DNA of 64,000 bases from Nitrospirales bacterium LBB_01 (GTDB taxonomy: Bacteria > Nitrospirota > Thermodesulfovibrionia > Thermodesulfovibrionales > Magnetobacteriaceae): positions 1 through 64,000 of the forward strand of contig CP049016.1 in assembly GCA_004376055.2 (NCBI GenBank), written 5' to 3'. The translations under genes were made by a program, and so were the position numbers. This document shows, piece by piece, positions 1 to 64,000 of this stretch (positions within the stretch are counted from its first letter, which is position 1; every line of letters starts with the position of its first letter). The notes beneath the pieces were generated by a model. That model was not told where the DNA came from, searched no databases, and worked only from the letters and a program-made list of their open reading frames with translations.

Positions 1-1332
1 ATGGAAATTGAAGAGATTTGGCAGAAGGTACAGGGGGTTTTACAGGAATCTGTGGGAGGAGCTGCGTTTGAACTTTGGTTTAAACCAGTCAAACCTCTTG
101 AGATTAAAGAGCACAGCGCTGTGCTGTCAGTTCCAAACAGATTTTTCAGGGAGTGGATAGAGGACAATTACCCGCAGCTGTTTAATAAGGCATTGGAAAC
201 TGTGCTATCAAAACAGATGAATGTTGTCTTTAAGGTAGATCAAGCGCAAACTAGCGATATTGTAAAAAAAGACACTTTAATGCAAACCCGCAGAACCAGA
301 TTAGCTAATAGAGGTATTCATCTTAATCCAAAATACACGTTTGATAATTTTGTGGTGGGGCCAAGCAATCAGTTTGCGCACGCAGCTGCGCTCGCTGTTG
401 GAGAATCTTTAGGAAAAACATATAATCCGCTTTTTATATACGGTGATGTAGGGCTTGGTAAAACCCATTTGATAAGTGCCATCGGTAACATGGTGATAGA
501 CATAGACCCAAATGCCGCCGTTATGTATGTCTCCTCAGAGCAGTTTACCAACGAGGTCGTAGCGGCAATCAGACACGAAAAGATGGGCGAATTGAAGGAC
601 AAGTACAGGGGTCTTGATGCTCTGCTTATTGACGACGTCCAGTTCATAGCAAACAAGACGCAGACTCAGGAGGAGTTTTTTCACACGTTTAACGCTCTCT
701 ACGAAAAACAGAAACAGATAATAATATCCGCCGACAGACCGCCTAAGGAGCTGACCTCGATAACCGACCGCCTGAAGTCGCGTTTTACGATGGGACTGAT
801 TGCTGACATCCAGCCGCCCTCAATTGAACTTAAGGTTGCTATTTTACAAAAAAAGGCGGAAAACCAGAAGATTTTCCTGCAAGATGATATGGCCTACTAC
901 CTTGCCTCACGCATCAGGTCTAATATCAGAGAGCTTGAGGGCTGTCTGATAAAACTTGCGGCAAACTCCAACCTCACCGGAAACCCTATTAACATTAATA
1001 TGGCAAAAGACGTCTTAAAGGACATCTTTGTTGATGATTTTAAGCCAATCAGCGTTGAGCATATACAAAAAACGGTCTGCGAATACTTTAACATAAAACC
1101 AATTGACATAAAGGCTAAAAAGCGCACTAAAGAGGTCACAGCCCCCAGACAAGCAGCCATGTACATTATTAAACAACTGACGGATTTATCACTTGGCGAT
1201 ATAGGAAAATCGTTTGGAGGAAAAGACCATGCTACGGTTATTTATGCCTGTAAGCAGGTTGAAAGTAAAATAGACAGCGACGAGAACTTTGCTAAAGTAA
1301 TAGAACAATTAATTAACAGAATAAAACCATAG
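1..1332 (+). CDS. dnaA: Chromosomal replication initiator protein DnaA
   Basis: DnaA binds DnaA boxes at the origin and melts it for helicase loading. The 443-residue product has the usual length and layout: an N-terminal interaction domain (about 1-75), a short linker, an AAA+ domain opening near residue 110, Walker A GDVGLGKTH near 148, Walker B ALLIDDVQF near 207, and a C-terminal DNA-binding domain with the signature GKDHATVIYA near 406-415. The window begins exactly at its ATG, so the upstream region, where an origin is often found, cannot be seen. dnaN follows after 15 bp, the classic dnaA-dnaN order. Confidence 0.98.
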   Translation: MEIEEIWQKVQGVLQESVGGAAFELWFKPVKPLEIKEHSAVLSVPNRFFREWIEDNYPQLFNKALETVLSKQMNVVFKVDQAQTSDIVKKDTLMQTRRTRLANRGIHLNPKYTFDNFVVGPSNQFAHAAALAVGESLGKTYNPLFIYGDVGLGKTHLISAIGNMVIDIDPNAAVMYVSSEQFTNEVVAAIRHEKMGELKDKYRGLDALLIDDVQFIANKTQTQEEFFHTFNALYEKQKQIIISADRPPKELTSITDRLKSRFTMGLIADIQPPSIELKVAILQKKAENQKIFLQDDMAYYLASRIRSNIRELEGCLIKLAANSNLTGNPININMAKDVLKDIFVDDFKPISVEHIQKTVCEYFNIKPIDIKAKKRTKEVTAPRQAAMYIIKQLTDLSLGDIGKSFGGKDHATVIYACKQVESKIDSDENFAKVIEQLINRIKP

Positions 1333-1347
1333 TGGAGGTGGTGAGAT

Positions 1348-2454
1348 ATGAATTTTAGAATAGACAGCTTTGAGCTGCAAAAGAGGCTCTCTGACATCCA
1401 GAGCATCATAGAGAAAAAGGCAACAACGCCTGTGTTAAGTAATTTTTTGTTAACTGTAGGAGCAGAAGGCAGCTCCATATACGCAACTGACCTGGATATG
1501 GCCATAAAAGAGCCGATAACGGTAACAAGCGTACAAAAGCCTGGAAAATTCTGTCTCCCTGCAAAAAAGCTATACGAAATAGCACGTGAGATTACAGGCG
1601 AGATAACATTTGAGGAGAGTGAAAACAACTGGGTAACGATTAAGGCCGGTAAGAGCTACTTTCGCATAGCCTGTATTGAGAGTGAGGAGTATCCTCAGTG
1701 GCCTGAAATTGATGAGGGCAGGCAAATCATAATAGACGCCCGCAATCTGCTTGGCATGATTGAAAAGACTTTTTACAGCGCCGGAGAGGCTGACCCGCGC
1801 TATACGCTTAACGGGGTTCTGTTTCATATCTTTGGAGAGCAAAAGAAGATGATGCTGGTAGGCACCGACAGTCACAGACTTGCCGCTATTGAAACCGATA
1901 TAGATGTTCCTTTTAACGATGAACTAAAACTCATAGTGCCGCGAAAAACCGTAAGTGAGCTAAAGAAATTCCTTACAGGAATTGAGGGTGATATATCTTT
2001 TGACATCTCACAAAACCACATCAGGTTTAATATTTTTGAAAAGGAGTTTCTGACTAAGCTGATAGAGGGTTCATATCCAGCATACGACCAGGTGATACCA
2101 AAAAATAACGACAAAACAGCGGTGATAGCCCGTGAGGAGTTTATATCGGTCTTAAAAAGAGTTGCCGTTATAAACCGTGACAAAAGTAAAATCATAAAGA
2201 TAGATATAAGTGAAAATGAGATGGAGATATTTGCTACCGACCCGGAGCTTGGCGAGGCGCGGGATTCTATGGACGTCAGATTTGACAGCGACACGCTGAG
2301 TGTCGGCTATAACTCCCGGTACCTGCTTGAGCTTCTGTTAAACATGGAAACAGAAAATGTCGTGATTAAATTTCTGGACAGTCAAAACCCCACTCTGTTT
2401 ATGGAGGAGGGTGTAGAGCGCTACCGATGCGTAATTATGCCGGTGAGGATGTAA
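1348..2454 (+). CDS. dnaN: DNA polymerase III beta subunit (sliding clamp)
   Basis: This is the ring-shaped processivity clamp that tethers DNA polymerase to DNA. The 368-residue product has the normal length for three repeated clamp folds. It starts MNFRIDSFELQKRLSDIQSII, contains RYTLNGVLFH and GTDSHRLA in the second domain, and ends with the typical VERYRCVIMPVRM, where the MPVR/MPMR tail is diagnostic. A strong ribosome binding site (GGAGGTGGTGAG) precedes the ATG. Its position right after dnaA supports the call. The next gene starts 5 bp after its stop, so the two are probably co-transcribed. Confidence 0.98.
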   Translation: MNFRIDSFELQKRLSDIQSIIEKKATTPVLSNFLLTVGAEGSSIYATDLDMAIKEPITVTSVQKPGKFCLPAKKLYEIAREITGEITFEESENNWVTIKAGKSYFRIACIESEEYPQWPEIDEGRQIIIDARNLLGMIEKTFYSAGEADPRYTLNGVLFHIFGEQKKMMLVGTDSHRLAAIETDIDVPFNDELKLIVPRKTVSELKKFLTGIEGDISFDISQNHIRFNIFEKEFLTKLIEGSYPAYDQVIPKNNDKTAVIAREEFISVLKRVAVINRDKSKIIKIDISENEMEIFATDPELGEARDSMDVRFDSDTLSVGYNSRYLLELLLNMETENVVIKFLDSQNPTLFMEEGVERYRCVIMPVRM

Positions 2455-2458
2455 GGTA

Positions 2459-3376
2459 ATGATGAGAAGACTGACTGATGCGGAATTTATAGAGGAGCTG
2501 AGGGCGCGCTTTGAGGACAAGGAAAAAGCGCTTACAGATATCCGCATGATGACAAGAAAACTTGAAGAGGTCAACGCAAGGCTGCAGGAGTCTGAGGCGC
2601 TCAGAAGTAATTTTTTGTCAAATATAAAAAATGAACTAAACAACCCCATGACCTCCATAATGGGTCTTTCCGGGCAGCTTTCCGTAAATGCCTCAACCCT
2701 TGATTGTAATGACATTAAAGCAATAGCCGAGCTGATTCACGAGGAGTCGTTTGTGCTGGATTTTCAGTTGAAAAATATCTTTATGGCGGCAGAACTTGAA
2801 TCCGGAGAGACAACGCTCACCCATGTCATGGTTGACGTAGTTTCGCTTATTTCAAGCATCATTGATTCTTTTAGTAAGGTGGCGGCAAAAAAGAATGTTA
2901 CTATTAATTTTTCACCTGTTTTCGCTCAAGCTACTGAGGTAAATGGCAATGAGTTCTTTTTTGTAACCGACTCTGAAAAACTGCAGTTAATTCTCACAAA
3001 TTTAATAAGTAATGCAATAGAGTTTAGTAAAGAGGGCGGCACTGTAGAGATAACGCTTTCAAGGTCAGACGGGATGCTTCAAATAGTGGTAAAAGATTAC
3101 GGCATTGGGATAAGCAACACGAGTTTGAGAGCAATATTTGACAGATTTGTTCAGGTTGACTTTGGAACTATGAAAGCTCACAGAGGGCATGGACTTGGTT
3201 TAAGCATAGTGAGGACACTTGTTGATCTGATAAACGGTAAAATTACAGTTGAATCTGAGATAGATAAGTGGACGGAGTTTACGTTGATTTTGCAGGAGTT
3301 GGAGGGTCAGGTAGAGATGGATTCTTTCTCCTCAGAGGGTAATGACTTTCTTTTTGACGATGAGCAGCAGTTTTAA
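2459..3376 (+). CDS. Histidine kinase-like protein lacking the phospho-acceptor histidine
   Basis: The 305-residue soluble protein has a coiled-coil start (about 15-48), a dimerisation helix of HisKA type, and a GHKL ATPase domain (about 150-280). The ATPase has an N box (TNLISNAIEFSKEGG), a G1 box (DYGIGIS) and a G2 box (HRGHGLGLSIV). In the HisKA helix the usual xSHELRTPLxxI reads KNELNNPMTSI, so the phosphorylated His is Asn58. ATP binding looks intact but classical autophosphorylation should not occur. There is no sensor domain or membrane segment. The gene sits 5 bp after dnaN and 8 bp before cheD, so it is probably in their operon. It may be a scaffold or allosteric partner of another kinase. 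The function is unknown. Confidence 0.8.
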   Translation: MMRRLTDAEFIEELRARFEDKEKALTDIRMMTRKLEEVNARLQESEALRSNFLSNIKNELNNPMTSIMGLSGQLSVNASTLDCNDIKAIAELIHEESFVLDFQLKNIFMAAELESGETTLTHVMVDVVSLISSIIDSFSKVAAKKNVTINFSPVFAQATEVNGNEFFFVTDSEKLQLILTNLISNAIEFSKEGGTVEITLSRSDGMLQIVVKDYGIGISNTSLRAIFDRFVQVDFGTMKAHRGHGLGLSIVRTLVDLINGKITVESEIDKWTEFTLILQELEGQVEMDSFSSEGNDFLFDDEQQF

Positions 3377-3383
3377 ATTATAG

Positions 3384-3845
3384 ATGAACGAACATTTTTT
3401 GTATCCGGGTACGCTGCTTGCCGATAAGGCTCCGTATGCGATAACTACGGTGCTGGGCTCTTGCATATCAGTGTGCCTGTGGGATCCGCAGCTGCGGCAC
3501 GGCGGGATGAATCATTACCTGCTGCCGCTTTGGAACGGTGAGGGATTGGCCTCGCCAAAGTACGGAAACATAGCGATAGCTAAACTTATAGAGAAGGTGA
3601 TGTCTTTTGGCTCAACTAAAAGAAATCTACAGGCAAAGGTATTTGGCGGAGCAGCTATGATGGAAAGTTCCTCGGGACTTTTAAACGTGGGCGAGCGAAA
3701 CATCTTAATAGCGCAGGATATACTTTTTGAGGAAAAGATAATGATAACCGGCTCAGACGTTGGCGGAAACCAGGGGAGAAAGATAATTTTTAACACAGAA
3801 ACCGGCGTTGTGTTAGTTAAAAAGGTGAAAAAGAGCACAGGGTAA
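3384..3845 (+). CDS. cheD: Chemoreceptor glutamine deamidase CheD
   Basis: CheD deamidates specific glutamines on methyl-accepting chemotaxis proteins and in some bacteria binds CheC. The 153-residue product shows the family core TTVLGSCISVCLWD and GGMNHYLLP. Cys27 and His44 fall at the catalytic positions and Thr21 is present as well. The middle also fits the family (KYGNIAIAKLIEKV, AKVFGGAAMM). It lies 8 bp after the Asn58 kinase-like gene and before gyrB, away from any receptor or cheC gene in this window. The start is placed at the ATG eight bases after the preceding stop; no strong ribosome binding site is visible. Confidence 0.95.
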   Translation: MNEHFLYPGTLLADKAPYAITTVLGSCISVCLWDPQLRHGGMNHYLLPLWNGEGLASPKYGNIAIAKLIEKVMSFGSTKRNLQAKVFGGAAMMESSSGLLNVGERNILIAQDILFEEKIMITGSDVGGNQGRKIIFNTETGVVLVKKVKKSTG

Positions 3846-3868
3846 CAGATAAAGAACTCTTGAAAAAG

Positions 3869-3942
3869 ATTAATCCGCAGCTGACGCAGATGAATGAAAA
3901 ATAATCTGCAAAAATCTGTGCAATCTGCGGAAAAAAAATCCT
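3869..3942. repeat. Dispersed inverted repeat with CCGCAG arms, copy 1
   Basis: Between cheD and gyrB, arms beginning ATCCGCAG and ending CTGCGGAAAAAAA form an imperfect hairpin (CCGCAG..CGCAGAT against ATCTGTG..CTGCGG) followed by an A-rich run. A related copy lies at 13985-14049. The gyrB ribosome binding site follows directly, so the hairpin lies in the gyrB leader if transcription comes from cheD. Confidence 0.7.
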
Positions 3943-3951
3943 TAGAGGTGA

Positions 3952-6384
<2,433 letters not shown>

Positions 6385-6396
6385 AATGCCAGAAGA

Positions 6397-6480
6397 AAGG
6401 ACTGGATTCCCGCTCGGAGGCGGGAATGACAAATGTGGAGATGCTTTTTTCTTTGTCATTCCTGCGAAGGCAGGAATCCA
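6397..6480. repeat. Dispersed palindromic element, core copy between gyrB and gyrA
   Basis: This is a short copy of the window's main repeat family. It opens with ACTGGATTCCCGC-loop-GCGGGAATGACAAA and closes with TTTGTCATTCCTGC-loop-GCAGGAATCCA. Each half is an 8-bp hairpin (ATTCCCGC/GCGGGAAT and ATTCCTGC/GCAGGAAT), and the two halves are inverted relative to each other. Reading frames through it (RTGFPLGGGNDK, VIPAKAGIQ) are not genes. Confidence 0.9.
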
Positions 6481-6534
6481 CGTTTATATAAGCAAAGTTA
6501 ACGTAAAAATAATAAACCATAGAAAAGGAAAACT

Positions 6535-8964
6535 ATGTCAACGATAGCTATAAGCATAGAAGAGGAGATGAAGGTAAGCTACCTGGATTACGCTATGAGC
6601 GTAATAATAGGGAGGGCGCTGCCGGAGGTAAGGGACGGTCTGAAACCTGTGCAGAGGCGTATTCTGTATGCGATGTTTAGAGAGGGGCTGCTCTCTAACA
6701 GGAGGTACTCAAAGTGTGCCGGTGTTGTCGGAGAGGTGCTAAAGAAGTATCATCCTCATGGTGACAGCGCAGTCTATGATGCGCTTGTGCGTATGGCTCA
6801 GGATTTTAACATGAGGTATCCTTTAATAGACGGTCAGGGTAACTTTGGCTCTATGGATGGCGACCCTGCTGCGGCATACAGATACACTGAGGCGAGGCTT
6901 TCTAAGATTGCCGAGGAGCTCCTTAACGACATAGATAAGGAAACGGTTGATTACATCCCCAATTTTGATGAAACCACCGAGGAGCCTGTCGTTTTACCTG
7001 CTACCGTGCCTAATCTTATCATAAATGGAGCCTCAGGAATAGCAGTAGGTATGGCTACAAACATTCCTCCACACAATCTTGGTGAGGTGATAGACGCTTT
7101 GCTGCATTTGCTTGAAACACCAGAGTCTGAGATAGAGACCCGTGATTTAATGAAATTCGTAAAAGGCCCGGACTTTCCAACCGGAGGCATCATTTTTGGT
7201 TTGCAGGGGATTATCAATGCCTATGAGACCGGACGCGGGCAGATAAAGGTGCGCGCAAAGGCTAATTTTGAACAAAGAGGGCGCAGCGGAGAAAGCATTA
7301 TTGTAACGGAGCTGCCGTATCAGGTAAATAAGGCGCGTCTTATGGAAAAAATAGCAGAGCTAGTAAGAGAGAAAAAGATTGAGGGAATTTCTGACTTGAG
7401 AGACGAGTCCGACCGTGACGGCATCCGAATGGTAATTGAGATAAAACGGGATGAGATGGCACAGGTGGTTTTAAATAATCTCTATAAGCATACAGCGATG
7501 GAATCCACCTTTGGAGTGATCATGCTGGCGCTTGCCGGTGGGCAGCCAAGGGTGATGGGGCTAAAGACCATTCTAAGTCATTTCCTTAGACACAGGCGTG
7601 AGATAGTAATTAGGCGCACTCGGTTTGATTTACGGAAAGCGGAGGAGCGTGCCCATATATTGGAGGGCTTGAAGATTGCCCTTGATAACCTTGACGCTAT
7701 AATAACACTTATCAGAGCGGCAGAAACTCCTGAAATAGCACGTCGCGGTCTTATAACCGAATTTCCGCTCTCAGAAATTCAGGCTAACGCTATCCTTGAG
7801 ATGCGCCTGCAGAGACTGACCGGTCTTGAGCGCGAAAAAATCGTAAGTGAATACAATGAGATTATAAAAGAGATTGAGAGTTTAAGGGCAATACTGGCAA
7901 GTGAGGCGCTGATAGCTCAGATTATAAAGACGGAGCTTTTGGAGATCAGAGAAAAGTACGCCGATGAGAGACGCACAGAAATTGTTGCGGATATTTCTGA
8001 AATCTCAGTAGAAGATCTTATAACCGAAGAGGAGATGGTTATCACAGTTTCCCATAACGGCTATATAAAGAGAAATCCACTGTCTGAGTACAGACGGCAA
8101 AGGCGCGGCGGTAAGGGATCAATTGGGATGGAAACACGCGAAGAGGACTACGTTAAGCAATTATTTATCGGCTCAACGCATGACCATATACTGTTTTTTA
8201 CAAATCTTGGGCGGCTCTATTGGCTTAAGATTTATCAGATACCGGAAGCTGGGCGAGCGACTAAGGGCAAAGCGATAGTGAATCTGCTTCAGTTACAATC
8301 GGGTGAAAAGCTGGCAACGGCGCTTCCGGTTAAAGGATTTCAAAGCGGCTACCTGATGATGTTTACAAAAAAGGGTATTGTGAAAAAAACGCAGCTCTCG
8401 GAGTTTAGCAATCCTCGCAGTAAGGGCGTCATTGCTATTTCTATTGATGACGATGACGAGCTTATAGCGGTAAAGATGACTGACGGCAGATCTGATGTGA
8501 TAATAGGAACACAGTTTGGACATGCTATAAGGTTTAACGAAGACGATGTCAGAGATATGGGGCGAGGAGCACGTGGAGTAATCGGCATCCGCTTAAAGAG
8601 CAAAGACGAGGTAGTGTCGGCTGATGTAACAGATGATAGGTCAACCCTGCTAACGGTAACTGAGCTGGGTTACGGTAAGAGGACAAAGGCTGTGGAGTAC
8701 AATGCACAAAGCCGCGGCGGACAGGGTGTAATCTCAATTAAGATAACGGAAAAAGGCGGCAAAGCGGTGGGTCTCATTCAGGTGCGAGATGATGATGAGA
8801 TAATGCTTATCACAAAAGCAGGCAAGCTAATCCGCACACCGGCAGAAAATATACCGGTAACTGGTAGAAACACGCAAGGGGTCAGGATTATGGACGTGGG
8901 CCCAGAGAACATGATTGTAGGAATCGGTAAATCAGCCGAAAAGGATACTAAGCCGGAAGAGTAG
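6535..8964 (+). CDS. gyrA: DNA gyrase subunit A
   Basis: This is the DNA cleavage and rejoining subunit of gyrase. The 809-residue product starts with [25 protein letters not shown]. It has the quinolone-pocket segment [10 protein letters not shown] with Ser78 and Asp82 (susceptible-type residues), and the catalytic tyrosine in [11 protein letters not shown] (Tyr117). The C-terminal beta-pinwheel carries a GyrA box, QRRGGKG, near residue 521, which marks gyrase rather than topoisomerase IV. The ATG is preceded by AGGAAAACT. The next gene starts only 8 bp after the stop, although it looks foreign in composition. Confidence 0.98.
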
Positions 8965-8972
8965 AAGTTAAT

Positions 8973-11900
8973 ATGAAGCGGATTACTGCAAAAGATTTAG
9001 AGCGATGGGCTGATGCCCGTCAATCAGAAGCTGACTTACCGGAACTGATAAAGCTTCTGATTTTTGCGTCTGCAAAAAATATTGCCAGCATACGATTTCC
9101 TTCTTGTGAGTATGTTAATCGTGCCGGTTGGGATGGACAGCTCATTTGTTCAGATGGATTACCACAATTTGTTCCAAAAGGAAATTCTGTATGGGAATTA
9201 TCAACATCGAAAGATGTTTCAGGCAAAGCATGGAGTGATTTTGACAAACGTTCATCAAAAAGTGGGAGACCTTTACCGGCTGATTTTGAATTTGAAACTA
9301 CTACTTATGTTTCTGTTTCTCTTAGATTTTGGAATGAACCAACAAAAATAGAACGTAATTCTCGTGATGGTTTTATAAAAGAGGCTAAATCACGTAATAT
9401 CTGGTCGGATGTTAAAGTACTGGATGCAACAAATTTAGAGGATTGGATTAAACAGTATACTTCAGTTGGGCTATGGTTAGCAGATTTAGGAGTTGGCACT
9501 TTATCTGCAAAAGTTAAAAGTATTGATGAGGTATGGGAACTTTGGAGTAATATCAGTATCCCCCCAATAACTGAAAGTCTGATTTTAACAGAACGAGAAG
9601 AACACAAAACAAAACTAGTTGATTTGCTTATGCAAAAATCAGAAATTATTCGAATCAGAGCAGATTCACCACAAGAAGCACAGGCATTTGTAATTTCTGC
9701 AATTAAATCCTTAAATGGAAATGACCAACGATATTATCATTTATATTCAAGGTCAATAGTTGTAAATGATGAGGAGACAGTAAGACGGTTACTAAATAAC
9801 GAACATACTCTTTTAATCATAATATTGGGAGATGCTGTTAGAGAATCTGCAGGAATGCTTACAGCAAAAGGCCATACCGTTGTCATCCCTTTGGGTAATT
9901 CACATAAAGAAACACCAGATATTTTTCTTAAACGTCCCGGTCTAAAAGCATTTGCTAATGAGCTTCACAGATCAAGCAATATTAGTTTGGACGATGCACA
10001 ACTTAAAGCACGTAGTTGTAGGCGAAGTGTAACAGTATTTCAACGACTATATCCTTCAGGTACTGCACCAAGCCCGCCGTGGGAAAATAATTTAGAACCA
10101 CTTATCCCTGCCATATTTGCAGGGGCATGGAAAAATGGAAATAACAATGACAGGCAGGTTATTGAAGCGTTATCAAGAGACAAATCATACGAAGAAGTGG
10201 TTCAAGATTTACATCAATTTCTTTCAGAGGATGACCCGCCCATTTTACGTATAGATGATGTTTGGACTCTTTCGGCTCCGGTTGATTCTTTTACACATGC
10301 AAGTCGTTTAATAACAGAATTTGATTGGCAACGTTTTAGTGATGCTTGTGCTTATGTTTTTAGTGAAATTGACCCATGTATAGACTTACCAGCAAATGAA
10401 AAAATGTTAGCTAATATAACAGGAAAAACATTACCCCATTCTAAATGGCTTAGAGATGGACTTGCTCAAACATTATTACTTATTGCAGTACATGGAGATG
10501 GTCGTATGTTCCCACACAATTTAAAGAACCAAATGTTTGTTGATGAGTTAATAAGGCAATTACCAGGACTTTATACAAACAGCAGACTTTTGATAAGCCT
10601 TAGTCAGCAGTTACCGGTACTGGTTGAGGCAGTGCCTGACCCTTTTGTTGAAGCCCTGGAGTGTCTGCTTCAGGGCAAAGACGAAATAGCAAAAACCATA
10701 TTTACCGATAGTGATTCTCCATTATGGACATCCTCTCCGCATACAGAAATATTATGGGCTTTGGAGATGCTTGCTTGGGATCCGCAATGGCTGGCACGTG
10801 TCTGTATAATACTGACAAAGCTCTCAGAAATTGACCCTGGCGGTACTTATTCAAATCGTCCTATAAACAGTTTATACAAGATTTTTTTACCGTGGCGTCC
10901 CGGAACTAATGCGACCCTAAAAGAACGAATGGAGGTGATAGACCTTATTCTTAGAGATTCGCCAGAAAAAGGATGGAATTTAATAACAAGTTTGTTACCA
11001 AAAATTCATGAAAGTGCTTCTCCTACATATGAACCTTTATGGCGTGAAGCCGGAAAATCACAACGTGAAGTATTTACAGATGAAATTGAACAATCTACCT
11101 ATAATGAAATTATCAATCGTGTTTTAGATAATGTTGGAAATAAACCTGAACGATGGAGGGTTATTTTAGATTCATTTCCACGTTTAACTCCAGTTCAACG
11201 CATAAAAGCTTATGATATGTTAGAATCTGTTCCAAAGGTGAATTTAAGCGAAGATATAATGTATGATTTTTGGGAATTATTTCGAGAATTTACATATAAA
11301 CATAAAGCGTTTAGTGATGCTTTTTGGGCGCTTCCCGGAAATGAAATTAACAGGTTGCAAAAAATAGTTGAGTCCTTTGAACCTTTTAATCTAATAAAAC
11401 GATATAAATGGCTGTTTGACAACTTTAGTCCGCTTTTACCAAGTCAAAATAAACCAGAGGTTGATTCATCTGCAGATTTAAAGTCATTACGCCATGAAGC
11501 CCTAAAAAATATAATCAAGGCAGACGGTACTGTTGGGATATTAGAGTTTGGAAATACTGTTTCATTTCCTAGTCTAATATCTGATTCTTTAATTGAATAT
11601 TTTAGTAACTTAGAGGAATTATTTCAATTTATAGAAAAAACTAAAAGTTATGGAAATAACGGAAAAATAATATCCAGAGTTCTATCCTCTCATGCTTATC
11701 TGAAGTACGGGAAAGAGTGGAAAAAATATTTATTTAATCATATAAAAATGAGTAATTGGGATAATGAGTTAGTGGCAAATGTGATTTTAGATTGGCCTGA
11801 TAATATGGATACATTTTCATCAGTAAACTCTCTTGGCACTGACATAGAGAATTTATATTGGTCAAAACGTTCGGCATTTATAAATGAACCTTCAAAGGAG

Positions 11901-12797
11901 ATTTGTACATTTTTTATAAAGAAACTTATTGAGGTGAAAAGGTCTGTTGATATGGTACATTCTGTCTATAGATTTGCCTCTTCCATAGAGACTGAATTAC
12001 TTATTGATCTTTTAGATAGCGTTTTAGAGGAATTGAGTATGAAGTCTGAAAGTAAGCAGGTTAATTTGGATAGCTATGATGTCAGAGAAATATTTGATAT
12101 ATTAAGAAAACGCGATAATATTTCACATGATAAACTATTAAAACTTGAATATTTATATTTACCTTTGTTAATAGAGGTTGGCGGTAAAAGTGAACTAACC
12201 TTACATAAAAGTCTTGCCTCTGAACCGGAGTTTTTTATAAATATTGTTTGTGACGTGTATAAACCATCATCAGGTATTGAAGAGGAAACCATAGATGAAA
12301 ATACAAAAGCACGTGCACAACTGGGTTTCCGTTTATTAAACGCATGGAAAACACCTCCGGGGTTGATGGATGATAACTCTTTCGATGCCGATAAATTAAA
12401 AAGTTGGATAGAAAAAACCACAGAGCTTGCTAAGGAGAAAAACCGCCTTGAAATTGCAGATTATCACATAGGCAAAGTACTCGCTTATGTTCCTGATGAC
12501 CCTGATGACAATGTATGGCCGCATAAAGGCGTACGTGATATTTTTAAATTATTAAATGATAAAATTGAAGAGGGAATGTTAGCAGAGCAATTGGTTATAC
12601 AAGGTGTGTACCAGAAGAGCATTAATGAAGGTGGAGAACAAGAACGAGAGTTATCAAATAAATGGAAGGAAAGGGCTCACGCCGTAGGCAATAGATGGCC
12701 AAGCACTAAGGCGTTACTTAATAAGATAGCTAAAATGTGGGAAAACCAAGCTGAACAAGAAGATATACAAGCTGAGCTTAGAAATCTCAATAGATGA
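8973..12797 (+). CDS. Large protein: putative PD-(D/E)XK-like N-terminus, degenerate STAND-like NTPase, helical C-terminus
   Basis: I do not recognise a named family for this 1274-residue protein. Residues 1-175 resemble a restriction-endonuclease fold: RAGWDGQ (Asp54), then SVWELSTSKD with Glu75 and nearby lysines 80 and 85. Residues 200-345 look like the start of a STAND NTPase, but the P-loop is replaced by RADSPQEAQAF (about 229-239). A Walker B-like hydrophobic strand ends in LIIILGD near 281-287. The remaining roughly 900 residues appear alpha-helical and repeat-like, ending INEGGEQERELSNKWKERAH. The gene is visibly richer in A+T than gyrA and contains many TTA and ATA codons, suggesting transfer. 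Nuclease-sensor architectures of this kind are common in phage defence, but that role is inference. It has no obvious partner gene. Confidence 0.6.
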   Translation: MKRITAKDLERWADARQSEADLPELIKLLIFASAKNIASIRFPSCEYVNRAGWDGQLICSDGLPQFVPKGNSVWELSTSKDVSGKAWSDFDKRSSKSGRPLPADFEFETTTYVSVSLRFWNEPTKIERNSRDGFIKEAKSRNIWSDVKVLDATNLEDWIKQYTSVGLWLADLGVGTLSAKVKSIDEVWELWSNISIPPITESLILTEREEHKTKLVDLLMQKSEIIRIRADSPQEAQAFVISAIKSLNGNDQRYYHLYSRSIVVNDEETVRRLLNNEHTLLIIILGDAVRESAGMLTAKGHTVVIPLGNSHKETPDIFLKRPGLKAFANELHRSSNISLDDAQLKARSCRRSVTVFQRLYPSGTAPSPPWENNLEPLIPAIFAGAWKNGNNNDRQVIEALSRDKSYEEVVQDLHQFLSEDDPPILRIDDVWTLSAPVDSFTHASRLITEFDWQRFSDACAYVFSEIDPCIDLPANEKMLANITGKTLPHSKWLRDGLAQTLLLIAVHGDGRMFPHNLKNQMFVDELIRQLPGLYTNSRLLISLSQQLPVLVEAVPDPFVEALECLLQGKDEIAKTIFTDSDSPLWTSSPHTEILWALEMLAWDPQWLARVCIILTKLSEIDPGGTYSNRPINSLYKIFLPWRPGTNATLKERMEVIDLILRDSPEKGWNLITSLLPKIHESASPTYEPLWREAGKSQREVFTDEIEQSTYNEIINRVLDNVGNKPERWRVILDSFPRLTPVQRIKAYDMLESVPKVNLSEDIMYDFWELFREFTYKHKAFSDAFWALPGNEINRLQKIVESFEPFNLIKRYKWLFDNFSPLLPSQNKPEVDSSADLKSLRHEALKNIIKADGTVGILEFGNTVSFPSLISDSLIEYFSNLEELFQFIEKTKSYGNNGKIISRVLSSHAYLKYGKEWKKYLFNHIKMSNWDNELVANVILDWPDNMDTFSSVNSLGTDIENLYWSKRSAFINEPSKEICTFFIKKLIEVKRSVDMVHSVYRFASSIETELLIDLLDSVLEELSMKSESKQVNLDSYDVREIFDILRKRDNISHDKLLKLEYLYLPLLIEVGGKSELTLHKSLASEPEFFINIVCDVYKPSSGIEEETIDENTKARAQLGFRLLNAWKTPPGLMDDNSFDADKLKSWIEKTTELAKEKNRLEIADYHIGKVLAYVPDDPDDNVWPHKGVRDIFKLLNDKIEEGMLAEQLVIQGVYQKSINEGGEQERELSNKWKERAHAVGNRWPSTKALLNKIAKMWENQAEQEDIQAELRNLNR

Positions 12798-12838
12798 CTA
12801 ACTTATGTGGTAAAGATGACAGACGGAAAGACTAACTA

Positions 12839-13744
12839 ATGGACATAAGGATTGCAGTTTTAAAAATTCTTAACCGGATTTTTCCTCTTAAAATGGAGGG
12901 GGATGCCGTTGTTGGCTCAGCAGCAAATGAGCGTGATGTCTCGTGTGTGATAAATTTTTATGGTCGGATAGACTTATTAGAGGGCATCCTCTATTGCCTT
13001 GTCGAGCAGGACTTGCCAAAGGACAGATACGAAGTCATATTGGTAGAGGACAGGGGCGGTACAAGTGAGGGGTTTGCTGCTTACAATAAATTTAAGGACA
13101 AAATGAATGTCTCATACTACAGTCTCAGCGAAAAATACGGCATGATGGGCTACGCCAGGAACTTTGCTATAAACAGGGTCAAAGGGAAATATTGTCTGCT
13201 TTTGGATGATGATACCATACTAACAGGCAATGACTTTCTTACAACTCTCATAGATGACTTTATCCGCACTGGAGCTGATGCCATAATACCGCATGGCAGC
13301 GCTGCGTTTTGTCTTTGGAAAGAGAAATACTGCTACCACGAACCACACTTTCCAACCAGCCGATGTATGGCATATACCACAGAGGTTCTAAGTAAGCTGC
13401 ACGGTTTTGTCTCATCTATAATAGGGCAGGAGGATGTTGAATTTGTGGTTCGTTTCCTTGCCTCAGGCAAAAAGTTCTACAAGTCCGACAGACTAAAATA
13501 TCTGCACCCGCCTTTTCTTGTTAATAATTTGAGTAAACCCATAGCCGTTGGCAAGTCTATAGCAGGACTTAAGAAAAGATACCATCCGCTTATATACTCT
13601 ATGCTAATAGTAAACGGTGCAAGACATTTACCACTGCTCTTTTCACCTGTCAGTATGAAAAGCCGTATGCAGGGCAAATTCGCTCTCGGCTTTATAATAG
13701 GTGTGTTCTATTATTTCTTAAATTTGAAAGCCGATTATAAATGA
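12839..13744 (+). CDS. Glycosyltransferase family 2 protein
   Basis: This GT-A fold enzyme of 301 residues is expected to transfer a sugar from a nucleotide-sugar donor; the acceptor is unknown. After about 35 residues comes the family start SCVINFYGRIDLLEGILYCL, then YEVILVEDRGG, GYARNFAINRVKGKYCLLLDDDTIL with the metal-binding DDD, and the later IIGQEDVEFVVRFLASGKKF, which matches the ED catalytic-base region. One or two hydrophobic stretches near the C-terminus (about 255-295) could be membrane-associated. It stands alone between the large putative defence gene and a repeat element, so its pathway cannot be read from context. Flagellin glycosylation is possible because flagellin genes lie close by, but this is only a guess. 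Confidence 0.85.
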   Translation: MDIRIAVLKILNRIFPLKMEGDAVVGSAANERDVSCVINFYGRIDLLEGILYCLVEQDLPKDRYEVILVEDRGGTSEGFAAYNKFKDKMNVSYYSLSEKYGMMGYARNFAINRVKGKYCLLLDDDTILTGNDFLTTLIDDFIRTGADAIIPHGSAAFCLWKEKYCYHEPHFPTSRCMAYTTEVLSKLHGFVSSIIGQEDVEFVVRFLASGKKFYKSDRLKYLHPPFLVNNLSKPIAVGKSIAGLKKRYHPLIYSMLIVNGARHLPLLFSPVSMKSRMQGKFALGFIIGVFYYFLNLKADYK

Positions 13745-13750
13745 GAATAA

Positions 13751-13967
13751 AATGCTTATTGAGTTAACTCCTGTAGATTTTTTTCAGTCAGCAAATGATA
13801 CAGTTAAAAGGACTGGATTCCCGCTCGTAGGCGGGAATGACAAAGTGAAAAAGGCGGGAATGACAAAGGGGGGCTATTTCTTTTTTTTGTCAATCCTTTT
13901 TTTCTTGTCATTCCTGCGAAGGCAGGAATCCATTTTTTTGTTTGCGGAGCTAACTGCATAGGCAATT
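13751..13967. mobile_element. MITE-like element with terminal inverted repeats, copy A
   Basis: This 217-bp copy has related ends. The left end reads AATGCTTATTGAGTTAACTCC and the right end, on the opposite strand, reads AATTGCCTATGCAGTTAGCTCC. It is flanked by a 7-bp direct repeat AGAATAA (13744-13750 and 13968-13974). Inside are the family hairpins ATTCCCGC/GCGGGAAT and ATTCCTGC/GCAGGAAT. It has no transposase, so any movement needed an enzyme from elsewhere. It fills most of the 325-bp gap between the glycosyltransferase and the flagellins. Confidence 0.8.
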
Positions 13968-13984
13968 AGAATAATTCTTAAAAA

Positions 13985-14049
13985 TATTAATCCGCAGATA
14001 AACTCAGATATATATCTGTGAAAATCTGCGCAATCTGCGAAAAAAATCC
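13985..14049. repeat. Dispersed inverted repeat with CCGCAG arms, copy 2
   Basis: This is related to the repeat at 3869-3942: ATTAATCCGCAG at the left, AATCTGCGCAATCTGCG plus an A-run at the right, with a hairpin between. It lies just past the 3' end of the downstream flagellin gene (minus strand), where it could act as a transcription end or a transcript stabiliser. Confidence 0.65.
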
Positions 14050-14069
14050 CTATTTTTATCTTATAATTT

Positions 14070-15086
14070 CTATTTTAGCAGTGCAAGCACATTTTGCGGA
14101 GATGAATTCGCCTGCGCAAGTACCGATATGCCTGACTGCTGTAAAATCATAGACTTGGTAAGATTAGCCGTTTCTGCTGCAAAATCGGCATCCATTATCC
14201 TTGACCTTGAAGCCTGTGTTGTCTCCAGTACATTCTCTAAATTTCTTATATTGGCCTCAAGTTGATTACCTTTAGCGCCCATATCAGCCATAGCGCTTGT
14301 TACAAAAGTTAGAGCAGAGTCAATAATGGCTATAGCGTTTGATGCCTGAGACTTGAAACCTGTCAAACTTGTTGAATCAGCCACCTGAAACGACGCTATC
14401 CCGCTATAAGCAAAAGCGCTTTTTGCAGTGTAACTATAATTAGGCGGAAAACCAAAGCCAGCAAGGGTTGTAAATGAACCATCACCTATGCCGTTTACCC
14501 CAACTGAGGTAGCAGTGTGAATATCTTTTAGAAACATCATGGGACCATCTTTACCGGTCGGTGAAAATGTGGGGCCGCCTAAGGCGTCTGTGTTCATAGA
14601 GCCGATTGTAATTTGTACCTGTGAATCGCTGGCTGCAAAGCTTGTCTGAAGTTTAGTATGAAAGTGGCCGTCAAGCAAGCGCTGACCATTAAACTTGGTC
14701 TGCTCCGCTATTCTGCCAATTTCTTCAACAAGAACATTGACCTCCTTCTGCATGTTTGCCACATCAGTTACACCATACTGCCCGCTCATTGCCTGAACTC
14801 CAAGCTCTCGTATCCTCTGAAGGTTATTGATAACCTCTGACATTGAACCCTCTGCAGTCTGAACCACTGAGAGACCATCATTGGCATTTCGTTCTGCTAC
14901 CGTTAAACCTCGTATCTGAGAGCTCATTCTTGTTGCTATGGCAAGGCCTGCGGCATCATCAGCAGAAGAGTTTATCCTGAAACCAGATGATAACCTTTTC
15001 ATCGCATTTTGCAAAGGTCCCTGTGTTTTATACAGGTTCCGCTGTGCATTAATAGACATTATGTTTGTGTTAATTACGAAAGCCAT
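14070..15086 (-). CDS. fliC: Flagellin (downstream tandem copy)
   Basis: This is a filament subunit of the flagellum, exported by the flagellar secretion system. The 338-residue product has the conserved N-terminal D0/D1 domain (MAFVINTNIMSINAQRNL, LSSGFRINSSADDAAGLAIA) and C-terminal D1/D0 domain (NLENVLETTQASRSRIMDADFAAETANLTKSMILQQSG, ending QANSSPQNVLALLK). The short variable middle (about 165-245) differs most from its twin. The ATG is preceded by AGAGGATAG. It lies 28 bp after the other flagellin and is probably transcribed with it from the sigma-54 promoter further upstream. Confidence 0.96.
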   Translation of the reverse strand: MAFVINTNIMSINAQRNLYKTQGPLQNAMKRLSSGFRINSSADDAAGLAIATRMSSQIRGLTVAERNANDGLSVVQTAEGSMSEVINNLQRIRELGVQAMSGQYGVTDVANMQKEVNVLVEEIGRIAEQTKFNGQRLLDGHFHTKLQTSFAASDSQVQITIGSMNTDALGGPTFSPTGKDGPMMFLKDIHTATSVGVNGIGDGSFTTLAGFGFPPNYSYTAKSAFAYSGIASFQVADSTSLTGFKSQASNAIAIIDSALTFVTSAMADMGAKGNQLEANIRNLENVLETTQASRSRIMDADFAAETANLTKSMILQQSGISVLAQANSSPQNVLALLK

Positions 15087-15114
15087 GTCTCTATCCTCTG
15101 TCTATCCGGATTCT

Positions 15115-16131
15115 TTATTTTAGCAGTGCAAGCACATTTTGAGGGGATGAATTTGCTTGTGCCAGTACCGATATGCCCGATTGCTGTAAAATCATAGCCT
15201 TTGTAAGATTTGCCGTTTCTGCTGCAAAATCGGCATCCATTATCCTTGACCTTGAAGCCTGTGTTGTCTCCAGTACATTCTCTAAGTTTCTGATATTGGC
15301 CTCAAGTTGATTAGCCTTAGCGCCCATATCAGCCATTGAGCTTGTTACAAAATTCAGCGCAGAGTCAACTATGGCTATAGCGTTTGAGGCCTGAGATATG
15401 AAACCTGTCAAACTGGTAGAATCAGCTATCTGGAATGATGCAGCGCCGCTGTATGCTATAGTGCTGCTGGCTGTAAAACTGTAGTTAGGTGGAAAACCAA
15501 ACCCGGAGCCACTTACAAATGTACCGTCGCCTCTACCGTTTACCCCAACTGTGGTAGCAGTATGTATATCTTTCAGAAACATCATAGGACCACTTTTATC
15601 GGTTTTTGTAAATATGGGACCGCCTAAGGCGTCTGTGTTCATAGAGCCCAGTGTAACTTGTACCTGTGAATCACTGGCCGCAAAGCTTGTCTGAAGTTTG
15701 GTATGAAAGTGTCCGTCAAGTAAACGAATCCCATTAAACTTGGTCTGTTCCGCTATTCTGCCAATTTCTTCAACTAAAACATTGACCTCTTTCTGCATGT
15801 TTGCCACATCAGTTACACTGTACTGCCCGCTCATTGCCTGAACTCCAAGCTCCCGAATTCTCTGAAGGTTATTGATAACCTCTGACATTGAACCCTCTGC
15901 AGTCTGAACCATTGAGAGACCATCATTGGCATTTCGTTCCGCTACAGTTAAACCGCGTATCTGAGATGTCATTCTCGTTGCGATTGCAAGACCAGCGGCA
16001 TCGTCGGCAGAAGAGTTTATCCTTAAACCGGATGATAACCTTTTCATCGCATTTTGTAAGGGTCCCTGTGTTTTATACAAATTCCGCTGTGCATTAATAG
16101 ACATTATGTTTGTGTTAATTACGAAAGCCAT
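15115..16131 (-). CDS. fliC: Flagellin (promoter-proximal tandem copy)
   Basis: This second 338-residue flagellin is near-identical to its neighbour over both conserved ends. It differs mainly in the middle (for example DGTFVSGSGFGFPPNYSFTASSTIAYSG here and DGSFTTLAGFGFPPNYSYTAKSAFAYSG there), the surface-exposed part of the filament. Equal length and matching order point to a recent tandem duplication. The start codon follows GGGGGTAG. A sigma-54 -24/-12 element lies about 72 bp upstream. Two slightly different subunits may be built into one filament, as in other multi-flagellin bacteria. Confidence 0.96.
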   Translation of the reverse strand: MAFVINTNIMSINAQRNLYKTQGPLQNAMKRLSSGLRINSSADDAAGLAIATRMTSQIRGLTVAERNANDGLSMVQTAEGSMSEVINNLQRIRELGVQAMSGQYSVTDVANMQKEVNVLVEEIGRIAEQTKFNGIRLLDGHFHTKLQTSFAASDSQVQVTLGSMNTDALGGPIFTKTDKSGPMMFLKDIHTATTVGVNGRGDGTFVSGSGFGFPPNYSFTASSTIAYSGAASFQIADSTSLTGFISQASNAIAIVDSALNFVTSSMADMGAKANQLEANIRNLENVLETTQASRSRIMDADFAAETANLTKAMILQQSGISVLAQANSSPQNVLALLK

Positions 16132-16203
16132 GTCACTACCCCCTATCTATCCTTAGATTTTATATACCGTGTCAGCCTATATGCTAACCATCAACAAGAG
16201 TAT

Positions 16204-16220
16204 TGCAACTACTATGCCAA
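16204..16220 (-). promoter_or_regulatory. Sigma-54 promoter of the flagellin genes
   Basis: Read on the minus strand, TTGGCATAGTAGTTGCA fits the -24/-12 consensus (TGGCAC-N5-TTGC): the GG and GC pairs and their spacing are all present. It lies about 72 bp upstream of the first flagellin ATG, leaving a leader of roughly 60 bases. Sigma-54 promoters need an enhancer-binding activator, usually a FlrC/FleQ-type protein for flagellar genes. No such gene lies in the window. Confidence 0.85.
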
Positions 16221-16377
16221 TGGTGTATTTAATAGCTTTGTGTGGTATTGCAAGGTAAGATAAAAGGAGGACTAAGAAAAATCTGTCAGAAATTCGGCAA
16301 AATTTTCCTGTCCAAAAAGAATATTTTTCTCTGATACAGGGTAGCTTTCCCATATTTCTTGCATACCTACTAACCCA

Positions 16378-16406
16378 ATTCAGTAAAGAGCAAATTATAG
16401 TATAAT
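16378..16406 (+). promoter_or_regulatory. Putative sigma-70 promoter of the exonuclease III gene
   Basis: A perfect -10 TATAAT (16401-16406) sits 12 bases before the ATG at 16419, with only a weak -35 (TTCAGT at 16379-16384). The expected transcript start is within about six bases of the start codon and there is no ribosome binding site, so the mRNA may be nearly leaderless. The rest of the 16221-16400 gap shows nothing else I can name. Confidence 0.5.
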
Positions 16407-16418
16407 GTAAACTGTATT

Positions 16419-17210
16419 ATGAAGATATGTTCGTTTAACGTAAACTCGATAAAAGCGCGGCTTGAAGTGATTGCAGAGTGGCTAAAGCGGCGTGAAAATG
16501 ACATTGACGTGCTTTGCCTTCAGGAGTTAAAGGGCGTGGATGAGACATTTCCCCATGAGTTTTTTAACTCACACGGCTTTCATTACTGTGAGACATTTGG
16601 TCAGAAAGCATATAACGGAGTTGCAATATGCTCAAAGCTGCCGCTTACCAATGTTAAACGCGGATTTACGACAGACTGTGCGGATGCTCAAAGAAGGATT
16701 ATACAGGCTGATATTAGCGGCATTACTATAATAAACGTCTATGTACCGCACGGAGATGAGAGGGGCACAGAGAAGTATTACTATAAGTTAAACTGGTATA
16801 AGTCTTTACTTGACCATATAGAAGCTGCCACAAGTAAAAACATAGTTATAGTTGGAGATTTAAATGTAACCCGTGAGGATATTGACGTCTATGACCCTAA
16901 AGCGTACCACGACACGGTGGCAACAATGCCGGAGGAGAGGGAATCACTGCAAAGGATTATTGATTGTGGACTTACGGATGCTTTTAGGCACTTGTATCCC
17001 GATGTCAGACAATACACGTGGTGGGCGTATGGCGCTGCTATATGGAAAGATCAGGGACTTAGGATTGACTATGTGCTCACTACAAAGGAGATGATTAAAC
17101 GCCTGCGCTCTATAGAAGTTGATGTGTGGCCAAGAAAGAAAAAAACGCTTAAGCCCTCAGACCATGCGCCGCTTATCGTTGAGTTTGATGTTGTAACAAT
17201 TAGTTTTTAA
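16419..17210 (+). CDS. xth: Exodeoxyribonuclease III (AP endonuclease)
   Basis: This Mg-dependent nuclease of base excision repair cuts at abasic sites and trims 3' ends. The 263-residue product is full length and shows the family motifs in order: MKICSFNVNSIKAR with Asn7, VLCLQELKG with Glu36, NVYVPHG, the catalytic GDLNVT (Asp/Asn pair), RIDYVL, and SDHAPLIVEF with the catalytic Asp-His. There is no ribosome binding site before the ATG, which lies 12 bases after a TATAAT box. It is an isolated gene between the flagellin promoter and a toxin-antitoxin remnant. Confidence 0.95.
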   Translation: MKICSFNVNSIKARLEVIAEWLKRRENDIDVLCLQELKGVDETFPHEFFNSHGFHYCETFGQKAYNGVAICSKLPLTNVKRGFTTDCADAQRRIIQADISGITIINVYVPHGDERGTEKYYYKLNWYKSLLDHIEAATSKNIVIVGDLNVTREDIDVYDPKAYHDTVATMPEERESLQRIIDCGLTDAFRHLYPDVRQYTWWAYGAAIWKDQGLRIDYVLTTKEMIKRLRSIEVDVWPRKKKTLKPSDHAPLIVEFDVVTISF

Positions 17211-17258
17211 AAAGTAATATAATACAAGATATTTTGGAGTTTACCATAAGGGGGTACA

Positions 17259-17444
17259 ATGATTTTACAAAAAAAAGAAATACACAACCTGATAGATGAC
17301 CTGCCGGATGTAGTAGAAGTTGACGAGGTCATATACCGGCTGTATTTACGTCAGAAACTTGAATTTGCAGAAAGCGATATAAATGATGGCAATCTTATTT
17401 CACATGGGGATGTTGTTAAGGAAACTGTGAATTGGTTCAAATAA
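17259..17444 (+). CDS. Small antitoxin-like protein of a decayed ParE/RelE module
   Basis: This 61-residue acidic protein (MILQKKEIHNLIDDLPDVVEVDEVIYRLYLRQKLE..) looks like the short antitoxin or addiction-module components that precede ParE/RelE-type toxins. It has a good ribosome binding site (AAGGGGGTACA) and is followed, with a 13-bp overlap, by a broken ParE-type reading frame. Antitoxins of this type bind their toxin with the C-terminal part and often repress the operon. With the toxin broken it may be a relic. The family assignment rests mainly on size and context. Confidence 0.6.
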   Translation: MILQKKEIHNLIDDLPDVVEVDEVIYRLYLRQKLEFAESDINDGNLISHGDVVKETVNWFK

Positions 17445-17603
17445 AATGGACGCTGCGTGCGCGTAATGACCTGCAGGATGTATATAGGCTTCATAGCAAA
17501 AGATTCTCAACGTTATGCCAGAATACAGATAGAGGATATTCATACATCAGTCTCAAAACTTGCTGATTTTCCGTTAATGGGCAGGACTTTAATTGATAAC
17601 TGA
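17432..17603 (+). pseudogene. ParE/RelE-type toxin, frameshifted and truncated
   Basis: The first frame reads VQIKWTLRARNDLQDVYR from a TTG at 17432. It then needs a skip of one base (C17489) to continue as FIAKDSQRYARIQIEDIH and onward to GRTLIDN followed by TGA at 17601-17603. Together these parts match the start and middle of ParE toxins, including ARNDLxDIYxYIAxDS. The C-terminal strands with the YR(I/V)xY motif are missing. So there is a single-base frameshift plus an early stop, giving about 56 residues where about 95 are expected. Repairing the frameshift alone would not restore the protein. Confidence 0.75.
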
Positions 17604-17613
17604 ATTATAAAAC

Positions 17614-17859
17614 TTAAATCAGTGTTTCTATCTCTTTAACTATTTCTTCTGCTTTTTTCTGATTGTTCAATTGACGTATGGAATCAGACTCTTGATCATA
17701 AGACTTCTTTTTCCATATCACTTCATAACCATCACTCTTCAAGCTATCAACTATTTTGACTGTTTTACCACTTGTTCGTGTGGCACAAATAATTATGACG
17801 CAACCAATTTCTACAAATTGTTTTATTGTTATTTCTAAATTTCCACCAGGATCACCCAC
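17614..17859 (-). CDS. Hypothetical small protein, possibly a gene remnant
   Basis: This 81-codon frame begins with GTG directly after two stop codons (TAA TGA) and has no clear ribosome binding site. It contains GDPGGN near the start, a hydrophobic strand VIIICATRTSGKTV with a TSGKT that resembles but does not complete a P-loop, and a charged C-terminal helix. I do not recognise it. Its position between two toxin-antitoxin loci and the abrupt start suggest the C-terminal part of a decayed gene. It may not be expressed. Confidence 0.35.
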   Translation of the reverse strand: MGDPGGNLEITIKQFVEIGCVIIICATRTSGKTVKIVDSLKSDGYEVIWKKKSYDQESDSIRQLNNQKKAEEIVKEIETLI

Positions 17860-17978
17860 TCATTATTTACATGAACCATATTTTTGAAGTTTTTTTTTTG
17901 ATTTAAGAAATTGATTCCACCTCGCCGTGTGATGTGTTTAAAAGATTAATCTGTCACGGCGTCAGGAATTGCCTTTTC

Positions 17979-18404
17979 TTACCCATTGTTAAACCGATAT
18001 AGAAACTCATCCGGCTTTAGAATCTCCACTCCTTGAAAAACTTTTAAATCCAAAAGATGATGATCTCCTGAAACAATGAAATCTGCTCCTCCCCCTAAGG
18101 CACACTCCAGATATTTGTTATCTGTGGAATCTTCTGCAATAGCTTCTATTTTCAAATCAGTTTCAATGACTTGAGCTATGACAAATATTTTGTCTAAATA
18201 TTGTTGCACTTCATGTGAGGTATATTTGTGGCGTTTTTGAATTTTAGGATATAAGATAACTTTCTTGACTTCAGAAATAATCATAACAGAAGTGATTAAC
18301 ATAAGTTTACCGCTTTTCACTAAATCAAGAATTTTTGCAGGACTGCCACGAGAGTTTAAAATGGCGCTAATAAACACATTAGCGTCTATAACTATTTTTA
18401 GCAT
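17979..18404 (-). CDS. PIN-domain toxin (putative ribonuclease)
   Basis: This 141-residue PIN-domain protein resembles the group annotated as putative toxin component of toxin-antitoxin systems. PIN toxins are Mg-dependent ribonucleases. The acidic residues expected in the active site are visible: KIVIDANVFISAIL (Asp7), the central ISEVKKV (Glu), and DSTDNKYLECALGGGADFIVSGD with several Asp residues, ending DLKVFQGVEILKPDEFL. It lies 15 bp downstream of the Phd-type antitoxin on the same strand, so the two form an operon. Confidence 0.88.
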   Translation of the reverse strand: MLKIVIDANVFISAILNSRGSPAKILDLVKSGKLMLITSVMIISEVKKVILYPKIQKRHKYTSHEVQQYLDKIFVIAQVIETDLKIEAIAEDSTDNKYLECALGGGADFIVSGDHHLLDLKVFQGVEILKPDEFLYRFNNG

Positions 18405-18419
18405 GTTTTTAATGAGTTT

Positions 18420-18746
18420 TTAGAACTGTTGCGTTAACCTAACCTTGATTTCATCCAGTTCTTCCCTTTTAACAGCAGCTACGGCCTCAGCTATCTCTTG
18501 TTCTAAGATTTCAGGGTCAACATCTTTTGTTTTTTCTCTTAAATTATCAACCCATTTAAAAAACTGCTCTGCATCTTGTTCCTTATTCTTCTGTAATTGT
18601 TCATATTGTCTCACTGGTATAATAGCAACAATCGGCTTTCCGGCACGCTCTACAATATAGTCGTCTTGTCTTACAGACACCTCGTCCATAAGCTGCCCAA
18701 ACTGTCGGCGGGCATCCATTGCCGATATTTTTTTAAGCACAGTCAC
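18420..18746 (-). CDS. Phd/YefM-type antitoxin
   Basis: This 108-residue protein has the Phd/YefM N-terminal fold: ISAMDARRQFGQLMDEVSVRQDDYIVERAGKPIVAIIPVRQYEQL. That part usually dimerises and binds operator DNA. A charged, probably flexible C-terminal half would wrap the toxin. The start is GTG, preceded by AAAGGAG and a good sigma-70 promoter. It is the first gene of the pair with the PIN toxin. Phd-type antitoxins usually repress their own promoter, and this is likely here. Confidence 0.9.
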   Translation of the reverse strand: MTVLKKISAMDARRQFGQLMDEVSVRQDDYIVERAGKPIVAIIPVRQYEQLQKNKEQDAEQFFKWVDNLREKTKDVDPEILEQEIAEAVAAVKREELDEIKVRLTQQF

Positions 18747-18774
18747 TGCTCCTTTACGTGGTATTTCCTTAATT

Positions 18775-18804
18775 ATTATAAACCATGTATTCGTTTGTGG
18801 TCAA
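18775..18804 (-). promoter_or_regulatory. Sigma-70 promoter of the Phd/PIN operon
   Basis: On the minus strand TTGACC, an 18-base spacer and TATAAT form a near-consensus promoter, with the -10 box (18775-18780) about 29 bases before the antitoxin GTG. Confidence 0.8.
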
Positions 18805-18910
18805 ATCGTTACGGGTATTATTTAACTGACTTCTCAATCCCTCGCAGCTTTTTAAGTCTAAATTAGCATTAGTTGATGTGTGTGACAAGATTGCACATAC
18901 TTTTTAGAGT

Positions 18911-18940
18911 TTGATGTTAACTGCCGCATTAGGTTATACT
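18911..18940 (+). promoter_or_regulatory. Sigma-70 promoter of the flavin reductase-like gene
   Basis: TTGATG, an 18-base spacer and TATACT lie about 33 bases before the ATG at 18974, which has the strong ribosome binding site AAAGGGGGTA. It could serve the downstream msrPQ genes too, because the gaps between these genes are only 12 and 2 bp. Confidence 0.7.
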
Positions 18941-18973
18941 TAACTTATCAAATAACCGCAAAAGGGGGTAAAT

Positions 18974-19429
18974 ATGCAAACTGTAGTAGCCAAAGGTATA
19001 ACACACGGAGTGTATGTAATCACAGCAAATGCAAACGGTAAAATTAACGGCATGACCGCAAGCTGGGTCTCTCAGGTGTCATTTAGTCCTCTGATGTTAA
19101 TGGTTTCAATTGCTCCGGGCAGGTATTCAAATGAGTTAATAAAAAAGTCGGGTTATTTTGCAATAAATGTCTTATCCTCTAAGCAAGACGAAGAGGCTCG
19201 GCTTTTTGGTTTCAATAGCGGCAGAGATGTCGATAAGTTTAAAAATATCGCTCATTTTAAAGCGCCAAACGGCTCGCCAATAATTGAAAGCGCTATGGCT
19301 TATTGTGAATGTACGCTTGATCATGTGTTTTCAGCAGGTGACCATGAGCTTTTTGTTGGAAACGTCGTTGCTGCAAAACTTCTAAAAGATGTTGACCCAT
19401 TGCTGTTTGTATGGGATAAGTTCTTTTAG
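18974..19429 (+). CDS. Flavin reductase-like (FMN-binding split-barrel) protein
   Basis: This 151-residue protein has the flavin reductase-like fold: GVYVITANANGKINGMTASWVSQVSFSPLMLMVSIAPGRYSNELI, then FAINVLS, and HELFVGNVVAAKLL. Such proteins bind FMN and pass electrons from NAD(P)H, or serve as the reductase half of two-component systems. It lies 12 bp upstream of msrP and co-directional with it. In known MsrPQ systems MsrQ can take electrons from a cytosolic flavin reductase (Fre), so this protein could be that donor; this is inference. Confidence 0.85.
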   Translation: MQTVVAKGITHGVYVITANANGKINGMTASWVSQVSFSPLMLMVSIAPGRYSNELIKKSGYFAINVLSSKQDEEARLFGFNSGRDVDKFKNIAHFKAPNGSPIIESAMAYCECTLDHVFSAGDHELFVGNVVAAKLLKDVDPLLFVWDKFF

Positions 19430-19441
19430 GTTAAGAATTAT

Positions 19442-20389
19442 ATGCTGATTAAAAAACCTGATGACATCAAGAGTTCGGAAATCACAGATGAGTCTATATA
19501 CCTAAAACGGAGGAGTTTCCTTGCAACTGCGTTTAAGGCCCTAACCTTTGTCCTTATGCCTTCTGTGGCCTTTTCAGAGGAGCTGCCTCAGGGAAAGAAA
19601 TTATCATTTACGCCGGATAAGCGCTACACAGTGGATGACGCTCAGACGCCTTATGAGAGCGCTGTAAGCTACAACAATTTTTACGAGTTTTCACTTAATA
19701 AAGAAGATGTTAAAGGCTTAAGCCACGGCTTTAAGGTGCGCCCATGGACCGTGACCGTTGACGGTCTCGTAAAAAAACCAACCGTTTACGATATAGACCA
19801 GCTTATTAAAACTCTTCCGCAGACTGAACGCATCTACCGTCACAGATGTGTTGAGGGCTGGTCTATGGTAATTCCGTGGATAGGTTTTCAGCTTTCTGAC
19901 CTTATTAAGCAAGTGGAGCCTGATTCCCGTGCAAAGTACGTTAAGTTTACCTCTGTTCATAACCCAGAGGTTATGATTGGCCAGAGGAGGGGAACACTGA
20001 ACTGGCCCTACGTCGAAGGGTTGCGGCTTGATGAGGCGTTAAATCCTCTAACGCTGATGGCAGTTGGAATGTACGGTCATGAAATGCCCAACCAAAACGG
20101 TGCACCGCTTAGACTTATCGTTCCCTGGAAATACGGCTTTAAGGGTATTAAGTCTATTGTAAGGATTACTTTTACCGATACAATGCCTGTAACCTCCTGG
20201 AATTTGGCGGCTCCCAGCGAATACGGCTTCTTTGCCAATGTTAATCCCAATGTTGATCATCCGCGCTGGAGTCAGGGGAGTGAAAGAAGAATAGGTAAAA
20301 TTATCAGACAAAAAACCATGATTTTTAATGGTTACCAAAAAGAGGTCGCAGGTCTTTATACCGGTATGGATTTGACCAAAAACTTCTGA
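19442..20389 (+). CDS. msrP: Methionine sulfoxide reductase catalytic subunit MsrP (YedY family, molybdopterin)
   Basis: This periplasmic molybdenum enzyme repairs oxidised methionines in envelope proteins. The 315-residue precursor has a Tat signal (KRRSFLATAFKALTFVLMPSVAFS, twin Arg at 23-24), and the cofactor-ligating cysteine in RHRCVEGWSMVIPW (Cys136). The family sequence GAPLRLIVPWKYGFKGIKSI and the C-terminal MDLTKNF are also present. msrQ begins 2 bp after the stop, the standard arrangement. Assembly needs molybdopterin synthesis genes, which are not in this window. Confidence 0.95.
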   Translation: MLIKKPDDIKSSEITDESIYLKRRSFLATAFKALTFVLMPSVAFSEELPQGKKLSFTPDKRYTVDDAQTPYESAVSYNNFYEFSLNKEDVKGLSHGFKVRPWTVTVDGLVKKPTVYDIDQLIKTLPQTERIYRHRCVEGWSMVIPWIGFQLSDLIKQVEPDSRAKYVKFTSVHNPEVMIGQRRGTLNWPYVEGLRLDEALNPLTLMAVGMYGHEMPNQNGAPLRLIVPWKYGFKGIKSIVRITFTDTMPVTSWNLAAPSEYGFFANVNPNVDHPRWSQGSERRIGKIIRQKTMIFNGYQKEVAGLYTGMDLTKNF

Positions 20390-20391
20390 GC

Positions 20392-20988
20392 ATGGCAGAA
20401 AACTCCGGCACAAGAGGCGGCGTTTTAAGGGCGCTTGCATATTATGCTCTGTGCCTTAGTCCATTGTTTTACTTGATATTCCTTGCAATAAACAACTCAC
20501 TTGGTGCTAATCCCATTGAAAAACTTATCCGCCTTACTGGAACCTTCACCTACTACTTTATCATAATGACGCTTTCCGTAACTCCAGTCTACGACATCCT
20601 TAAAATAAGTTATGTGCAGAGATATAGAAAAACGCTTGGGCTTTTTAGTTTTTTTTATGGGTCACTTCACTTTTTAATTTATGCCGGAGTGGATCATCTA
20701 TTTAATTTCACTGAGATATTTGAAGACATGATAAAACACAAGAGGATATTTGCTGGGGTTGCGGCATATTTAATCATGATTCCACTTGCTGTGACCTCAA
20801 CTCGTTGGGCTAAGAAAAAAATGGGCGGAAAGAGATGGAAAACATTGCACAGATTTTTCTATCTGAGCGCTATTGCCTCAGCAACACACTATCTGTTGCT
20901 TGTTAAAAGAGACCTGAGAGAACCTGCTATATATTTCACAGTTGTGCTATTTTTGTTATCATATCGCATGAGGTACTTAAAAGCATGA
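20392..20988 (+). CDS. msrQ: MsrQ, heme b membrane subunit for MsrP
   Basis: MsrQ is the inner-membrane cytochrome that passes electrons to MsrP. The 198-residue product has about six hydrophobic segments and the ferric-reductase-like heme residues: His in FFYGSLHFLIYAGVDH and His in LHRFFYLSAIASATHYLLLV. It begins 2 bp after the msrP stop and overlaps the next gene by 4 bp (ATGA), so translation is probably coupled along the operon. Confidence 0.93.
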   Translation: MAENSGTRGGVLRALAYYALCLSPLFYLIFLAINNSLGANPIEKLIRLTGTFTYYFIIMTLSVTPVYDILKISYVQRYRKTLGLFSFFYGSLHFLIYAGVDHLFNFTEIFEDMIKHKRIFAGVAAYLIMIPLAVTSTRWAKKKMGGKRWKTLHRFFYLSAIASATHYLLLVKRDLREPAIYFTVVLFLLSYRMRYLKA

Positions 20989-21452
20989 AATACGACAGGT
21001 ACTTTTTTGACTATCTAACTACACAATTTGGCAGATTTTTTCTGATTTATTCAGACGCAGCGATTACGGGTACGACATTTACGGCTCCGGAAAATGCAGA
21101 ATACAAAAAATGCGGGCTGCCTCTGTTTTCAGAGCTTAATGAGTATTTTTGCGGGAAAAGGAGAGAATTTACACAGGGGTTGATAAACTTTTCCGATATG
21201 ACCCCTTTTAGACGTTCTGTCTATAATGAACTGTTGAGAGTGCCATTTGGTGAGGTGATAACGTATGGTGGTTTAGCACGGCGAGTTGGAAAACCTAGCA
21301 GTGCAAGGGCAGTGGGGCAAGCCATGAGGGTCAATCCCTTTCCTATCCTAATCCCATGTCATAGGGTTATCGGCAGCAGCGGCTCTTTGGGCGGCTACTC
21401 GGAGGGAATTGATATTAAGATTAAACTTCTTGAGTTTGAAAAAAAAGGGTAG
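20985..21452 (+). CDS. ogt: Methylated-DNA--protein-cysteine S-methyltransferase
   Basis: This suicide repair protein takes the alkyl group from O6-alkylguanine onto a cysteine. The 155-residue product has the helix-turn-helix region VPFGEVITYGGLARRVGKPSSARAVGQAMRVNP and the active site IPCHRVIGS with acceptor Cys125. The N-terminal 70 residues are less conserved, as usual in the family. Its ATG overlaps the msrQ stop, so an alkylation repair protein rides in the same operon as a methionine repair system. Confidence 0.94.
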   Translation: MKYDRYFFDYLTTQFGRFFLIYSDAAITGTTFTAPENAEYKKCGLPLFSELNEYFCGKRREFTQGLINFSDMTPFRRSVYNELLRVPFGEVITYGGLARRVGKPSSARAVGQAMRVNPFPILIPCHRVIGSSGSLGGYSEGIDIKIKLLEFEKKG

Positions 21453-21620
21453 ATAGAACCGCCTACCCAAATTACAATAAAGAATTCTCTTTTTTGCAAA
21501 AAAATTTTCTAAAAAACAAAAAAATTGGACACTTTCATATATAATGTAGTAAATTATACGTGGTTGAATTTAGATGGCTGAAGGTGGCCGATAAAAATGG
21601 GAACGCAAGAGGTGAAGTAG

Positions 21621-22571
21621 ATGTCAACATCTGGCAGACCGGCAGGGCAGTGCAGTGTGCTGCTTGTTGGAGCGCTCGGGTTTGTAGGCACGGAACTGGC
21701 GAATGAATGTCTGGCTCAAGGTAAGACACTTCGGATTTTAGTTCGTCCGGATAGTGCAAAAGACGCCAATAAGCTCAAGAAGATATCTTCACTGAGAGCA
21801 AAAGGCGCTCATGTTATAGAGGGCAGCCTTGAAGACGTGGAATCCCTTAAAAGGGCTGTTGACGGAGTAAAAACTGTCTTAAGCTCTGTCGGCATTGACA
21901 GTTTGGAAAGCCAGGGGGATCTCATACAGGTCTCTTTAGATGCGGGTGTTGAGAGATTTATCCCGTCTGACTTCGGTCTGAACCCTTACTTTGTAGGCGT
22001 AGGCATTAGTAATGTTCTTGACATGAAGTTACGCGTTCATGAGGCAGTGTGGGACAGCCGCATAGGTTATACGTTTATTTATGCCGGTTGTTTAATGGAG
22101 TGGTATGCAGTAAATCTGGGGATGCTTTCCTATCCTGAACCTGCTCCGCCTTTACCGCAAGCTACCGATGTTTACGGTTCAGGGGATAAACTTGCCGCCT
22201 TGGCTCTGACCCGTGACGTTGCAAAGGTCACCATCAGGGCACTTGATGACCCTGCAATGCTCTATAAACACATACATATAATTGGCGATGCTATTTCTCA
22301 AAACGAGATGATCCGGATATTTGAGTCACAATTTGCCTGCCAGGTTGAGAGAGTTCCGGTTAGTTTTGATGAACTACAGCAGACTATTTTTGATGCTAAA
22401 GAGGATAAGGATTTTTTCAGATTAATAACAGCCCAACTAGCCGATACTATATGGATGCGCGGCAGTAGTGTTGTTGTCCCGGACAATTGTGTAAACTCAT
22501 CCGTTGCGTACCCTGATATAAAAATGACCTCATTTACTGATTTTATCAAAACAGTTAAATACAGCCGTTAA
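21621..22571 (+). CDS. NmrA-like NAD(P)-binding Rossmann protein (isoflavone reductase-like)
   Basis: This 316-residue atypical short-chain dehydrogenase-like protein has the dinucleotide-binding strand VLLVGALGFVGTELA (GxxGxxG), an acceptor region RILVRPDS that favours NADP, and HVIEGSLEDVESLKRAVDGVKTVLSSVG. It then has VERFIPSDFGLNP, as in the isoflavone reductase/phenylcoumaran group; the Lys of that group is seen in DMKLRVHEAVWDS. The start follows AGAGGTGAAGTAG. It heads a three-gene cluster with a TIM-barrel protein and a JAMM peptidase. The substrate is unknown. Confidence 0.82.
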   Translation: MSTSGRPAGQCSVLLVGALGFVGTELANECLAQGKTLRILVRPDSAKDANKLKKISSLRAKGAHVIEGSLEDVESLKRAVDGVKTVLSSVGIDSLESQGDLIQVSLDAGVERFIPSDFGLNPYFVGVGISNVLDMKLRVHEAVWDSRIGYTFIYAGCLMEWYAVNLGMLSYPEPAPPLPQATDVYGSGDKLAALALTRDVAKVTIRALDDPAMLYKHIHIIGDAISQNEMIRIFESQFACQVERVPVSFDELQQTIFDAKEDKDFFRLITAQLADTIWMRGSSVVVPDNCVNSSVAYPDIKMTSFTDFIKTVKYSR

Positions 22572-22572
22572 A

Positions 22573-23391
22573 GTGTGCCCCTGGTGTATTAGAATAGGCA
22601 ATCAAACGGCATTTTCTGCAGAGTCTCCGGAACTACCCTTTAACTATGCAATAGAGCACTCCTTTGACTCATTTGAATGGTTTCCAGATAAGAAAGACTA
22701 CGGTCAGGGCTGGCTTGAAGGCGATATAAATAATGTAAAACGATGTGAAATCCGTGCTAAAGCCCTGATGTACGACATATCGCTTTCCGTCCATGCTCCG
22801 GTTACGTTTAATCCGCTAAGAGGAGGCAGTGCTGAGGACTTCACTGTTACTCTTGACTTTGCCCTTGATATTGGTGCCTCCCTTATCAACATACACTTAT
22901 TTACTGAGGAGGGGATTCCTGCATTTACCAAAGCCATAGTCCCGCTTATTGAGTTAACATCAAAGCACGGACTGAAACTTTCTATTGAAAACACAACCAC
23001 TACATCGCCTGAGGACTTTAATGAGCTGTTTAGTGTTTTAAAAACACATAGCGCCGAGCATGTCGGAATGTGTCTGGACATAGGGCACGCTAATGTGTTT
23101 TACGGCACAAGAAACAATTTCCTCAGATATATGGATTTGCTCTTAGAGACAGTACCTATCATCCATCTGCACATTCACGAAAACTACGGGGATGTTGACA
23201 GCCATTTAACTATCTTTACCGGGCCGTCCGCTGAAAACCCGCTTGGGATGAAGTGTTTTATAAAGCGCCTGAAAATGCGGAATTTTACCGGTATGATGGT
23301 TTTAGAGCAATGGCCGTCACAGCCCTCTTTACTTAACACAGGCAGAGACAAACTTTTGGAGCTGATACAACATGAAGAAAACAAACCTTAG
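22573..23391 (+). CDS. Sugar phosphate isomerase/epimerase-type TIM-barrel protein
   Basis: This 272-residue protein of the AP endonuclease family 2/xylose isomerase-like barrel has LSVHAPVTFNPL, SLINIHLFTEEG, LKLSIENTTTTSPEDF with a metal-ligand Glu, VGMCLDIGHANVF with Asp/His ligands, and IIHLHIHENYGDVDSHL with His ligands. The metal site is therefore complete. It starts at GTG two bases after the preceding stop and its end overlaps the next gene by 20 bp, so the three are one operon. I cannot say whether it acts on a sugar, a hydroxypyruvate or DNA. Confidence 0.82.
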   Translation: MCPWCIRIGNQTAFSAESPELPFNYAIEHSFDSFEWFPDKKDYGQGWLEGDINNVKRCEIRAKALMYDISLSVHAPVTFNPLRGGSAEDFTVTLDFALDIGASLINIHLFTEEGIPAFTKAIVPLIELTSKHGLKLSIENTTTTSPEDFNELFSVLKTHSAEHVGMCLDIGHANVFYGTRNNFLRYMDLLLETVPIIHLHIHENYGDVDSHLTIFTGPSAENPLGMKCFIKRLKMRNFTGMMVLEQWPSQPSLLNTGRDKLLELIQHEENKP

Positions 23392-23818
23392 CAAAGAGAC
23401 ACTCCAACAGATTTTCAATCACGCAGTAAGTGAATACCCGGATGAGTGCTGCGGAATTGTAACTAAAAATGAGCAGACCGAGAAAGTCCATCAGTGTAAA
23501 AACATACAGAACGAACTACACAAAAGCGATCCTGTAAGACATTGCCGCACGGCGGCAACAGCTTATGCTATAGACAGGGACGAGGCAACTCGGATATTCT
23601 CAGAGGCTTATAAGTCAGGGGGGACGGTTGCAGCATTTTACCACTCACACCCTGATCATGAGGCATATTTTTCTGAGGAGGACATAGCAGCTCAGACTGT
23701 GTTTGGCGAGCCGGAATTCCCGCAAGCGTTACAGATTGTTGTCTCTGTCAGACTTGGAATTATAAACAACCACAAATGTTTTTGTTGGGACGGCAAGAAT
23801 TTTGAAGAGTTAATCTGA
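23372..23818 (+). CDS. JAMM/MPN+ metalloprotease (Mov34 family)
   Basis: This 148-residue JAB1/MPN domain zinc peptidase has the N-terminal Glu region (VSEYPDECCGIV) and the complete JAMM motif AAFYHSHPDHEAYFSEEDI (HxHP, Ser and Asp). In bacteria such enzymes trim the C-terminus of ubiquitin-like sulfur carriers so that they end in Gly-Gly, for example in cysteine synthesis. No ThiS/MoaD-type gene is seen nearby, so the substrate is open. It overlaps the TIM-barrel gene by 20 bp. Confidence 0.88.
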   Translation: MKKTNLSKETLQQIFNHAVSEYPDECCGIVTKNEQTEKVHQCKNIQNELHKSDPVRHCRTAATAYAIDRDEATRIFSEAYKSGGTVAAFYHSHPDHEAYFSEEDIAAQTVFGEPEFPQALQIVVSVRLGIINNHKCFCWDGKNFEELI

Positions 23819-23997
23819 ACTCTTCAAAAGCCGTGCCACAGTCACGCTAATTTGTTTATAGATGCTTCAAACTGTATCGAGCAGCAGTCAGAAGTATAAC
23901 AAGGCGGCAAGGAGAAAGCGACGGAGGCGTACTTTTAGTACGTTGAGGAGCTTTTGACGTATGCCAACGAAGTTAGACGATTAAATGCCGCTTGATA
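23819..23997. repeat. Intergenic repeat-like segment with GTACTTTTAGTAC hairpin
   Basis: This 179-bp gap contains a GC-balanced segment (about 23905-23985) with the pattern AACAAGGCGGCAAGGAGAAAGC and a small hairpin GTACT-TTT-AGTAC, then GAGGAGCTTTTGACG and GCCAACGAAG. I know similar extragenic segments from other bacterial genomes, but only one copy is in this window. It lies between convergent genes and may help end transcription. Confidence 0.4.
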
Positions 23998-24204
23998 TTA
24001 GTCCACAGGGGTTACTTCTGTAGCCTTTAGTCCTTTATTGTCCTCAATAATCTCAAAAGAGACACGCTGCCCCTCTTCTAACGTTTTAAATCCGTTGCCT
24101 TGAATTGATGTGTAGTGTACAAACACATCCGGCCCCTCAGCCCTTGAAATAAAACCATACCCCTTAGTCTTGTTAAACCACTTCACTGTTCCTTCTAACG
24201 CCAT
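23998..24204 (-). CDS. cspA: Cold-shock domain protein
   Basis: This 68-residue single-stranded nucleic acid chaperone has the RNP1 motif KGYGFIS and RNP2 motif VFVHYTSI, and ends in [11 protein letters not shown]. The length is typical of the family. The ATG follows a usable AAGGAGTT ribosome binding site, and a consensus promoter lies about 54 bases upstream. It is transcribed against its neighbours on both sides. Cold induction cannot be judged from the short leader. Confidence 0.96.
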
Positions 24205-24257
24205 ACTTAAAAACTCCTTACTAACATATTTACTGCCATTAAAAACGGACTCTACAT

Positions 24258-24287
24258 TTTATAGCTTTTTGCAGAGCTGATTGTCAA
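24258..24287 (-). promoter_or_regulatory. Sigma-70 promoter of the cold-shock gene
   Basis: On the minus strand TTGACA, an 18-base spacer and TATAAA. The predicted leader is about 45 bases, short compared with the long thermosensing leader of E. coli cspA. Confidence 0.75.
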
Positions 24288-24426
24288 GAGAAACGATTTG
24301 TTTTTTTTACCGGTGATATAGTTACATTAATCATGAGCTAAATCATAGACCCTCTGACAGCATTATATTAAACTGGCTGTACAATTGAAACTAAATTACA
24401 TAACTAACTTAACGGAGGTAACAACA

Positions 24427-24873
24427 ATGTCTGATGAATGTCCATCGTGCTCGTCGGTGGGGCCGCGTGAGCCGGAAAGTGCAAGCGATTACAGGTTAAC
24501 CCACTGGCCTATACAGATAGGCCTAATGGGAACAACGATACCGTTTTTAAATGATGCCGAACTGCTCGTTGCCGCTGATTGCACGGCTTTTGCCGCCTTA
24601 AATTTCCATGATAGATTTCTAAGAAACAATAAAGTCCTAATCGGCTGCCCTAAACTTGACAACGGGCAGGCCTATCTGGATAAGTTTGCCGAAATATTTG
24701 CCAACATGGCGATTAAGAAACTGACATGCCTGAGAATGGAGGTGCCGTGTTGCGGAGGGCTTACCGCTATATTAAATGAGGCTATGAATCGCTCTGGTAA
24801 AGAGATTCCTTTTTATGAGACAATTATCGGAGTTAAAGGCGACACGTTAAACGAGAGAAAACTCAGGGGATAG
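24427..24873 (+). CDS. Small cysteine-containing protein resembling ferredoxin-associated domains
   Basis: The start is set at the ATG after ACGGAGGTAACAACA, giving 148 residues, although the frame stays open upstream to 24385. The protein has an N-terminal CPSC motif, then HWPIQIGLMGTTIPFLNDAELLVAADCTAFAALNFHDRFL, VLIGCPKLD and MEVPCCGGL. This matches the domain that often follows two 4Fe-4S clusters in anaerobe iron-sulfur proteins, where it may ligate metal through conserved Cys. Here it stands without the ferredoxin part. The function is unknown; a redox or cofactor-binding role is likely. Confidence 0.75.
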   Translation: MSDECPSCSSVGPREPESASDYRLTHWPIQIGLMGTTIPFLNDAELLVAADCTAFAALNFHDRFLRNNKVLIGCPKLDNGQAYLDKFAEIFANMAIKKLTCLRMEVPCCGGLTAILNEAMNRSGKEIPFYETIIGVKGDTLNERKLRG

Positions 24874-24934
24874 ATACCCTGCGTCATCTGCGGAATATCT
24901 CTGATACGAGTTGCGTTCAAAGATATAAATAAAA

Positions 24935-25102
24935 AACTGGATTCCTGCCTTCGCAGGAATGACAATAAAATAAGGAATGGCCTCCACTAAAGGGGAATCC
25001 CCTGTAAAATAGCTCTCCCTTATCATTCTCGTCTTTCCTTTTTTGTCATTCCCGCCTCTCCCCTTTGTCATTCCCGCCTCCGAGCGGGAATCCAGTCCTT
25101 TT
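24935..25102. repeat. Dispersed palindromic element, inverted copy with long centre
   Basis: This copy runs in the opposite orientation: ACTGGATTCCTGC..GCAGGAAT at the left and ATTCCCGC..GCGGGAATCCAGTCC at the right. Its centre carries AGGGGAATCCCCT next to a TGTAAAATAG stretch. The same centre, inverted, occurs in the copy at 28828-28968, so these two form a longer subfamily. The copy fills about half of the 353-bp gap before the hybrid kinase gene. Confidence 0.85.
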
Positions 25103-25226
25103 CCCACCATTATATTACCTTTTTGGAAGCTACTTGGTATTAAAAATTCCCACTACTCCTGTTTCTTCTATTAAAATGTTAAAATAAGTCAAAAATGCAA
25201 ATGATGATAAATTAAGGAGAAACTGA

Positions 25227-28200
25227 ATGTTTAAAAATCTTAAAATAGGAACCCGCATTACTCTTGGGTATTTACTTATACTGTCTATTTTCCTTCTTCT
25301 GTCTTTTTATGCGATAAGCAAACTGGATTATACAACCGAGCAAACAAAAAACCTCTACGAACATCCTTTTACGGTAAAAAGTAATCTGCTTTCTATACAA
25401 GCAAATACTTTCAGAATAAGATTTTTATTAAGAAAGGCTTATACTCAGACAAATAATGATGACTTAATGGATACTAAAATACTGGTGTCCTCTATTGAAC
25501 CTCAAATAATAAATGAACTTACAGCAGTGGAAAATCTCTTTTTAGGCGATAAGAAATTAATAAAACAAATTCATACTAATTATGACAAATACATGTCCCT
25601 TCACGATGATTACTTTAATCTGCTGCTACAGGGTAAAAAAACTGAAGCGCTAACGATGCTTGATACTAAACTTTATGCAAATGCCGCAGAAAATGAAAAA
25701 CTAATAAAAGAAGCTATGGATTTTGCATCTAACAAAGCAGAGTCATTTTATGAAAACACTCAAAAGTCAAACAAAGAATCTAAAAATATTCTCTATATTA
25801 TTTTGGGTGTTACAATCTTTTTAAGCTGCATTTTTGCATTTGTATTTATACGAAGCATCACAGCTCCGGTTGTTGATTTGATAGAAGCAACTAAAGAAGT
25901 CGGCTCCGGTAATCTGAGTTTAAATATGGCAGTATCTTCACGCGATGAAATCGGACAATTATCCAGAGAATTTCAGAATATGATTGAAAACCTACGCGCT
26001 ATATCGTCAGAGAGAGATATAGACGACTGGAAAAAAACCGGATCCGCTACAATAGGCGAAATAACGCGCGGTGAGCAAGACATCGTCACTCTATCTCAAA
26101 ACCTGATAAAATTTATTTCAGAGTATATGGGAGCTTTGATAGGGGCAATCTATATGACCCAGAAAAATCAAAAAGTACTAAAACTAACCGGCACGTACGC
26201 TCACAACACACGAAAGAACTTGTCAAACAAGTTTGCCTTTGGCGATGGTCTTGTGGGGCAGGCAGCGCTTGAAAAGCAAACCATAGTGCTTACCAATGTG
26301 CCCAATGATTATATAAAAGTTACATCGGGGCTTGGAGAAAGAGCACCTTCAAATATAATGGTTACGCCGCTTATTTATAACGGAGAAGTCAAAGGCATAA
26401 TAGAAATCGGCTCATTTATCGCCTTTACCGAGCATCAAACTAAGTTTATGAATTCCGTCTCAGAAAATATTGCTATAGCCTTCAATACCGCTCAATCACG
26501 TGAGAGTATGAAAGAGCTTTTGGAAATTACTCAAAATCAGGCCGAAGAGCTTCAAGTGCAGCAGGAGGAACTGATAGCCAACAATGAAGCTCTGGCAAAT
26601 CAGACAAAAATTCTGAAAGAATCTGAAGTTAAACTTCAGGAACAGCAAGAGGAACTAAGACAAGCCAACGAGGAACTTGAAGAGCACGCTCGCCTTATGG
26701 AAAAACGGCGCGATGAGATTCGGAAAAAGAACATTGAGCTTGAGAAAAATCAGGAAGTTAACCTGCAAAAAACCAAAGAGCTTGAAATAACAAGTAAGTA
26801 CAAGTCCGAATTTTTGGCTAACATGTCCCATGAGCTAAGAACTCCGCTTAACAGCATACTCCTGCTTTCAAAATTCCTCTCACAAAATAAAGACACTAAC
26901 CTTACCGAAAAACAAATGGAATGCGCCAACACTATTCACTCCTCAGGGAAAGACCTGCTCAGTCTGATTAACGACATTCTGGATTTGTCAAAAGTTGAGG
27001 CCGGCAAAGTTGAGCTGCACGTTGAGGCTATTGAGACAGACAGAGTGAAAGCATTCATAGAGAGCAATTTCTATCCCTTTACACAAGAGAAACACCTGTC
27101 ACTGAACGTGACTATTTCGGAAAATGCGCCAAAATATATTCACACCGATATTCAAAAAATGGAGCAGATAATCAGAAATCTGCTGTCTAACGCCGTCAAG
27201 TTTACAGAAAAAGGCTCAATTACGGTAACAATAGATAAGGCCTCAGTTGATAGTGTGTTATCAATTTCAGTTGCCGACACAGGCATTGGAATCCCTCAGG
27301 ATAAACTTTCCGTGATATTTGAGGCATTTAAACAAGCCGATGGCACAACAAGCAGAAAGTATGGAGGCACGGGGCTTGGGCTTACCATTTCAAAAGAGCT
27401 TGTTAAACTCCTTAGAGGCGAGATAATAGTAAAGAGCGTATTTGGCTCAGGGAGCACCTTTACCATACTGCTTCCTGATTTAAAAAGCCTTGCTCCGGCT
27501 CAAGGACACCCTGAGGAGAAACCATATGAAACAATGGCTGACACACCGCCTGTAAAAAGAGAACCTGCGTTAAAAGGAAAGACGTTAGAGGACGACAGAG
27601 AGAGCTTATCTGATGGGGGCAAATCGGTTTTGATAATAGAAGATGACACGGCATTTGCAAAAATCCTGCTTGATGTAAGCCGCGAAAGAGGCTATAAGGG
27701 TATAATAGCGCAGGATGGAGAACACGGCATAGAATGCGCACACAAGTACAAACCTGATGCGATAATTCTGGATATGGGACTGCCCGATATGGACGGCTGG
27801 ACGGTAATTGAGCGCCTTAAAGACTCATCAGAGACTCGCAGCATTCCGATACACATAATCTCTGCGTCGGAAAAAAACATAGACGTCATTAAATCAGGCA
27901 GTGTTGGTTATCTGACAAAACCTGTTACAATGGAAAAAATTGAAGAGGCTTTCAACAAACTGGAAAGTATATTTTCAGGCGAAAAGAAACAGATTCTGGC
28001 AATACACCTTGAACCTCAACAGGAGTCTGCGCTTAATGAGCTGATTAAAAACACAAATGTAGGCGTCAATTATGTATCGGCAAAGAAGGCTCAACAGATA
28101 GTGGAAACAAATACTTACAACTTTATTGTAATGAACCTTACCGACAATGAACCCGTAAGTTTTAGTTTCCTTGATAAAATTAAAAACACGGAAACCTTAA

Positions 28201-28787
28201 ATACCATCCCGATAATAGTCTATAACAGCTCACGGCTAAGTGTTGCTGATGAGATAAAACTCAACATGTATGCTCACAGGTTAGTGTTAAAAGTAGTAAA
28301 ATCACCCGAAAGGCTGCTTGATGAAATCGTATTATTTTTACATCTTGAGGAATCACAATTGTCTGAGGAAAAAAGAAAAATACTTCTTAAAGTACGCGAC
28401 AAAGAAAGCATATTTAGAGACAGAAACATTCTGATAACCGACGATGACTCAAGAAACGTGTTTGCTCTTACAAGCATTCTTGAAGAGGAGGGAATGAACG
28501 TACTTGTTGCAAAAAATGGCATAGAGTGTCTTGATGTGCTACAGCAAAACGATAAAATTGAGGTCATATTGATGGACATAATGATGCCTGAGATGGATGG
28601 TTACACGGCAATAAAAGAGGCACGAAAAATCAGACGCTATAAAGACATCCCAATCATAGCGCTTACGGCAAAGGCGATGAAAGAGGACCGCATGAAGTGT
28701 ATTGAAGCCGGAGCAAACGATTATTTGTCAAAACCTATTGATAAGGATAGGCTTCTGTCGCTGCTGCGGATTTGGTTATATCAATGA
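25227..28787 (+). CDS. Membrane hybrid histidine kinase: 4-helix sensor, HAMP, GAF, HisKA, HATPase, three receiver-like domains
   Basis: This 1186-residue protein has a membrane segment at 13-32, an extracytoplasmic four-helix-type sensor region (about 33-185), a second segment near 188-208, HAMP to about 265, a GAF domain (about 285-430) and a long coiled coil (430-525). HisKA follows with FLANMSHELRTPLNSIL (His535), then an ATPase with NLLSNAVKFT, DTGIGIP and GGTGLGLTI. Receiver 1 (801-915) has ILDMGLPDMDG. The second (about 925-1040) is degenerate, with FIVMNLTD and no phospho-Asp. Receiver 3 (1065-1180) has LMDIMMPEMDG. It is probably a phosphorelay hub for the CheR/CheB and kinase genes that follow. 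The ribosome binding site is AAGGAGA. Confidence 0.93.
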   Translation: MFKNLKIGTRITLGYLLILSIFLLLSFYAISKLDYTTEQTKNLYEHPFTVKSNLLSIQANTFRIRFLLRKAYTQTNNDDLMDTKILVSSIEPQIINELTAVENLFLGDKKLIKQIHTNYDKYMSLHDDYFNLLLQGKKTEALTMLDTKLYANAAENEKLIKEAMDFASNKAESFYENTQKSNKESKNILYIILGVTIFLSCIFAFVFIRSITAPVVDLIEATKEVGSGNLSLNMAVSSRDEIGQLSREFQNMIENLRAISSERDIDDWKKTGSATIGEITRGEQDIVTLSQNLIKFISEYMGALIGAIYMTQKNQKVLKLTGTYAHNTRKNLSNKFAFGDGLVGQAALEKQTIVLTNVPNDYIKVTSGLGERAPSNIMVTPLIYNGEVKGIIEIGSFIAFTEHQTKFMNSVSENIAIAFNTAQSRESMKELLEITQNQAEELQVQQEELIANNEALANQTKILKESEVKLQEQQEELRQANEELEEHARLMEKRRDEIRKKNIELEKNQEVNLQKTKELEITSKYKSEFLANMSHELRTPLNSILLLSKFLSQNKDTNLTEKQMECANTIHSSGKDLLSLINDILDLSKVEAGKVELHVEAIETDRVKAFIESNFYPFTQEKHLSLNVTISENAPKYIHTDIQKMEQIIRNLLSNAVKFTEKGSITVTIDKASVDSVLSISVADTGIGIPQDKLSVIFEAFKQADGTTSRKYGGTGLGLTISKELVKLLRGEIIVKSVFGSGSTFTILLPDLKSLAPAQGHPEEKPYETMADTPPVKREPALKGKTLEDDRESLSDGGKSVLIIEDDTAFAKILLDVSRERGYKGIIAQDGEHGIECAHKYKPDAIILDMGLPDMDGWTVIERLKDSSETRSIPIHIISASEKNIDVIKSGSVGYLTKPVTMEKIEEAFNKLESIFSGEKKQILAIHLEPQQESALNELIKNTNVGVNYVSAKKAQQIVETNTYNFIVMNLTDNEPVSFSFLDKIKNTETLNTIPIIVYNSSRLSVADEIKLNMYAHRLVLKVVKSPERLLDEIVLFLHLEESQLSEEKRKILLKVRDKESIFRDRNILITDDDSRNVFALTSILEEEGMNVLVAKNGIECLDVLQQNDKIEVILMDIMMPEMDGYTAIKEARKIRRYKDIPIIALTAKAMKEDRMKCIEAGANDYLSKPIDKDRLLSLLRIWLYQ

Positions 28788-28827
28788 GAGAGATTAGCCT
28801 TAAAAAATGTAAATTACCGGAGGAAAA

Positions 28828-28968
28828 AAAGACTGGATTCCCGCTCGGAGGCGGGAATGACAAATGTAGAGGCGGGGATGACAAAGAAGAGCGATTTTAC
28901 AGGGGAATCCCCTTTGGGGAGGTCATTCCTCCCTTCTTTGTCATTCCTGCGAAAGCAGGAATCCAGTT
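28828..28968. repeat. Dispersed palindromic element with long centre
   Basis: This copy lies between the hybrid kinase and cheR. The order is ACTGGATTCCCGC..GCGGGAATGAC, then a central ACAGGGGAATCCCCT palindrome and GGGGAGGTCATTCCTCCC, then TTTGTCATTCCTGC..GCAGGAATCCAGTT. It shares its centre with the inverted copy at 24935-25102. The two copies bracket the hybrid kinase gene in inverted orientation. Confidence 0.85.
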
Positions 28969-29056
28969 ACTTATCAGCAACACTGAACACAAAAGCTATT
29001 TTATTTATTTATATTTCTGAATGTAATTCGGTATTAAACAGGAGAAACCTTAACAC

Positions 29057-29923
29057 ATGGACTACTACGACAGCGAAGACAACGAAAACCTGGAAATTAT
29101 GCTCCTGCTTGAAGCAATACACGCAAAGTACGGGTATGATTTCAGAAATTATGCTAAAGCCTCGATAAAACGGCGAATAAAGCACAGGATGTCCATAGCC
29201 GAGATTGATAAAATAACTGAAGTTATAGAGAGAGTTATTTATGACAGGTCATTTTTTCTTGACCTTTTGGGGGATTTTTCAATCAGCACTACCGAGATGT
29301 TCCGTGACCCCACTTTTTTTCAGGCTTTTAGAAAAACCATAATACCTGAGCTTCAAAAATTACAGCATATAAAAATATGGGTTGCAGGGTGCTCTACCGG
29401 CGAGGAGGTTTACTCGCTTGCCATAACCCTGAAAGAGGAAAATCTATACGATAAAGCCACAATTTATGCAACCGATTACAGCGAAAAATCGCTAAGACTT
29501 GCTAAAGAAGGCGTGTTTGATTTGAAATTGCTGAAAAAATATGCTGCAAACTATTTACAGTCCGGCGGCGTTCACTCTTTCAGCGATTATTTCACTGCAA
29601 AAGAAAACTTAGCGGCCATTGATAAGTCATTACGGCAAAACATAGTGTTTTCAATTCATAACCTGACTACAGATGGAGTGTTTGGCGAGATGAACATGAT
29701 TTTTTGCAGAAACGTGTTGATATATTTTAACAGAGACCTTCAAAACAGGGTCTTTGGGCTCTTTACCGAATCATTGGAACACGGCGGATATCTCTGTCTG
29801 GGGTCAAAAGAAACCATCCGGCTTTCAAACTTTTCCGATAATTATACACAGGTTCTAACAGACGAAAAGATATACAAAAGAAACGACAGCCCGGTCACTT
29901 TCTCCGGCAAAACTTCTACATGA
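29057..29923 (+). CDS. cheR: CheR-type protein-glutamate methyltransferase
   Basis: CheR uses S-adenosylmethionine to methylate glutamates on chemoreceptors. The 288-residue product has an N-terminal helical domain (SIKRRIKHRM), then ISTTEMFRDPTFFQAFR, the SAM-binding motif IWVAGCSTGEEVYSLAI, YATDYSEKSLRLA, and the typical FCRNVLIYFNRDLQNRV followed by GGYLCLGSKETI. All expected motifs are present. The cheB gene overlaps its stop by 4 bp (ATGA). With no receptor, cheA or cheW nearby, the pair may serve a non-chemotactic phosphorelay. Confidence 0.95.
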   Translation: MDYYDSEDNENLEIMLLLEAIHAKYGYDFRNYAKASIKRRIKHRMSIAEIDKITEVIERVIYDRSFFLDLLGDFSISTTEMFRDPTFFQAFRKTIIPELQKLQHIKIWVAGCSTGEEVYSLAITLKEENLYDKATIYATDYSEKSLRLAKEGVFDLKLLKKYAANYLQSGGVHSFSDYFTAKENLAAIDKSLRQNIVFSIHNLTTDGVFGEMNMIFCRNVLIYFNRDLQNRVFGLFTESLEHGGYLCLGSKETIRLSNFSDNYTQVLTDEKIYKRNDSPVTFSGKTST

Positions 29924-30513
29924 GCTATGAAGCTGTTGTAATAGGAGCTTCTGCCGGTGGGCTTGATGCGCTTAAAACAATATTTAGCGCACTCCCTGCC
30001 GATTTTCCCCTCCCTGTCATTGTAGTCCTACACCTGCACCGTGATACTAAAGAGGAGTTGATTAATTTTCTTAATGTAGGCACACGATTAAAAGTCAAAT
30101 ATGCCGAAGATAAGGAAAAAATCAAAAATTGCACAATATACATAGCTCCGCCGGATTATCACCTTTTAATAGAAGACGACAAAACGCTGTCGCTTTCAGT
30201 GGATGCGCTGGTTAATTATTCCCGTCCCTCCATTGACGTGCTTTTTGAATGTGCTGCTGATGTATTTCGTGAGCATTGTTTTGGTATAATACTAACAGGG
30301 GCAAATAGTGACGGGAGTGGGGGGTTAAAGAGGATAAAAGAAAAAGGGGGTATGGCTATAGTGCAAAACCCGCATAGCGCAGAATATTCGGCTATGCCAA
30401 CTGCGGCAATAGCAGTAACTGATGTGGATTATATTTTAGATATTGAAGAGATTGCAGGGAAAATAATGGAGCTGGTAAGGATGAGCGTTTATGCAAAACA
30501 TATTAATAGTTGA
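29920..30513 (+). CDS. cheB: CheB-type methylesterase domain without receiver
   Basis: This 197-residue methylesterase hydrolyses receptor glutamyl methyl esters. The catalytic triad is visible: Ser11 in IGASAGGLDAL, His in VVLHLHRDT, and Asp in ILTGANSDGSGGLKRI. Classical CheB carries an N-terminal receiver that controls activity; here the protein starts directly at the esterase domain. The next gene begins with a receiver domain and overlaps this one by 23 bp, so control may be exerted in trans. It is translationally coupled to cheR. Confidence 0.95.
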   Translation: MSYEAVVIGASAGGLDALKTIFSALPADFPLPVIVVLHLHRDTKEELINFLNVGTRLKVKYAEDKEKIKNCTIYIAPPDYHLLIEDDKTLSLSVDALVNYSRPSIDVLFECAADVFREHCFGIILTGANSDGSGGLKRIKEKGGMAIVQNPHSAEYSAMPTAAIAVTDVDYILDIEEIAGKIMELVRMSVYAKHINS

Positions 30514-32983
30514 CGACAAAGTAGAAAACTTACTGGTACTGGAAACTCTCCTTGAGCGGTCCGATTTAAATTTAGTGAAAGCGTCAAATGGCAAAGAAGC
30601 TCTCTGGAAACTCCTTAGTGATGACTTTGCCCTTGTAATACTTGATGTGCATATGCCCGAGATGGACGGCTTTGAAGTAGCAAATCTCATTAGAAAAAAC
30701 AAGAGAACAAGGACGCTGCCAATAATTTTTGTAAGTGCTTCACACGGAGAGGAGGCGTCTGTTTTCAGAGGTTATGAAACCGGCGCCGTGGATTACTTAG
30801 TAAAACCTGTGGATGATGTAGTTTTAAAAAGCAAAGTAAACATTTTTCTTGAACTTGACAAGCAAAGGCAGACAATAATTGACAATTCACTGCAGCTGCG
30901 TAAGGCAAACGAGGAGCTGCGGCTTCAAAGTGAGATATTGGATAATATGTCTGAAGGGGTCATACTTATTAAAGCCGCCGATGGCGCCATTGTATTTACT
31001 AACCCAAAGTTTGAACAAATGTTTGGTTATGACACAGGAGAGCTAATTGGCAAAAATATCTCTGTTGTTAATGCTCCAACTGAGAAAACTCCCGCGGAAA
31101 CAGCAAATGAAATTATAGAAGCACTAAATAAAAACAACCACTGGCAAGGCGAAGTCTGTAATATTAAAAAATCCGGCAAGCATTTTTGGAACTCTGCACA
31201 TGTTTCAACCTTTGACCACCCAAAATACGGTAAAGTGTGGGTATCTATACACAATGATATAACGCAAACTAAAAAAGCTCAATATGAGCTTAAGACAGAA
31301 AGAGACAAACTCAAAAGAATAATGGAGACAATGCAAGACGGCGTCCTTATAACAAACAAAGAATATGAGATAGAGTATATCAATGACGCTATAACAAAAG
31401 AGTTTGGGGATGTAAACGGGCGTAAATGCTATGAGTATTTCCATAATGAAACAACACCCTGCCTGTGGTGCATAAATGAAGAGGTATTTTCAGGTAAAAG
31501 CATTGTAAGGGAGACGTTTTCAACCACAAACAATAAAACATATTCGGTTTTTGAGACACTCATAAGAAATATTGACGGCTCTGTGTCTAAGTTTGAAGTC
31601 ACTCATGATATTACAGATATTAAACACGCTCAGGCGATGATGAAAAGGGAGCTTGAGTTTCAAAGCGCAGTTGCCGAGGTGTCTGAGGCTTTGCTGTCAA
31701 CTCATACAAGCATTTACGACATTGGAGAAATAATCCACAAACAGGTTCTAAAACTGACAGGTTCTTTATATGCCTATGTGGCAGATATTGATCACAAAAC
31801 CGAAGAGGTCGTAACACTTGCTTACAGCAACATGGCAAGCTCAAAGGTATGCACGGTAGAAGCGAGATACTATAGAACGGCATTTCCCAAAGGCAAGGAT
31901 GGTTACAACGCTTTGTGGGGGCACTCATTAAATACAAAAGAGGGGTTTTATACGAATAATCCTCAAACACATCCGGCTTTTAAAGGCTGTTTCCCTCCCG
32001 GGCATGTTCCGTTAGACAGGTTTCTCTCTGTCCCTGCGATGATAGGAGATAAGCTTATAGGACAGATTGCTCTTGCCAACTCAGAAAGAGATTACACCGA
32101 TGAGGATTTAAATATTATAAAACGCTTCTCAACAATTTTTGCACTGGCTATTGAACGTAAAAGAATGGAGGAGCAACTTAATGAGTTAAATACTCATCTT
32201 GAGGCGATGGTAGAGGAGGAGACGGAAAAAAGACTAAGTCAAGAGCAGATGATGATTCAACAGTCTAAGATGGCAGCGATGGGGGAGATGATAGGGCTAA
32301 TTGTCCACCAGTGGAAACAGCCGCTAAATGCTGTAGGACTTACCATACAGGACTTAAGAGATACTTACTCCTACGATGAGCTTAATGAAAAATATGTAAA
32401 TGACACCGTTGAAACTATGATGTCGCAGCTCATTTTCATGTCAAAGACGATAGATGATTTCAGAAATTTCATTACACCCTCAAAGAAAAAAATCCGGTTT
32501 GATGTCAATACTGCTATAGAGGAATTGCTGTCAATGTTTGTAAATATTTTTGTCAAAAACAATATAGATGTTTCAGTGAAAGCCGATAACGATGCGTTAC
32601 TGACAACACTTGGCTATCCAAATGAGTTTAAGCAGGTGGTACTAAGTATCTTAAATAACGCAAGGGATGCAATTGTATTACGAAAGGAACACGGCAGCGA
32701 AATAAAAGGCTTTGTTAAGATTAATATAACCAACGATGAGGACAAATCTAAAATCGTAATTTCAATAAAAGACAACGGCGGAGGAATTGCTGATGATATT
32801 ATGGAAAAAATCTTTAAGCCATATTTTACAACTAAGGAAATTGAGGGCACAGGGATTGGGCTTTATATGTCTAAGACAATAATAGAGACAAATATGGGCG
32901 GCAGTTTGATAGTTGCCAATAAAAACGGCGGAGCAGAGTTTGTGATAAGTTTAGATGTTTACAGTGGTGAAGAAGGTGGATAG
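30491..32983 (+). CDS. Receiver-PAS-PAS-GAF histidine kinase
   Basis: This 830-residue cytoplasmic kinase begins with a receiver domain (NILIVDDKVENLL, VILDVHMPEMDG, DYLVKPVDD; about 1-120). Two PAS domains follow (about 148-265 and 275-390; the second has a CLWC pair of cysteines), then a GAF-like domain (about 395-570). The kinase core of the HxWKQP type has LIVHQWKQPLNAVG (His606), and the ATPase has ILNNARDAI, DNGGGIADD and GTGIGLYMSK. The N-terminal receiver may receive phosphate from the upstream hybrid kinase. The last eight codons and the stop appear to come from an inserted repeat element that begins near 32955. Confidence 0.92.
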   Translation: MQNILIVDDKVENLLVLETLLERSDLNLVKASNGKEALWKLLSDDFALVILDVHMPEMDGFEVANLIRKNKRTRTLPIIFVSASHGEEASVFRGYETGAVDYLVKPVDDVVLKSKVNIFLELDKQRQTIIDNSLQLRKANEELRLQSEILDNMSEGVILIKAADGAIVFTNPKFEQMFGYDTGELIGKNISVVNAPTEKTPAETANEIIEALNKNNHWQGEVCNIKKSGKHFWNSAHVSTFDHPKYGKVWVSIHNDITQTKKAQYELKTERDKLKRIMETMQDGVLITNKEYEIEYINDAITKEFGDVNGRKCYEYFHNETTPCLWCINEEVFSGKSIVRETFSTTNNKTYSVFETLIRNIDGSVSKFEVTHDITDIKHAQAMMKRELEFQSAVAEVSEALLSTHTSIYDIGEIIHKQVLKLTGSLYAYVADIDHKTEEVVTLAYSNMASSKVCTVEARYYRTAFPKGKDGYNALWGHSLNTKEGFYTNNPQTHPAFKGCFPPGHVPLDRFLSVPAMIGDKLIGQIALANSERDYTDEDLNIIKRFSTIFALAIERKRMEEQLNELNTHLEAMVEEETEKRLSQEQMMIQQSKMAAMGEMIGLIVHQWKQPLNAVGLTIQDLRDTYSYDELNEKYVNDTVETMMSQLIFMSKTIDDFRNFITPSKKKIRFDVNTAIEELLSMFVNIFVKNNIDVSVKADNDALLTTLGYPNEFKQVVLSILNNARDAIVLRKEHGSEIKGFVKINITNDEDKSKIVISIKDNGGGIADDIMEKIFKPYFTTKEIEGTGIGLYMSKTIIETNMGGSLIVANKNGGAEFVISLDVYSGEEGG

Positions 32984-33212
32984 TTTTTTGTCAGCTAACG
33001 ATATATTGACAAGGACTGGATTCCCGCTCGTAGGCGGGAATGACAAAGGAGGGGATTTTTCTTTTCTGTTGTTACCTGTCCCTTTAAGGACTGGATTCCC
33101 GCTCGTAGGCGGGAATGACAAAGGAGAGGATTTTTCATTCCTTATTTCTTTTTTGTCATTCCTGCGAAGGCAGGAATCCAGTTTTTTATTAGCAGAGTCA
33201 ACTGCAAAGTCA
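32955..33212. mobile_element. MITE-like element, compound copy with duplicated left core
   Basis: This is a longer family member. It has TTTTTTGTCAGCTAACGATA, then ACTGGATTCCCGCTCGTAGG..GGGAATGACAAAGGA twice in tandem (33015 and 33089), then TTTGTCATTCCTGC..GCAGGAATCCAGTTTTTT and the family right end GCAGAGTCAACTGCAAAGTCAAT. The left end (ATGTTTACAG..) lies inside the 3' end of the kinase gene. The flanks AAGTTTAG and CAATTTAG are similar but not identical, so any target duplication has decayed. It fills the 260-bp gap to the next kinase. Confidence 0.75.
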
Positions 33213-33243
33213 ATCCAATTTAGGTATATAGGTGGTAGTGATT

Positions 33244-35418
33244 ATGCCTAATGATAAAATAATAAAAGAGCTTACAGAAAGCTTAGCCAAAGCAAACGAA
33301 GAATTACAGCAAGAGCGATTAGACAGACAACGTGCCGAGGCCGAGACAGAGGCGCTCTTAAAAGGTACTCGTGCAGTTTTAGAATATAAAAACTTTGCGG
33401 AATCGGCACGAAAGATATTTGATGTATGCAAAGATATTGTGGGAGCAACGGCTGGATATGTGGCGCTTTTAACTCCTGACGGCAATGAAAACGAAGTTCT
33501 ATTTTTAGAAGCGGGCGGGATGCCGTGTACGGTTGACCCGTCCTTACCCATGCCTATACGAGGACTGCGAGAGGTGGCCTATAGAACACGCAAAGCTGTG
33601 TATGATAACAACTTTGCAAGCAGCGCATGGATGGATTTCATGCCCGAGGGACATGTTTATCTAGGTAATGTAATGTTTTCTCCACTGATATTAGACAACA
33701 AGGCAGTCGGTTTGATAGGTTTGGCTAATAAACCAGGAGCTTTTATAGACAGAGACGCTAATTTAGCATTGGCTTTTGGCGAGTATGCCGCAATTGCGCT
33801 CCTTAACAGCAGATCAAGGGAATCGCTTGAAATTAACCAAAATAAGCTTCAATCGGTAGTGGATACCGCAAATGATGCAATTATAACGATAAACAGTAAT
33901 CAGAAAATAATCTACTGGAACAAAGCGGCTGAAAACATATTTGGTTACTCTACAAATGAGGCACTAAATAGTGATATTACAATAATAATCCCAGAAACTC
34001 TTAGGCAAAGACACAGACAAGGAGTGGAGAGGGTAAATCAAACAGGGAAATCATCCCTTACAGGGAAAACGATAGAGATGTTGGGATTAAGGAAAAACGG
34101 AGAGGAGTTTCCGGTAGAGCTTTCTATTGCAGCGTGGAAAGTAAAGGATGAGGGTTTTTACACTGGCATCATAAGAGATATAACACATCGTAAGGAATAT
34201 GAGGAAAAACTGCGTTCGGCAAATGAAGAGATGGAATCTCTGGTTCAGAAGCGTACTAATGAGCTTTCAAAAGCACTTGTTGCCCTTAAGGAAAGTGAAG
34301 AGAGATACAGGGGTATTTTTAACGATACACAAACCGCTATTTTGATACTCAATCCTGATACTTTAGAGGTAGTTGAAGTAAATGACAAGGCATGTTCTTT
34401 CTATGGCTATACAAAGGAGGAGTTTTCAAAAAAGAAACTTGTAGAAATAAACACTCTGTCTGAACAACAGTTAATAAGTATAGCGTTAGAAGTGAAAAGT
34501 AAAAAACAAGCCAATTTAGTGACCTGTCATCGCACATGTTCCGGGGAAATTAGAGACGTAGAGGTGCACACTGGGCCGATTAAGATAAAAGGGGAGACCT
34601 TTATATGTTCAATGATTTATGACATAACAGAGCGTAAACGGATGGAGGATGAGATAAAAGAAATAAACCTGAACTTACAAAAGAAAATTGAGAAGGAGGT
34701 AGCCAAAAACCGGATTAAGGACCAGATGATGTTTGAGCAGTCGCGCCATGTATCAATGGGCGAGCTGCTAATGAATATCTCTCACCACTGGAGACAGCCG
34801 CTTTGTGCAATCGGAGTTTCAATCCAGGACTTAAGAGACGCATACCAGCATGGTGAGTTAAGTGAGCCATATATAACTAAGAATGTTGGAAATGCGATGA
34901 AAGAACTCCTCGCATTATCGGAGACAATAGACAATTTCAGAAGTTTTTATGTTAAGGAAAACAAACCGAAGCAATTTAACGTAGCCGGTGAGATAAACAA
35001 AGCCGAAGGGCTTATTGCCGGATACTTGCAAGATAAGGGTATTGTTGTTGAAAAAGAATTAGAGGAAAATTTGAAAATTTGGGGTTATCAGAATGAGTTT
35101 GCCCATGTGATTTTAAATATTCTTACAAATGCGAGGGATATTTTTGAAGAGAGGAATATCACTGGCGGAAAGATCAAAGTCAAGTTAAGCAAGGATGTCA
35201 CTACTGACAAAATAGTTATAACCATTTCAGACAACGGCGGTGAAATCCCTAAAAACATAATAAAAAAGATTTTCGATCCATACTTTACCACTAAAGACAA
35301 GGTACAGGGGGCAGGTATGGGATTATATATGGCTAAAGTAATCATAGAGAAAAATATGAAAGGCACAATTTCAGTTAGAAACGACAATGGATGGTGTGAG
35401 TTCAGAATAGAGCTGTGA
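33244..35418 (+). CDS. GAF-PAS-PAS histidine kinase
   Basis: The start is placed at ATG 33244 (MPNDKIIKEL), with AGGTGG eight bases upstream, rather than the GTG at 33232; the product is 724 residues. Order: a coiled coil (1-45), a GAF domain (about 50-195; GLIGLANKPGAF), PAS 1 (about 200-325; IIYWNKAAENIFGYS, IIRDITHRKEYEEKL), PAS 2 (about 350-470; MIYDITERKRMEDEI), then a kinase core with NISHHWRQPLCAIG (His514 aligned to the acceptor), NILTNARDI, DNGGEIP and GAGMGLYMAKV. It lacks membrane segments and a receiver. It is closely similar in kinase core to the preceding kinase, so the two may be old duplicates. Confidence 0.92.
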   Translation: MPNDKIIKELTESLAKANEELQQERLDRQRAEAETEALLKGTRAVLEYKNFAESARKIFDVCKDIVGATAGYVALLTPDGNENEVLFLEAGGMPCTVDPSLPMPIRGLREVAYRTRKAVYDNNFASSAWMDFMPEGHVYLGNVMFSPLILDNKAVGLIGLANKPGAFIDRDANLALAFGEYAAIALLNSRSRESLEINQNKLQSVVDTANDAIITINSNQKIIYWNKAAENIFGYSTNEALNSDITIIIPETLRQRHRQGVERVNQTGKSSLTGKTIEMLGLRKNGEEFPVELSIAAWKVKDEGFYTGIIRDITHRKEYEEKLRSANEEMESLVQKRTNELSKALVALKESEERYRGIFNDTQTAILILNPDTLEVVEVNDKACSFYGYTKEEFSKKKLVEINTLSEQQLISIALEVKSKKQANLVTCHRTCSGEIRDVEVHTGPIKIKGETFICSMIYDITERKRMEDEIKEINLNLQKKIEKEVAKNRIKDQMMFEQSRHVSMGELLMNISHHWRQPLCAIGVSIQDLRDAYQHGELSEPYITKNVGNAMKELLALSETIDNFRSFYVKENKPKQFNVAGEINKAEGLIAGYLQDKGIVVEKELEENLKIWGYQNEFAHVILNILTNARDIFEERNITGGKIKVKLSKDVTTDKIVITISDNGGEIPKNIIKKIFDPYFTTKDKVQGAGMGLYMAKVIIEKNMKGTISVRNDNGWCEFRIEL

Positions 35419-35483
35419 CAGAAAGGATTCAGAGAATAAGTTTTCGTTAATTTACTTTACGTTGTGTGCCGTAGTATCAAATG

Positions 35484-35489
35484 TATAAT
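35484..35489 (+). promoter_or_regulatory. Possible distal sigma-70 promoter (-10 box)
   Basis: TATAAT at 35484-35489 has a weak -35 TTGTGT 16 bases upstream. It would give a leader of about 80 bases before the NFU gene. A second, better-placed promoter lies downstream. Confidence 0.4.
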
Positions 35490-35527
35490 AAAGAAAACCA
35501 CTGCGCTTACCGATAAGTGAGTTATAG

Positions 35528-35556
35528 TTGCCTGATGATGGTTTTTATGCTAAAAT
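35528..35556 (+). promoter_or_regulatory. Sigma-70 promoter of the NFU-amidase genes
   Basis: TTGCCT, a 17-base spacer and TAAAAT, with the start expected about 12 bases before the ATG at 35575. The ribosome binding site GAGAGGTG lies within that short leader. Confidence 0.6.
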
Positions 35557-35574
35557 TGAGTTGAGAGGTGTAAA

Positions 35575-35796
35575 ATGGACAAAGACGCCATTGAAAAAGT
35601 CATAGAGAAAGTAAGAGAGGGGTTGAAACCAGAGGGCGGCGACATTGAGTTAATAAGCGAGAAGGATGGGGTTTTATACGTCCGGTTAACCGGCTCCTGT
35701 GAGAGCTGCCCAATGTCAGGGCTAACTATGACAAACTGGGTAGAGAAAACACTTTTAGAGGGGATCCCCGGATTAAAAGGCGTAAAGGCAGTCTGA
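35575..35796 (+). CDS. nifU: NFU domain iron-sulfur scaffold protein
   Basis: This 73-residue protein consists only of the NifU C-terminal (NFU) domain, which holds a 4Fe-4S cluster between two subunits and hands it to target enzymes. The CxxC motif is seen in GSCESCPMSGLTM, preceded by LKPEGGDIELI, both typical of the family. A stand-alone NFU is common in anaerobes with many Fe-S enzymes, and this window encodes several (Apr, Qmo). The amidase gene starts 2 bp after the stop. Confidence 0.93.
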   Translation: MDKDAIEKVIEKVREGLKPEGGDIELISEKDGVLYVRLTGSCESCPMSGLTMTNWVEKTLLEGIPGLKGVKAV

Positions 35797-35798
35797 GA

Positions 35799-37280
35799 AT
35801 GCAGCGTTTAAAGGTTGTTACGCTTGTTGCTGCATGTTTCCTGTTGTTGGTGCAGTTTGTCTCTACAGCTTCATGGGCTGATTCCAAAAACGAAATTAAG
35901 GATATACGGGTTTTTTCTTCAAAACAATATACACGTGTAGTTATAGATCTTCTCAAAACGCCTGTCTATAGAGAAGGCGCCATCCCTGAGGCGTATAAAA
36001 TTTACTTTGACCTCAAGGACGCTGTCCTAAGAGCAACCTCTGTTAAATCTAAGGATGTATCTAATGCGGTTCTTAAAAAGATACGTATAGGGCAGTTTGA
36101 CCAAGATACGGTTAGAATTGTCTTTGACCTTGATAACAATACCAGGCAAAGGGTGTTTACCTTAACCGACCCTAACAGGATAATTATTGATATATTTGCT
36201 GACAAAGAAAAAGTGGACCCACCACCTGTTGAGGCAAAATCAAACACTGAAGAACCGGCGCCAAAAAAGGATAAAGATCATAATGTAGCTGTAGCAAAAA
36301 CTGAGGTGAAAACTGAGGAAAAAACAAAAACCGAACCAGAAGTGGATGTGGCAAAGGTTGAGGAAAAGGTTAAAGCTGAGCTAAAGTCTAAACTTGAGGA
36401 AAAATCCAAAAAGTCTGATAAAGTTAAGGCAACTGTGCAAAAGCACCCTGATAAGTCAAAGACAGCAAGCAAGAATAAGGGGAAAAAGGGCAAGGACAGC
36501 GATATCGTAGTGCGGGAGATCGAGAAAAAAGTGGAGACTGAGCTTTTTGCCCGTAAAAAGATAGTGATAGACCCCGGACACGGCGGGCACGACACCGGAG
36601 CCATAGGGGTAACCGGTCTTTTGGAAAAGGATGTTGTGTTAGATGTAGCCAAAATGGTATCGGCTATATTGAGAGATAAATATATGTATGACGTCTATCT
36701 GACGCGCGATGACGACACATTCATCTCTCTTGACGAAAGAGCCGCCATAGCAAACGGTAAAAATGCCGATTTGTTTGTCTCCATTCACGGCAATGCTAAT
36801 AATTCCCCGTCTGTGCGCGGATTAGAGACGTACTTTCTTAATTTTTCCAACAGCGAGGAGGCTATGAAAGTAGCCGCCCGTGAAAACGATATTTCGGTAA
36901 AACGCATGAAAGAGGTGCAATCGGAACTGGGGCTTATACTTGCCTCTTTGGCGCGTGAGACCAAACGTGATGAATCCCTCCGGCTTGCCCACTATGTACA
37001 AAGCTCTATGTACTCATATTTGAGGAAAAAACACAAGGACATCGTAGATCATGGCGTAAGACAGGCGCTTTTTTACGTTTTAGTTGGCGCAAACATGCCC
37101 TCGGCTCTTGTTGAGATTTCATACCTTACAAACGCTGACGAGGAAAAACGTCTGAAAACAGACCAGTACAAAGAGGAAATAGCCTCCTCTGTTGCCGCAG
37201 GAATTAATAAGTATTTGACCTCGCTGCCGGGCACACCTGAGTTTGCTAAGGCTGCTGGAGCAAAAAAGAGACTCAACTAA
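35799..37280 (+). CDS. amiC: N-acetylmuramoyl-L-alanine amidase with AMIN domain
   Basis: This exported zinc amidase cleaves the peptide stem from murein, usually for daughter-cell separation. The 493-residue precursor has a signal peptide (cleavage probable after STASWA, about 28), an AMIN targeting domain (about 33-125), a lysine/glutamate-rich linker (about 140-245) and an Amidase_3 domain. The catalytic domain has IVIDPGHGGHDTGA (His), LLEKDVVLDVA (Glu), FVSIHGNAN (His) and ALVEISYLTN (Glu), so the zinc site is complete. The charged linker is unusually long. The next gene overlaps its last base. Confidence 0.94.
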   Translation: MQRLKVVTLVAACFLLLVQFVSTASWADSKNEIKDIRVFSSKQYTRVVIDLLKTPVYREGAIPEAYKIYFDLKDAVLRATSVKSKDVSNAVLKKIRIGQFDQDTVRIVFDLDNNTRQRVFTLTDPNRIIIDIFADKEKVDPPPVEAKSNTEEPAPKKDKDHNVAVAKTEVKTEEKTKTEPEVDVAKVEEKVKAELKSKLEEKSKKSDKVKATVQKHPDKSKTASKNKGKKGKDSDIVVREIEKKVETELFARKKIVIDPGHGGHDTGAIGVTGLLEKDVVLDVAKMVSAILRDKYMYDVYLTRDDDTFISLDERAAIANGKNADLFVSIHGNANNSPSVRGLETYFLNFSNSEEAMKVAARENDISVKRMKEVQSELGLILASLARETKRDESLRLAHYVQSSMYSYLRKKHKDIVDHGVRQALFYVLVGANMPSALVEISYLTNADEEKRLKTDQYKEEIASSVAAGINKYLTSLPGTPEFAKAAGAKKRLN

Positions 37281-37891
37281 TGACAAAGACCTATCTTAAG
37301 CTCTCATTTTATCTACTTTTTACTGCTTTAATTTTTACGCTGTCTAATTTAAAATTTCTTGTTCCTATGACTATAGCTGCCGGATTGCTCTGTTTGTTAT
37401 CCTCCGAGGGAAAACGCCTTCGTGCCGGAGCGCTTCCTATAGGACTGTTTCTTGCTGCCACGTTTCTTAGTAACGCACTGTTTTCAGACGGACGCTTAGT
37501 AGGCTCTTTTTTAGGAATATACGTATCTGAGGAGGGACTTCAACTTGCAACGCTGCGGACGTCAAGAGTGTTTCTTATGATAGTAGGCGCTAAGCTGCTT
37601 ATGATTTACGTGACACCGGCAGAGCTTAGGGAGGCGCTTGCTAAAGTTCTCTCGCCGCTGCGAAAACTAAAAATTCCGGTTGATGACTTTATGGAAATCC
37701 TGACTCTTACCATGCTTGCAGTCCCACTTTTGAAAACCCACTTAATAGAATCATTTAAAGTAAAAAACGCTCAAAATACAAACGGCAGCCTGATTGGAAA
37801 AGCCAGAACGGCAGCCTCATTACTTGTTCCCACATTGATAATGATTATAACCTCACCGGAGATAATTTTCAAAGAAACGAAAGCCCTTTAG
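37280..37891 (+). CDS. EcfT/CbiQ-like membrane protein
   Basis: This 203-residue hydrophobic protein has about four to five membrane segments. LRTSRVFLMIVGAKLLMIYVTPAELREALAKVLSPLRKLKIPVDDFMEILTLTMLAVPLL matches the conserved cytoplasmic helix region of energy-coupling factor transmembrane proteins (the CbiQ family), which bind the ABC ATPases. It is separate from the cbiMNQO genes at 43.7-46.3 kb, and no ATPase or substrate-binding subunit is adjacent. It may borrow ATPases from another transporter. It starts at the amidase stop. Confidence 0.7.
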   Translation: MTKTYLKLSFYLLFTALIFTLSNLKFLVPMTIAAGLLCLLSSEGKRLRAGALPIGLFLAATFLSNALFSDGRLVGSFLGIYVSEEGLQLATLRTSRVFLMIVGAKLLMIYVTPAELREALAKVLSPLRKLKIPVDDFMEILTLTMLAVPLLKTHLIESFKVKNAQNTNGSLIGKARTAASLLVPTLIMIITSPEIIFKETKAL

Positions 37892-37909
37892 GGATTTCCC
37901 ACTAACTAA

Positions 37910-39505
37910 ATGACAAGCGAGGACACGCATAAGACTATGGACAGTTTTGTGATTAAAAATGCACTTGTTTATGACGGCACGGGAGCTGCTCCCAAAAGGG
38001 CGGCAGTAGGGGTTAAAAACGGCAAAGTGTCGTTTGTCTCGGAGAGTTATGTAAATAACGGAATACCAGTAATTGATGCAGACAATATGGCTCTGACCCC
38101 AGGATTTATTGACGTCCACAGTCATTCGGATTTCAGCATTTTCCACTACTCTGATGCAAAGTCCAAACTTCTGCAAGGAGTAACAACGGAGGTAAACGGT
38201 AATTGCGGTTTTTCAGCCTCCCCTATATTTAATGACGCTAAAACACAGATGGAAAAAGAGTTTACCTCTAACGGTATAGAAAAACGGTGGGAGAGTAAGA
38301 CTCAGTACGACAGAGCGCTGTCTGAGTTTCCTATTGGTTTAAACATTGCCACTCTTACCGGACACGGTAACATAAGAGGCTCTGTGATGGGCTATGAAAA
38401 CCGCAAACCAACAGAGGATGATCTTAACCAGATGGCAAGGGTGCTAAAAGAGCAGGTCAATGCCGGATGCTGCGGAATGTCCACCGGGCTTATTTACCTT
38501 CCAGGAGCTTTTTCTGATAACGCTGAGATAATTGAGATAATAAAACGCTCAGGATTAACGGATATAATTTATGCCTCCCACATGAGAAGCGAGGGTGACA
38601 AACTTCTTGAGTCAATAGGGGAAACACTTGAAGTAGGGCGTCGTACAGGAGTAAAAGTTCACATCTCGCATCTTAAAACCTCCGGCAGACGCAATTGGCA
38701 TAAAATCGGGGCTGTCATCAAGGCTATCAAGCAGGCCATTAGTGAAGGCATACGTGTGACCTGTGACCGCTACCCATACAGCGCCTCTCAGACCTCACTG
38801 GATGCTGTGCTCCCACCATGGGTTTACGAGGGCGGCGATGAGGCCGAATTACAAAGGCTTAAAGAAGGGCAGCATATTCGCCGCTTAAAAGAAGAATTGG
38901 CACACGTGGTCGGTGATTTAACCTACTGGGACTCTGTTATGGTATCAACCGTAAAGAGTGATAAGAACAAGTACATGGAGGGTAAGACGATTGGGGAGCT
39001 GTGCCGGATAAAACAGGTGGAGCCGCTTGATTTTACCATATCGCTTCTTATAGAGGAGCAGTTGAAGGTGGATGCTATATATTTTTCATTAAGTGAGGAT
39101 AATTTGCAGGAAATCCTTAAGCTCCCTAACTGTATGGTCGGCTCCGACAGTTCGTTAAAATCGTTGGATGCCATAGGGGGCGGCAAACCTCATCCGAGGG
39201 GGTTTGGGAGCTTTCCCAGATACATAAGAAAGTACGTTTTAGATGAGTCTCTGATGACGCTTGAAGCAGGGATAAGAAAGATGACAGCTGCTCCTGCTGA
39301 GACGTTTAATCTAAATGGACGAGGAATTATAAAAGAGGGTGCGTATGCTGATTTGGTCGTCTTTTCAATTGCTGATATAGCGGATGGTGCAACTTATGAA
39401 GCGCCTCATACGCCGCCCAGAGGAATACGTCACGTGTTTGTGAACGGACAGATGGCAGTAAAAGATGGCGTCTTTACAGGAACAAAGGCTGGTATGATAT
39501 TATAG
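37910..39505 (+). CDS. D-aminoacylase-like amidohydrolase
   Basis: This metal-dependent hydrolase of 531 residues (522 if the ATG at 37937 is the start) belongs to the group that removes acyl groups from D-amino acids. Motifs: TPGFIDVHSHSDFS (metal His), LLQGVTTEVNGNCGFSASP (Cys ligand), CCGMSTGLIYLPG, YASHMRSEGDKLLESI, VHISHLKTSGRRNW, and NCMVGSDSSLK (catalytic Asp). The C-terminus has PHPRGFGSFPRYIRKYV and the beta-barrel end GIIKEGAYADLVVFS. It follows a cell-wall amidase closely, so a role in recycling murein-derived D-amino acids is possible but unproven. Confidence 0.88.
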   Translation: MTSEDTHKTMDSFVIKNALVYDGTGAAPKRAAVGVKNGKVSFVSESYVNNGIPVIDADNMALTPGFIDVHSHSDFSIFHYSDAKSKLLQGVTTEVNGNCGFSASPIFNDAKTQMEKEFTSNGIEKRWESKTQYDRALSEFPIGLNIATLTGHGNIRGSVMGYENRKPTEDDLNQMARVLKEQVNAGCCGMSTGLIYLPGAFSDNAEIIEIIKRSGLTDIIYASHMRSEGDKLLESIGETLEVGRRTGVKVHISHLKTSGRRNWHKIGAVIKAIKQAISEGIRVTCDRYPYSASQTSLDAVLPPWVYEGGDEAELQRLKEGQHIRRLKEELAHVVGDLTYWDSVMVSTVKSDKNKYMEGKTIGELCRIKQVEPLDFTISLLIEEQLKVDAIYFSLSEDNLQEILKLPNCMVGSDSSLKSLDAIGGGKPHPRGFGSFPRYIRKYVLDESLMTLEAGIRKMTAAPAETFNLNGRGIIKEGAYADLVVFSIADIADGATYEAPHTPPRGIRHVFVNGQMAVKDGVFTGTKAGMIL

Positions 39506-39506
39506 T

Positions 39507-40556
39507 GTGGTGCAAGTAAACAAGTTTTATATAGTTTCCCTTGTAATCCTGATTTTAGTATTTGGGTTTCTGAGTTATCAGGTAATGGAGCCGTTTCTGA
39601 CAGCTATTGCCTGGGCGCTTGTGTTAGGGATAGTGTTTTATCCGCTTTTTTTGCTAATTGGCAGGGTTGTGAAGTGGAGGATTGGGGCATCTCTGATAAC
39701 ACTTTTCATAATAGTTTTTATGATAGCCGGGCCGTTTTTTTATATGTTTATGTTAATGGGAAAAGAGGTCAAGCATCTTATTCAGTATTTAAATGACACC
39801 AACTACGAAAGCATAACCCACATTTTCACGCTAAGACCTGTAACATGGTTTCTTGAGCATATACATATTAAAGCTCCAAACGGTGATTTAGACATAAAAG
39901 CTCTGATAAATGAAAACGTGGTAAAAATCGGGCAAAACATCATGCCGCATCTTACGTATGGAGTCAAAAATGTTTTTATTGGAATTTTAAATTTCACAAT
40001 AATGGTGTTTACATTGTTTTTCTTTTTCATAGACGGCCCTCGCTTTATAAACAATATAATGACGCTCTTACCTTTTTCCAAAAACCACAGGGCACGGCTC
40101 TCTAAGGAGATAAAGGACATGGTCATCTCGGCCATATACGGGGGTGTGGTAGTATCGTTTTCACAGGGACTTGTGGCAGGTGTGGTGTTTTATTTTCTGG
40201 ATGTTAAAGCGCCGGTGCTTTTAGGTACGTTTACAGTGTTGATGTCATTTATACCGGGCGGCGCAGTAGCAGTGTGGGGAGTGGTGGACATTATACTATT
40301 CCTAAACGGCTCATACACGCACGGGATTATACTTTTGCTTGCAGGAACATTTGGTATCAGTATGATTGACAACATTGTGCGGCCAATAATTGTAAGCGGA
40401 AGAACAAACGTGCCGGTGTTGATTATATTTTTTGCAGTAATTGGAGGCATCAAGGAGTTTGGAATGGTTGGGATAATTATGGGCCCTCTGGTGCTTGTGT
40501 TGTTTGTCTCCCTTGTTGAAATTTTTAGAACGATTGAAGAGGAAAATGCTGCTTGA
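39507..40556 (+). CDS. AI-2E family membrane transporter
   Basis: This 349-residue protein of the PerM/YdiK/TqsA family has about seven to eight membrane segments in the usual pattern: two near the N-terminus (9-50), one at 60-85, a soluble stretch (about 90-145), then segments from 150 on. Conserved motifs include AIAWALVLGIVFYPLF, IDGPRF, MSFIPGGAVAVWGVVDIILFL and DNIVRPIIVSGRTNVPVLIIFFAVIGGIKEFGMVGIIMGPLVL. Members export various solutes or act in ion balance; the name does not prove autoinducer transport. It starts at GTG one base after the aminoacylase stop. Confidence 0.9.
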   Translation: MVQVNKFYIVSLVILILVFGFLSYQVMEPFLTAIAWALVLGIVFYPLFLLIGRVVKWRIGASLITLFIIVFMIAGPFFYMFMLMGKEVKHLIQYLNDTNYESITHIFTLRPVTWFLEHIHIKAPNGDLDIKALINENVVKIGQNIMPHLTYGVKNVFIGILNFTIMVFTLFFFFIDGPRFINNIMTLLPFSKNHRARLSKEIKDMVISAIYGGVVVSFSQGLVAGVVFYFLDVKAPVLLGTFTVLMSFIPGGAVAVWGVVDIILFLNGSYTHGIILLLAGTFGISMIDNIVRPIIVSGRTNVPVLIIFFAVIGGIKEFGMVGIIMGPLVLVLFVSLVEIFRTIEEENAA

Positions 40557-40586
40557 TAAGAGAGCATGATTTTTCACATAGGTGTT

Positions 40587-40616
40587 TTGACATATTTTTG
40601 TACTTATCAGTACAAT
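40587..40616 (+). promoter_or_regulatory. Strong promoter with overlapping palindrome before the AAA/TOPRIM pair
   Basis: TTGACA (40587-40592), an 18-base spacer and TACAAT (40611-40616). A perfect inverted repeat TTGTACT-TATC-AGTACAA (40598-40615) covers the spacer and most of the -10 box, the usual place for a repressor operator. The ATG at 40623 is seven bases after the -10 box, so the transcript would be leaderless or nearly so. Confidence 0.7.
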
Positions 40617-40622
40617 GAAATC

Positions 40623-41852
40623 ATGCTAAATAATTTTACGGTTAAAAACTATAAAAATATCACTCTTGAAGAGCCGCTGAGGCTCGATGCATTAAATATA
40701 TTTATTGGACCAAATGGCTGCGGCAAGTCAAACCTGTTTGAAGCCATTCAATTTTTACAAGACAGCATAGAGCATGGTCTTCAAAAAACTATAAGAACTT
40801 ACCGCAAGGGGCTGGATTCTATTTTAAATAAAAATACAATTCCACCTTGTGAAATTAACTTCAAATGGTGTTTTTCCCTCCTGCAACGTACGATGTATTT
40901 TGGTGGTGGCATTAAGCCTATAGAGTATTTACTGGATTTAGAGGTTTTCGATTTCAATAAATATAGCGTTAAACATGAAACTTTAAAGGATAGTGACGAA
41001 CCAACAGTGGAATACACATGGAAATATATTGATTTTAGTTACTCTAAAGGTACCGTAATAGAGGGCAATAAAAATGCTGGAACATGGACTAATGAACATC
41101 CAACCGAGGAGGTTTCTGAAGGGGAAATAGCATTGCAAGTATTATCTTCACCAAAGCAGTATCCGGCTATTGACCACGTAAAGAGAAATGTGACTTTGTG
41201 GAGATTTTACAACGCAAATCATATCAGCATTAAACAAATAAAAAATAAGCCATCTGAAATTGACCCGTCAGATACGTACTTAGATGAAACAGGAGAAAAT
41301 CTTGCTATAGTGCTGTACAATCTTATCTCCAATGACGATTCAGGGTTCAAAGATGCACTTGACAGGCTGCTCTTGGCGTTATATGAAGACTTTGAGGATT
41401 TAAAATTTCCAATAATAGATTCCAAACATTTAGAGATGCGATGGAAAAAAAGAGATATAAGAAAACCGCTTCCTTTAGATGGATTATCTGATGGCACGAT
41501 AAGAATGCTTTGTTGGGTAGCAGTCTTGAGCCATCCAAATCCCTCCCCACTTATATGTATAGACGAGCCTGAGATTGGCCTTCACCCAGAGTGGATTATT
41601 ATTTTGGCTGACTTAATCAAAGAGGCTGCTGAGAGTGGAAAAACACAAGTTTTAATTGCCACACACTCTCCAGACCTCCTTGACTGTTTTTCCGATAGTG
41701 CAGAAAATATAATTGTGACGGAAACAGATGAACAAAAAAATGCTGTTTTCAAAAGGCTTGACATGGATGAGTTGAAGCCCTGGCTTGAAAGATACCGTCT
41801 TGGCGAGATGTACCGTAACGGAGACTCCGTAGTCGGGGGATGGTCATATTGA
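40623..41852 (+). CDS. AAA family ATPase (ABC-type, OLD-like)
   Basis: The start is set at ATG 40623 (MLNNFTVKNYKN), giving 409 residues; an ATG at 40566 is also in frame but lies upstream of the promoter. The family start FTVKNYKNITLEEPLRLDALNIFIGPNGCGKSNLFEAI contains Walker A. The second half has LPLDGLSDGTIRMLCWVAVL (signature-like), LICIDEPEIGLHPEW (Walker B plus D-loop) and VLIATHSPDLLDCF (switch His). This is the SMC/Rad50/OLD type of ATPase found in defence and repair systems. The next gene overlaps by 13 bp and encodes a TOPRIM-like protein. Confidence 0.9.
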   Translation: MLNNFTVKNYKNITLEEPLRLDALNIFIGPNGCGKSNLFEAIQFLQDSIEHGLQKTIRTYRKGLDSILNKNTIPPCEINFKWCFSLLQRTMYFGGGIKPIEYLLDLEVFDFNKYSVKHETLKDSDEPTVEYTWKYIDFSYSKGTVIEGNKNAGTWTNEHPTEEVSEGEIALQVLSSPKQYPAIDHVKRNVTLWRFYNANHISIKQIKNKPSEIDPSDTYLDETGENLAIVLYNLISNDDSGFKDALDRLLLALYEDFEDLKFPIIDSKHLEMRWKKRDIRKPLPLDGLSDGTIRMLCWVAVLSHPNPSPLICIDEPEIGLHPEWIIILADLIKEAAESGKTQVLIATHSPDLLDCFSDSAENIIVTETDEQKNAVFKRLDMDELKPWLERYRLGEMYRNGDSVVGGWSY

Positions 41853-42514
41853 ATAATAAACATATACTTTTTTGTGTGGAGGGGAGAACTGAGGGGGCAC
41901 GGACTATTTATGGAAAGGGTATAAAAAATATCTTAAGAGTTGAAGTAGAGTATATGAGAAAAAAGAAAATATTCCACGATGTCAAAGTTTTTAATGGTAA
42001 ACACGAAATGATGAGAGAAATAGATTTTCATGTCAGTCAGCACCTTTATCCGGCTAAATACAAACCAGATACTAAATTAGAAGATTGTTATGTATTCATT
42101 CTTAGAGACCTTGATTGTGAAAACATAAAAGAAATAGAAGATGAAATAAATAATAAGTTATCAGGATATAAAAACTATTATAGTATTCATTTTGCCAAAC
42201 AAGAAATTGAGGCTTGGATAGTAGCCGATATTAATTGCTTTAAGAGTGTTTATCGGACTAATGCTATATGTCTTGTCAAAGCTATTGAGAACATACCATA
42301 TATAGTTGAACCAGAAAAGGTGGACTGTGATCCCAAGATATCAGAACGTATAGAACAAATAGCACGGAAGTGCAGCAATAGATACAGAAAGACAATAGAA
42401 GGGCCTCAATTGCTTAAGTTTGCAGACCCAGACGTGGTTAGCAAGAAGTGCCCATCTTTTTTGAGTTTTAGAAATGACTTGAGAAAGCAAATAGGTTTTT
42501 TAGACCCGATATAA
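41840..42514 (+). CDS. TOPRIM-like DUF4276-type protein, partner of the AAA ATPase
   Basis: This 224-residue protein has the order expected of a TOPRIM fold: ILFCVEGRTEGARTIYG (metal-binding Glu), then YVFILRDLDCENIKEI (Asp-x-Asp) and HFAKQEIEAWIVADI, a sequence typical of the DUF4276 group. Together with the ATPase it resembles a split version of OLD-family nucleases, in which ATPase and TOPRIM nuclease are fused. The genes overlap by 13 bp and both are A+T-rich. A role in phage or plasmid defence is inferred from analogous ATPase/TOPRIM pairs. No methyltransferase or toxin gene is linked. Confidence 0.78.
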   Translation: MVILNNKHILFCVEGRTEGARTIYGKGIKNILRVEVEYMRKKKIFHDVKVFNGKHEMMREIDFHVSQHLYPAKYKPDTKLEDCYVFILRDLDCENIKEIEDEINNKLSGYKNYYSIHFAKQEIEAWIVADINCFKSVYRTNAICLVKAIENIPYIVEPEKVDCDPKISERIEQIARKCSNRYRKTIEGPQLLKFADPDVVSKKCPSFLSFRNDLRKQIGFLDPI

Positions 42515-42553
42515 GTTGACTTTTAAAACAACTATTTTGTAAGCTACATCCTT

Positions 42554-42687
42554 AAGCGGTAAGGGAAGTGGAGAAATCTCACGCTGCCCCGCAGCCGTGG
42601 TGGGAACGAAAGCCCCGATATGCCACTGGGATGAAACCTGGGAAGGCGGGTGAGTAGGTCGCCCTAAGCCGGAAAACCTGGCCGCTT
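42554..42687 (+). ncRNA. Cobalamin riboswitch
   Basis: The aptamer is closed by a helix AAGCGG/CCGCTT. Between lie the conserved pieces in order: AAGGGAA, GCTGCCCCGCAGCCG, GTGGGAACGAAAGCC, GCCACTGGGA, TGGGAAGGCG and AAGCCGGAAAACCTGGC. These match the B12-box consensus. Binding of adenosylcobalamin should lower expression of the cbiK-cbiMNQO-like genes that follow. A weak promoter (TTGACT at 42516) lies just upstream. Confidence 0.95.
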
Positions 42688-42692
42688 GAATC

Positions 42693-42714
42693 AGAGGCAT
42701 TTTGCCTCTTATTG
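42693..42714 (+). terminator. Riboswitch expression-platform hairpin
   Basis: AGAGGCA-TTT-TGCCTCT is a perfect 7-bp hairpin directly after the aptamer, followed by the T-rich TATTGT. It is probably the ligand-controlled stop. The short U-tract is weak, so control might instead be at another step. Confidence 0.55.
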
Positions 42715-42764
42715 TGCTACGAGGGTGGTCGCTGGTCAGATGAGTTTTTTGTTGTCATATTATT

Positions 42765-43655
42765 TTGTGCACTGTCAAATACCATCCCTTCGTAGCAAAA
42801 TACAATTCGGGCACTATCTTGAAAGAACGAAAACTCAAAAAAAGAACCCTTAAGGAAAATCCAGCCATAGTAATTGCCGCATTTGGTACCACATCCCGCG
42901 GAAAGGCAGCTTATGACTTGTTTGATAAAAAAGTCAGGGAGCGGTATCCCACTTATGAAATCCAATGGGCATATACGTCTGAAATTATACGCGAAAAAAC
43001 CGGAACTCCGGGAATCCTTCAGGCTCTTGCACAATTGGAGAATAGCGGCTATAGAAAAGCCATAATCCAGCCGCTTCAGATTTTTCCCGGCACCGAGTAC
43101 CATGAGTTAATTGAAACCAGCCGCTCCTTTCCCGGAATGCGCATTGTTGCCGGAGAAACTCTTCTTCACAGGTGGCAGTATGTGCACGAGGTGTTTGCAC
43201 TGGTAGCAGCGAGTTTTCTCAAAATTGATGAGGGGTTTAATATCATTGTTGCTCACGGAACACCGCTTTGCACTGACCCAGCTAATATCCTCTACCTTTC
43301 TCTTGAGTCCTATATTAACCAGCGCTTTTCTAATACGTTTTTTGCTACAGTTGACGGCTTTCCCGACAAAGCTCATTCACTAAGTAAATTATTTGCTCAC
43401 ACCAATGCCGAAAAACGCAAAAACGTCCGCCTAATCCCCTTTATGTTTATCTCAGGACTGCACTTTGAACACGATCTGATGGGCGATAACGACAGCTTTA
43501 AATCAGCGCTGCAAAGCAAGGGCTATCAAGTGGAATGTCTTAGCGTTACACACGAAAATCAGGTTTACTCCAAAGGGCTTGGGTTTTATGATGGAATTCC
43601 TGAGTTATTTCTAAACAGAATTGAACGCGCAATGTCTCTTATGGAGGTTTATTGA
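42765..43655 (+). CDS. cbiK: Sirohydrochlorin cobaltochelatase CbiK
   Basis: This enzyme inserts cobalt into sirohydrochlorin in the anaerobic cobalamin pathway. The longest frame (296 residues) begins at TTG 42765; a TTG at 42819 (LKERKLKKR) is an equally plausible start, and neither has a good ribosome binding site. The family start AIVIAAFGTTSRGKAAYDLFDKKVRERYP is clear. The metal-binding histidines are in FNIIVAHGTPLC and FMFISGLHFEHDLMGD. It is the first gene after the cobalamin riboswitch and is followed directly by cobalt uptake genes. Confidence 0.9.
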   Translation: MCTVKYHPFVAKYNSGTILKERKLKKRTLKENPAIVIAAFGTTSRGKAAYDLFDKKVRERYPTYEIQWAYTSEIIREKTGTPGILQALAQLENSGYRKAIIQPLQIFPGTEYHELIETSRSFPGMRIVAGETLLHRWQYVHEVFALVAASFLKIDEGFNIIVAHGTPLCTDPANILYLSLESYINQRFSNTFFATVDGFPDKAHSLSKLFAHTNAEKRKNVRLIPFMFISGLHFEHDLMGDNDSFKSALQSKGYQVECLSVTHENQVYSKGLGFYDGIPELFLNRIERAMSLMEVY

Positions 43656-43656
43656 T

Positions 43657-44397
43657 ATGGTAATCAAAAAAATATTAACACTCATACTATTAGCAGCGTT
43701 CCCTGCGACTGCCTATGCTATGCATATTTCAGAGGGCATTTTGCCGCTTAAGTGGGCAGCTCTATGGTCTTTTACGGCACTGCCGTTTGTTTTATATGGG
43801 CTTTACAGGTTTAAGAAAATATCAGCTGTAGATATTTCATTTAAACCGCTGGTGGGTCTTATGGCAGCTGTGGTGTTTATCATATCCTGTATGCCGGTGC
43901 CTGTGCCCACAGTTGGAACCTGCTCACATCCTTGTGGAACGGGACTTGCTGCCATTTTGCTTGGCCCATCTATTAGCGTAGTTGTTAGTGCCGTAGCGCT
44001 TCTTATACAGGCGCTGTTTCTCTCTCACGGAGGGCTTACCACATGGGGTGCTAACATCATGTCTATGGGAGTTATGGGCTCTTTTGCCGGATTTTTCACT
44101 TTTAAGGCATTACGCACAATGAAGGTAAAACTTGCCGTTGCGGGGTTTTTAGCCGGAGTCATTGCAGATTGGGCAACATATTTTACAACATCCGTTGAGC
44201 TTGCCTCTGGTATAAGAGGAGAGTCTCCATTTTTGCCCCTTTTTTGGAAAATATTGCTTGCCTTTGTTCCAACTCAACTGCCGCTTGGGATTTTAGAGGG
44301 CGCTATTACCGCCGGCATGGTAGTCCTTCTTTCCAAAAAGAGACCCGATCTTCTTGTTAAAATGCGTGTGCTAAAACCGGAGGATGTAACTATATGA
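43657..44397 (+). CDS. cbiM: Cobalt transport protein CbiM
   Basis: This is the substrate-capture membrane subunit of the energy-coupling cobalt importer. The start is set at ATG 43657 after TGGAGGTTTATTGAT. The 246-residue protein has an N-terminal signal-like segment ending AYA, then MHISEGILPLKWAALW, the metal-binding N-terminus of the family. Further family sequence follows: PVPVPTVGTCSHPCGTGLAAILLGP, LFLSHGGLTTWGANIMSMGVMG and VPTQLPLGILEGAITAGMV. Its stop overlaps the next ATG (ATGA). Confidence 0.95.
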   Translation: MVIKKILTLILLAAFPATAYAMHISEGILPLKWAALWSFTALPFVLYGLYRFKKISAVDISFKPLVGLMAAVVFIISCMPVPVPTVGTCSHPCGTGLAAILLGPSISVVVSAVALLIQALFLSHGGLTTWGANIMSMGVMGSFAGFFTFKALRTMKVKLAVAGFLAGVIADWATYFTTSVELASGIRGESPFLPLFWKILLAFVPTQLPLGILEGAITAGMVVLLSKKRPDLLVKMRVLKPEDVTI

Positions 44398-44786
44398 ATT
44401 TTCTTTTTCTGTCATTCCTTTTTTCCTTGTCATTCCTGCGAAGGCAGGAATCCAGTTTTTTACTAGCGGAGTTACCTGCAAAGGTATTTATTATAATTTG
44501 TACTCTTACGTTTATTTTATCTTTTCAACTGTCAGTTTCCTTTGCAAAAAGCGATAAATGGACAGGCGTTGACGAATCTGTGGTGGAAAAATATGCTGAG
44601 GAACACGGACGGAAAGCCTGGACTCCGTTTATAAACACCGACCAGGGCGACCTTCTGCTTTTTGTTTTCCTGATTGCAGGTGCTGCTGGAGGGTTTGTTG
44701 CAGGGTATTCATGGAAAAAACTTATGGATTTAAAACAGCCTGATACTAAAAAGGATGATACAAAGGCAGATGCACTCCCTCATTGA
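44394..44786 (+). CDS. Small CbiN-like membrane subunit with repeat-derived N-terminus
   Basis: This 130-residue protein sits where cbiN normally lies. The core SDKWTGVDESVVEKYAEEHGRKAW and DLLLFVFLIAGAAGGFVAGYSWKKL is typical of the small proteins next to CbiM in related anaerobes: one N-terminal segment, a short periplasmic part and one membrane helix. The first roughly 30 codons (FLSFLRRQESSFLLAELPAK) are a translation of the dispersed palindromic repeat, followed by a normal signal-like stretch VFIIICTLTFILSFQLSVSFA. The ATGA overlap with cbiM and an upstream GGAGGATG support the start, so the element was inserted in frame. Function may be impaired. Confidence 0.75.
   Translation: MNFLFLSFLFSLSFLRRQESSFLLAELPAKVFIIICTLTFILSFQLSVSFAKSDKWTGVDESVVEKYAEEHGRKAWTPFINTDQGDLLLFVFLIAGAAGGFVAGYSWKKLMDLKQPDTKKDDTKADALPH
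44404..44477. mobile_element. Partial MITE-like element inside the CbiN-like gene
   Basis: This is the right half of the repeat: TTTCTTTTTCTGTCATTCC, CTTGTCATTCCTGCGAAGGC-AGGAATCCAGTTTTTT and the family right end GCGGAGTTACCTGCAAAGG. The 62520-62610 region of the 62-kb copy matches it closely. The left half is missing. No in-frame stop codon is created. Confidence 0.8.
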
Positions 44787-45483
44787 GTATTCAAGTAAAG
44801 ACCATTGGGTTTGCAGAGTTGATGCCAGGGTTAAAATCATAGTTACTTTTGCTCTTTTAATTATGAGTTTAACTCATAATGGGCTTATGTTTCCTTTGAT
44901 TTTGTTTTCGTTATGCGTAGTAGTTAGTCTTAGGATGAAAATACCTTTTAGAACCTTTATCCTAAGATTTTCAGAACCGGTTTTCATTGCATCGGTAATA
45001 GTGTTAATAAAGCTCTACAGCGTGCATGTCAGCGGATATAGGGATGGACTGATGGATGGGCTTGCCGTTGGAGGGAGAATAATAGGAGCAGTGTCAGTTA
45101 TCGTAAGTCTTGGATTTACCACGCAATTTACCGACCTTATGTCTGCTCTTTCCTGGTTTAGGGTGCCTAAGAGCTTCATAGAAATCACCATGTTTGCTCT
45201 CAGATATATTTTTGTGTTGATGGAGGATGCGATGGTAATTTACAGCGCTCAAAAAAACCGTCTTGGATACTCATCCACTAAAAGGGGACTTAAATCATTT
45301 GGCACACTGGCAGGTTCTCTTACCATGAAAGCATTTGAACACAGCCAAAACCTTACAACAGCTATGGTGCAAAGGGGATACGACGGGCACATTCCTGTTG
45401 CAAACATCCTGCCGCTAAAAAATTCCGACATCATTGTTTCCTTTCTGTTTCTATTAGTTATGGGTATTGCATGGAGGTTTTAA
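44770..45483 (+). CDS. cbiQ: Cobalt transporter transmembrane subunit CbiQ
   Basis: This is the EcfT-type membrane subunit that couples the ATPase to CbiM. The ATG at 44770 (MHSLIEYSSKDHW) fits the family start; the frame also allows 44755. The product is about 237 residues and has DARVKIIVTFALLIMSLTH, LSWFRVPKSFIEITMFALRYIFVLMEDA and the coupling-helix region QKNRLGYSSTKRGLKSFGTLAGSLTMKAFEHSQNLTTAMVQRGYDG. It overlaps the gene on each side, so the transporter genes are translationally coupled. Confidence 0.93.
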   Translation: MHSLIEYSSKDHWVCRVDARVKIIVTFALLIMSLTHNGLMFPLILFSLCVVVSLRMKIPFRTFILRFSEPVFIASVIVLIKLYSVHVSGYRDGLMDGLAVGGRIIGAVSVIVSLGFTTQFTDLMSALSWFRVPKSFIEITMFALRYIFVLMEDAMVIYSAQKNRLGYSSTKRGLKSFGTLAGSLTMKAFEHSQNLTTAMVQRGYDGHIPVANILPLKNSDIIVSFLFLLVMGIAWRF

Positions 45484-46322
45484 CATCAGCTCGGCTTTCC
45501 ATGAAAGTGGATTCATTTAAATATCCTGACGGCACAGTTGCACTTTCTTCAATTGATTTAAATATAAAACAGGGCGAATTTGCAGGCATTCTGGGCGCTA
45601 ACGGCTCAGGAAAAACCACACTGCTTAAGATTATGGATGGATTAATTAAAGATTATGCGGGAGCGTCCTTTTTAGACGGCAGTGATTTAAGGAGACTCTC
45701 CCCACGTGAAATTTATAGCAAAATAGGAATGGTTTTTCAAAACCCTGACGATCAACTTTTTGCCTCAACAGTATTTGAGGATGTTTCTTTTGGTCCCATA
45801 AACATGGGGTTTTCTAATGACAAAACCATTCACCTTGTACAGAAAGCTCTTGAAGCTGTGGAGATGTCCGAATTTGCAAAAAAATCAATCCATAATCTCA
45901 GCTACGGGCAAAAAAAAAGAGTCTGCATAGCAGGGCTTTTAGCAATGGGACATGAGATACTGCTTCTTGATGAGCCGACCTCGGGATTAGACCCAATGGG
46001 CGAATACAAGATGATGTCTCTCCTTAATAAATTAAACAAGGAAAATTCTGTAACCATTGTAATGGCAACCCATAGCGTTGAGCTAATCCCGTTATTTCTT
46101 CATAATCTCTACATCCTAAGTAAAGGCAGTGTTATAAGGGGCGGTAAACCGGAGGAGGTATTTACGGCCCCTGAGGATATGGCAGATGTTAAGCTCCGTC
46201 TTCCTCAAATAGCCGAGCTTATCTATAAACTAAAAAACGAGGACGCACTCCCCTTTGGCAAACTCCCGCTTACAATAGGAGAGGCCAGAAGGGAAATACT
46301 TAATTTGTATACTAATAAGTAA
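45471..46322 (+). CDS. cbiO: Cobalt transporter ATP-binding protein CbiO
   Basis: This is the ABC ATPase of the cobalt importer. In its 283 residues: Walker A ILGANGSGKTTLLK (near 38-51), the Q-loop in MVFQNPDDQLFASTVFEDVSFGPINMG, the variant signature LSYGQKKRVCIAGLLAMG, Walker B ILLLDEPTSGLDPMG and the switch region VMATHSVELIP. The signature variant is common in CbiO. The C-terminal 60 residues are typical of the longer cobalt type. It is the last gene of the riboswitch operon. Confidence 0.95.
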   Translation: MEVLTSARLSMKVDSFKYPDGTVALSSIDLNIKQGEFAGILGANGSGKTTLLKIMDGLIKDYAGASFLDGSDLRRLSPREIYSKIGMVFQNPDDQLFASTVFEDVSFGPINMGFSNDKTIHLVQKALEAVEMSEFAKKSIHNLSYGQKKRVCIAGLLAMGHEILLLDEPTSGLDPMGEYKMMSLLNKLNKENSVTIVMATHSVELIPLFLHNLYILSKGSVIRGGKPEEVFTAPEDMADVKLRLPQIAELIYKLKNEDALPFGKLPLTIGEARREILNLYTNK

Positions 46323-46412
46323 AACCATGTTACTTCAGAAAAAGAGTTTAACCACGAAAGTCACGAAAAATTAAAAAAAAATTAAAAAAAATATTTTCTA
46401 ATAGAAATTCAC

Positions 46413-46441
46413 TTGACACAAAATGAATATATTTGTAAAAT
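46413..46441 (+). promoter_or_regulatory. Sigma-70 promoter upstream of adk-sat (distal)
   Basis: TTGACA, a 17-base spacer and TAAAAT, preceded by an A-rich tract (46368-46400) that could act as an UP element. A CCACGAAAGTCACGAAA motif lies just before that tract. Confidence 0.75.
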
Positions 46442-46489
46442 CCTATTGGGTAATGCTTTAGCGATTATGCTAGGGCTTGATACGCTGTA

Positions 46490-46519
46490 TTGACAACGGG
46501 GGTTTTATTTGTGTATTAT
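46490..46519 (+). promoter_or_regulatory. Sigma-70 promoter upstream of adk-sat (proximal)
   Basis: TTGACA, an 18-base spacer containing GGGGGTTTTATT, and TATTAT. It would give a leader of about 80 bases before adk. Two good promoters in series suggest strong expression of the sulfur genes. Confidence 0.75.
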
Positions 46520-46605
46520 ACCGCCGGATGTGTAGAGTAACGTGAGATGGATGGTACGATTAGTTCAGAAAACCATGGAATGTGTTTAAGGAAAACGGAG
46601 GAGAT

Positions 46606-47247
46606 ATGAGATTAGTATTGTTAGGAGCGCCGGGCGCTGGTAAAGGAACTCAGGCTAAGATGTTGATAGACAAATTTGGGATTCCTCAGATATCAACGGG
46701 GGATATTTTAAGAAAACATGTTGCTGACGGCACAGCCCTAGGTAAAGAAGCGAAAGGCTTTATGGACAGAGGCGAATTGGTTGCCGATAGTGTAGTAATC
46801 GGCATGGTAAAGGACAGACTTTCACAGAGCGATTGCAAGGCAGGGTTTATACTGGATGGTTTTCCACGTAACACCGCTCAGGCCGCTACCCTTGACGGAG
46901 TTTTAGAGTCATTGGGAATGCCGCTTACAAGGGCGTTAAGCGTTGACGTTGACTTTGACATTCTTATGAAAAGATTAACCGGACGTCGCACCTGTAAGGG
47001 CTGCAATCAGATGTATAATGTGTTTTTTAGCGCATCCAAAGCAGAAGGAAAATGCGACAAGTGCGGTGGAGACCTCTACCAAAGAGATGACGATAAAGAA
47101 GACACCATCAAAAAGAGACTCGATGTGTATAAAGCACAGACAGAGCCGCTGATAGATTACTACGGCAAGAAGGGCATACTGAAGAGAGTGGACGGAGTAG
47201 GGGACATCAACGCAATATTTAGTAAAATAACTACGATGTTATCATAA
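46606..47247 (+). CDS. adk: Adenylate kinase
   Basis: Adk converts AMP plus ATP to two ADP. The start is set at ATG 46606 after ACGGAGGAGAT, giving 213 residues. Motifs: [17 protein letters not shown] (P-loop), [21 protein letters not shown] and a zinc-binding LID with four cysteines (CKGCNQMYN and CDKCGG). It lies just before sat. In dissimilatory sulfate reduction APS reduction releases AMP, so a nearby adenylate kinase fits as the AMP recycler. Confidence 0.97.
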
Positions 47248-47272
47248 TAAAACCATAGGAGGTAGTAAAGAG

Positions 47273-48484
47273 ATGGCACTAGTAAGGCCACATGGTAAGG
47301 AAAAGAAACTGAAGCCGTTGCTTTTAGAGGGCGCGGCACTCAGTGAGGAACTCAAGAAAGCGCAGGGCCTGACAAAGGTCAAGATGGCTTCAAGAGAGGT
47401 AGGAGACCTCATAATGTTGGGAATAGGCGGCTTCACACCGCTTGACGGCTTCATGGGTCATGATGACTGGAAAGGCGTATGCGACAACTACTTAATGAAA
47501 GACGGCGTGTTTTGGCCGATTCCTGTCACGCTTTCCACTTCTAAAGACGTAGCCGACAGCATAAAAAATGGACAAGAGGTTGCCCTCGTTGACGATGAGA
47601 CCGGCGAAATTATGGGCACTATGGTTGTTAAAGAGAAGTATTCAATTGATAAAGACCATGAGTGTAAGAAAGTTTATAGAACCAATGATCAGGCTCACCC
47701 AGGTGTAGCGATGGTTATGCAGCAGGGTGATATAAATCTAGCTGGTCCTGTAAAAGTCCTAAGCCAGAGCACATTTCCAACCGAGTACGCAGGCATATAC
47801 TTGACACCGGCTGAGACCAGAAAAATATTTGAAGACAAGGGCTGGAGCCGGGTGGCTGCATTTCAGACCAGAAACCCAATGCACCGCTCCCACGAATTTC
47901 TTGCAAAAATAGCTATTGAAATTTGTGACGGACTTTTAATTCACCAGCTGCTTGGTAAATTAAAACCAGGCGATATACCCGCAAACGTTAGAAAAGACTG
48001 TATCAACCTGCTGATGGAGCACTATCTTGTGAAAAACACCTGTGTACAGGCCGGCTATCCTCTGGATATGAGATATGCGGGCCCCAGAGAAGCGCTTCTT
48101 CACGCTCTCTTCAGACAGAACTACGGCTGTAGCGATCTTATCGTAGGACGTGACCACGCAGGCGTTGGTGACTACTACGGACCATTTGATGCTCAGACCA
48201 TTTTTAAAGAAATTCCTACAGACGCTCTTGAGACCAAGCCAATGAACATAGACTGGACATTCTACTGCACAAAGTGTGACGGAATGGCCTCTATGAAGAC
48301 CTGCCCGCACGGCAAAGAAGACAGATTGATGCTTAGCGGTACAGCCTTAAGGAAGATGCTTTCCGAAAATCTTGAGGTGCCAGACCACTTCAGCCGCCCC
48401 GAGGTTCTTGATGTTCTTAGGAAATACTACGCTGGTTTGACCGAAAAGGTAGAGATAAAAATGCACAAGCACTCAACAGGCTAA
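47273..48484 (+). CDS. sat: Sulfate adenylyltransferase (ATP sulfurylase)
   Basis: Sat makes adenosine 5'-phosphosulfate (APS) and pyrophosphate from sulfate and ATP. The 403-residue protein is the homo-oligomeric dissimilatory type. Active-site motifs: [15 protein letters not shown] near 195-208 and [16 protein letters not shown] near 291-306, plus TLSTSKD. C-terminal family sequence [20 protein letters not shown] is followed by a short tail, with no APS kinase domain. A good ribosome binding site (TAGGAGG) lies 26 bases after adk. Confidence 0.97.
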
Positions 48485-48492
48485 GAGAAAAC

Positions 48493-48516
48493 AATGAGGG
48501 GGGAGACCCCCTCGTT
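48493..48516 (+). terminator. Hairpin after sat
   Basis: GAGGGGG-GAGA-CCCCCTC with extra A-T and G-U pairs below forms about 10 bp. No U-run follows, so it may trim or protect the transcript end rather than terminate it. aprB begins about 110 bases later. Confidence 0.6.
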
Positions 48517-48624
48517 AGTTTGTATATAGAACAGGGCTGTTAAGTTTGTAGGTAAGGCAGGCGGCCCTCATAAGGAACAATTAGCGATGGCTTTTTAAGC
48601 CAAAAAGTAAAAAGGAGGTAACAT

Positions 48625-49047
48625 ATGCCGAGTTTTGTTATGACTGAGAAGTGTGACGGCTGCAAAGGGCAGGAGAGAACAGCTTGTATGTACATCTGTC
48701 CGAATGACCTTATGAAGCTGGACCGCGACAGGATGAAAGCTTTCAACCAGGAGCCGGAGCAGTGCTGGGAGTGCTACAGCTGCGTTAAGATTTGCCCGCA
48801 GCAGGCCATCGAGGTCAGAGGCTACCAGGACTTCAATCCCCTTGGCGGAAACGTCATTCCGATGAGAGGTTCTGATTCCATTATGTGGACTATCAAGTTC
48901 AGAAGCGGCGCACTCAAACGCTTCAAATTCCCAATCCGCACAACAGCAGAGGGTTCAATTGATCCGTACAAGGGCAAGCCAGAGCCTAACTATGACAACC
49001 TGAAAAAGCCCGGGTTTTTTAACCTGCTGGAAGTGAAAAAACCGTAA
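48625..49047 (+). CDS. aprB: Adenylylsulfate reductase beta subunit AprB
   Basis: AprB is the electron-carrying subunit of APS reductase. The 140-residue protein has two 4Fe-4S clusters: CDGCKGQERTACMYICP (10-26) and CWECYSCVKICP (48-59). A C-terminal extension (KRFKFPIRTTAEGSIDPY) wraps AprA in known structures. The ribosome binding site is AAAGGAGG. aprA follows after 64 bases. Confidence 0.97.
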   Translation: MPSFVMTEKCDGCKGQERTACMYICPNDLMKLDRDRMKAFNQEPEQCWECYSCVKICPQQAIEVRGYQDFNPLGGNVIPMRGSDSIMWTIKFRSGALKRFKFPIRTTAEGSIDPYKGKPEPNYDNLKKPGFFNLLEVKKP

Positions 49048-49111
49048 CTGAGTTGACAAACAGGAAGATTGATAAAATTAAAGAAAATAGTCCAATAACA
49101 GGAGGAAACTA

Positions 49112-51085
49112 ATGGAATTAGAAACATGTAATTTTTCTTACTGCCAGAAGCCTGAGATGATTGAGATCGAAACCGACATTCTTTTGATCGGCGGCGGTAT
49201 GGCTTGCTGCGGTGCAGCTTTTGAAGGCGCTCGCTGGGCAACCCCAAAGGGTCTTAAAATAACCATGGTTGACAAGGCTGCCACAGAGAGAAGCGGAGCA
49301 GTTGCCATGGGTCTGTCGGCTATCAACACCTACATGGGTGAAAACGACCCCAAAGATTATGTTAAGATGGTTAGGGGTGACCTTATGGGAATCATAAGGG
49401 AGGACCTCGTCTATGACGTAGGCCGTCACGTTGATGATTCAGTACACCTTTTTGAAGAGTGGGGCCTTCCTGTATGGAAAAGAGCCGACGACGGCCACAC
49501 ACTTGACGGTTCACACCCCGCAAAGAAACTCTCCGAGGGCGGTAAGCCGGTTAGAAGCGGTAAGTGGCAGATAATGATTAATGGTGAGTCATACAAAGTA
49601 ATAGTGGCAGAAGCCGCCAAGAAGGCACTTGAAGTTAACAGAGCAGGCACGGGCCAGGCTCAGAACCATTATGAGAGAATTTTTATCGTAAAGCTCCTTC
49701 TGGATGCTAACGACCCAACCCGCGTAGCAGCAGCGGTTGGCTTTAGTACCAGAGAGAACAAAGCATATATATTCAAAGCAAAGTGCATGCTTTTGGCAGC
49801 CGGCGGTGCAGTTAACGTATTCAGACCCCGTTCAGTGGCAGAAGGTCAGGGTAGAGCATGGTATCCAGTGTGGAACGCAGGCACCACCTACGCATTAGCA
49901 GCTCAGGTAGGAGCAGAGCTCGTTCTTATGGAAAACAGATTCGTACCAGCAAGATTTAAAGACGGTTACGGCCCTGTCGGCGCATGGTTCCTTTTCTTTA
50001 AAGCAAAGGCAACTAACGCTCTTGGCGAGGACTACTGTGTAACCAACTTTGAGGCAACCAACAAGCTTTATGGCAAATACTGTTCAGATCCGCACAAGCT
50101 CGGCACTGCAATCAGAAATCACATGATGATGGTTGACATGAAGGCCGGTAAAGGTCCTATTTGGATGAACACCCACCATGCTATGGCAGAGCTTGGAAAG
50201 ACCATGGATGCCAAGCAGATCAAACATCTTGAGGCTGAGGCATGGGAAGACTTTCTTGATATGTGTATCGGGCAGGCCGGAAAATGGGCAGCTTGCGACG
50301 TAGAGCCTGATAAGGCTCCATCAGAGATTATGCCTACTGAGCCGTATCTCCTTGGTTCACATGCAGGATGCGCTGGGCTTTGGGTAAGTGGTCCAAGTGA
50401 TCTCGGCGCTCCTAAGGAGTGGTGTTGGGGTTATGACAGAATGACCACCGTTAAGGGTCTCTTTACGGCAGGCGACGGCGTTGGTGCATCCGGTCACAAA
50501 TTCTCATCAGGCTCACATGCCGAGGGTAGAACAGCAGCTAAGGCAATGGTAGCCTACTGTCTTGACAACGCAAGCTACAAGCCTGCAGTGTCAAAGAGCA
50601 CAGAGGAGCTTGCAGGCGAGCTCTATCTGCCTTTTGAGATATACGAGAAATACAAAAACTACAGCACAGATACTAACGTTAACCCCCACTACATCAGACC
50701 GAAAATGCTTCAGGCCAGACTCCAGAAAATAATGGACGAGTATGTAGCCGGTGTTTCCACATGGTATATGACCAGCAAGACCATGCTTAACGAGGGTTTA
50801 AGGCAGTTAGTCGTTCTAAAGGAAGACTCCTTAAGAATGGCAGCCTCTGACCTTCACGAGCTTATGAGATGCTGGGAGAACTACCACAGAATTTGGACTG
50901 GAGAGTCACATGCCAGACACATTCTCTTTAGAGAAGATACCCGTTACCCTGGGTACTACTACAGAGGAGACTTCAACCTCGTGGATGATCAGAATTGGAA
51001 GTGCTTCACAATTTCCAAGTACAACCTTCAGACCAACCAGTGGGAGATGTCAAAGAGAGATTACGTACAGTTATTCCCAGACTGA
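49112..51085 (+). CDS. aprA: Adenylylsulfate reductase alpha subunit AprA
   Basis: AprA is the FAD subunit that reduces APS to sulfite and AMP in the cytoplasm. The 657-residue protein has DILLIGGGMACCGAAFEGARW (FAD motif), TERSGAVAMGLSAINTYMG, MLLAAGGAVNVFRPRSVAEGQGRAWYPVWNAG and the late GLFTAGDGVGASGHKFSSGSHAEGR. These are signatures of dissimilatory AprA. The C-terminal half ends YPGYYYRGDFNLVDDQNWKCF. The ribosome binding site is AGGAGG. AprBA can run in either direction, but with QmoABC encoded next the reducing direction is likely. Confidence 0.98.
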   Translation: MELETCNFSYCQKPEMIEIETDILLIGGGMACCGAAFEGARWATPKGLKITMVDKAATERSGAVAMGLSAINTYMGENDPKDYVKMVRGDLMGIIREDLVYDVGRHVDDSVHLFEEWGLPVWKRADDGHTLDGSHPAKKLSEGGKPVRSGKWQIMINGESYKVIVAEAAKKALEVNRAGTGQAQNHYERIFIVKLLLDANDPTRVAAAVGFSTRENKAYIFKAKCMLLAAGGAVNVFRPRSVAEGQGRAWYPVWNAGTTYALAAQVGAELVLMENRFVPARFKDGYGPVGAWFLFFKAKATNALGEDYCVTNFEATNKLYGKYCSDPHKLGTAIRNHMMMVDMKAGKGPIWMNTHHAMAELGKTMDAKQIKHLEAEAWEDFLDMCIGQAGKWAACDVEPDKAPSEIMPTEPYLLGSHAGCAGLWVSGPSDLGAPKEWCWGYDRMTTVKGLFTAGDGVGASGHKFSSGSHAEGRTAAKAMVAYCLDNASYKPAVSKSTEELAGELYLPFEIYEKYKNYSTDTNVNPHYIRPKMLQARLQKIMDEYVAGVSTWYMTSKTMLNEGLRQLVVLKEDSLRMAASDLHELMRCWENYHRIWTGESHARHILFREDTRYPGYYYRGDFNLVDDQNWKCFTISKYNLQTNQWEMSKRDYVQLFPD

Positions 51086-51108
51086 TAGATGACGGATTGT
51101 GGTATCAG

Positions 51109-51137
51109 GGACACCCGCAATAGTGCGGGTGTCCTTT
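51109..51137 (+). terminator. Strong hairpin between aprA and qmoA
   Basis: GGACACCCGCA-ATAG-TGCGGGTGTCC is a perfect 11-bp stem followed by TTTACC. The U-tract is short, so it may be a partial terminator that lets aprBA be made in excess over qmoABC. Confidence 0.8.
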
Positions 51138-51183
51138 ACCGCATTTATGCCTGTTGAATAAAATGAGTGGAGGAGTTTTCATC

Positions 51184-52443
51184 ATGCCAGAGGAAAAGAC
51201 ATCACAAATGGTGGTAATAGGCGGCGGTATGAGCGGTATGACTACAGCTATAGAGGCTGCTGAGGCAGGTATAACCTCGGTGATTATAGAAAAAAGTCCA
51301 TATCTCGGCGGTCGTGTTGCCCAGTTGAACAAATACTTCCCAAAACTCTGCCCGCCGTATTGCGGGTTAGAAATTAATTTCAGACGTATCAAGCAGAACT
51401 CAAAAATTAGTTACTACACTATGTCGGAGGTAGAGAGCGTTAGCGGCTCCGAAGGGAATTTTACCGTCAAAGTTAAGATTAATCCCCGGTTAGTTAATTC
51501 AAAGTGCACGGCGTGCAACAAGTGTGTTGAGGTGTGCCCGATTGAACGCAGTAATTCCTTTAATTTTGGACTGGACAAAACAAAGGCCGTTTATCTTCCC
51601 CATGATATGGCTTTTCCTATGAGGTATGTGATAGATGAGTCGCTTTGCACCAAAGCCTCCTGTGCAAAGTGCGTCGCTGTTTGTAAGTACGACGCTATAG
51701 ATTTCAACATGAAACCTGAGACAGTAGAGATAAAGACGCAATCAGTTGTGTATGCCACGGGGTGGAATCCTTACGATGCAAAAAAGATGGACAATCTCGG
51801 ATTTGGTAAAGTTAAAAATCTGGTGACCAACATGATGATGGAGCGGATGGCATCACCTAATGGCCCGACAAAAGGGAAAATCCTAAGACCCGGCGACAAG
51901 AAGGAGCCAAAAACGGTAGCGTTTGTTCAGTGCGCTGGCTCAAGAGATGAGAATCATCTTGCCCACTGCTCGGCTATATGCTGCATGGCGTCCCTTAAGC
52001 AGGCGACTTATGTGAGAGAGCAGTATCCGGATTCCAACGTGTTTATTTATTACATAGATTTAAGGACGCCCGGAAAGTATGAGGATTTTTTAAAGAAGAT
52101 TCAGGCGGATGAAAACGTGCATATGATAAAGGGTAAGGTTGCTAAGATAGAAGAGGACCCGGAAAGCGGCGACCCCGTTCTCACTGTTGAAGATATTGAG
52201 GGTGGCGCTAAGATAACCAAAAAGGTTGACATGGTAGTCCTGGCAACCGGAATGGAACCGGCCATAAAGACAGTCGGTAATCACGGATTGAAGTTAGATG
52301 ACAACGGTTTTATAGATGCCGATACACAAACAGCGGGCATATATTCATCCGGTGTAGCTAAGAGACCAAATGATGTGAGTAATTCCGTTCAGGACTCTAC
52401 GGCATCGGCCCTAAGGGGCATACAGTCCACGGTGAGGAGGTAA
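51184..52443 (+). CDS. qmoA: QmoA, HdrA-like flavoprotein of the quinone-interacting complex
   Basis: This subunit of the membrane-bound complex carries electrons between menaquinone and APS reductase. The start is set at ATG 51184 after GGAGGAG; 419 residues. FAD-binding QMVVIGGGMSGMTTAIEAAEAG opens the protein, followed by PYLGGRVAQLNKYFPKLCPPYCGLEINFRR, which is typical of QmoA. Cysteine motifs CTACNKCVEVCP and CTKASCAKCVAVC suggest 4Fe-4S clusters. The HdrA-like VQCAGSRDENHLAHCSAICCMASLKQA follows. qmoB starts 7 bp after its stop. Confidence 0.93.
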   Translation: MPEEKTSQMVVIGGGMSGMTTAIEAAEAGITSVIIEKSPYLGGRVAQLNKYFPKLCPPYCGLEINFRRIKQNSKISYYTMSEVESVSGSEGNFTVKVKINPRLVNSKCTACNKCVEVCPIERSNSFNFGLDKTKAVYLPHDMAFPMRYVIDESLCTKASCAKCVAVCKYDAIDFNMKPETVEIKTQSVVYATGWNPYDAKKMDNLGFGKVKNLVTNMMMERMASPNGPTKGKILRPGDKKEPKTVAFVQCAGSRDENHLAHCSAICCMASLKQATYVREQYPDSNVFIYYIDLRTPGKYEDFLKKIQADENVHMIKGKVAKIEEDPESGDPVLTVEDIEGGAKITKKVDMVVLATGMEPAIKTVGNHGLKLDDNGFIDADTQTAGIYSSGVAKRPNDVSNSVQDSTASALRGIQSTVRR

Positions 52444-52450
52444 CACAGAG

Positions 52451-54682
52451 ATGGCTGACAGCAAATTGGGCGTATATATATGTACCGGATGCGGTATCGG
52501 GGAAGCAATAAGTGTTGAGGAGCTTCAAAAGTCGGCAAGAAGTGCCGCAGCCTGCAAGACTCACTCCTTTTTATGCAGTGATGAGGGAGTGCAGATTATT
52601 AAAGACGACATAAACAATGACGGGATAAATAAAATTATAATAGCCGCCTGCTCACCCAGAGTAAACACGGATGCGTTTGACTTTGATCCGCTTCTGTACT
52701 TTACGGAAAGAGTGAACCTGAGAGAGCACGTGGTGTGGACACAGCCGGCAGGGGCTCCCGGAACCCAGCTTTTGGCTGTGGATAATCTCTGCATGGGAAT
52801 GGCAAAGGCCTCCAGGGCGGAACCACCGGTTCCTAAAACCACAGAGGTTCACAGGTCTTTACTGGTTATAGGCGGTGGCGTTACGGGTTTGACTGCTGCA
52901 ATAGAGGCTGCAAAGGCCGGATATGAGGCAGTTATTATTGAGGAAAGCGCCGAGCTTGGCGGCTTTGCCAAAAAGTCTTTTAAAGGATTTCCTGTGAAAG
53001 CGCCCTTTGATAAATTGCCGGAGTCCACTATCGGAGTCAAAATTAAGGCGGCAGAGACCGACCCCAAAATAAAAATACATCTGGGCACAAAGGTGACCTC
53101 TATTGAGGGCGAGCCTGGTATGTTTGATGTAACAGTGGATAAGAGCGGTCAGGAGAGTAAGTTTAGCGTTGGCGCAATTGTTCTTGCTACCGGCTGGAAA
53201 CCCTATGATGCCACACAGCTTGTTTCGTATGGTTATGGCCGCTATAAAAACGTTGTAACTAACGTTGAGATGGAAACTATCGCCTCTAAGGGCAAAGTAG
53301 GGCGCCCCTCAGACGGTAAAACGGCAAACAGTGTTCTGTTTGTACAGTGTGCCGGTCAAAGGGATGAAAACAATATTCCATACTGCTCATCTGTGTGCTG
53401 CAATGTGTCGCTTAAGCAGGCAAAGTATGTGCGGGAGTCTAATCCTGACTCAAGCGCCTATATAATCTACAAAGATATGCGCACGATGGGTCAGTATGAG
53501 GGTTTTTATAAGGCTGCACAGGATGATGCGGGAATATTCCTTGCTAAGGGCGAGGTTAAGGGACTTGAAGAGGCGGCAGATGGCAGCATTATGGTTGATG
53601 TGTATAATCAACTGCTTAACCGTGATATGAAAATAAAGGTGGATCTTGTTGTGCTTGCTACCGGTATGGTGTCTAATATGCTTCCAGCGGGTAGGGCGGT
53701 AAACAGTGTTACGCCGGAGTACATAGGTGATTTGGTAACGAAACAAACTCAAGATGGCACCATTACCGAGCTTATGCCTGTGCCGATTGTTCTGAATTTA
53801 AAGTACAGACAGGGTCCTGAACTGCCCCATCTGAAGTACGGTTTCCCTGATTCACATTTTATATGTTTCCCGTATGAAACGCAGCGAACCGGAATATACG
53901 CAGCAGGGGCTGTAAGGCATCCTATGGATGCGCAGCAGTCTAGCACGGATGCCGCAGGTGCGGCGCTTAAGGCCATTCAGTGTATAGAACTTACCGCTCA
54001 GGGCAAGGCAGTGCATCCACGTGCCGGGGATATGACGTTCCCTGAGTTTCGGCTTGAAAACTGTACGCAGTGCCGCAGATGTACGGTTGAGTGCCCGTTT
54101 GGTGTGTTGGATGAGGACGAAAAGGGAACTCCGAAGGAGCATCCTTATCGCTGCCGCAGATGTGGTACTTGTATGGGAGCGTGTCCGCAGAGGATTATTT
54201 CCTTTAAAAACTACAGCGTTGACATCGTATCCTCTATGATAAAAGCGGTTGAGGTGCCAACTGAGGGAGATGAGCCGTTTATAATAGCCTTCATCTGCGA
54301 AAACGATGCGTATCCGGCATTGGATATGGCAGGGTTAAACAGAGTGTCGCTTAATCCTAATTTCAGGTTTATACCTCTTAGATGTCTTGGCGGAACTAAC
54401 CTTGTGTGGATAGCGGATGCGCTTTCAAAGGGCATTGACGGTGTTATGCTTATTGGCTGTAAGTATGGGGATAACTACCAGTGTCACTTCATAAAGGGCT
54501 CCAAGGTGGCAAGTGAGAGGATGAGTAAAGTGCAGGAAACACTGGGCAGGTTGATGCTTGAGGCTGAGAGAGTGCAGCAGGTTCAGCTTTCAATTGATGA
54601 ATGGGACTTGTTACCGAAGTTGATGAATGAGTTTTCAGAGCTGTTGAAAGGCTTCGGCCCCAATCCATATAAAGGTTTTTAA
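52451..54682 (+). CDS. qmoB: QmoB, HdrA/MvhD-like subunit
   Basis: This 743-residue protein has an N-terminal part with IYICTGCGIGEAI and IIAACSPRVN, then FAD-binding HRSLLVIGGGVTGLTAAIEAAKAG. The HdrA-type CAGQRDENNIPYCSSVCCNVSLKQA follows, and two 4Fe-4S motifs near 540-580 (CTQCRRCTVECP and CRRCGTCMGACP). The C-terminal MvhD-like domain (about 610-725) has FICENDAYPALDMAG, RCLGGTNLVWIADAL and GVMLIGCKYGDNYQCHFIKGS. This matches the known QmoB layout, in which HdrA-like and MvhD-like modules move electrons toward APS reductase. The ribosome binding site is GAGGAGGTAAC. Confidence 0.94.
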   Translation: MADSKLGVYICTGCGIGEAISVEELQKSARSAAACKTHSFLCSDEGVQIIKDDINNDGINKIIIAACSPRVNTDAFDFDPLLYFTERVNLREHVVWTQPAGAPGTQLLAVDNLCMGMAKASRAEPPVPKTTEVHRSLLVIGGGVTGLTAAIEAAKAGYEAVIIEESAELGGFAKKSFKGFPVKAPFDKLPESTIGVKIKAAETDPKIKIHLGTKVTSIEGEPGMFDVTVDKSGQESKFSVGAIVLATGWKPYDATQLVSYGYGRYKNVVTNVEMETIASKGKVGRPSDGKTANSVLFVQCAGQRDENNIPYCSSVCCNVSLKQAKYVRESNPDSSAYIIYKDMRTMGQYEGFYKAAQDDAGIFLAKGEVKGLEEAADGSIMVDVYNQLLNRDMKIKVDLVVLATGMVSNMLPAGRAVNSVTPEYIGDLVTKQTQDGTITELMPVPIVLNLKYRQGPELPHLKYGFPDSHFICFPYETQRTGIYAAGAVRHPMDAQQSSTDAAGAALKAIQCIELTAQGKAVHPRAGDMTFPEFRLENCTQCRRCTVECPFGVLDEDEKGTPKEHPYRCRRCGTCMGACPQRIISFKNYSVDIVSSMIKAVEVPTEGDEPFIIAFICENDAYPALDMAGLNRVSLNPNFRFIPLRCLGGTNLVWIADALSKGIDGVMLIGCKYGDNYQCHFIKGSKVASERMSKVQETLGRLMLEAERVQQVQLSIDEWDLLPKLMNEFSELLKGFGPNPYKGF

Positions 54683-54708
54683 TAAAAAAAGTGGTGTGGA
54701 GGTAGAAT

Positions 54709-55878
54709 ATGGGTGATGGTACGGTAGTAACGCCTGATCTGGATTTTGTTAAGAGTTTAAGAAGCTCGGGTGCAGATTCGGTAAAGAAGTGTTACCAGTG
54801 TGCTACGTGTTCTGCGGTGTGCAGCTTAACGCCGCCGGATGATCCATTTCCCCGCAGGGAAATGTCAATGGCACAGTGGGGCCTTAAGGCGGATTTGGCA
54901 AGTGACCCCAATATCTGGTTATGCCACAACTGTAACGAGTGCACTAAGTACTGCCCGCGTGGTGCAAGACCCGGTGATGTCCTATCAGTTCTAAGAAAAC
55001 AGGCTATCACAGAAAACGCATTCCCCGGGTTTTTAGCAAAGATAATTTCAGAGCCTAAACTCCTTGTGTTCACGTTTCTGATACCGATAGTGCTTTTCGT
55101 TCTGGTTCTTAAGATGACAGGACACTTAAACATTCCGGATGGCCCTGTAGTGTATGATAAGTTTTTCCCAATCCACTACGTTGACCCGATATTTTTGACG
55201 TCAGCGTCCTTTGTGTTTATCTCTTTTGTGATAAGCATAAGCCGGTTTTGGAAAAATCTGAACTCAAATCCGTACAAACTCATGGCTAACGGCAACCTGC
55301 TAAAGAGCATTGTGGAGACGCTGAAAGAGTTTCTGCTTCACAAGAAATTTGACAAATGCAGCGTCAATAAGGACAGAACGTGGGCGCACAGGTTTGTGTT
55401 CTTTGGTTTTGTAGGGCTTTTTATAACTACCAACTGGGCGGTGTTTCACATTTACGTGCTTGGGTGGCATTCACCCTACAGGCTGGATGATCCTGCCATA
55501 TTGGCGCTTTTTGGCGGTTCTAAGGATTTGGTATTCCTTAGTTATATGGCGTTTAAGGGATTTGGCAATTTGAGCGCACTGGCCTTGTTTATTGGCGCTG
55601 TGATGATTTTTGCCAATAAAGCCAAAGACAAAGGATTTGTCACAAAGACCTCGTGTTTTGACGGCAGTTTCAACATAGTTGTGATGCTGCTCTTTATAAC
55701 GGGGATTCTTTCCGAGTTTCTCAGATGGGGTAATGTGGCAACGATAGCGTATCCGATGTACTTTGCACATTTAGTGCTTGTGTTTTACACGATAGCGTTT
55801 TTGCCGTTTACGAAGCTTGCACACATGGTCTATAGGACAACTGCTATTGTGTATGCAAAGATGGCAAATAAGGATTAG
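54709..55878 (+). CDS. qmoC: QmoC, iron-sulfur and heme b membrane subunit
   Basis: This 389-residue protein fuses an HdrC-like domain with two 4Fe-4S motifs (CYQCATCSAVC and CHNCNECTKYCP, residues 24-90) to a membrane domain with about six segments and conserved histidines expected to hold hemes b. These include GHLNIPDGPV, HRFVFFGFVGLFITTNWAVFHIYVLGWHSPY and YFAHLVLVFYTIAFLPFTKLAHMVYRT. It links the menaquinone pool to QmoAB. It is the last gene of the locus; the gap after it holds a MITE-like element. Confidence 0.95.
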   Translation: MGDGTVVTPDLDFVKSLRSSGADSVKKCYQCATCSAVCSLTPPDDPFPRREMSMAQWGLKADLASDPNIWLCHNCNECTKYCPRGARPGDVLSVLRKQAITENAFPGFLAKIISEPKLLVFTFLIPIVLFVLVLKMTGHLNIPDGPVVYDKFFPIHYVDPIFLTSASFVFISFVISISRFWKNLNSNPYKLMANGNLLKSIVETLKEFLLHKKFDKCSVNKDRTWAHRFVFFGFVGLFITTNWAVFHIYVLGWHSPYRLDDPAILALFGGSKDLVFLSYMAFKGFGNLSALALFIGAVMIFANKAKDKGFVTKTSCFDGSFNIVVMLLFITGILSEFLRWGNVATIAYPMYFAHLVLVFYTIAFLPFTKLAHMVYRTTAIVYAKMANKD

Positions 55879-55884
55879 GTAAAG

Positions 55885-56029
55885 ACAACTAATCTGTAGA
55901 GGATTTAAGTATATGTGGAAAGGACTGGATTCCCGCTCGGAGGCGGGAATGACAAAGTAGAGAGCATCCTTTCTTTGTCATTCCTGCGAAAGCAGGAATC
56001 CATTTTTTTAATAGTGAAGCTAACTACTC
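55885..56029. mobile_element. MITE-like element, copy C
   Basis: This 145-bp copy is flanked by a perfect 7-bp direct repeat GGTAAAG (55878-55884 and 56030-56036). The core is ACTGGATTCCCGC..GCGGGAATGACAAA and TTTGTCATTCCTGC..GCAGGAATCC, and the right end is AGCTAACTACTC. The left terminal region is shorter than in the 13.8-kb and 62.4-kb copies. Confidence 0.8.
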
Positions 56030-56086
56030 GGTAAAGTAGTGGAGTTTTTCTGTTATTTTACGATAAAAAGGATTTGGTAGAAAAAC

Positions 56087-56869
56087 ATGGATGATGTATT
56101 TAACAAACTTCGGAGTTATCCCGGGGAAAAGATAGAGCTTACCTACAAGGATAAGTTTAGTTTTAGGTGCTACAGTGGAATTGAGTGTTTTAATCAGTGC
56201 TGCAGAGGCGGATTGGAGATATTTCTAACGCCTTATGATGTGCTAAGGATGAAAAACGCAATAGGGATAACATCTACGGAATTTCTGGCTACTTACGCAA
56301 TTCATGTCATGCTTGAAAAGAGCAATATCCCGTTTCTAAAATTGCGAATGGATGAAAATAAGAATTGCTATTTTAACCGGCAAACGGGCTGTGCAATATA
56401 CTCTGACAGACCGCTTGTTTGCAGGTATTATCCGATAGGCTACGCTGTAATGAAGTCAAACCGTCCTCTTGAGGGAGATGATTTTTATTTTAAAATACAA
56501 GAGAGTTTCTGTAAGGGACATAAGGAGACGGCGCTATGGGACATAGAGACGTGGCGCACGGACCAGGAGATAAATATATATGAGGATGCCAACAAGGACT
56601 GGGTTGATCTGGTTTTAAACAAAAAGCTCTACGGAGCTACCGTTAAGCTCAATGATAAAACCACGGCTATGTATATGCTTGGGAGTTTTGATGTCGATGC
56701 TTTTAGGGAGTTTTTGCTAAATAGCACGTTTTTAAAGCGTTTTGATGTTGAAGAGGATGAGTTGGAATTAATTACAACCGATGAGTTGCAGCTTCTCAAA
56801 TTTGCCAATAAGTGGCTTAAATTTGCCCTGTTTAATGAGCCGACTATGTATCTGAAGGAGGCAAAATAA
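56087..56869 (+). CDS. YkgJ family cysteine-cluster protein
   Basis: This 260-residue protein carries the Cys-rich pattern of the family, thought to bind zinc or an Fe-S cluster: FRCYSGIECFNQCCRGGLEIFLTPYDVLRMK in the first 70 residues and NCYFNRQTGCAIYSDRPLVCRYYPIGY near 102-128. The later part is helical and not conserved. The role of this family is unknown. It is encoded alone between copy C of the repeat element and the convergent ispE gene, with 1 bp between the two stop codons. Confidence 0.88.
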   Translation: MDDVFNKLRSYPGEKIELTYKDKFSFRCYSGIECFNQCCRGGLEIFLTPYDVLRMKNAIGITSTEFLATYAIHVMLEKSNIPFLKLRMDENKNCYFNRQTGCAIYSDRPLVCRYYPIGYAVMKSNRPLEGDDFYFKIQESFCKGHKETALWDIETWRTDQEINIYEDANKDWVDLVLNKKLYGATVKLNDKTTAMYMLGSFDVDAFREFLLNSTFLKRFDVEEDELELITTDELQLLKFANKWLKFALFNEPTMYLKEAK

Positions 56870-56870
56870 A

Positions 56871-57824
56871 TTAACCACTCGTTGTTGTTAGAGTGTAAGC
56901 TGGCTTTATCCAGAAATCCGGATATTTTTTACTCAGAAACTCCTCAGCCTCATTTCTTTTATGTTCGCTGTCGAAAGCGCCAAAGACCGTGGAGCCGCTG
57001 CCGCTTAGGAGCGATACACGGGCGCCGGCGTTTTTTAATTGTCCTTTAATATCATCAATCCACAGGAAATCGCCGCTTATTGCATCTTCAATATCATTTC
57101 TCATTAATTTACCCATAGTTTCAAAATCAGATTTGCTTATGGCTTTAATGAATTGATTGACAAGTGCGGTAATATTTAAAAGTCTGTTTTCATCAATTAG
57201 TTTACTATCCAGCCTCTCATCAACCCTTCTGTATGCCCACGGAGTGGAAATAGAGACCGGTGGTTTCACAAGCAGCAACGGAACGGCTGCATTTGTAATC
57301 AGAGGACTCACAATCTCTCCTCTGCCTGTAACCATTGCAATCTCACCTTTGATAAAAAATGGCACATCTGAGCCCGCCTTAGCTGACAGATGTAGAAGCT
57401 CATCGCTCTTGAGACCAAGATTAAAAAGCCTGTTTAAACCAATAAAGGCTGAAGCACAATCTGAGCTTCCTCCGCCTAGCCCTGCCTCTGACGGTATTTC
57501 TTTTTTAAGTTCTATCGTGATTTCACCTGAGATTTTCTTGTCTGATTTGTAGGATGTTTGTAGATGTTCGGCTAAAATGTTCAAAGCTTTTGTTACGAGA
57601 TTATCTTTAGCGGGAATATTTAAACAGCTTTTTAGCACAAGAGGCGAAAACACTGTGGCGTTAGCAGTTGCTTGAAACTCCAGAGTGTCATAAACACTGA
57701 TGGCTTGAAACAATGAGGCAATATTGTGGTAGCCGTCATTGCGCACTCCAGTAACATACAAAAACCAGTTGATTTTTGCCGGCGCTAAGAGTTTGAATTT
57801 CTTTTCATTAAGGTTACTTTTCAT
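56871..57824 (-). CDS. ispE: 4-diphosphocytidyl-2-C-methyl-D-erythritol kinase
   Basis: IspE is the GHMP kinase of the MEP pathway for isoprenoid precursors. The 317-residue protein begins with KFKLLAPAKINWFLYVTGVRNDGYH (catalytic Lys and substrate-binding residues), then the ATP loop IPSEAGLGGGSSDCASAFIGLNRLF, GSDVPFFIKG with catalytic Asp, and ARVSLLSGSGSTVFGAF. It is slightly longer than most. Its gene faces against the RND operon on one side and converges with the YkgJ gene on the other. Confidence 0.96.
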   Translation of the reverse strand: MKSNLNEKKFKLLAPAKINWFLYVTGVRNDGYHNIASLFQAISVYDTLEFQATANATVFSPLVLKSCLNIPAKDNLVTKALNILAEHLQTSYKSDKKISGEITIELKKEIPSEAGLGGGSSDCASAFIGLNRLFNLGLKSDELLHLSAKAGSDVPFFIKGEIAMVTGRGEIVSPLITNAAVPLLLVKPPVSISTPWAYRRVDERLDSKLIDENRLLNITALVNQFIKAISKSDFETMGKLMRNDIEDAISGDFLWIDDIKGQLKNAGARVSLLSGSGSTVFGAFDSEHKRNEAEEFLSKKYPDFWIKPAYTLTTTSG

Positions 57825-57947
57825 TCAGCTATAGATTACCACACTACGATTGCTCGTTGTCCAGAAAAAAGTCATTCTTTTCTTTCCTGTATTACTAAAC
57901 CTTTATATATAATGATGTGTCTAAACTGTGAGACAAAAGTTTTGAGT

Positions 57948-57976
57948 TTGAAAAAAGAACACTAATAGAGTATAAT
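57948..57976 (+). promoter_or_regulatory. Sigma-70 promoter of the RND efflux operon
   Basis: TTGAAA, a 17-base spacer and a perfect TATAAT. A 9-codon frame (ATG 57984, MIKLRKYFG) in the leader ends across the TTG start of the adaptor gene and might couple translation. Confidence 0.75.
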
Positions 57977-58004
57977 GCTGTGATGATTAAATTAAGAAAA
58001 TACT

Positions 58005-59216
58005 TTGGCTAAAAATATAAATCAGAAAGTGACATATTCACGCTTAAGGGTGAAATGCTATATAACCTATGCGTTAGTGTTGCTTTTTTTAGTCTTATTA
58101 ACCGTCTATGTGTTTGGCGCTGATTCGGCTAAAGAGGATAAACCCTCCGGCGCTAAAACTTCAAAATTTCCAGTACAGATTCCGCCTGTTGAGGTGGCAG
58201 AGGTCAAAACCGGTGATATTGGAACGTACCTTAACGGTCTTGGCACTGTTATTCCTCTTAACACCGTAGCCATCAAAAGCCGTGTTGACGGCCAGCTTAT
58301 GAAAATACTGTTTGAAGAGGGGCAGTCAGTTAAGAAAGGTGACGTGTTAGCTCTCATTGACCCCAGACCATTTGAAATCCAGCTGACTCAGGCCGAGGGG
58401 CAGTTGGCTAAGGATATGGCACTGCTTAAAAATGCCCAGCTTGATGTGGAAAGATACCGGGTACTCTTTAAACAGGATTCCGTCTCAAAGCAGCAGCTTG
58501 ATACCCAAGAAGCACTGGTTAAACAGTATGAAGCCATTATCAAAGCCGATAAAGGACAGGTTGATAATGCAAAACTTCAGCTTGAGTACTCTAAGGTAAC
58601 CTCGCCAATAAACGGTAGAGTCGGATTGAGACAGGTTGATGCGGGAAACATTATTCACGCAAACGACGTAAACCCAATCGTTGTCGTCACTCAGTTAAAG
58701 CCTATTACTGTTGTGTTTCCTATTGCCGAGGACAACATTCCCCGTGCCCTTGAAAAGCTGCGAAAAGGCGCTCCCATAGTTGTTGAAGCTTACGACAGGC
58801 AGCAAAGCCGCAAACTTGCTACAGGAGTGCTTCTGACTATTGACAACCAAATAGACATCAACACCGGCACAGTGCGCTTTAAAGCAAAATTCCCAAATGA
58901 AAACAGCGAACTATTCCCCAATCAGTTTGTTAATGTAAAACTGCTTCTTGATCTTAAGCACAATGCCGTCCTTGTGCCCTCAGCTGCCATTCAGCGGACT
59001 CAAAAGGGTATGTTTGTTTATGTCGTAAAGACAATCGATAACACGACCTCTGTGCGATTTGTTAAAGCCGGTGAAACTCAGAATGACGTCACATCTATTG
59101 AAGAGGGACTGACCTCCGGTGAGTTGGTTGTTGTAAGCGGTGCTGACAGACTCACTGATGGCAGCAAGGTACAGATTAAATCCGCACAAGACAATACGAC
59201 ACGAAAGCATAAGTAA
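58005..59216 (+). CDS. mdtA: RND efflux periplasmic adaptor (MdtA-like)
   Basis: This membrane-fusion protein links an inner-membrane RND pump to an outer-membrane channel. The longest frame starts at TTG 58005 (403 residues). A membrane anchor lies at about 22-42. The lipoyl and hairpin domains show [57 protein letters not shown] and [25 protein letters not shown]. The beta-barrel end has [12 protein letters not shown]. The closest pattern is MdtA of the MdtABC system. The pump gene overlaps its last base. Confidence 0.92.
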
Positions 59217-62200
59217 TGAATATTTCACGTCTTTTCATCATGAGACCTGTGGCTACCACGCTCATTATGATAGCCGTGTTATTGGCCGGTGCTGTTGCGT
59301 ATAGGCAATTACCGGTTTCGGCGCTTCCGCAGGTTGATTATCCCACAATTCAGGTTCGCACGTTTTACCCGGGCGCTAGCCCAGAGGTTGTAACCTCTTC
59401 AATTACCTCTCCGCTTGAGCGGCAATTTGGACAGATGCCGGGCCTTACTCAAATGACCTCGTCAAGCTCCGGCGGCAGCTCCGTTATAACCCTTCAATTT
59501 AGTCTGGATTTAAACCTTGACGTAGCCGAACAGCAGGTTCAGGCGGCAATTAATGCGGGCTTTAATTTTCTGCCCAAAGACCTCCCTAATCCGCCTGTGT
59601 ATAGCAAAGTAAATCCGGCTGACGCCCCCGTTGTGACCCTTGCGCTTACCTCGGACACTCTGTCACTGCCTCAGGTTGAGGATTTGGCTGAAACACGGTT
59701 TGTGCAGAAAATCTCACAACTTTCCGGCGTTGGTCTTGTCAGTATAAGTGGAGGACAAAAGCCCGCCGTCCGCATTCACTCTAATCCTACTGCGCTTGCA
59801 GCTTATGGCCTCACACTTGAGGATGTCAGAGCAGCCGTCGCCACCGCTAACGTAAATCAGGCAAAGGGGAGTTTTGACGGCCCTCGGCAAGCCTACGTTA
59901 TAGGAGCAAATGATCAGCTCTTTTCCGCTAAGGATTATAAATCACTTGTTGTTGCTTATAAAAATAGCGCACCCGTTTATCTCTCTGATGTTGCAGACAT
60001 TGTTGACGACGCCGAAAATATTAATCAGGCAGCCTGGATGAACACATCGCCGGCTGTAATTGTAAACATTCAAAGGCAGCCCGGAGCGAACGTCATAGAG
60101 GTTGTTGACCGCATAAAGAAGCTGATGCCGCAGCTAACTAGCTCACTGCCATCGTCCATTAAGGTATCTATACTAACCGATCGCACAATTACAATTCGCC
60201 AGTCCATTAAAGACGTTCAGTTTGAGCTTGTGCTTGCAATAATTTTGGTTGTGATGGTGATATTTGTTTTTCTGCGTAATTTGCCAGCTACTATCATTCC
60301 AGGAGTTGCTGTGCCGCTATCACTGGCTGGTGCGTTTGGCATCATGTATCTGATGGGTTTTAGCTTAAATAACCTTTCTCTGATGGCTCTGACTATTTCT
60401 ACCGGATTTGTCGTAGATGACGCAATCGTGATGATTGAAAACATCTCGCGGTATGTTGAGGAGGGTGAATCGCCCCTTGAAGCCGCCCTTAAAGGCTCCG
60501 AGCAAATCGGGTTTACTATTATTTCGCTTACAGTGTCGCTGGTAGCTGTGCTTATTCCGCTTCTTTTTATGGGTGATGTTGTAGGCCGCCTGTTTAGAGA
60601 ATTTGCCGTAACACTTGGTGTTACGATTGTTCTATCCGCTTTAGTCTCACTAACTCTCACTCCCATGATGTGTGCAAGAATTCTTAAGCATACCTCTCCA
60701 TCTGAACATGGGAAACTATATCTTGCCACTCAAAACATTTTTGACAGAATTATAGAAAGCTATGGCAGAACGCTTAAAGTGGTGCTAAAACACCAAAACC
60801 TTACAATTATTGTAGCTGTCTCAACGCTCCTTCTGACAGTGTTACTGTATATTGTAACTCCAAAGGGGTTTTTTCCGATTCAGGACACCGGCGTAATTCA
60901 GGGAATTTCACAAGCTCCGCAGTCCATATCGTTTACTGAAATGACAAAGCGGCAACAGGCGCTCTCTGAGATAATCACACATGACCCTGCGGTAGAAAGC
61001 TTGTCTTCATTTATTGGAGTTGACGGCACTAACACCACACTAAACAGCGGACGGATTCTTATTAATCTAAAACCGCTTGCACAAAGAAAAATAAGCGCTA
61101 TTGACATCATCCGCCGTCTTAAGCCTAAATTGGAAAGCGCCCAGGGAATAACCCTCTTTATGCAGCCGGTACAAGACCTAACGGTGGATTCCAAAATAAG
61201 CGCCACCCAGTTTCAATACACATTAGAAGACCCTAACATTGATGAGTTAAATTTGCTTGTCCCGTCTTTTGTTATAAACCTACAGAAACGCACAGAGTTA
61301 AAAGACGTCAGCAGTGACCAGCAAAATGACGGGCTGCGTCTGTTTCTTGATATAAACCGCGACAGCGCTTCACGCTATGGGATTACACCGCAGTTAATTG
61401 ATGACACTCTGTATGACGCTTTTGGACAGCGGCAGATATCTACGATTTTTACCGAGCTTAACCAATACCGCGTTGTGCTCTCAGTAAAGGATAACTACAG
61501 GGAAAACGTGCTTGGGCTAAACGATATATACATTCGCAGTTTAAGCGGAGGGCAGGTGCCGCTTAGCGCAATAGCCAAAATATCGGAAACTACAGGGCCT
61601 CTTGTCATTAACCGTCAGGGGCAGTTTCCATCGGCAACGGTATCGTTTAACCTGGGCCCCCGTAAGGCTCTGGGTGGTGCGGTTAAAGCCATTGAGGAAA
61701 CCGCCCGCAGTATGAACTTTCCGGCAAGCATTCGGGGTGCCTTCTACGGCACGGCTCAGGCTTTTAAAGCATCGCTTTCCAATGAGCCGCTGCTTATTTT
61801 GGCTGCTCTTATAACAGTTTATATTGTGCTTGGCGTACTGTATGAAAGCTATATACATCCGGTTACAATTCTATCCACACTGCCCTCGGCAGGTGTGGGA
61901 GCAGTGCTGTCGCTTTTGATGTTCAGGATGGACTTGGACGTGATAGCCGTTATTGGGATAATCCTGCTTATCGGCATTGTCAAGAAAAACGGCATTATGA
62001 TGGTGGATTTTGCTCTGGAGGGACAGAGGCATAGCGGTAAGAGCGCCGAGGATGCAATCTATGAGGCATGTCTATTAAGATTCCGTCCGATAATGATGAC
62101 AACAATGGCAGCGCTTCTGGGCGCTCTCCCTTTGGCTTTAGGCGGAAGCACAGGCTCAGAGCTAAGACGCCCCCTTGGTATAACAATTATAGGAGGACTT

Positions 62201-62296
62201 ATACTCAGCCAAATTTTGACTCTCTATACGACGCCGGTTATCTATCTTGCTTTTGACAGATTATCCAACAGGATGAGAGGGAAGAGGAACTCTTGA
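59216..62296 (+). CDS. mdtB: RND efflux pump (MdtB-like)
   Basis: This is a proton-driven inner-membrane exporter. At 1026 residues it has the full RND length with twelve membrane segments. It starts [25 protein letters not shown] and contains [39 protein letters not shown] and the proton-relay segment [23 protein letters not shown] with two Asp. The C-terminal half has [21 protein letters not shown] and [13 protein letters not shown]. It is followed, after a repeat-filled gap, by a second pump gene, as in the heteromeric MdtBC pumps. The substrates are unknown. Confidence 0.94.
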
Positions 62297-62312
62297 TAAA
62301 GGAATGTTCTTT

Positions 62313-62400
62313 ATTTTGTCATTCCTGCGAAAGCAGGAATCCAGGTCCCTTAACAGAAATATTAAGAAGACTGGATTCCCGCTCGGGGGCGGGAATAACA
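62313..62400. repeat. Dispersed palindromic element, outward-facing copy
   Basis: Here the two hairpins occur in the reverse order: TTTGTCATTCCTGC..GCAGGAATCCAG first, then ACTGGATTCCCGC..GCGGGAATAACAAAG. This places an end of one copy next to a start of another. Confidence 0.75.
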
Positions 62401-62426
62401 AAGAATAAAGACTTTTTAAAACAATA

Positions 62427-62622
62427 GATGCTTATATACTTAACTCAGATACATGGTTTTATGTCAGCTAAGGATACCTTAAAAAGGACTGGATTCCCGC
62501 TCGGGGGCGGGAATGACAAAGGAGAGGATTTTCTTTTTCTTGTCATTCCTTTTCTTTTTCTTGTCATTCCTGCGGAGGCAGGAATCCAGTTTTTTCTTTG
62601 CGGAGCTAAGGGCATAAGCATT
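62427..62622. mobile_element. MITE-like element with terminal inverted repeats, copy B
   Basis: This 196-bp copy has the clearest ends: left ATGCTTATATACTTAACTC, right (opposite strand) ATGCTTATGCCCTTAGCTC, with the outer 8 bases identical. It is flanked by an 8-bp direct repeat AAACAATA (62419-62426 and 62623-62630). The inside shows both family hairpins. With the preceding copy it fills the 370-bp gap between the two pump genes. Confidence 0.85.
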
Positions 62623-62666
62623 AAACAATAAATACTGCGGAGTTTATCATAAACTAACAACACACT

Positions 62667-64000
62667 ATGAAATTTGTTGAAACATTCATAAGCAGGCCGG
62701 TAGCAACCACTCTAATAACGGTTGCCATTGTTTTAGCCGGGGTGATTGCCTTTAAGTGTCTCCCTGTTTCTCCTCTTCCACAGGTTGACTTTCCTACAAT
62801 ATCGGTTAGTGCTGCGCTTCCCGGAGCTGATCCTGAGACAATGGCGACATCAGTGGCAGCTCCTTTGGAAAAACAGTTTACCCGCATAGCAGGCGTCACT
62901 GAGATGACGTCAACCAGTTACAGGGGCTCAACTTCGGTTACACTTCAATTTGAGCTTGATAGAGATATCAACGGCGCAGCGCGTGACGTTCAAGCGGCTA
63001 TTAACGCTGCGAGGAGTTACCTTCCTGCTAACCTTCCCACCAATCCCTCATATCGGAAAGTTAATCCGGCAGACGCTCCGATTCTTATCCTGGCGCTCAT
63101 CTCTGACACTGTCAGTAAGTCACGGATGTATGATATTGCATCCAGTGTGCTGCAGCAGAAAGTCTCTCAGATGAAAGGGGTCGGTCAAGTTTTTATTGGA
63201 GGCGGATCACTCCCTGCTGTACGTGTTGAGTTAAACCCCAATGCGTTAAGCAGATATGGAGTCGGGCTTGAAACCGTTCGCAGCGTGATTGCCTCTAATA
63301 ATGTTAACCGCCCAAAGGGACAAATATCTCAGGGAGACAAGACATGGGAAATTATAACCAACGACCAACTCCACGGCGCAAAAGAGTACCTTCCTTTGAT
63401 TATTTCCTCCGATAACGGCACGGTATTGCGCCTAACCGATGTCGCAACTGTGGAGGACTCGGTTGAGGACTTGCGAGTTGCCGGTATGGTTAATGGAAAG
63501 CAGGCTGTTATGCTGGTTATTTTTAGACAGCCGGGAGCTAATATCATTGAAACAGTGCAAAATATTCGGGACGTTATGCCTCAATTGAAAGCAATTTTAC
63601 CTGCCGCCGTAGATTTATCTGTAGTGCTTGACAGGACGCCTCCAATCAGAGGCTCCCTTAAAGAAGTTGAGCGATCGCTGATAATCTCCTTCATATTAGT
63701 AATACTTGTCGTGTTCTGGTTTATTCGGGATTTCAGGGCAACACTTGCGCCCGGTGTTGCCGTGTTTGTTTCCATTACAGGTACGTTTGCCGTGATGTAT
63801 CTATTGGGTTATTCGTTAAACAACCTCTCACTTATGGCTCTTACGGTTGCCACAGGGTTTGTCGTGGACGATGCCATTGTTGTGCTTGAAAACATATCAC
63901 GGTACAGAGAAAAAGGGATGTCTCCGTATGAGGCGGCGGTAATTGGTTCACGTGAAATTGCTTTTACGGTGGTCTCTATGAGTCTATCTCTGGTAGCTGT
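62667..64000 (+). CDS. mdtC: RND efflux pump (MdtC-like), truncated by the window end
   Basis: The frame opens at ATG 62667 and stays open to the last base (444 codons visible). It begins [25 protein letters not shown] and has [51 protein letters not shown] and the relay segment [22 protein letters not shown]. It is a paralogue of the preceding pump, as in MdtBC, where the two form mixed trimers. No promoter is evident in the gap, so it is likely read through from the upstream genes. Confidence 0.95.

What the first reader, a model, noticed from the sequence alone, without database searches (positions are those of the whole stretch)
2459..3376. Histidine kinase-like protein without its histidine, in the dnaA-dnaN-gyrB region
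The ATP-binding domain is complete (N, G1 and G2 boxes) but the phospho-acceptor His is Asn58 (KNELNNP where SHELRTP is usual). It follows dnaN by 5 bp and precedes cheD by 8 bp. A catalytically odd kinase encoded with the sliding clamp and a chemotaxis enzyme could regulate or scaffold something tied to replication or motility. The lost residue is seen directly; the role is inference.
Basis: partly seen in the sequence, partly recalled or inferred. Interest (0 to 1): 0.6.

Follow-up and report, generated by a model that had tools for sequence, protein, structure and literature searches.

The report
Histidine-less kinase fixed partner of CheD
A kinase-like protein that has lost the residue through which such proteins pass their signal is kept, beside the same receptor-modifying enzyme (CheD), in several groups of bacteria, which points to an undescribed part of the machinery that adjusts how bacteria respond to chemical signals.

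Summary
The 305-aa protein (window 2459-3376, here 'pHK') has the DHp and ATPase domains of a HisKA histidine kinase, with Asn58 at the phospho-acceptor site. Asn58 is not a recent mutation: it is Asn in 101 of 101 distinct relatives, against His in 25 of 25 ordinary kinases compared, and in 33 of 33 places from a profile search of 395 Nitrospirota genomes, which does not presuppose Asn as the contig scan did. The ATP-binding motifs are intact. The partner is CheD, not DnaN: cheD follows in 116 of 117 loci; in the last the contig ends. These CheDs form one clade with their own motif and an intact Cys/His/Thr triad. Elsewhere the pair often lies in chemotaxis operons; the dnaA-dnaN-gyrB position is a habit of one family (15 of 16 genomes). 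Best mechanism (inferred, about 0.4): a kinase-dead sensor of a phosphorylated receiver (CheB~P or CheY~P) that controls CheD, working like CheC or DivL but belonging to neither. Ten searches of open-access papers showed no description of this pair.

The parts
2459..3376 (+). pHK: histidine-kinase-like protein without the phospho-acceptor His (305 aa)
   Evidence: ORF; Pfam; relatives
2477..2593 (+). N-terminal helix (residues 7-45), no sensor domain found by Pfam
   Evidence: AF2 model helix 7-76; Pfam
2594..2803 (+). DHp helices (residues 46-115)
   Evidence: AF2 model; weak HisKA 49-114
2630..2632 (+). Asn58 codon at the phospho-acceptor His position
   Evidence: read; N in 101 of 101 pHK against H in 25 of 25 ordinary kinases; falls on the acceptor His of HK853 (numbered His260 in PMC5727384)
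2633..2644 (+). Glu59-x-x-Asn62; Asn62 is where HisKA kinases carry the phosphatase Thr/Asn
   Evidence: E59 99 of 101 (Q in 2), N62 96 of 101 (S in 3, D in 2)
2819..3298 (+). ATPase domain (residues 121-280): N-box N181/N185, G1 D213xG215xG217, F-box F230, G2 G243xG245xG247
   Evidence: Pfam HATPase_c 171-279; motifs conserved in 100 or 101 of 101
3311..3373 (+). C-terminal tail (residues 285-305), motif GNxFxF, weakly predicted but conserved
   Evidence: low pLDDT 293-297; motif in 92 of 99 distinct sequences
3384..3845 (+). cheD, partner of pHK
   Evidence: Pfam CheD E 1.7e-28; paired in 116 of 117 loci
3447..3515 (+). CheD catalytic residues Thr22, Cys27, His44
   Evidence: each 99 of 99 in paired CheDs; triad of T. 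maritima CheD named in PMC7022378
3531..3569 (+). CheD motif of the paired clade: W50 N51 G52 x G54 L55 xx P58 xxx N62
   Evidence: W50, N51, P58 99 of 99 in paired CheDs, rare in 46 others

Best explanation
Shown: pHK and a distinct CheD clade form one co-inherited two-gene module. Inferred: pHK is a soluble dimer that has kept the receiver-docking fold and ATP site of a HisKA kinase but, without the phospho-acceptor, cannot feed phosphate into a pathway. Information runs backwards. A phosphorylated receiver of the same chemosensory system (CheB~P or CheY~P, made by CheA) docks on the DHp bundle and changes pHK's shape, and pHK then binds, withholds or releases CheD, the enzyme that modifies receptors. 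CheA output is thereby fed back to receptor adaptation. This is the job that the unrelated protein CheC does for CheD in Bacillus, done here by a converted histidine kinase. Asn62 may also give weak phosphatase activity toward the bound receiver. The conserved tail is the likeliest peptide dock for CheD or a receptor; that step is a guess.
For: Fixed Asn58 with an intact ATP site. CheD adjacent in 116 of 117 loci. Two independent profile searches of the same 395 genomes, one with pHK and one with CheD, give the same 33 places, and both are missing from G007, a 92% complete genome of the same family. Paired CheDs are one clade, 97/92 support, and 93 with added outgroups. Operon company is receptor modification: of 89 distinct loci placed, CheB lies within six gene calls in 43 and CheR in 35. 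Best fold matches are HK853-RR468 complexes, most at TMt 0.85-0.88, with DivL at rank 17, TMt 0.85. Precedents read: DivL binds DivK~P without kinase or phosphatase activity (PMC4211667, outline and section 12); CheY~P raises CheC affinity for CheD, and the binding matters more than either enzyme activity (PMC3513319, abstract and introduction).
Against: No binding or activity data exist; the receiver partner is not identified. CheC/FliY/CheX-type domains occur in 16 of the 18 pHK genomes among the 60 relatives, and the Bacteroidota operons hold a CheC/CheX-like gene near pHK-CheD: of three members tested one passes the CheC cut-off (33 bits, L139) and two match CheX below cut-off. So pHK is not simply a CheC substitute. 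Coevolution between pHK and CheD was inconclusive. One close CheD (G154) stands without an adjacent pHK. In the window's family the pair is not near other che genes, so which chemosensory system it serves is unknown.
Confidence: 0.42

Rival explanations
1. Dedicated phosphatase: pHK has dropped the kinase half of a bifunctional HisKA kinase and keeps the phosphatase half, using Asn62 to place the water that hydrolyses CheB~P or CheY~P; CheD is coupled to it as it is to CheC.
For: Asn62 in 96 of 101, where ordinary kinases here have Thr 17, Asn 6, Ser 2 of 25. In CrdS, Asn375 is needed only for phosphatase activity, Glu372 only for kinase activity, and loss of the His leaves much phosphatase activity (PMC3510030, passages).
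Against: Ser at 62 in 3 and Asp in 2 of 101, while Asn58 never varies; N375D had no significant phosphatase activity in CrdS. In HK853 the His itself takes part in dephosphorylation and H260A has diminished activity (PMC5727384, passages). DivL keeps the fold with no phosphatase activity. The kinase residue Glu59 is still kept in 99 of 101.
Confidence: 0.18
2. Pure scaffold: pHK tethers CheD to the receptor array or to CheR/CheB through its tail, with no receiver binding; ATP only stabilises the fold.
For: Weakly predicted but conserved tail GNxFxF (92 of 99), reminiscent of receptor tethering pentapeptides such as NWETF (PMC2577667, passages); constant CheD partner.
Against: All ATP-site motifs are kept in 100 or 101 of 101, which a mere scaffold would not need.
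Confidence: 0.2
3. Still a kinase: the intact ATPase domain phosphorylates another residue or the His of a partner kinase in a mixed dimer.
For: N-box, G1, F-box and G2 fully kept, and Glu59, whose counterpart is needed for kinase activity in CrdS, is also kept (PMC3510030).
Against: No conserved His outside the ATP lid, no conserved Tyr or Thr; no ordinary kinase gene stands out as a recurrent neighbour.
Confidence: 0.08
4. Decaying gene: a kinase that lost its His and drifts.
For: Missing catalytic residue.
Against: 101 of 101 distinct relatives, down to about 37-40% identity and from several phyla, keep the same Asn and the ATP motifs.
Confidence: 0.01

Closest known systems
HisKA histidine kinases (HK853 of Thermotoga; CrdS/NtrB type)
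   Same: DHp helices plus HATPase_c; best solved-structure matches; Glu-x-x-Asn-Pro after the acceptor site as in CrdS/NtrB (PMC3510030)
   Different: Asn instead of the acceptor His in every member; no sensor or membrane domain found; HisKA score below Pfam cut-off in the window protein; fixed CheD partner
DivL of Caulobacter, a pseudo-histidine kinase
   Same: Kinase fold with another residue (Tyr550) at the His site; fold match rank 17
   Different: Asn not Tyr; no PAS domains found by Pfam; DivL binds ATP poorly and its nucleotide sites are closed (PMC4211667), whereas pHK motifs are complete; different pathway
CheC-CheD pair of Bacillus and Thermotoga
   Same: A non-receptor partner that goes with CheD in the adaptation part of chemotaxis (for pHK inferred)
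   Different: No CheC domain in pHK; different fold; both kinds can occur in one operon
CheR-CheD-CheB cassette of F7-type clusters
   Same: Same company of cheR, cheD, cheB, receptors and a SpoIIE-type phosphatase in Bacteroidota loci (F7 stage 1 order in PMC7184735, passage)
   Different: pHK is inserted directly before cheD; proteobacterial plasmid examples (L222, L226, L230) have CheR-CheD-CheB without it (pHK absence checked for L222 and L226)

Membership tests
HisKA histidine kinase | phospho-acceptor His in the H-box | tested here: not met
   N in 101 of 101 distinct pHK, H in 25 of 25 ordinary kinases
HisKA histidine kinase | HisKA domain over the curated cut-off | tested here: not met
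   22.5 bits against 26.9
HisKA histidine kinase | HATPase_c domain with N, G1, F, G2 motifs | tested here: met
   E 6.3e-27; motifs
HisKA histidine kinase | autophosphorylation and transfer to a receiver | not testable with these tools
   needs biochemistry
DivL-type pseudo-histidine kinase | Tyr at the His position | tested here: not met
   Asn in all
DivL-type pseudo-histidine kinase | PAS sensor domains in front of the DHp | tested here: not met
   only HATPase/HisKA-type Pfam matches and a chance-level SKA2 match
DivL-type pseudo-histidine kinase | binds a phosphorylated receiver without modifying it | not testable with these tools
   needs binding assays
CheC/CheX/FliY phosphatase | CheC or CheX domain | tested here: not met
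   no match up to E 0.1
CheC/CheX/FliY phosphatase | Glu-x-x-Asn catalytic pair | tested here: inconclusive
   E59-x-x-N62 in most pHK, Q and S/D in some; in HisKA only the Asn is needed (PMC3510030)
CheD glutamine deamidase (the neighbour) | CheD domain and Cys/His/Thr triad | tested here: met
   99.3 bits against cut-off 25; triad 99 of 99
Any named NCBIfam family (pHK) | score over a curated cut-off | tested here: not met
   best PnpS 158 bits against 400; none of the 25 best shown (of 82) passes

The most novel reading that the evidence does not exclude
The former phospho-acceptor site has become the contact, and perhaps the substrate, of the deamidase next door: CheD docks on the DHp helix at the invariant Asn58-Glu59, as it docks on the helical modification sites of receptors and on CheC, and may even deamidate it (Asn58 to Asp, or Gln59 to Glu in G064 and G073). 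A phosphorylated receiver would compete for the same face. A histidine kinase would then have become a decoy receptor for a receptor-modifying enzyme.
Probability: 0.1. Interest if true: 0.85.

Novelty: new variant of a known kind. Interest (0 to 1): 0.62.

Why it matters
Natural pseudo-histidine kinases are few in the literature found here (DivL is the worked example). This is a widespread one with single-letter fixation at the acceptor site, an intact ATP site and a constant enzyme partner, so it makes a clean test of whether such proteins read receiver phosphorylation. It also suggests that chemotaxis adaptation in Nitrospirota, Geobacter-type bacteria and Bacteroidota has a part missing from current models, and it can be tested in cultured hosts.

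Tried and rejected
Replication link: rejected as general, because the dnaN neighbour is lineage-bound. Clamp-binding reading of the tail motif: thought of, not tested, no evidence. CheC replacement: weakened, because CheC-type domains are present in 16 of 18 pHK genomes of the 60 relatives and CheC/CheX-like genes lie in the Bacteroidota operons.

Coevolution of pHK and CheD: 100 rows, effective number 77. The top pairs (T65-I65, D296-N101) exceed 20 shuffles, but the shuffles do not keep relatedness, so nothing is concluded.

CheD signature: C31, G41, N43 and G61 first looked pairing-specific or nearly so, but proteobacterial CheDs share them, so only W50, N51, G54, L55, P58 and N62 are kept as signature; G154's unpaired CheD shares W50, N51, G52 and G54. 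Plasmids: the 12 best listed of at least 5000 records matching pHK are at most about 34-37% identical, ordinary kinase level. Promoter scan of 1200-4100: 6 found against 5.3 expected; terminators 6 against 2.3, only one on the + strand and it lies inside pHK; nothing concluded on co-transcription.

Bias told: the genome-contig scan used a peptide pattern that contains Asn58, so its Asn count is not independent. The 33 of 33 from the profile search did not use that pattern, though its profile was built from members with Asn.

Rows dropped: identical sequences were counted once (115 to 98 plus the window; 28 ordinary kinases with full coverage found, 25 kept). Gene calling lost 9 of 98 loci. A2 holds 53 of the 81 possible (window plus 80 loci). 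The kinase tree used 53 of 101 pHK.

Full report
What is there. Window 2459-3376 (+) encodes 305 aa, 4 nt after dnaN and 7 nt before cheD. Pfam finds HATPase_c (E 6.3e-27) and a HisKA match below cut-off. The AlphaFold2 model from 53 aligned sequences (mean pLDDT 84.9) shows a long helix 7-76, a second DHp helix 83-115, an ATPase domain and a weakly predicted tail. Its best solved matches are complexes of HK853 with its response regulator (most at TMt 0.85-0.88), and DivL stands at rank 17. Asn58 takes the place of the acceptor His and Asn62 that of the Thr/Asn-type residue four further on (alignment; role of that residue from PMC3510030 and PMC5727384).

Is the lost His real and old? Eighteen sequences from the first search of 60 genomes, the window included, all have Asn58. 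Their profile, searched in 395 Nitrospirota genomes, separates 33 places (E 1.3e-76 or better) from ordinary kinases (E 3.4e-51 or worse). All 33 were read: Asn58 in 33; Glu59 in 31 and Gln in 2; Asn62 in 29, Ser in 3 and Asp in 1. With the 80 loci of the genome-contig scan there are 101 distinct sequences: Asn58 in 101, Glu59 in 99, Asn62 in 96, Pro63 in 101, and the ATP motifs in 100 or 101. The 25 ordinary kinases have His in 25. The scan used a pattern containing the Asn, so the better figure is 33 of 33. In a quick tree the 53 pHK used stand apart from the 25 ordinary kinases (support 100).

The constant neighbour. CheD follows in 116 of 117 loci; in L153 the contig ends at pHK. The 117 include some genomes twice; distinct paired CheDs number 98. 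In a careful tree of 134 CheDs the 98 paired ones are one side of a branch (97/92; 96% of 200 bootstrap trees), and the 36 others lie on the other side. Ten more CheDs, eight of them from proteobacterial plasmids, leave this unchanged (support 93). A CheD profile searched in the same 395 genomes gives 33 places at 200 bits or more, the same genomes and places as pHK. The next hit, G154 at 192.8 bits, lies in MCP-CheR-CheB-CheD without pHK and keeps W50, N51, G52 and G54 of the motif but not L55, P58 or N62. Paired CheDs keep Thr22, Cys27 and His44 in 99 of 99, and carry W50, N51 and P58 in 99 of 99 shortly after His44. That these residues lie near the active site is inferred from sequence position only.

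Where the pair lives. In the window's family it sits in dnaA-dnaN-pHK-cheD-gyrB in 15 of the 16 genomes that have it; G009, G022 and both copies in G055 are elsewhere. In 89 distinct loci that could be placed, within six gene calls: CheB in 43, CheR in 35, CheA in 26, a receiver protein in 25, CheW in 20, MCPs in 11 and 6 (two clusters), each cluster named from one representative. Examples: CheA-MCP-CheW-CheR-CheB-pHK-CheD (L216); CheA-CheW-MCP-CheR-pHK-CheD-CheB-CheY (L107, Bacteroidota). Many loci have short flanks, so these counts are lower bounds; some Geobacter-type loci show only the pair. By record titles the hosts include Nitrospirota, Geobacter and Desulfuromonas relatives (isolates Trichlorobacter thiogenes and Oryzomonas japonica), Magnetococcales, Bacteroidota, KSB1 and Calditrichota; most are MAGs, so single assignments may be wrong.

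How it may work. pHK has kept the motifs by which a kinase binds ATP and the fold by which it docks a receiver, and has lost the acceptor. In CrdS the Asn at place 62 serves phosphatase activity and the Glu at place 59 kinase activity (PMC3510030, passages read); in HK853 both His260 and Thr264 take part in dephosphorylation (PMC5727384, passages read). DivL, with Tyr instead of His, binds DivK~P and is neither kinase nor phosphatase (PMC4211667, outline and section 12 read). CheC, CheD's known partner, binds CheD more tightly when CheY~P is present, has a CheD site much like that of receptors, and a Gln placed there is deamidated (PMC3513319, abstract and introduction read). Together these make a receiver-sensing regulator of CheD the best single reading. 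Shown here: the module, its conservation, its company. Inferred: receiver binding, CheD binding, direction of control.

Results that speak against it. CheC-type domains are found in 23 of 60 relatives, among them 16 of the 18 pHK carriers, and CheC/CheX-like genes lie in the same Bacteroidota operons, so pHK is not a plain substitute for CheC. G064 and G073 have Gln59 and Ser62, so a Glu-x-x-Asn phosphatase is not universal. The pHK-CheD coevolution test was inconclusive. The window genome has five CheB and 17 CheW-domain places, none beside the pair, so its pathway is unknown.

A bolder reading. Asn58 is even more constant than Glu59, which is odd if only a receiver reads this face. CheD acts on Gln in helices, and its fold relative NTAN1 acts on N-terminal Asn (PMC7022378, passages read). 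CheD docking on, or modifying, the Asn58-Glu59 site is therefore not excluded. No direct evidence supports it.

Known or not. No NCBIfam family among the 25 best shown passes its cut-off. Ten searches (listings seen) and passages of papers on Geobacter, Desulfuromonas, halophile and cross-species chemotaxis did not show this pair; PMC2577667 notes cheD with unnamed non-che genes in some clusters. Only open-access papers were searched and figures were not seen. Verdict: a new variant of a known kind (pseudo-histidine kinase), in a role not described in what I could search.

Noticed in passing
window 8973-12797: A 1274-aa ORF directly after gyrA with no Pfam match up to E 0.1 and only a chance-level PADLOC match; unnamed protein.
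   Followed up: partly
window 25227-32983: A 1186-aa ORF with a histidine-kinase region, followed by two ORFs, the second carrying a CheB methylesterase domain (29935-30465), then an 830-aa ORF.
   Followed up: no
L051 6863-9430 (G000:C1 about 3161862-3164429): Second cheD of the genome, in a CheR-CheD-CheB order without pHK and outside the paired CheD clade.
   Followed up: partly
L049 4166-5748 and L050 6927-8345 (genome G055): Two pHK-CheD pairs in one genome, each after MCP-CheR-CheB; the first has Ser and the second Asp at position 62.
   Followed up: partly
L158 4226-5134 and L159 3935-4942: Most divergent pHK (G064, G073): Asn58 kept, but Gln59 and Ser62; an MCP-like gene lies upstream.
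   Followed up: partly
window 3188-3190 (pHK His244): His in the G2 box (GHGLGL) is conserved in 91% of pHK, the only His of the family conserved above 80%.
   Followed up: no

Follow-up and report, generated by a model that had tools for sequence, protein, structure and literature searches.

Within the 64,000-nucleotide stretch of DNA analysed here (the window), the gene directly behind gyrA encodes a protein that is best read as a variant of the PD-Lambda-4/Avs-type architecture, its novelty being a switch without a P-loop. We consider it a single-gene, Avs-like sister of PD-Lambda-4_A, in which a PD-(D/E)XK DNase, a pseudo-STAND domain with a winged helix and an alpha-solenoid sensor would be coupled by an ATP-free switch, and give this reading a probability of roughly 0.62. 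In STAND/NLR-type switches generally, P-loop nucleotide binding is held essential.

Table 1. Features of the window discussed in the text, with positions counted from its first base.
Feature	Positions	Strand	Basis
gyrA, 809 aa, gene preceding the insertion	6535..8964	+	ORF; conserved in 19/21 genomes searched
Inserted segment, one gene and little besides	8966..12826	.	locus L151 of congener G003 has the site empty
Gene for the 1274-aa protein, sister to PD-Lambda-4_A but without P-loop	8973..12797	+	ORF and profile comparison
PD-(D/E)XK nuclease domain, residues 1-178, alpha-beta-beta-beta-alpha-beta core	8973..9506	+	AF2 model, VIA, profile match
Asp54, invariant catalytic-acid position, G-x-D-G motif	9132..9134	+	52/52 sequences
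Glu75, invariant, on strand 70-77; replaces Gln of the PD-Lambda-4_A Q-x-K motif	9195..9197	+	52/52 sequences
Lys85, invariant, on the next helix, 82-94; candidate for a relocated catalytic lysine	9225..9227	+	52/52 sequences; AF2 model
STAND/AAA+-like domain, residues 179-365, without Walker A or Walker B	9507..10067	+	AF2, Foldseek, VIA, family motif count
ADSPQEAQAF at the P-loop position, residues 230-239	9660..9689	+	52 sequences, all with Glu235 and Phe239
Winged-helix-like domain, residues 366-446, behind the NTPase-like domain	10068..10310	+	AF2 secondary structure
All-helical HEAT/ARM-like solenoid, residues 447-1274, proposed sensor	10311..12794	+	AF2 pLDDT 86.6; Foldseek, VIA
Family 2 glycosyltransferase gene, other flank of the empty site	12839..13744	+	PF00535, E 2e-14

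The open reading frame starts with ATG and contains no internal stops, and the motifs quoted from it in an earlier, sequence-only reading are all present: GWDG (residues 52-55), SVWELSTSKD (72-81) and RADSPQEAQAF (229-239). That reading assigned a PD-(D/E)XK fold by eye and guessed Asp54 and Glu75 as key residues, as the predicted structure and the alignment now support. In the AF2 model, helix 18-33, strands 37-41, 55-59 and 70-77, helix 82-94 and strand 110-116 are formed with the acids D54 and E75 in place at strands 2 and 3, and residues 1-173 match the catalytic domain of MspJI (PDB 4f0p) with a VIA Z of 8.3 over 139 aligned residues at 9% identity. The profile match to the nuclease domain of PD-Lambda-4_A is 96.9% (E 3e-10). 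When residue invariance was counted in the alignment of 52 family sequences, D54, E75, K85, D89 and R93 were invariant. The lysine two residues past the second acid is absent, the residue there being S77 in the window protein and G in most relatives, and the invariant K85 of the next helix is proposed as a candidate substitute. The nuclease domain is also the most conserved one, with a mean pairwise identity of 0.38 versus 0.28-0.32 in the other domains.

The following domain, also placed by eye at a STAND position, was recovered in structure searches. Residues 178-441 give Avs3 (PDB 8dgc) as the best Foldseek match (E 3.8e-5), followed by hits that include Apaf-1 and Dark, and VIA gives Z 8.6 over 159 residues for Apaf-1 and 8.6 over 249 for the NRC4 resistosome. 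Both predicted folds are thus related to those of nucleases and STAND proteins. Because AAA+ proteins such as ClpC match at the level of Apaf-1 (Z 9.1 and 8.6) and the NTPase region alone matches PD-Lambda-4_A weakly (E 0.003), the label ‘STAND’ rests on the overall architecture; the ClpC/AAA+ matches were not taken as evidence of function. At the P-loop site, model and sequence show strand 225-229, a 3-residue loop and helix 233-245, with no Gx4GK[ST]. What had been called a ruined P-loop does lack Walker A, but the ruin is not local: Walker A occurs in none of 78 members of the window family versus 9 of 9 PD-Lambda-4_A relatives with an intact N-terminus, and family-wide the P-loop is shortened with a conserved motif in its place. 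The topology of residues 366-446 suggests a winged helix. The remainder, previously put at about 900 helical residues, is helical but about 830 residues long, and its Foldseek and VIA matches are karyopherins, CAND1, PP2A and condensin HEAT proteins.

PD-Lambda-4 (PD-λ-4) is a phage-defence system identified experimentally in a selection of the E. coli pangenome (Vassallo et al. 2022, PMC9519451), and its component A is represented in PADLOC by the profile PD-Lambda-4_A (PDLC03991). Full-length homology to proteins that are PD-Lambda-4_A by PADLOC (E 3e-114) was found by hhalign with a probability of 99.7 (E 5e-26), and of 100 (E 6e-43) in a second comparison, while reversed and column-shuffled controls gave E of at least 0.07. 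The PADLOC profile directly matches 9 of 15 family members (best E 5e-5). Since the window protein alone scores E 0.004 (12.8 bits versus 381 for members), it is regarded as a sister, not a member, of PD-Lambda-4_A. The two are alike in length (1274 versus 1283 aa), in collinear domain order, in a G-x-D at the same site of the PD-(D/E)XK domain, in the STAND-like domain and in the long helical C-terminus. They differ in that the window family lacks both Walker A and Walker B, which are intact in the PD-Lambda-4_A proteins compared, and has E75...K85 in the nuclease instead of Q-x-K. PADLOC matched no PD-Lambda-4_B in the two genes flanking the window gene, and no component B was found beside the scanned PD-Lambda-4_A genes of the phylum.

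Avs (AVAST) receptors such as Avs3 and Avs5 likewise combine an effector, a STAND-like domain and a repeat sensor in a single chain, although the sensor differs, being HEAT/ARM-like in the window protein. Avs5 requires its P-loop, as immunity is lost in Walker A mutants (PMC12931631). The plant protein NRCX was examined as a possible earlier case of an NLR lacking the P-loop and rejected, since its P-loop is reported to be intact (PMC9851556). A predicted inactive STAND domain has been described in the iSTAND proteins of MoxR-vWA ternary systems (Kaur et al. 2020, PMC7159879), which by description resemble the window protein in being part of a conflict system and in joining such a domain to effector-type domains at the N-terminus. 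However, iSTAND is one of three genes with MoxR and vWA, whereas the window protein, comprising a nuclease domain and a giant solenoid, is encoded by a single gene. Neither MoxR nor vWA was found beside the window gene or among the neighbour annotations and Pfam families listed.

MspJI, the closest solved nuclease fold, is a modification-dependent enzyme. The window protein could likewise be a restriction-like enzyme, in which the solenoid, or the XRE domain of the relatives, would read foreign or modified DNA for an MspJI-like nuclease to cut, with no protein trigger or switch and the pseudo-NTPase as a spacer. The solenoid matches indeed include DNA-binding HEAT proteins, for example condensin (Z 7.3), and an XRE repressor-like HTH is fused to most relatives. 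Yet the likeness to MspJI is confined to the catalytic domain and excludes the base-reading domain, a DNA reader that the window protein does not have; the XRE fusion, which looks regulatory, is lacking in the window protein and in roughly half of the members from the phylum; and homology over the whole length points to PD-Lambda-4_A/Avs-type proteins. We therefore regard a restriction-like enzyme as unlikely.

The same XRE domain, with the annotation ‘helix-turn-helix transcriptional regulator’ on several relatives, would also suit a plasmid-carried scaffold or transcription regulator outside immunity, with a dead NTPase and with a nuclease inactivated by the loss of its usual lysine (the x-K position holding S or G). 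Such a role is quite improbable for a family whose most conserved domain is the nuclease, with D54, E75 and K85 invariant in 52 sequences. In addition, some relatives that nest inside the family have dropped the NTPase domain altogether and carry an N-terminal Q-x-K nuclease-like domain, so that the nuclease was swapped instead of lost.

The family is mobile and has at least 78 members, which are about 25-30% identical to the window protein, occur both on plasmids and on chromosomes in several phyla and often adjoin other defence genes. Single-protein searches of Pfam, NCBIfam and PDB sequences gave nothing usable, and the window protein as lone query found no relatives in genome and viral contigs; relatives were recovered by tblastn on plasmids (23 plasmid records, 12 of them conjugative) and by searching with an alignment of relatives. 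The Shewanella relative, used as a DNA query against E. coli genomes, gave no match. An AbiEii/AbiEi pair adjoins 17-18 of 41 family loci, an association that comes mostly from one clade; control loci sharing the HTH alone have no AbiE, though this control is weak, being small and mostly one orthologous rhizobial region. Abi, SieB, SIR2, RM, Shedu and RES-Xre genes adjoin other family loci. Broken copies occur, one with an in-frame deletion of residues 264-885 (G011) and one reduced to a 134-aa C-terminal remnant (G001), as would be expected if a former PD-Lambda-4_A-like gene had lost its ATPase and were on the way out. For the window gene this is very improbable, since its frame is full length with the key invariant family residues kept. 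Moreover, all 78 members, spread over several phyla, share the loss of the P-loop, and purifying selection on the pseudo-NTPase domain is strong, dN/dS being about 0.05-0.13 across 12 close pairs, so that the loss is not the decay of a single gene.

As a PD-Lambda-4_A sister, the protein would act in anti-phage defence, to judge from its homologues and domain order; in the literature, no defence tests on any P-loop-less family member were found. The solenoid would bind a product of the phage or some other sign that infection is under way, which would release or re-arrange the pseudo-STAND/winged-helix module. Through protein contacts alone, and with no ATP bound at a P-loop, the module could then bring together nuclease domains; using D54, E75 and probably K85, these would cut DNA and stop the infection, probably at the cell's cost. 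Tentatively, these mobile one-chain receptors may have arisen from an ATP-dependent PD-Lambda-4_A-like ancestor by a single loss of the P-loop, the dead STAND domain serving as a nucleotide-free mechanical switch, and a later branch may have dropped the module and exchanged the nuclease.

The family is widespread and under selection, with the fold kept and the loop lost, its PD-Lambda-4_A sisters keep the loop, and derived relatives are without the whole domain. Such a series offers a direct comparison for the role of ATP in receptors of this type and, if the proposed switch is true, would be nature's own demonstration that a sensor of the Avs type is able to fire its nuclease without ATP. The PD-Lambda-4 kind is also extended to many plasmids and phyla in which the PADLOC profile scores too low for calling.

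The window gene itself had seemed A+T-rich and inserted beside gyrA, and both impressions proved right. Its GC content runs from 0.32 to 0.43, compared with 0.45-0.47 in gyrB/gyrA, and in a congener with 88% identical DNA the sequence passes from window position 8965 through 11 bases to window position 12827, so that gyrA adjoins the glycosyltransferase gene and the insert is absent. Two further congeners have different DNA behind gyrA. Full-length copies number 11 among 396 genomes of the phylum, the majority of the matches having been left out of the count as XRE-domain noise, and thus the gene is not a broadly conserved housekeeping neighbour of gyrA. A housekeeping partner of gyrase, suggested by the 8 bases between the gyrA stop (8962-8964) and the gene, has next to no chance given the empty site, the other DNA in its place, the sporadic presence and the relatives on plasmids. 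The inserted segment yielded no integrase, transposase, tRNA or terminal repeat, the window as a whole no tRNA, and the insertion site no target-site duplication or terminal repeats. A stretch of 18 bp resembling gyrA at the right junction (12809-12826) was considered as a possible recombination trace and set aside, since it is probably due to chance. The glycosyltransferase is not a partner of the inserted gene, PADLOC gave zero matches in either flanking gene, and the neighbourhood (gyrA, glycosyltransferase, flagellins) is no defence island. Promoter and terminator scans gave signals no higher than in shuffles, and because the window gene lacks the XRE repressor-like domain of most relatives and begins so close behind gyrA, it is probably expressed via read-through from gyrA.

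The open reading frame behind gyrA has exactly the coordinates and length that the sequence-only reading gave, and the motifs singled out there lie at residues 52-55 (GWDG), 72-81 (SVWELSTSKD) and 229-239 (RADSPQEAQAF). It starts 8 bases beyond the stop codon of gyrA and is followed by a family 2 glycosyltransferase gene. Its A+T-richness was reproduced (GC of 0.32-0.43 against 0.45-0.47 for gyrB/gyrA), and its suspected insertion is seen from an empty site in a congener, G003, where the end of gyrA (window 8965; gyrA DNA 88% identical) is followed 11 bases on by window 12827. It is a single-gene insertion; an integrase, a transposase, a tRNA and terminal repeats were looked for with it and not found. 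In two other congeners gyrA is followed by unrelated DNA. Post-gyrA DNA was different in every congener examined (L153 on contig C34 of G002, L152 on contig C1 of G001), so turnover may be frequent at this place. Further downstream, the 17-mer AGGCGGGAATGACAAAG is repeated, with an inverted partial copy; a similar sequence lies downstream of gyrA in congener G001 (75% over 129 bp), and it is possibly a small mobile repeat.

Coordinates of the window features and of related loci (L, loci read in other genomes)
Feature	Coordinates	Strand	Remarks
Window gene	8973-12797	+	ORF, 1274 codons
Insert	about 8966-12826		Window gene as sole content; empty site in G003
17-mer repeat	13829-13917		
Flagellin-like genes	14070-15086, 15115-16131		Tandem, both 338 aa; tandem in G003 too
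Closest relative	L164:3817-5757		Genome G011, contig C37
Uma2-type gene	L164:2991-3509		Directly adjoins the G011 family gene
Solenoid fused to or overlapping with Q-x-K nuclease-like domain	L022:5107-8670, L158:2963-6502, L159:3129-6698, L160:3314-6866, L161:3813-7437		No NTPase
Solenoid gene behind a HetE-N gene	L018:5561-8655		Buttiauxella plasmid pBTX_57
PD-Lambda-4_A relatives, apparent N-terminal HTH extension	L191:1697-5791, L192:1369-5451, L193:2044-6108		Walker A intact
Phylum PD-Lambda-4_A relatives near PD-T4-10_B gene and PDC-M45B/M19A candidate defence gene	L190:305-970, L198:4696-5727		

AlphaFold2 models from an alignment of 44 sequences had mean pLDDT of 88.5 (residues 1-560) and 86.6 (370-1274). 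The proposed PD-(D/E)XK start is supported twice for residues 1-178, by the order of elements in the model and by a VIA alignment of 139 residues to the catalytic domain of MspJI (Z 8.3, rmsd 4.0). Across 52 sequences, G52, D54, G70, W74, E75, K85, D89 and R93 do not vary. S or G stands where the usual lysine is expected, two positions past the second acid, and K85, on the helix that follows, would be the natural residue to replace it. From residue 447 to 1274 the protein is entirely helical and resembles a HEAT/ARM solenoid; the Z scores are no more than moderate, which is usual for solenoid folds.

Residues 178-441, in the region that the sequence-only reading saw in the position of a STAND ATPase, resemble both STAND and AAA+ ATPases. 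Among the Foldseek matches, only Avs3 bound to a phage terminase falls below E 0.001 (3.8e-5); FtsH, Apaf-1, RFC and Dark come next. In VIA, ClpC/ClpB reach Z 9.1, alongside Z 8.6 for both Apaf-1 (over 159 residues) and the NRC4 resistosome (over 249). The fold is therefore P-loop-NTPase-like, but the label ‘STAND’ comes from the architecture. The P-loop is indeed missing at RADSPQEAQAF, where only three residues connect strand 225-229 to helix 233-245 in the model, and Gx4GK[ST] occurs nowhere in the 78 family members. The family carries a motif of its own there, approximately A-[DET]-[STA]-x-x-E-[AV]-x-A-F, in which E235 and F239 do not vary across 52 sequences. The dN/dS of this domain is 0.05-0.13 (12 close pairs), and the nuclease domain is alike. 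The shared motif and low dN/dS indicate that the loop was lost long ago while the domain was retained.

The PADLOC profile of PD-Lambda-4_A gives a weak but collinear match to the window protein (E 0.004; its residues 591-660 align with 594-663 of 1283); of 15 relatives it matches 9, at best with E 5e-5. PD-Lambda-4 came from an experimental phage-defence selection in E. coli (PMC9519451). A search of the phylum with the profile retrieved true members, such as L157 (E 2.7e-114, whole length). Profile–profile comparison with the P-loop-less family gave a probability of 99.7 (E 4.8e-26, residues 1-1274) and, when repeated, of 100 (E 6e-43); four shuffled controls and a reversed one stayed at E 0.07-0.96. 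The nuclease domains (96.9%, E 3e-10) and C-terminal parts (E 7e-26) match alone; the NTPase region barely does (E 0.003). Nine phylum PD-Lambda-4_A proteins with intact N-termini were aligned; all have Walker A (GPSGFGKT, GEPGIGKT and similar) and most a clear Walker B, which is absent from the window family. By mean pairwise identity, the NTPase ranks first among the domains of PD-Lambda-4_A (0.39) but last in the window family (0.28), where the nuclease ranks first (0.38). The gene pair adjoining the HTH-extended PD-Lambda-4_A relatives looks AbiE-like by eye; PADLOC makes no AbiE call.

Shewanella baltica OS117, like genomes G136 and G348, has the same solenoid (26-28% identity to the window protein, E <1e-60) but no NTPase domain; the N-terminal domain in front of it is another one, in which QIKHS or QVKNS (Q-x-K) is conserved. 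This N-terminal domain is Cap4-like by eye and had no Pfam match; in G246 and G063 it and the solenoid are separate overlapping genes. These relatives represent an effector swap with loss of the switch domain. In the Buttiauxella plasmid, the solenoid gene follows a HetE-N gene (PF20701, E 1.5e-40), whose domain takes its name from an NLR-like protein of fungi. The N-terminus of that solenoid protein is of the VSQNHTGTGHNVAGDL type. Domain-swapped relatives nest within the P-loop-less family with high support, which suggests that the P-loop went first and the whole NTPase domain later.

The best-supported reading is that the window protein is a one-chain sensor–switch–nuclease, similar to Avs and PD-Lambda-4_A, whose switch does not use a P-loop. 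A trigger, oligomerisation, DNA cleavage and defence would all be part of its predicted action. Walker A residues are essential in Avs5 (PMC12931631), whereas the window family lacks them. Inactive STAND domains are known within three-gene MoxR-vWA systems (iSTAND, PMC7159879), whereas here one gene carries nuclease and solenoid, a version of which no description was found in the open-access literature searched.

The window gene belongs to a mobile family. By tblastn, 23 plasmid records match the protein, 18 of them with 25-30% identity and coverage of 80% of the query or more, and 12 of the 23 are typed as conjugative. Scanning one genome per species with a pattern yielded 52 near-complete homologues, in Rhizobium, Bradyrhizobium, Burkholderia, Pseudomonas, Raoultella and Acetobacter as well as in MAGs labelled Myxococcales, Acidobacteria and Actinomycetes; phyla are intermixed in the tree. 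Full-length members occur in 11 of 396 genomes of the phylum; within the genus, this genome has the only full copy and G001 a remnant. Most relatives carry an N-terminally fused XRE helix-turn-helix, which the window protein lacks. The closest relative, in G011 of the same taxonomic family (42-47% identity), has an in-frame deletion of residues 264-885, so that a 647-aa ORF with the nuclease and the end of the solenoid remains.

The sequence-only reading proposed surveying the genomic neighbours for defence islands; the window gene itself has no defence gene next to it. Directly beside 41 homologue loci lie 18 AbiEii and 17 AbiEi genes, an association that is clade-biased, and no AbiE was found in 71 genes around HTH-only loci, a weak control. 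Near plasmid loci are Abi, SieB, SIR2, AbiEii, RES-Xre, restriction-modification, Shedu SduA and reverse transcriptase genes. The Uma2-type gene of G011 (PF05685, PADLOC PDC-S03) has a similar counterpart beside the family remnant in G001 (L003).
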